Assembly: GCA_030691225.1 (NCBI GenBank)
Contig: JAUYES010000105.1
Coordinates: 1-12,980, forward strand
Origin: Holophaga sp.
GTDB taxonomy: Bacteria > Acidobacteriota > Holophagae > Holophagales > Holophagaceae
Reading direction: 5' to 3'
DNA length: 12,980 nt
Every line of letters begins with the position of its first letter. The first letter of the stretch is position 1. Shown here piece after piece: positions 1 to 12,980 of this stretch. The position numbers and the translations under genes are program-made. The notes beneath the pieces were generated by a model. The model searched no databases, was not told where the DNA came from, and was given only the letters and a program-made list of their open reading frames with translations.

Positions 1-260
1 GAAATGCCGCGCCGATCCCGCACTTCCCCGCGAATGGCTGGCACCGGGGCACGCGTGATGTGCTGATGCTGAGCCCGCTGTTGATAGCGCTCGTGGGAAA
101 AAATTTGCAGCCACACCAGCCGCAACAATATCGCCAAAGCCCACAGGGCCATGGCGCCTAGAATCCAGGGCAAACGCGCTGCGGAAAGATCCTGCGCCTC
201 AGGCTTTCCCAGCAACCGCCGGGGCTGCATGCCACCGTTCAACAAACCCGCAAATGTCAC
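1..260 (-). CDS. ftsI: FtsI/PBP-type peptidoglycan transpeptidase, N-terminal part (cut by window edge)
   Basis: This is the N-terminus of a division-specific penicillin-binding protein (class B PBP), which crosslinks septal peptidoglycan. Translated on the minus strand, it shows a short cytoplasmic segment, one hydrophobic anchor (roughly PWILGAMALWALAILLRLVWL), then a periplasmic start with the family motif IRGEVRDRRGI, matching the RGxIxDRNG box of FtsI/PBP2. The transpeptidase domain lies beyond the edge. It follows ftsL by about 50 bases, as in canonical dcw clusters. The start is uncertain. GTG at 260 has a GGAAGG element close upstream. ATG at 230 (beginning MQPRRLLGK) gives a typical 18-residue cytoplasmic tail but a poor ribosome site. 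The family call is secure; FtsI rather than another class B PBP rests on position after ftsL. Confidence 0.85.
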   Translation of the reverse strand, partial: MTFAGLLNGGMQPRRLLGKPEAQDLSAARLPWILGAMALWALAILLRLVWLQIFSHERYQQRAQHQHITRAPVPAIRGEVRDRRGI

Positions 261-313
261 GCGCCTTCCACTCTGGGGCCACGCGGCCCCCTTTCATCCT
301 AGCCTTAGGACCT

Positions 314-691
314 CTAGTTTTCGAAGGAAGAGACGGGGCGCAATTTGGCCATGCGCTGATCATCAGCAGTGAAGGACCGATGGACGAGGTGGCTCTGGCG
401 CCGGGGCTGCATGCCCGATTCCGTAGCAAAGTTCTGAATGGCCTCATCCCGCTGAAACCGCGAGCGCTCCAGCAGGAGCTTCCGATTGAGCTCTTCTTCG
501 AACTTAATGCGGGCTCGGATATCACTCATCTCGTAGCTCAGGCGGGTTTCCTGGATCTTCAGATAGGCCATGGAAGCCAAGGGCATCGCCAAGGCCAGGG
601 CCAGCAGGATCATGCGCAGGATGCCTTCGCCTTCTACCTGGCGGGCAGGGAGTTGGGGCGTGCGGCGAACAGGGGTCTGAAACGTGTTCAT
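314..691 (-). CDS. ftsL: Cell division protein FtsL-like
   Basis: A 125-residue bitopic membrane protein. A basic cytoplasmic start is followed by one transmembrane helix at about residues 24-43 (ILRMILLALALAMPLASMAY) and a heptad-like coiled coil at about residues 44-85 rich in Glu, Arg and Leu. This is the FtsL layout; FtsL joins the FtsQLB complex that activates septal wall synthesis. FtsL sequences diverge strongly, so the identification rests on size, topology and position between rsmH and a class B PBP gene. Its ATG overlaps the rsmH stop in an ATGA junction, suggesting translational coupling. The C-terminal 35 residues are polar and look unstructured. Confidence 0.8.
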   Translation of the reverse strand: MNTFQTPVRRTPQLPARQVEGEGILRMILLALALAMPLASMAYLKIQETRLSYEMSDIRARIKFEEELNRKLLLERSRFQRDEAIQNFATESGMQPRRQSHLVHRSFTADDQRMAKLRPVSSFEN

Positions 692-1668
692 GGAACCCTC
701 GAAAGTTCGTCTCGCAGGCGCTCGCCAATACGCAGGCGGGCGGAGCGGGAGGGGGGATTGGCACGGACTTCATCCTCGGTAGGGGCGATACCGCCGCCGT
801 AGATGAGCCGGAGATGTTTCGGGATGGGTTGAGGCGCCACACGCCCTGGCCCGTCGTGGATACCTGCGAGACGCCGCAGGGTCTGCTTGACGATGCGATC
901 TTCCAAGCTATGAAAACTGATAACGCCGATACGACCGCCTGGCTTCAGGGCCGCCACGGCCTGTTCGATGGCCTTGCTGAGCCCTTCCAATTCGCCATTG
1001 ACGACGATTCGGATGCCTTGAAAGGTTCGGGTCGCGGGATCAGAAAGGCCTTTACGCTTGGCCGGTTCCCGGGGAATCACGGTGTAGACGGCCTTGGCCA
1101 GATCCTGGGTGGTGTGGAGACGATCCTCGGCCAAGGCCTTCAGGATGGCGCGGGCAATAGGACGAGAAGCTCGCTCTTCACCGTATCTGTAAATGGCATC
1201 GGCCAGGGTTTCTTCGGTCTGCTCCTGAATCCATTCCAGGGCCGTGAGGCCCTTTTCGGTATCCATGCGCATATCCAGCGGCCCGGCTTCCATGAAACTG
1301 AAGCCGCGGGTCTTGTCCTTCAGGTGAAGGGTGGAAATCCCCAAATCCATAAGAACGACATCGAACCCATCTGGAGCCTGCAGGTGACACCAGGCCTGGA
1401 AGCCAGGCTCTTCCCAAACGTCTTCGTAGGTACCAGCCACGATCGTCAAGCGAGCATCCTTGCCCAGGCGCTTCTTGGCCAAGACCCGGGCATGAGGGTC
1501 GCGATCGACTCCCAGGTAGCGCACATTCGGCTCAGCATCGGAAAGAATGGCTTGGGCGTGACCGCCAAGACCAAGGGTCAGATCCAACACGCGCCCCATG
1601 GAGGGCACGGGCAGATTCTCCAACACTTCCTGGAGCAAGACAGGGACATGAACGACATGAGTAGTCAT
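688..1668 (-). CDS. rsmH: 16S rRNA (cytosine-1402-N4)-methyltransferase RsmH
   Basis: A 326-residue SAM-dependent methyltransferase that modifies C1402 in the decoding centre of 16S rRNA (formerly MraW). Family motifs appear in order: HVPVLLQEVL near residue 7, the SAM loop DLTLGLGGH at 29-37, GVDRD at 53-57, MDLGIS at 107-112, GFSF and LDMRMD near 122-136, YGEER at 162-166, RTFQGIRIVVNGEL at 214-227, and ISFHSLEDRIVK at 250-261. Length is normal for the family. The start codon shares one base with the mraZ stop (TGATG), and its own stop overlaps the ftsL start, so the three genes form one tightly coupled operon. No missing residues were seen. Confidence 0.97.
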   Translation of the reverse strand: MTTHVVHVPVLLQEVLENLPVPSMGRVLDLTLGLGGHAQAILSDAEPNVRYLGVDRDPHARVLAKKRLGKDARLTIVAGTYEDVWEEPGFQAWCHLQAPDGFDVVLMDLGISTLHLKDKTRGFSFMEAGPLDMRMDTEKGLTALEWIQEQTEETLADAIYRYGEERASRPIARAILKALAEDRLHTTQDLAKAVYTVIPREPAKRKGLSDPATRTFQGIRIVVNGELEGLSKAIEQAVAALKPGGRIGVISFHSLEDRIVKQTLRRLAGIHDGPGRVAPQPIPKHLRLIYGGGIAPTEDEVRANPPSRSARLRIGERLRDELSRVP

Positions 1669-2132
1669 CAGATCCCCAAATCCGCGAGCTGGGCCAGATC
1701 CTCAGTCGTAAGAGGTTCTGCCGCCATACGGCGCTCGAAGTGGCCACGGTTCCAAACGGCCAGGTGATCCAATTGGCCCAAAATGGCCACTTCCCCCGTC
1801 AACTGGGCGGCTTCGCGCAGGATGGGAGGAATGACAAAACGCCCCTGGGCGTCGGGCTCCACCTCACTGCCGTAATAAGCGGTGAATTCCAGAAGCTTGC
1901 GACGGGCCGGATTGGTGCTGGGTAGCTGGGCTAGGCGGGCCTCGAAGGCTTCCCAGACAGGCATGGGGTAGAGGCGAGCGCTCTTGCCATCCAGAGAGGT
2001 CAAGTAATGACGGACATTCCCCTGCCCATCGCCTTTGGCGAGGGAGTCGAGATCGGCTTTGAAGGTGGTGGGGAGCTTGAGGCGCCCTTTTTCATCCACC
2101 GTCGCCGGAGAATTTCCGCGGAGACGAAGCAA
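1668..2132 (-). CDS. mraZ: Transcriptional regulator MraZ
   Basis: A 154-residue protein with two SpoVT/AbrB-like halves. The first carries NSPATVDEKGRLKLP (residues 7-21), the second DAQGRFVIPPILREAA in the C-terminal half. MraZ forms ring oligomers and regulates its own dcw operon by binding tandem repeats upstream of mraZ; such repeats are present here. The start is TTG at 2132. An in-frame stop lies a few codons upstream, and GAAAGG sits 8 bases before the TTG, so TTG is the best start. It is the first gene of the minus-strand cluster and overlaps rsmH by one base. Confidence 0.95.
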   Translation of the reverse strand: MLRLRGNSPATVDEKGRLKLPTTFKADLDSLAKGDGQGNVRHYLTSLDGKSARLYPMPVWEAFEARLAQLPSTNPARRKLLEFTAYYGSEVEPDAQGRFVIPPILREAAQLTGEVAILGQLDHLAVWNRGHFERRMAAEPLTTEDLAQLADLGI

Positions 2133-2181
2133 CTGTGATGCCTTTCAACTTGGAACCTCGGCGATACTGATGATTCGATTT

Positions 2182-2231
2182 AGACCACTTTCAGCCAAAT
2201 CAATCCACTTTGTGCCACTGATGTCCACTTA
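2182..2231 (-). promoter_or_regulatory. Five tandem 10-bp MraZ boxes upstream of mraZ
   Basis: Read on the minus strand, this is an uninterrupted array of five decamers: TAAGTGGACA, TCAGTGGCAC, AAAGTGGATT, GATTTGGCTG and AAAGTGGTCT. Four carry AGTGG and the fourth is degenerate (TTTGG). A strict 10-base period matches the known mode of MraZ binding, one repeat per helical turn, and the AAAGTGG core resembles MraZ boxes described elsewhere. The array ends 49 bases before the TTG start, directly after the proposed -10 element, a position suited to autoregulation. Confidence 0.85.
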
Positions 2232-2233
2232 CA

Positions 2234-2261
2234 AGTGTAGAAATGCATCTTTTGTTCACAA
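2234..2261 (-). promoter_or_regulatory. Probable sigma-70 promoter of the mraZ operon
   Basis: On the minus strand TTGTGA (2261-2256) and TACACT (2239-2234) are separated by 16 bases and match -35 and -10 elements reasonably. Transcription would start near 2227, inside the first MraZ box. No start site data exist, so this is a sequence-based proposal. Confidence 0.5.
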
Positions 2262-2369
2262 GCCAAAACAAAAGCGAATTTGTCAGTTCTCACCCGCGAG
2301 TCTCTGCTTCTCACGCGAATGAGCCTTTTCATTAGCCTTGGGCCCTTGAAGGCCATCAAAAAAGCAGTT

Positions 2370-2383
2370 TGGGCATATTTTTA
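2370..2383. promoter_or_regulatory. Half-match to the shared TGRGCAT-ATGYYCA operator
   Basis: The sequence TGGGCATATTTTTA carries one perfect half-site (TGGGCAT), but the second half is degenerate. It lies about 200 bases before the DUF134 gene. On its own it is weak; it is listed because full matches occur at 4552, 6186, 6452 and 9206. Confidence 0.25.
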
Positions 2384-2562
2384 CTTAGTGAATTTTTCGC
2401 TTTTTAAAAATATTTCCCGCTGAGGTGACCCGACACCTCCCGATTTAGGACATCCGCACCATAACTCTCACTGGCGATTGCCCACGATCGGGATGCCCCC
2501 TTGGTGGTTTTGCATCGACCTTTCGGATCTCTTGCGGTTTCAGTGCCCTCTAGCTGAAACTG

Positions 2563-2576
2563 GGATCGGAGGATCC
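2563..2576 (+). promoter_or_regulatory. Hairpin enclosing the ribosome binding site of the DUF134 gene
   Basis: GGATC-GGAG-GATCC forms a perfect 5-bp stem whose 4-base loop is the core of the Shine-Dalgarno sequence GGAGGA (2568-2573), just before the TTG start at 2578. A 7-bp hairpin (2537-2543 with 2554-2560) lies immediately upstream. This could limit translation or be a protein-binding site; the stem is short, so the role is speculative. Confidence 0.4.
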
Positions 2577-2577
2577 G

Positions 2578-2985
2578 TTGGCGCGACGCCCCTGCTGTAA
2601 GCGTGTTGAAGAAATGCCTGGTGTGAACTATTTCAAGCCCAGGGCAGTTCCTCTGTCCGCCTTGGAAGAAGTCACCCTGTCCATTGAGGAGTTGGAGGCA
2701 CTCCGGTTGGCCCACAAAGAAGGGCTTTATCAACTGGAAGCATCCGAGCGCATGGGAGTCTCCCGTGCGACCTTTGGCCGAGTCCTGGACGCAGCCCATC
2801 GAAAAGTCACAACAGCCTTGGTGGATGGTTGCGCCCTGCGAATTGAAGGCGGCTCATTCTGCATGGTAGGGCCGGGACTTTGTGAACGCTGCCCGGCCAA
2901 ACTCACTGGCGACAGCATTGGAACGGAATCCGTTTGCGACCACTGCCCAATCCGGAGCAAGCGCGCCGACAGCATCCAACCCTGA
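2578..2985 (+). CDS. DUF134-family helix-turn-helix protein with cysteine-rich tail
   Basis: A 135-residue predicted DNA-binding protein of the DUF134 (UPF0251) family. The family start MARRPxCKRV is followed by PxxxYFKPRAVPLSALEEVTLSIEELEALRLAH and a sigma-70 region-4-like HTH at about residues 36-78 (LEASERMGVSRATFGRVLDAAHRKV). The tail has CERC (102-105) and CDHC (120-123) plus Cys 85 and 95, suggesting a zinc or Fe-S site. Start is TTG at 2578, chosen because it gives the family N-terminus and has GGAGGA four bases upstream. The gene is alone on its strand and ends at a strong terminator. From general knowledge, DUF134 genes often sit near NifX-family and Mrp/MinD ATPase genes; such genes begin 6 kb downstream. 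A regulatory role is inferred; ligand and targets are unknown. Confidence 0.88.
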   Translation: MARRPCCKRVEEMPGVNYFKPRAVPLSALEEVTLSIEELEALRLAHKEGLYQLEASERMGVSRATFGRVLDAAHRKVTTALVDGCALRIEGGSFCMVGPGLCERCPAKLTGDSIGTESVCDHCPIRSKRADSIQP

Positions 2986-3013
2986 GCCATTTGATCGAAG
3001 CCTTTAGATGGAA

Positions 3014-3041
3014 AAAGGGCCCTCGCGATTGAGGGCCCTTT
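3014..3041. terminator. Bidirectional intrinsic terminator between convergent genes
   Basis: A perfect 11-bp stem, AAAGGGCCCTC paired with GAGGGCCCTTT, with a 6-base loop GCGATT. On the minus strand the stem is followed by a T tract (from the A run at 3012-3016), making it a good terminator for the octaheme gene. On the plus strand it ends the DUF134 gene with a shorter TTT. Confidence 0.9.
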
Positions 3042-3063
3042 GGCAAGAATCAGCCAAAAGCTA

Positions 3064-4482
3064 CTACCTTTTGGGTCCCTTGCGCGGATCTCCCGGATAG
3101 CCCAGAGCCTTCCAGTCCAGAACACTGGCAGCGCTGTGGCAATCTCCGCATTTTAGGGCCTGGCCCTTCGGAACCACCATGTGGTTCACCTTCCAGAACA
3201 TCTTGGTGTCCGTAAAGGCGACCTTGCCTGTAAAAGGAAGTCCTGCTTCCTTCATGCCGTCAGCGGAGGCCTTGACCCAGTCGAAGTGGTTCCAATAACC
3301 GCCGAAGAGCTTGGCGGAGATAAGCATATTGCTCCCGGTATCGTAGGGTTGGCGGCCTTGCATCACCTTGAAGGGAGTGAGCTTCGCGGACTTGTCGGCC
3401 CGTTCGCCCTTGGGACGGTTCAGGTAGGTCACCTGACCGGGCTTCATAAGATCGCCCAACAGGTAGCGGTCCACAGAGCCGTTGAACCAGAGGTAGGTGG
3501 GACGCACATCCTTTGACCACCGGAAATCACCCTTCATCTTGTCGTACAGGGGCATACCATTGGCATCCTTGCCCACCGGTTGATCCTTACCCGCCGTTGA
3601 CCAATCCCACCAAACCTTGGTCGGCAGATCCCGTGAGAAGGTGGGAATGTGGCAGGTTTGACAGGCCACCCGCTCCATGTGCTTGTTCAGCATGGGGTTC
3701 TTCTTGTGGGGAGCGCCAGCATGGCAGGTGCTGCAATCCAGGATTTGACCACCGCCACTGACCGAAACAGAGAGGGCCTTGCCGGGAATTTGGTGACGCT
3801 CGCTCTTGTGGCAAGCGGTGCAGGACATGTTCGGGCCAGCCGCAGCCATATGGACATCTCGCTCCCGAGAGGGCTTGAGCAGGGAACTGTCGAGGTCGCC
3901 ATGTTTGACATGGTCCCCACCGCCGCCATAGAAGTGGCAGGAACCACAGGTCGCCCGACTGGTCTTACCCACCTTTTTGGCAATGGAATCAAGATCGATA
4001 GCCTTCATCAGTTTGCCAGACCCCTTTGGCCATTCCATATCCTGCAGCACGGGGTTGCCTGCAGCCGTAGGGAACTTCTTGTAGGTTCCGGTTGTGTCGT
4101 GGCAAACAAGGCAGTCGATGTTTTCGGCCTTGGAGAAATCGAAGGAAGCATCCTTCCAGCCGTAGCCAGCATGACAACTCGTGCAGCGGGCATAGTTGGA
4201 AGGCAAGGCAAGGCAGAAGTTGTTAATCGCATTTTTCTTGCCCAGATCCATATCTTTGCCGTTGACCTTCTGGCGCGAGGACCAATTCCAGTGAACCGTC
4301 TTCATAAAGTCGTCGGCATGACCTTGATGGCACTCGAGGCAGGCCTTGGTCACCTCCGGGCCTGAGCGGAAGGGCCCGTTAACAAGGCTGGTATGGTCTT
4401 GTCCACTCTGGCCCCAGAGCAGCGGTCCAGCCAGCAGGGCGAGGCCGACAAGGGCCCGTTGAAAGGCTTTCAGCAAACACAT
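3064..4482 (-). CDS. Octaheme c-type cytochrome, tetrathionate reductase (Otr) family
   Basis: A 472-residue exported multiheme cytochrome. A signal peptide (MCLLKAFQRALVGLALLAGPLLWGQ) precedes eight CXXCH heme sites at residues 48-52 (CLECH), 100-104 (CTSCH), 124-128 (CLVCH), 179-183 (CGSCH), 221-225 (CTACH), 250-254 (CSTCH), 274-278 (CQTCH) and 445-449 (CGDCH). Seven hemes in the first 280 residues, a heme-free stretch of about 165 residues and one C-terminal heme match the octaheme tetrathionate reductase family. The Shewanella member can reduce tetrathionate, nitrite and hydroxylamine in vitro; the physiological substrate is usually unclear. The ATG at 4482 is chosen over an upstream one (4575) because it has GGAGGAT just before it and starts a clean signal peptide. 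It has its own promoter-like region containing the shared operator. Confidence 0.9.
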   Translation of the reverse strand: MCLLKAFQRALVGLALLAGPLLWGQSGQDHTSLVNGPFRSGPEVTKACLECHQGHADDFMKTVHWNWSSRQKVNGKDMDLGKKNAINNFCLALPSNYARCTSCHAGYGWKDASFDFSKAENIDCLVCHDTTGTYKKFPTAAGNPVLQDMEWPKGSGKLMKAIDLDSIAKKVGKTSRATCGSCHFYGGGGDHVKHGDLDSSLLKPSRERDVHMAAAGPNMSCTACHKSERHQIPGKALSVSVSGGGQILDCSTCHAGAPHKKNPMLNKHMERVACQTCHIPTFSRDLPTKVWWDWSTAGKDQPVGKDANGMPLYDKMKGDFRWSKDVRPTYLWFNGSVDRYLLGDLMKPGQVTYLNRPKGERADKSAKLTPFKVMQGRQPYDTGSNMLISAKLFGGYWNHFDWVKASADGMKEAGLPFTGKVAFTDTKMFWKVNHMVVPKGQALKCGDCHSAASVLDWKALGYPGDPRKGPKR

Positions 4483-4551
4483 GTATCCTCCAGAAAGGAG
4501 CAGGATTGGGGTGATCCGGGAACTAAGAGGAGCAGAGCGACTACAACAAAA

Positions 4552-4575
4552 TGAGCTTATGCCCACAAATGTCAA
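4552..4575 (-). promoter_or_regulatory. Promoter/operator of the octaheme cytochrome gene (shared motif site 1)
   Basis: On the minus strand a perfect -35 hexamer TTGACA (4575-4570) is followed by TTTG and the 14-base inverted repeat TGGGCATAAGCTCA (4565-4552). The same arrangement occurs before the NifX-like gene at 9196-9219: TTGACT, ATTG, TGAGCATATGCCCA. Over 26 aligned bases the two sites share 21. The -10 element is unclear (ATTTTG or CATTTT). The operator lies where the -35/-10 spacer would be, a common position for repressor or MerR-type control. Confidence 0.6.
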
Positions 4576-4577
4576 TC

Positions 4578-5849
4578 TCAGTAATCCCCCGCTCGACCAT
4601 TTAGTTTGCTCTGCATGATCCTCAGGATTTCAGCATCCACACCCGCCATGCCATGCTGGGCAAGGCGACCCAAGTTGGCCAGGGAGCTTTCCCCGTTTTC
4701 ACCTACGATTCCGTCCGTGGCCGGGATTCCAATTCCTGCCAGAGCCAGATTCGCAGATCGAAAAGCAGCATCAACCCCGGTCATCGTTTTCATGGCACAC
4801 CCAATCTTTGCGCCGTCGCAGATCATACCGGCGACATTTCCCACCATATTTGAGACGGCTAAACCCACCTGATCGGCGTTTCCACCCTCCAAGTGCACAA
4901 GGGCAGAGGCAACGCCAATGCCAGCGGCATTAGCCGCACCACAAATGGCAGATAAGGTGCCCAAGTGCCAAGTGGCAGCCGTTGTCATGAGGCAAGCAAA
5001 CGCGAGAGCCTCCTCAATTTTGTCTTCAGGGTGCCCCGATTCTCGGCCCCAAAGGCTCACAGGAACCGCAACGGTAATGCCTTTGTTGCCTGAACCGGCT
5101 AAGGTCATCACCGTCAGGGATTCCCCCGACATGCGGGCAAAGACTCCGGCGCTAACAAGGCGAGAAAGGCGCGTCTGTGAATCCTGTCCCGCCGGGGCGA
5201 CGAAGCCAGAAGGTAACCGCGACAATCCGTGGCGAGCAATTGCCAGGTTAAGAGTCACTCCCTCCTGGAGTCGCTTCCGGTCCTCTGAATTCAACATCTT
5301 GGCGAGGTCCATCAGATCCTTTATCGAGCTCGCTGCCACTTGCTGACGCAGCGAAGGACCCTCCTGCGCCCGGGAACTTGTTTCTGCGCCGCCAACCAAA
5401 TGGCCATCCTTTTCCAGGCGGGCCAGATGGGAATGTTCTCGTTCCAAAGCGGCCCGGCCGACACCCCTTTCCCTAACAACAGTCACGTCCACCATCAGGC
5501 AACTCTGCTGAGCATCCACCTCCACATGGACCCCATGCTGCTCCAAAAGCCTTTTAGCGGTTTCGATCAAGGCGGGATTTGTTCCCTCGAAACTTCGCAA
5601 TCCAAGGGAAGCATCCGGCAGGTGCGCTCCCAAGGCCAGAGCCCAAAGAATCCCAGTGGCGCGATCCGAATTTGGAAGCCCGACGGCATAACAGTTTTTG
5701 TAGGTGCGGGGGTCACACACCAGACGGATTTGGCGGACCTGACCACCACCCTGCTCAGCAGCCAGTGCTGCGGCCCAGGCAACGGCAGCAGGCTCAGTGC
5801 AACCAAGCGCGGGCTTCCATTCCGCCGCGAGAAAATCGGTCATGCGCAT
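4578..5849 (-). CDS. cyuA: L-cysteine desulfidase, CyuA/UPF0597 family (Fe-S dependent)
   Basis: A 423-residue enzyme of the L-serine dehydratase-alpha/L-cysteine desulfidase family (YhaM/CyuA), which breaks cysteine into H2S, ammonia and pyruvate using a [4Fe-4S] cluster. Signature motifs are present: KPALGCTEPAAVA with Cys17, AGSGNKGITVAVPV (251-264), ICGAANAAGIGVA with Cys303, and MICDGAKIGCAMK with Cys344 and Cys351. These supply the three cluster cysteines expected for the family. The first ATG (5849) is chosen because GGGGAG lies about 7 bases upstream; the second ATG two codons later is too far. The downstream octaheme gene begins about 95 bases after the stop on the same strand. UPF0597 members vary in substrate, so serine or related amino acids remain possible. 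Confidence 0.9.
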   Translation of the reverse strand: MRMTDFLAAEWKPALGCTEPAAVAWAAALAAEQGGGQVRQIRLVCDPRTYKNCYAVGLPNSDRATGILWALALGAHLPDASLGLRSFEGTNPALIETAKRLLEQHGVHVEVDAQQSCLMVDVTVVRERGVGRAALEREHSHLARLEKDGHLVGGAETSSRAQEGPSLRQQVAASSIKDLMDLAKMLNSEDRKRLQEGVTLNLAIARHGLSRLPSGFVAPAGQDSQTRLSRLVSAGVFARMSGESLTVMTLAGSGNKGITVAVPVSLWGRESGHPEDKIEEALAFACLMTTAATWHLGTLSAICGAANAAGIGVASALVHLEGGNADQVGLAVSNMVGNVAGMICDGAKIGCAMKTMTGVDAAFRSANLALAGIGIPATDGIVGENGESSLANLGRLAQHGMAGVDAEILRIMQSKLNGRAGDY

Positions 5850-6052
5850 GGTGTCACTCCCCAGTTAGCCAAATGCCTATTCGCCATCATCCTGCTGCAT
5901 TGTGGCTTCGCATGCCAGCGGCGCCGAGTGAATGTCACATTACGAGATATAACCTCAATAGGATCAGCCATGGTTCGCGAATGAAACGCAGGGGCCCCGT
6001 TGGCGCCACCTGCACCGCCACCGATTACAACAATGCAGCAGGAACGGGACAT
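5840..6052 (-). pseudogene. Small ORF resembling a truncated FAD-binding start of a sulfide dehydrogenase-like flavoprotein
   Basis: A 70-residue reading frame just upstream of the cysteine desulfidase, overlapping its start by 10 bases. It begins MSRSCCIVVIGGGAGGANG, a near-perfect dinucleotide-binding loop (GxGxxG). It continues ADPIEVISRNVTFT, which resembles the second strand of flavocytochrome c sulfide dehydrogenase and sulfide:quinone reductase (pattern DPxIEVTLIERNPxYT). The ATG at 6052 has AAAGGA four bases upstream. The rest does not resemble a flavoprotein, and the frame is far too short for one (about 400 residues), so it may be a decayed remnant. It could instead be a short cysteine-containing leader peptide (four Cys codons, two adjacent), or chance. 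No function is claimed. Confidence 0.35.
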
Positions 6053-6185
6053 CGAATCCTTTCTTCTGAGCAAAAAACGAATGCTCAACCTTTTTGCCAA
6101 TATAACCATTCAAGCGAAATTCAATAACTATGGCAAGGAAATGCGTGGGAGTCGCTCACGACACATGCGATTGTCCTCACGTTTA

Positions 6186-6199
6186 AGATCATATGCTCA
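6186..6199. promoter_or_regulatory. Shared operator motif site 2
   Basis: The plus strand reads AGATCATATGCTCA; its complement TGAGCATATGATCT has a perfect left half (TGAGCAT). The inner 12 bases GATCATATGCTC differ from a perfect palindrome at one position. It lies midway between the two divergent genes, about 340 bases from each. ATAGTTTGC follows at 6211-6219, as it does after site 3. Confidence 0.5.
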
Positions 6200-6451
6200 C
6201 CATTATGAAAATAGTTTGCACGGAGGATCCGACTAGACCCATCCATCCCCTAACGATTCTGGATTCTGAAAACAGGCTCCAAATGAATGCAAAATCCCAC
6301 ACAATCAACCCAGACGCCTTTGCCTAGTCGCAAAGCGGAATGATGCGAGCCAATGCCCGCAGTCGCATCTACGAAATTCAAAGTAATTGAGGAGCCAGAT
6401 TCAGAGGCATCGAAAAATCCGCTGACCGGATGGATTCCAAACAATATTTTT

Positions 6452-6465
6452 TGGTCATATGCTCA
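6452..6465. promoter_or_regulatory. Shared operator motif site 3, upstream of the cysteine synthase-like gene
   Basis: The plus strand reads TGGTCATATGCTCA; its complement TGAGCATATGACCA differs by one base from the site before the NifX-like gene. It lies 10 to 23 bases before a good -10 hexamer, TAAAAT (6475-6480), so a bound protein would cover the -35 area of this promoter. Confidence 0.6.
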
Positions 6466-6474
6466 ATAGTTTGC

Positions 6475-6480
6475 TAAAAT
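6475..6480 (+). promoter_or_regulatory. Probable -10 element of the cysteine synthase-like gene
   Basis: TAAAAT matches the -10 consensus at five of six positions and would start transcription near 6487, giving a leader of about 45 bases. The -35 is poor (TTGGTC at 6451-6456, 18-base spacing) and overlaps operator site 3, so activation or repression at this point is plausible. Confidence 0.45.
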
Positions 6481-6530
6481 ACGGACTCACATAAAGTCGC
6501 CGACCGAGTTCAAAGATCGCGCTGAGGGGG

Positions 6531-7523
6531 ATGAACGTGCAGAGAACTCATTGTTCGATCCTAGAGACCGTCGGAAAGACTCCCCTGGTGGAACTCAGAC
6601 AAATCAGCCGAGAAGCCGGGTGCCAGGTCTTTGCCAAACTGGAATTCTTGAATCCCATGGGCAGCATCAAAGACCGCGTCGCACGCTACATGATCGAGGC
6701 AGCGGAACGGAACGGGCGCATCAAGCCCGGCGACATGATCCTGGAAAATTCTTCAGGAAATACGGCACTTGGGCTTGCGCTGGTGGCGATTCAGAAGGGC
6801 TACCGCCTGAAGGTAGTGGTCCGGGACCGGATCAGCCGGGAAAAGCTGGACCAGCTCAGAGTCCTGGGTGTGGAAGTCCACCTCGCGGATAGCAGCCTGC
6901 CACCCGAACATCCCGATAGCTATAACCGCATCACACCCCGCCTAGCGCGGGAAACACCCAACTGCTACTTCCCGGACCAGCACAGCAACCGCGAGAACAA
7001 CGCAGCCCACTATCACGGCACTGGTCCCGAGATCTGGGAGCAGATGGAGGGCCGCATTGACGCCTTTGTGGCGGGGGCAGGCACGGGCGGGACCATAGGC
7101 GGCGTTGGACGCTACCTCAAAGAACGGGATCCCAAAATCCAGGTGATTGCGATCGACCCCATCGGCTCGGTGTTCCATGACCATTTCCGGGGGCACAAGG
7201 ACTTAGTTTCCGGCCCTTATCTTGTTGAAGGGCTGGGGGACGAGTTCCCCATTGCGACGATGGACTTCGAGATCCTCGACGACATCCTGCAGGTACGAGA
7301 CCAAGACACCTTTCTGGAAGCTCGGGGCTTGGCTCGAAGCGAAGGATTACTGGTGGGTGGCTCCAGTGGTGCGGCCATCTGGGGTGTTCGCCAAGTAGCC
7401 GCCAGACTTGGTCCCAAAGCTCGGATCGCGACGGTATTTCCGGATGGGGCCTCCCGCTACCTCAGCACTGTCTTCAGCGACGACTGGATGAGAGCTCAGG
7501 GGTTCCTCGCACCCAAAGCGTAA
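6531..7523 (+). CDS. Cystathionine beta-synthase / cysteine synthase family PLP enzyme
   Basis: A 330-residue fold-type II PLP enzyme. Visible motifs: ILETVGKTPLVEL at the start, the PLP lysine in NPMGSIKDR (Lys47), the substrate loop ENSSGNTALG (72-80), the phosphate-binding GAGTGGTIGG (182-191), VEGLGDEF (232-239) and GGSSGAA (277-282). The VEGxGxxF segment and overall pattern are closer to the catalytic core of cystathionine beta-synthase than to CysK, but there are no C-terminal CBS domains. It may make cystathionine from serine and homocysteine, or cysteine from (acetyl)serine and sulfide. The loop has SGNTA in place of the usual SGNTG. ATG 6531 sits only 3 bases after GAGG; GTG at 6537, with better spacing, is a possible alternative start. 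It is divergent from the cysteine desulfidase gene and 19 bases before the peptidase gene. Confidence 0.9.
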   Translation: MNVQRTHCSILETVGKTPLVELRQISREAGCQVFAKLEFLNPMGSIKDRVARYMIEAAERNGRIKPGDMILENSSGNTALGLALVAIQKGYRLKVVVRDRISREKLDQLRVLGVEVHLADSSLPPEHPDSYNRITPRLARETPNCYFPDQHSNRENNAAHYHGTGPEIWEQMEGRIDAFVAGAGTGGTIGGVGRYLKERDPKIQVIAIDPIGSVFHDHFRGHKDLVSGPYLVEGLGDEFPIATMDFEILDDILQVRDQDTFLEARGLARSEGLLVGGSSGAAIWGVRQVAARLGPKARIATVFPDGASRYLSTVFSDDWMRAQGFLAPKA

Positions 7524-7542
7524 ACAAGATCAGGAGGATCAC

Positions 7543-9120
7543 ATGAAGCATCCTGGAATAGTCGCATTCACCCTGCCCTTTTTGCTTGCAGCTCAGGAAC
7601 CCGCGATTGATAAGGACGCCCTTCGAGGACACCTGGCCTTCCTGTCCGATGACCTGCTGGAGGGCCGCGGCATGGGTCAACGGGGCGGTGACCTAGCCGT
7701 GCGGTATTTGGAAACCCAGCTTCGGGTCCTTGGACTCCGGCCCGCCAACGGCGACAGCTACCTCCAGTCAGTAAAATTGGTAAGCATGCATCCCAAGCTT
7801 GACGAAAGCCGGATAGTTTTCGAAACACCCAAAGGGCCCCTCGATCTTCAGCTTGGAAAGGATTTCTTCCTCGCCCCCTCTGGCCCGGAAACCCTGACCC
7901 AATTGAATGCACCCCTTGTTTTCGTAGGGCATGGAATTTCAGGAAAACCCGGAAGGTGGGACAGCGACAAAGGCCTGGACCTGCGCGGCAAGGTCCTAGT
8001 GATGCTCATGGGCGAGCGGATGGATACGAACGCCCATGAGCCGTGCTGTACGCCAACCCACTACCAAGGGCGATGGGTCCACAAGATCGAGGAGGGTCTT
8101 CGCCAAGGAGCGGCTGCCGTGCTCATTGTGCACACGCCCATTTCAGCCCGCTACGAGTGGAGCGTGGCCTGCACTGGCTGGAGTGGAGAACGATTCGCCC
8201 TGGACACGGGAAGTGGCACATCCATCCTGGGTGGTTTTATCAGTCAGGATGCAGCCCGTAAGCTCTTCATGGCAGTGGGTCGAGATCTGGATGCCTTAAC
8301 GCGCCGCTCTGAGGACCCAGCTTTTCGTCCGATCGAACTTGGAATTCAAGCCAAGGGAACCGTGCTGAGCAAGGTCAGGCACTTGATCCAATACAACGTA
8401 GCTGGCCTGCTGCCAGGCACAGATCCAGCTTTGAAGGATGAATCCGTGGTGTATTCGGCGCACTGGGATCACTTTGGACGGCACAAAGATGGCCGCATCT
8501 TTAATGGGGCCGTAGACAATGCCAGTGGTCTTGCCGCGGTTCTAGCCATCGCCCATGCTGCCATCCGTAAGCCCACCCGGCGCAGCCAGTTATTCCTCTT
8601 TCTTACCGGTGAAGAGGCCGGTCTACTGGGTGCCACCGCCTACGTTCGCTCACCCCTGCGCCCCATGAGCAAGACCGCTGCGGTCCTCAACCTGGAGAGC
8701 CTCAATTTCCTGGGTGAAACGAGAGACATCGCGGCCTTGGGGGCTGATTTCAGCGAGCTCGGTGATCATGCCAAGACAGTCGCCGCATCCATGGGTTTGC
8801 GCTTTCGCGGATGCGCCCCGGACCCTGCAGGCCTCTACTTTCGAGCCGATCACTTTGCCTTTGTGCGCGGAGGCGTGCCAGCAATCTCCCCGGGGTTCTC
8901 GTTGAATGGCGGTTGGGACTACGTTCAGGACCCCAAAGCCTCCCAGCTCAAGGCGGAGGATTGGCTTCGCAATGGGTACCATCAACCCGCCGATCGGTAT
9001 GATCCCACCTGGAAACTGGATGGAATGGCGCAGCAGACCCAATTCGTCTTTGCATTAGGACAGGTCGTGGCCAATGCTCCCGAAAAACCCAGGTGGCTGA
9101 ATGGCGTTCCTAATTTCTAA
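7543..9120 (+). CDS. Exported M28-family zinc aminopeptidase with PA-type insert
   Basis: A 525-residue metallopeptidase. A short signal-like N-terminus (hydrophobic residues 5-17, then AAQEP) suggests export. The middle, about 120-270, looks like a protease-associated (PA) insert (PLVFVGHG, LRGKVLVML, GLRQGAAAVLIVH). The catalytic domain follows, with likely zinc ligands His307 (SAHWDH), Asp325 (NGAVDNASG), Glu357/358 (TGEEAGLLG; one general base, one ligand), Glu385 (NLESLN) and His480 (YHQPADRYD). It would remove N-terminal residues from peptides outside the cytoplasm. The ATG has AGGAGG upstream and the gene is probably co-transcribed with the preceding PLP enzyme gene. Why the two are paired is not evident; supplying amino acids is one idea. 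Confidence 0.9.
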   Translation: MKHPGIVAFTLPFLLAAQEPAIDKDALRGHLAFLSDDLLEGRGMGQRGGDLAVRYLETQLRVLGLRPANGDSYLQSVKLVSMHPKLDESRIVFETPKGPLDLQLGKDFFLAPSGPETLTQLNAPLVFVGHGISGKPGRWDSDKGLDLRGKVLVMLMGERMDTNAHEPCCTPTHYQGRWVHKIEEGLRQGAAAVLIVHTPISARYEWSVACTGWSGERFALDTGSGTSILGGFISQDAARKLFMAVGRDLDALTRRSEDPAFRPIELGIQAKGTVLSKVRHLIQYNVAGLLPGTDPALKDESVVYSAHWDHFGRHKDGRIFNGAVDNASGLAAVLAIAHAAIRKPTRRSQLFLFLTGEEAGLLGATAYVRSPLRPMSKTAAVLNLESLNFLGETRDIAALGADFSELGDHAKTVAASMGLRFRGCAPDPAGLYFRADHFAFVRGGVPAISPGFSLNGGWDYVQDPKASQLKAEDWLRNGYHQPADRYDPTWKLDGMAQQTQFVFALGQVVANAPEKPRWLNGVPNF

Positions 9121-9240
9121 GGCCTCCTTGGCGCCAAGTTCGCACCGGCTGTAAAAGCTGCGGAAACGCCCCTGCAAAGTGTGACCAAGGTTGGATTGAC
9201 TATTGTGAGCATATGCCCATTATTGATGTAGAGGTATCCC
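9121..9240 (+). other. Short intergenic region before the ORP-like operon
   Basis: It holds a perfect 12-base palindrome CTTGGCGCCAAG (9127-9138), not followed by a T tract and therefore not a clear terminator, and the promoter/operator at 9196-9225. Confidence 0.5.
9196..9225 (+). promoter_or_regulatory. Promoter/operator of the ORP-like operon (shared motif site 4)
   Basis: TTGACT (9196-9201), ATTG, the 14-base inverted repeat TGAGCATATGCCCA (9206-9219), then TTATTG. The operator fills the spacer between the -35 and a weak -10 (ATTATT or TTATTG). The arrangement is the same as before the octaheme gene. The leader would be about ten bases, with GAGG (9230-9233) serving the ATG at 9241. Confidence 0.6.
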
Positions 9241-9609
9241 ATGACCGCTGCACCCATCCAGAGGATCGCCATCACCAGCGAAGGCCCCACCCTTGCGGAT
9301 CTGGTAGATCCCCGATTTGGTCGCGCCGGTGGTTTTGTGGTGATAGACCTACAAACCATGGCCACAACCTACGTGGACAATGGCTCCTCCCAGGTCTTGG
9401 CCCAGGGGGCTGGCATCCAGGCAGCCGAAAATCTCATCAAGGCAGGTGCTCAGGCCTTGCTGACCGGGCATGTGGGACCCAAAGCCTGGGCCGCACTCCG
9501 GGCTACTGGCGTAAAAGTGGTGCAGGGAGTGGAGAACATGACCGTCGGCGAGGCGGTGGCCAAGTTCCAGGCTGGGGCCTTTGCCTTCTCGAATGCCCCC
9601 AGCCACTAG
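9241..9609 (+). CDS. NifX/NafY-like protein, dinitrogenase iron-molybdenum cofactor biosynthesis family (first copy)
   Basis: A 122-residue single-domain protein of the NifB-C/NifX/ORP family (RNase H-like fold). Motifs: IAITSEGPTLADLVDPRFGRAGGFVVID (residues 9-36), the loop GAGIQAAENLIKAG (56-69) and LLTGHVGPKAW (73-83). Family members bind metal-sulfur clusters or their precursors; the Desulfovibrio orange protein carries a Mo-Cu-S cluster. No nif genes are visible in this window, so a nitrogenase role is not supported here. It is the first gene of a five-gene run, 9 bases before the first ATPase, with GAGG near the ATG. Unlike the second copy it has no His-rich tail. Confidence 0.9.
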   Translation: MTAAPIQRIAITSEGPTLADLVDPRFGRAGGFVVIDLQTMATTYVDNGSSQVLAQGAGIQAAENLIKAGAQALLTGHVGPKAWAALRATGVKVVQGVENMTVGEAVAKFQAGAFAFSNAPSH

Positions 9610-9618
9610 GAGGCGATC

Positions 9619-10497
9619 ATGATTGTCGCGATCGCCAGCGGAAAAGGAGGGACGGGTAAAACCACCGTCTCCGCCGCCCTGGCTTCAATCTGGAAACGCC
9701 CGGTGTTAGCCGTGGATATGGATGTGGAGGAGCCGAACCTGCATCTCTTCCTGAAACCAGGATCCGTGCGCATCGAGCCGGTCTACTTGGAAGTGCCGGT
9801 GCTTGACAAGGCCCTCTGCAAGCTCTGCGGGGCCTGCGCCGAACTATGCCAGTTCAAGGCCATCAGCCTGATGGGTGCCCATCTGCTCATCTTTCCAGAC
9901 ATGTGCCATGGGTGCGGGGGTTGCATGCGCATTTGCCCCGAGGGTGCACTCCAAAAGGGTCAGCGGGAACTGGGCGTAGTCGAGACAGGTATGACTGCCG
10001 ACGGAATTCCCTGCCTAACCGGCCGCCTTCGCATCGGTGAAGCCATGAGCCCACCGCTCATGGGTAAGGTCCGTCAGCGGATGCAGGCCATGGCCGAGAA
10101 AGAGATCCGCGACATCATCATCGACGCCCCTCCGGGTGTGAGTTGCCCAGCCATGACCGCCGTGCAGGATGCGGATGTCATTCTCCTGGTCACGGAACCC
10201 ACCCCCTTTGGTCTCCATGATCTTCGCTTGGCCTGGCAGGCCTTCCGCCCCCTGGGTAAACCCATGGGCGTTGTCATCAATCGTGCCGGTGTGGGCGATG
10301 ACCAAGTCCACTCCTTTTGCCAAGAGAAAAATCTACCGCTGTTGGTGGAGATCCCCTTCCGCCGGGATATCGCCGAGCACTATGCCCACGGCGGCATTTT
10401 GCCCCAGCTTGATGCAGGCATGAAGGCCACTTTCGAAGAATTGGCGGAGCGACTGGAACGCATGGCCACCGAAGGCGTCGGGGTAAGTCATGCGTGA
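9619..10497 (+). CDS. MinD-superfamily P-loop ATPase with inserted 2[4Fe-4S] ferredoxin domain (A)
   Basis: A 292-residue cytoplasmic ATPase. The deviant Walker A is GKGGTGKT (residues 9-16), with VDMDVEEPN (32-40) and DAPPGVSCP (169-177). Between them lies a bacterial-type double-cluster ferredoxin: Cys67, 70, 73, 77 and Cys96, 99, 102, 106 (CKLCGACAELC, CHGCGGCMRIC). This is the COG1149 type, known in pairs beside NifX-like genes in anaerobes, including the ORP system of Desulfovibrio. A role in building, delivering or reducing a metal-sulfur cluster is inferred from family and context. The next gene begins 8 bases before this one ends. Confidence 0.93.
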   Translation: MIVAIASGKGGTGKTTVSAALASIWKRPVLAVDMDVEEPNLHLFLKPGSVRIEPVYLEVPVLDKALCKLCGACAELCQFKAISLMGAHLLIFPDMCHGCGGCMRICPEGALQKGQRELGVVETGMTADGIPCLTGRLRIGEAMSPPLMGKVRQRMQAMAEKEIRDIIIDAPPGVSCPAMTAVQDADVILLVTEPTPFGLHDLRLAWQAFRPLGKPMGVVINRAGVGDDQVHSFCQEKNLPLLVEIPFRRDIAEHYAHGGILPQLDAGMKATFEELAERLERMATEGVGVSHA

Positions 10498-11395
10498 ACT
10501 GGTTGTCATCAGCGGCAAGGGCGGTACGGGAAAAACATCGCTGACCGCCGCCTTCGCTCATTTAGCCGAAAAGAATGTACTGTGCGACCTGGATGTGGAT
10601 GCACCGGACCTCCATCTGATCGCGGAACCCACCCTTCAACGAAGCGGCCCCTTCCTCGCGGGCCATCTGGCTGAAATAGATCCAACCATTTGCACAGGAT
10701 GCGGCACCTGCAAGGAGGTCTGCGCCTACGGTGCCATCCATCAAGAGGAAGAGCACTTCGTGGTGGATTCGCGCCACTGCGAAGGCTGCAAGGTTTGTGT
10801 GGCCCTCTGCCCTGAGCAGGCAATCGACTTCCCGGAACGCCTCTGTGGCACCTGGTACGAGAGCGATACTCGCTTTGGTCCCATGGTTCACGCCCAACTC
10901 GACCCCGGTCAGGAAAATTCAGGAAAGCTCGTGACTCTGCTCAAGGCCAAGGCGCGGGAAAGAGCATCCCAGTTGGGCCTGGAACTGATCCTGAGCGACG
11001 GGGCACCCGGCATCGGCTGTCCGGTCATTAGTTCGCTCTCCCAGGCGAGCCTTGTGTTGCTTGTCACGGAACCCACCCCCTCGGGCCTCCATGACCTGGA
11101 ACGCGTGGCGGAACTCTGCCGCACCTTTCGGATTCGCAGTGCGGTCCTCATCAACAAGGCGGATCTAAGCCCAGAATACGAGGCCGCCATCCAGGTCTTC
11201 TGCCAAGCCCGAGAGATTCCCGTAGTCGGAAGCCTGCCCCACGATTCCGCAGTGACCAAGGCCATGGTCCGCGGACAAGCCGTCACCGAAGGCCCTGACA
11301 CTCCCTTCGGAACCAAGGTTCGCCAGATCTGGACGGACCTTCAGCCCCTGTTTGAAGCATCGCCCTCTTCCCTTTCTAAGGAGTCCAAATCATGA
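10490..11395 (+). CDS. MinD-superfamily P-loop ATPase with inserted 2[4Fe-4S] ferredoxin domain (B)
   Basis: A 301-residue paralogue of the preceding ATPase. Walker A SGKGGTGKTS (8-17), DLDVDAPD (33-40), ferredoxin cysteines 68, 71, 74, 78 and 97, 100, 103, 107, and SDGAPGIGCP (169-178). The extra cysteine just after the PPG/APG switch motif is kept in both paralogues and may bind a ligand or cluster at the nucleotide site. The two probably act as a heterodimer, since MinD-type ATPases dimerise around ATP. This gene overlaps both neighbours (8 bases before, ATGA after), so expression is tightly coupled. Confidence 0.93.
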   Translation: MRELVVISGKGGTGKTSLTAAFAHLAEKNVLCDLDVDAPDLHLIAEPTLQRSGPFLAGHLAEIDPTICTGCGTCKEVCAYGAIHQEEEHFVVDSRHCEGCKVCVALCPEQAIDFPERLCGTWYESDTRFGPMVHAQLDPGQENSGKLVTLLKAKARERASQLGLELILSDGAPGIGCPVISSLSQASLVLLVTEPTPSGLHDLERVAELCRTFRIRSAVLINKADLSPEYEAAIQVFCQAREIPVVGSLPHDSAVTKAMVRGQAVTEGPDTPFGTKVRQIWTDLQPLFEASPSSLSKESKS

Positions 11396-11790
11396 ACCAA
11401 GCACGCATTGCCATCCCCTCCACCCTTCCCGGCGGTCTCGAAGCCAGTGTGGGAGCTCACTTCGGCCACTGCGATCTCTACACGGTAGTGGATATCAAGG
11501 ATGGTCAGATTTCGGCGGTAAGTACCTTGCCGAATGTCCCCCACCAACAGGGTGGCTGCCTAGCACCCGTGAACCACCTGGCCCAGAACGGGGTCACCGT
11601 GCTCATCTCCGGTGGGATGGGGCTGCGTCCCCTCATGGGCTTCAACCAGGCGGGGATCGAGGTCTACCGGGGCGCCGAGGCTCCCAGCGTGGACGCCGCG
11701 GTCAAATCCTACCTCAGCGGTGATCTCCAGCGCTTCACCCGCGATCACACCTGCGGCGGTGGGCAGCACGGTGAAGGACACCAGCACTAG
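11392..11790 (+). CDS. NifX/ORP-like dinitrogenase iron-molybdenum cofactor family protein with His-rich tail (second copy)
   Basis: A 132-residue family member of a different subgroup from the first copy. It has VGAHFGHCDLYTVVD (20-34), HQQGGCLAPVNHLAQNG (51-67), LISGGMGLRPLMGF (71-84) and a C-terminal tail CGGGQHGEGHQH (121-132). Cys27, Cys56 and the Cys/His tail could bind metal. Its start overlaps the ATPase B stop (ATGA). In the ORP system a protein of this family is the orange Mo-Cu protein; which of the two copies here would play that part cannot be told from sequence alone. Confidence 0.9.
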   Translation: MNQARIAIPSTLPGGLEASVGAHFGHCDLYTVVDIKDGQISAVSTLPNVPHQQGGCLAPVNHLAQNGVTVLISGGMGLRPLMGFNQAGIEVYRGAEAPSVDAAVKSYLSGDLQRFTRDHTCGGGQHGEGHQH

Positions 11791-11833
11791 GAGATGCAGG
11801 ATTACCCCTCACACCAAGCACGGAGCTAGACCC

Positions 11834-12700
11834 ATGAACGTAGCAATGATCACGGTCCGGGAAAACCAGTTGGCAGCCTTCCGAGATGAACTGGAACGGC
11901 GGAGTGCTCGAGTGGAAAGTTTTGCGGATGGTTGGAGTTTTCTTCAAGCAGCGCGCTCCCGAACCTGGGAACTCGTGATTGTGGATGGGCTTTCCCTGGC
12001 TTTCCCTGACCTGATCGAAAAGCTGCTGGAAATCAATGCCAGCATCAACACGGCTGTCATTACTGATCTTGCCCACCAGGCCTTTCACGACGCCGGGGAA
12101 GGCTTAGGCATCCTCTGTTGTTTGCCCGCCAAGCCAGGCGCAGCGGAGGTAGAACCCTTGCTGGAAAAGCTCCAAGCCGTGGGCGGATTGGATCCAGTAA
12201 TTGAGACGGCCCAAGGTCACCTTGATGCGCTAAGGACCAAACACCACCCGCGTTGCGTCGTCTGCTGGGACCGTCATCCCTTCGGACTGAAAGTAGATTT
12301 CCGCGTGACCGGAGAGCACACCGTGGAAGGCACCTTTGGTTGCGGCAAGTTTTACGAAGGCTACGAGAATGTTCTCCACGGCGGGATTGTCTCCACCCTG
12401 CTGGATGGCGCCATGGCGAGTTGTATCCTGGCTAAGGGACGGGAGGCGTATACGGTGGATCTCCGAGTGCGCTATCGGACTGCGGTAGAAACGGGCGTTC
12501 CCGCCACGATCCGCGCTGAATGGGTGAGTGGATCAGGCCCAGTCCATCTCCTTCACGCCACCCTCGAACAGGCCGGGAAAGTCCGCGCTAGCGCGAGGGC
12601 CAAATTTTTTGAAGGCAAACCGAACCAGCCCAGCCAACCCATGCCTGGGAATGCTGGCATTCGAGCCCTGCTTAGCCAAGCACGCAAGCGTCTCGTCTAA
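11834..12700 (+). CDS. Fusion of a degenerate response-regulator receiver and a PaaI-type hotdog thioesterase
   Basis: A 288-residue two-domain protein. Residues 1-117 look like a receiver domain: the phospho-acceptor position is Asp51 (ELVIVDG), the Thr/Ser switch Thr77 (AVITD), and the lysine Lys100 (CLPAKPG). The usual acidic pair after strand 1 is missing (NVAMITVRE), so it is probably a pseudo-receiver. Residues 138-260 are a 4HBT/PaaI hotdog domain with CVVCWDRHPFGLKVDF (141-156), the active-site helix HGGIVSTLLDGAM (182-194) and VDLRVRYRTAV (208-218). Hotdog domains of this type hydrolyse acyl-CoA thioesters or only bind acyl groups. ATG 11834 is chosen because the receiver fold begins there and GGAG lies about 9 bases upstream. 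It follows the NifX-like gene by 43 bases and is probably the last gene of the operon. Confidence 0.8.
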   Translation: MNVAMITVRENQLAAFRDELERRSARVESFADGWSFLQAARSRTWELVIVDGLSLAFPDLIEKLLEINASINTAVITDLAHQAFHDAGEGLGILCCLPAKPGAAEVEPLLEKLQAVGGLDPVIETAQGHLDALRTKHHPRCVVCWDRHPFGLKVDFRVTGEHTVEGTFGCGKFYEGYENVLHGGIVSTLLDGAMASCILAKGREAYTVDLRVRYRTAVETGVPATIRAEWVSGSGPVHLLHATLEQAGKVRASARAKFFEGKPNQPSQPMPGNAGIRALLSQARKRLV

Positions 12701-12705
12701 ACCTT

Positions 12706-12750
12706 TGAGGGGGACCGCCCGGCCGCAACGCGCCCGCTGCGTACCCCTCA
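12706..12750. other. Long-range inverted repeat after the fusion gene
   Basis: TGAGGGGGAC (12706-12715) pairs with GTACCCCTCA (12741-12750) at 9 of 10 positions around a GC-rich loop of 25 bases. There is no T tract, so it may be a weak or factor-dependent terminator, or a leader structure for the next gene. Nothing else was recognised in the 108-base gap. Confidence 0.3.
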
Positions 12751-12808
12751 GGCACCCCACGATGTGACCAGGCCAAGCCCGCTCACACCGTCCGCGCAAG
12801 GAGCATCC

Positions 12809-12980
12809 ATGGATACCCGCAACAAAGGTTTCAACACCAAGCTTGTTCACGCAGGCATCCGTGAGGACGCGCATGGCAGCGTGGTCACGCCCATCTACCA
12901 GACTTCCACCTTCGCTTTTCGCAACGCCCAGCAGGGCGCAAACCGCTTTGCGGGCACAGAGGATGGCTACATCTACACGC
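12809..12980 (+). CDS. Methionine gamma-lyase-type Cys/Met metabolism PLP enzyme, N-terminal part (cut by window edge)
   Basis: The first 57 residues of a gamma-family PLP enzyme (cystathionine gamma-synthase/methionine gamma-lyase fold). Visible: [10 protein letters not shown] at about 7-16, [13 protein letters not shown] at about 25-37, and [17 protein letters not shown] (41-57). The ARFAGxEEGYIYxR-like stretch is typical of methionine gamma-lyase, which splits methionine into methanethiol, 2-oxobutyrate and ammonia; cystathionine gamma-lyase and O-acylhomoserine sulfhydrylase are alternatives because the catalytic lysine region is outside the window. AAGGAG lies six bases before the ATG. 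It lies 108 bases after the fusion gene. Confidence 0.85.

Follow-up and report, generated by a model that had tools for sequence, protein, structure and literature searches.

A conserved palindrome as the probable operator of DUF134 proteins, predicted repressors of NifX/ORP-type genes

In Desulfovibrio vulgaris, two reports describe orp operons with sigma-54 promoters that are activated by DVU2106 together with IHF (PMC3897727), and an ORP whose parts include Orp3/Orp4, which carry ferredoxin motifs, and a protein of the Orp8 type (PMC6345978). We analysed a stretch of 12,980 nucleotides of Holophaga sp. DNA (the window) that encodes proteins of this kind. A first NifX-like protein (Nitro_FeMo-Co; 9241..9609, plus strand; PF02579, 70.1 bits) is followed on the same strand by two MinD/ParA-type ATPases with 4Fe-4S domains, both identified by domain search as Orp3/Orp4-like (9619..10497 and 10490..11395), and by a second, Orp8-like NifX protein (11392..11790; PF02579, 72.6 bits), giving the two ATPases with 4Fe-4S motifs and the NifX-like protein by which an ORP complex is recognised. 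The two-domain protein MrpORP was absent from the eight window proteins scanned, the best match reaching 66.6 bits against a cut-off of 450 over the NifX part only. Elsewhere, the window encodes a DUF134 protein of 135 residues (PF02001, UPF0251; 2578..2985, plus strand; 67.6 bits against a Pfam cut-off of 27), an octaheme cytochrome of the tetrathionate-reductase family with 472 residues and eight CxxCH motifs (3064..4482, minus strand; NCBIfam TIGR04315, 603 bits against a cut-off of 375), an SDH_alpha-family protein (4578..5849, minus strand; PF03313, 147.6 bits; no NCBIfam model above cut-off) that is presumably L-cysteine desulfidase-like (CdsB-like), and a PLP enzyme of the cysteine synthase/cystathionine beta-synthase group (CysK-like; 6531..7523, plus strand; PF00291, 253.6 bits; best NCBIfam models under cut-off).

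The four 14-base palindromes pointed out in the initial annotation are present in the window, all of them intergenic and inside 13 kb. These predicted operators are TGAGCATATGCCCA before the NifX/ORP-like operon (9206..9219, plus strand), TGGTCATATGCTCA before the cysteine synthase-like gene, where it overlies a -35-like position (6452..6465, plus strand), AGATCATATGCTCA (as read on the plus strand) within the divergent region (6186..6199, minus strand), possibly serving the CdsB-like gene, which starts at a distance of 337 bp, and TGGGCATAAGCTCA before the octaheme cytochrome gene (4552..4565, minus strand). When scored with an independent matrix of 82 sites, all taken from outside the window's family, they were the top four of the window (22.8, 18.7, 16.7 and 15.5 bits, respectively), and the reversed matrix reached 2.6 bits at best. 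With up to three mismatches, 17 match rows were obtained in the window (9 places, palindromic ones being counted once per strand) versus 6.1 expected (sd 2.9), a number reached in 0 of 200 shuffles. Across the organism's own genome (3.32 Mb, 76% complete), 45 places match at up to two mismatches (31 forward rows and 35 reverse ones, where the reversed pattern gives 15 and 18), and the window's four occupied ranks 1–4 under a first matrix, built from 13 training sites of the window's family only and including these four. Among 12 places rescored with the independent matrix, C46:4452 reached 16.9 bits, above two of the window's four; the extra sites on C46 and C690 were rejected, as by eye they had no promoter or lay directly after a possible start codon within a frame. 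A half-site at 2370, before the DUF134 gene, had also been listed by the initial annotation. It scores 13.2 bits with the independent matrix and 9.9 with the first, and we accept it neither as an operator nor as a sign of DUF134 autoregulation, since in G061, the nearest relative, no sequence in the 1.5 kb before the DUF134 gene exceeds 1.9 bits (L118, first matrix).

The DUF134 protein had been named as a candidate regulator, and both upstream sites and helix-DNA covariation support it. Outside the window's family, the 200 bp upstream of the DUF134 gene contain TGARCATATGYTCA at a score of at least 12 bits in 20/29, 23/28 and 57/80 loci of three sets, scored with the first matrix (13 sites from the window's family only), while the reversed-matrix controls gave 0/29, 0/28 and 0/80. 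The 80 named loci, at least two of which duplicate Acidobacteriota loci, held 66 sites scoring at least 15 bits (control, 0), with DUF134 as the nearest recognised frame for 46, NifX/ParA for 10 and none for 10; a 12-bit site was absent from 23, some of which have an Asn helix. With phyla grouped from record titles, the site lies immediately upstream of DUF134 in ~15 of them. Of 26 DUF134 genes from the family of the window itself, just 4 carry a site of at least 12 bits in the 200 bp upstream, and the window's DUF134 gene has no convincing one; over 1.5 kb either side of DUF134, 13/29 have a site versus 1/29 in the control, three of these 29 being under the Pfam cut-off. Judged from these sequence comparisons, the regulator cognate to the palindrome is very probably the DUF134 protein at 2578-2985.

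A similar association was seen for NifX/ORP-type genes. Exact TGARCATATGYTCA occurs 28 times in 396 Acidobacteriota genomes, versus once for the reversed motif, and 19 of the 28 sites adjoin DUF134 or NifX/ORP-type genes, the other nine lying elsewhere. A motif that is common and unrelated to gene function, which the initial annotation had said would count against its proposal, was thus not seen across these genomes. Exact sites are present in 25 genomes, nine of which have no DUF134 above cut-off. The same NifX/ORP-like operon is preceded by sites in G061, G064 and G052, and two G051 operons have sites at ~13 bits. In G064 (96% complete) and G272 (85%), ORP operons have sites and DUF134 was not found, the G064 contig ending at the place expected for DUF134, which decides nothing either way. 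Two DUF134-NifX fusions were identified among the proteins scanned, and in Peptoclostridium the gene order is DUF134-NifX-ATPase-ATPase-MrpORP. These data support a single regulator acting through shared operators in an apparently undescribed regulon, as first proposed, with the core placed differently: it would comprise DUF134 and NifX/ORP genes rather than sulfur metabolism. The cysteine genes and the octaheme cytochrome would then be a local extension, because their fetched orthologues are mostly without a site.

In the AlphaFold model of the window's DUF134 protein (mean pLDDT 83), the helix-turn-helix (HTH) is formed by residues 36-47, 52-59 and 63-83. Homologues carry the name "predicted DNA-binding protein, UPF0251 family" in some sources, and we take DUF134/UPF0251/PF02001 to be equivalent to COG1342. 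The sole NCBIfam model matching the window protein, the equivalog PRK04217, did so at 58 bits, under its cut-off of 115, and the family search also matched Methanocaldococcus jannaschii and Methanosarcina acetivorans, which served as control genomes. In the open-access literature, we found no paper assigning DUF134 an operator, target, specificity residue or regulatory role of the kind proposed here. The identity of one residue of the recognition helix covaries with position 2 of the half-site: this position is G in 132/166 half-sites for Arg-class proteins (A 29, C 3, T 2), and T in 18/18, and G in 0/18, for Asn-class proteins (Fisher 1.1e-11, a value inflated by related genomes). We propose Arg68 as the specificity residue of the window's protein. 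Six plasmid-borne members, of 170 records, were fetched later; on visual inspection, the two Asn-type ones had TTAGCAAATGCCAA in Acetoanaerobium and TTGGCATATGCCAC in E. coli pKTa005, and the Arg-type one (Phocaeicola) had TGAACATTTGTTCA; the remaining three have other residues at the specificity position and hence do not bear on the Arg/Asn rule. If the code is true, an Arg68Asn protein would shift its preference to TTRGCATATGCYAA.

Conservation upstream of orthologues, on which the initial annotation had let its proposal depend, held for the NifX/ORP genes, which carry further sites, and mostly failed for the CdsB-like, CysK-like and octaheme genes. A strong site lies just before the gene in 2/20 fetched CdsB-like loci (of 50 matches reported) and in 2/30 fetched CysK-like loci (of 100), in each case in the window genome and G061, and general membership of these orthologues in the regulon was rejected. 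The 6452 operator is identical in G061 (C154). For the octaheme gene, 33 matches were reported, and of the 20 loci fetched only the window has a strong site before the gene; at L326 and L329 a strong site precedes a nearby DUF134 gene instead, and in five loci the octaheme match itself contains a stretch scoring 11-12 bits. In G062 and G056 there is no counterpart of the octaheme site, and the G064 octaheme gene has no site in front of it. Separately, at the CysK locus L294 a 15.9-bit site is found ~1.4 kb from the gene. This distribution would fit a reading in which the cysteine- and octaheme-gene sites are either chance matches or remnants of an ORP cluster that was rearranged, and 9206 alone is functional. 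We regard that as unlikely, however, given four strong intergenic sites in 13 kb and the counterparts seen in relatives: in G061 a variant of the 6452 operator, TGACCATATGCTCA, precedes a second, partial CysK-like frame (C106), and in G064 the CdsB match is preceded, at 48 bp, by TGTGCATATGATCC. Likewise, the G033 octaheme gene keeps a degenerate counterpart, TGACCATGAGATCA, in the same -35 frame, whereas in G061, which at this place lacks most of the octaheme gene, the copy of the 4552 site has lost a conserved base through a single change.

As the initial annotation had stated, the 26-mers at 4552 and 9206, TTGACW flanks included, are identical at 21 of 26 bases; we read the shared flank as a -35-like box. 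At the NifX/ORP operon, TTGACT (9196..9201, plus strand) matches the -35 consensus, and a 16-base spacer containing the operator separates it from a -10-like CATTAT (9218..9223), the first two bases of which belong to the operator too; the octaheme gene has a -35-like TTGACA (4570..4575, minus strand; sequence match). Among aligned sites, a -10-like hexamer matching at least 5/6 bases lies at +12 in 47/81 and a -35-like one at -11 in 27/81. This count was anchored on CATATG, which put at least one site (L094) in the wrong place. Over the whole window, promoter-like consensus matches were not above chance (2 vs 3.9 expected), so the window's promoters rest on the aligned relatives. With an operator in the -35/-10 spacer, sharing bases with the -10 or lying close by, DUF134 should therefore repress. 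Some regulators that bind within the spacer activate, as in MerR-like activation, where promoter elements are re-aligned from the spacer, and bound DUF134 might do so or recruit polymerase through its sigma-region-4-like fold, sigma region 4 being among its closest folds (none at E <=0.001). This strikes us as improbable: the commonest frame (-35 at -11, -10 at +12) gives a normal 17-base spacer (16 in the window) that needs no re-alignment, and the site and the -10 have bases in common.

Another regulator, such as LexA, an ArsR/SmtB protein or a sigma-54 enhancer-binding protein, might instead own the palindrome, its targets lying beside DUF134 by chance. TGAACATATGTTCA resembles LexA boxes and ArsR-family sites, exact sites L381 and L382 sit within a longer palindrome, exact site L383 adjoins a frame that is ArsR-like by eye, and the L210 site overlaps the start of another such frame. 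The LexA SOS box has the core GAAC-N4-GTTC, found in 0/4 window sites, and the LexA and ArsR readings were both rejected. In D. vulgaris, moreover, the orp operons are under sigma-54 and DVU2106, with palindromic sites (PMC3897727). We nevertheless consider ownership by another regulator very unlikely, since the Arg/Asn covariation links the bases of the site to DUF134's own helix and the site recurs immediately upstream of DUF134 in so many phyla. A reading of the 4552 palindrome as a weak terminator for the 4578-5849 gene is hardly credible, for although it was flagged as terminator-like (6 pairs, then T-rich), the window has 15 such sites versus 13.2 expected, and TTGACA stands at operator spacing in the stretch shared with the 9206 promoter.

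Taken together, we consider it likely, on sequence evidence, that the palindrome is the DUF134 operator and DUF134 a repressor, with two kinds of conserved target: NifX/ORP-type genes and, in families other than the window's, the DUF134 gene itself. In the proposed mechanism, this small HTH protein, resembling DeoR and sigma region 4 in its HTH, would bind TGARCATATGYTCA, probably as a dimer, and covariation suggests that Arg68 of each recognition helix reads the position-2 G of one half-site; the operator position suggests that bound DUF134 would block sigma-70 RNA polymerase. In the window's lineage, the predicted operator also precedes the cysteine synthase-like, desulfidase-like and octaheme cytochrome genes. 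Relief might come from a metal, Fe-S or Mo-S cluster signal, hypothetically sensed with a NifX-type partner; the signals suggested by the initial annotation (sulfide, cysteine or redox state) are a guess. More tentatively, and with some doubt, DUF134 could act across the bacteria as master regulator of the ORP/NifX metal-cluster proteins, sensing an Fe-S/Mo-S cluster from a NifX-type domain (fused in some species) and using a simple Arg/Asn code, to which some lineages add sulfur metabolism and octaheme respiration. If true, a domain found across many bacterial phyla would gain a function and an operator, together with a specificity rule that turns on one residue, and the ORP/NifX proteins, a molybdenum/iron-sulfur protein complex, would gain a handle. 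The operator sequence would make the DUF134 regulon readable from sequence in other genomes, and the inducing signal approachable by direct reporter experiment.

Compared with known regulators, the best PDB sequence match of the window's DUF134 protein is the DeoR DNA-binding domain (7bhy, E 1.3e-4; presumably from Bacillus subtilis), which, with sigma region 4, is among its top fold matches over ~40-50 HTH residues. The alignment is limited to the HTH, with no fold match at E <=0.001, and DeoR has an effector domain, for which the 135-residue DUF134 protein is too short. Compared with D. vulgaris, no MrpORP-type protein was present among the eight window proteins scanned, whereas the Orp3/Orp4 and Orp8-type proteins, as described in PMC6345978, resemble the window's ATPases and NifX proteins. 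Control appears to differ: the D. vulgaris operons use sigma-54, DVU2106 and IHF, according to PMC3897727, while the window has sigma-70-like promoters overlapped by a putative DUF134 palindrome.

The initial annotation placed four palindromes near the sulfur genes and the orange-protein (ORP)-like operon, and all were confirmed in the window sequence at 4552–4565 (minus strand), 6186–6199, 6452–6465 and 9206–9219; the flank identity reported for two of them (21 of 26 bases) is also correct. Near matches to the palindrome were more numerous in the window than in any of 200 shuffles (palindromic places being counted twice), and an independent matrix of 82 sites from other families ranked exactly these four places highest in the window. 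The window itself makes up all of contig C376, from an assembly of 3.32 Mb that is 76% complete. The genes present encode DUF134 (2578–2985), an octaheme tetrathionate-reductase-family cytochrome with eight CxxCH motifs (3064–4482, minus strand), an SDH_alpha-family protein (CdsB-like; 4578–5849, minus strand), a cysteine synthase-like enzyme (CysK-like; 6531–7523), an M28 peptidase (7543–9120) and the ORP-like operon, ordered NifX, ATPase, ATPase, NifX (9241–11790). The intergenic region common to DUF134 and an mraZ-like gene carries, upstream of the latter, four AGTGG direct repeats (2185–2229, minus strand; starts 10, 10 and 20 bases apart), which we take to be a likely MraZ-type operator.

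Regions upstream of DUF134 genes outside the window's family were scanned with a matrix from 13 family sites, using the reversed matrix as control. Sites of at least 12 bits lay within 200 bp upstream of DUF134 at 20/29 loci among the best Acidobacteriota matches, at 23/28 of the remaining over-cut-off loci outside the family, and at 57/80 loci of named genomes (controls 0/29, 0/28 and 0/80). The named-genome loci were the best 80 of 541 relatives and, judged by their record titles, represented over 15 phyla; those with sites span about 15 phyla by our own grouping. At 15 bits or more they held 66 sites (control 0), for which the nearest recognised frame was DUF134 in 46 cases and NifX/ParA in 10. 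The ten others, assigned with Pfam at loci L205, L207, L209, L216, L217 and L237 and by eye at the remainder, lay before a DUF4405 membrane protein (L207), a DUF5320 protein heading an ORP run (L209), ARMT1-like (DUF89) frames (L216, L220), TrmO-like frames leading into DUF134 (L217, L222) and a pyridine-disulfide oxidoreductase with a rhodanese domain (L237), or between a sigma-54 activator and a methyltransferase (L205); the L210 site overlaps an ArsR-like frame, and that of L259 is chance-like in appearance. The L205 site belongs to a spirochaete ORP cluster, where the DUF134-type palindrome (5318) is 21 bp before the start of a PAS/sigma-54 activator gene (L205:3975–5331), which suggests a possible link between the two types of ORP regulator.

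The form of the site varies with a single residue of the protein, the one that closes the motif SRxTxxR/SRxTxxN (residue Arg68 of the window's DUF134). Across 163 DUF134 loci this residue was Arg in 148, Asn in 12 and unreadable in 3, and palindromes built on a CATATG core, in which two or more of the four outer pairs matched, were found at 83 Arg and 9 Asn loci. Half-site position 2 was G in 132 cases, A in 29, C in 3 and T in 2 for Arg proteins, versus T in 18/18 for Asn proteins (Fisher 1.1e-11, a value that overstates independence because 3/9 Asn loci belong to one genus); the commonest half-sites were TGAG, TGAA or TAAG with Arg and TTGG or TTAG with Asn. Six plasmid-borne members, from 170 matching plasmid records that are for the most part enterobacterial, were sampled later. 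By eye, TTAGC/TTGGC sites accompany the two Asn members (Acetoanaerobium; E. coli pKTa005); the Arg member of Phocaeicola has TGAACATTTGTTCA, and the Treponema, Peptoclostridium and Pusillibacter members, with another residue there, have different CATATG- or AAATG-centred palindromes (by eye). On pKTa005, a conjugative plasmid, a DUF134-NifX gene pair (L373, 3001–3884) has two Asn-class palindromes upstream (by eye).

Among 396 Acidobacteriota genomes, the exact motif TGARCATATGYTCA occurred 28 times in 25 genomes (reversed motif, once), and DUF134 exceeded its cut-off in 16 of these 25 versus 61/396 overall (Fisher 1.1e-8). By coordinates, 15/28 occurrences lay within about 1 kb of DUF134. 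Four of the remaining 13 precede NifX/ORP genes or, at L385, a DUF5320-like frame by look; nine are located elsewhere, six of them overlapping a frame of more than 200 aa, possibly spurious, and three resembling another regulator's site. Exact copies of TGAGCATATGCTCA at L381:3024, L382:2954 and L383:2948, from genomes in which no DUF134 passes the cut-off, form part of a longer palindrome or adjoin an ArsR-like frame and probably belong to another regulator.

Within the window's family (77 genomes), further ORP-type operons were found in G061 (the nearest relative), G052, G064 and, twice, G051, each with a palindrome before the first NifX gene or overlapping its uncertain start. The sites are TGAGCATATGCCCA in G061, TGAACATTTGCTCA in G052 and TGAGCATATGTCCA in G064, whose scores are no independent test because all three sequences had been used to train the matrix; the two in G051 score about 13 bits each. 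DUF134 exceeds the Pfam cut-off in 21/77 genomes. Sites of at least 18 bits lie within 1.5 kb of it in G026, G037, G041, G043, G062, G063, G065, G066, G071 and G072, and 2.3 kb away in G019. At 12 bits or more, 13/29 family DUF134 loci had a site within 1.5 kb on either side (control 1/29), and only 4/26 had one within 200 bp upstream. In G061, a second, paralogous DUF134 cluster (L083, contig C106, 1015–5975) has one operator in front of a partial CysK-like frame and another in front of a NifX1 gene.

The claim that the sulfur genes share the operator holds in part. Beyond the window, CdsB of G064 and the partial CysK-like frame on contig C106 of G061 each carry their own site, and in G033 an octaheme gene 81% identical to the window's follows a weak match (TTGACA, four bases, TGACCATGAGATCA; 10.7 bits); the remaining fetched CdsB/CysK-like orthologues lack a site, as do the octaheme genes of G062 and G056, and none was seen before that of G064. 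At the window-equivalent place in G061 the octaheme gene is mostly missing, only some 100 bases at the 5' end remaining. One conserved base of the operator is lost at this place (TGAGCTTATGCCCA to TGAGCTTATACCCA), as would be expected if that gene were the target. Another G061 contig carries at its edge a partial octaheme gene (77% identical) without its promoter. This presence in some relatives and absence from others suggests that recruitment of the sulfur genes under the operator is likely real but local. Four other genomes of the family, G019 (C17), G026 (C113), G037 (C153) and G043 (C198), also have octaheme genes at a distance of 1 to 6 kb from DUF134; these share about 47% identity with that of the window, and none is immediately preceded by a strong site.

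Relative to the operator, −10-like hexamers peaked at +12 (47/81 with at least 5/6 matches) and −35-like hexamers at −11 (27/81), and both reached at least 4/6 at these or neighbouring offsets in 48/81. In a smaller second group (21/81) a −10-like hexamer begins 5 bases ahead of the operator, an arrangement due in part to the symmetry of the palindrome's own flanks. Window sites 9206 and 4552 have the main promoter frame and 6452 covers a −35-like position; across the whole window, promoter-like matches were not above chance (2 versus 3.9 expected). From this placement, we infer a repressor position. In its AlphaFold model, which has a mean pLDDT of 83 and low values in the C-terminal third, DUF134 is an HTH protein with a predicted recognition helix (63–83) that includes Arg68, and its nearest folds, none with E ≤0.001, were the DeoR DNA-binding domain and sigma region 4.

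In the mainly open-access literature covered, whether on DUF134 or on the motif GAGCATATGCTC, no paper was found that gives DUF134 the role proposed here in NifX/orange protein regulation; DUF134 is named only in passing and UPF0251 as an entry in a mutation table. Two scanned DUF134 proteins (L111:1495–2247 and L097:663–1406) are fused to a C-terminal NifX (Nitro_FeMo-Co) domain, in which both have a His/Gly-rich stretch, and one scanned DUF134 protein has a segment that fits zinc-ribbon models below their cut-offs. Taken together, the fusions, the zinc-ribbon-like stretch and the binding of a 3Fe-4S cluster by the NifX-comparable domain of MrpORP (PMC6345978) make a cluster or metal a plausible candidate signal for DUF134.
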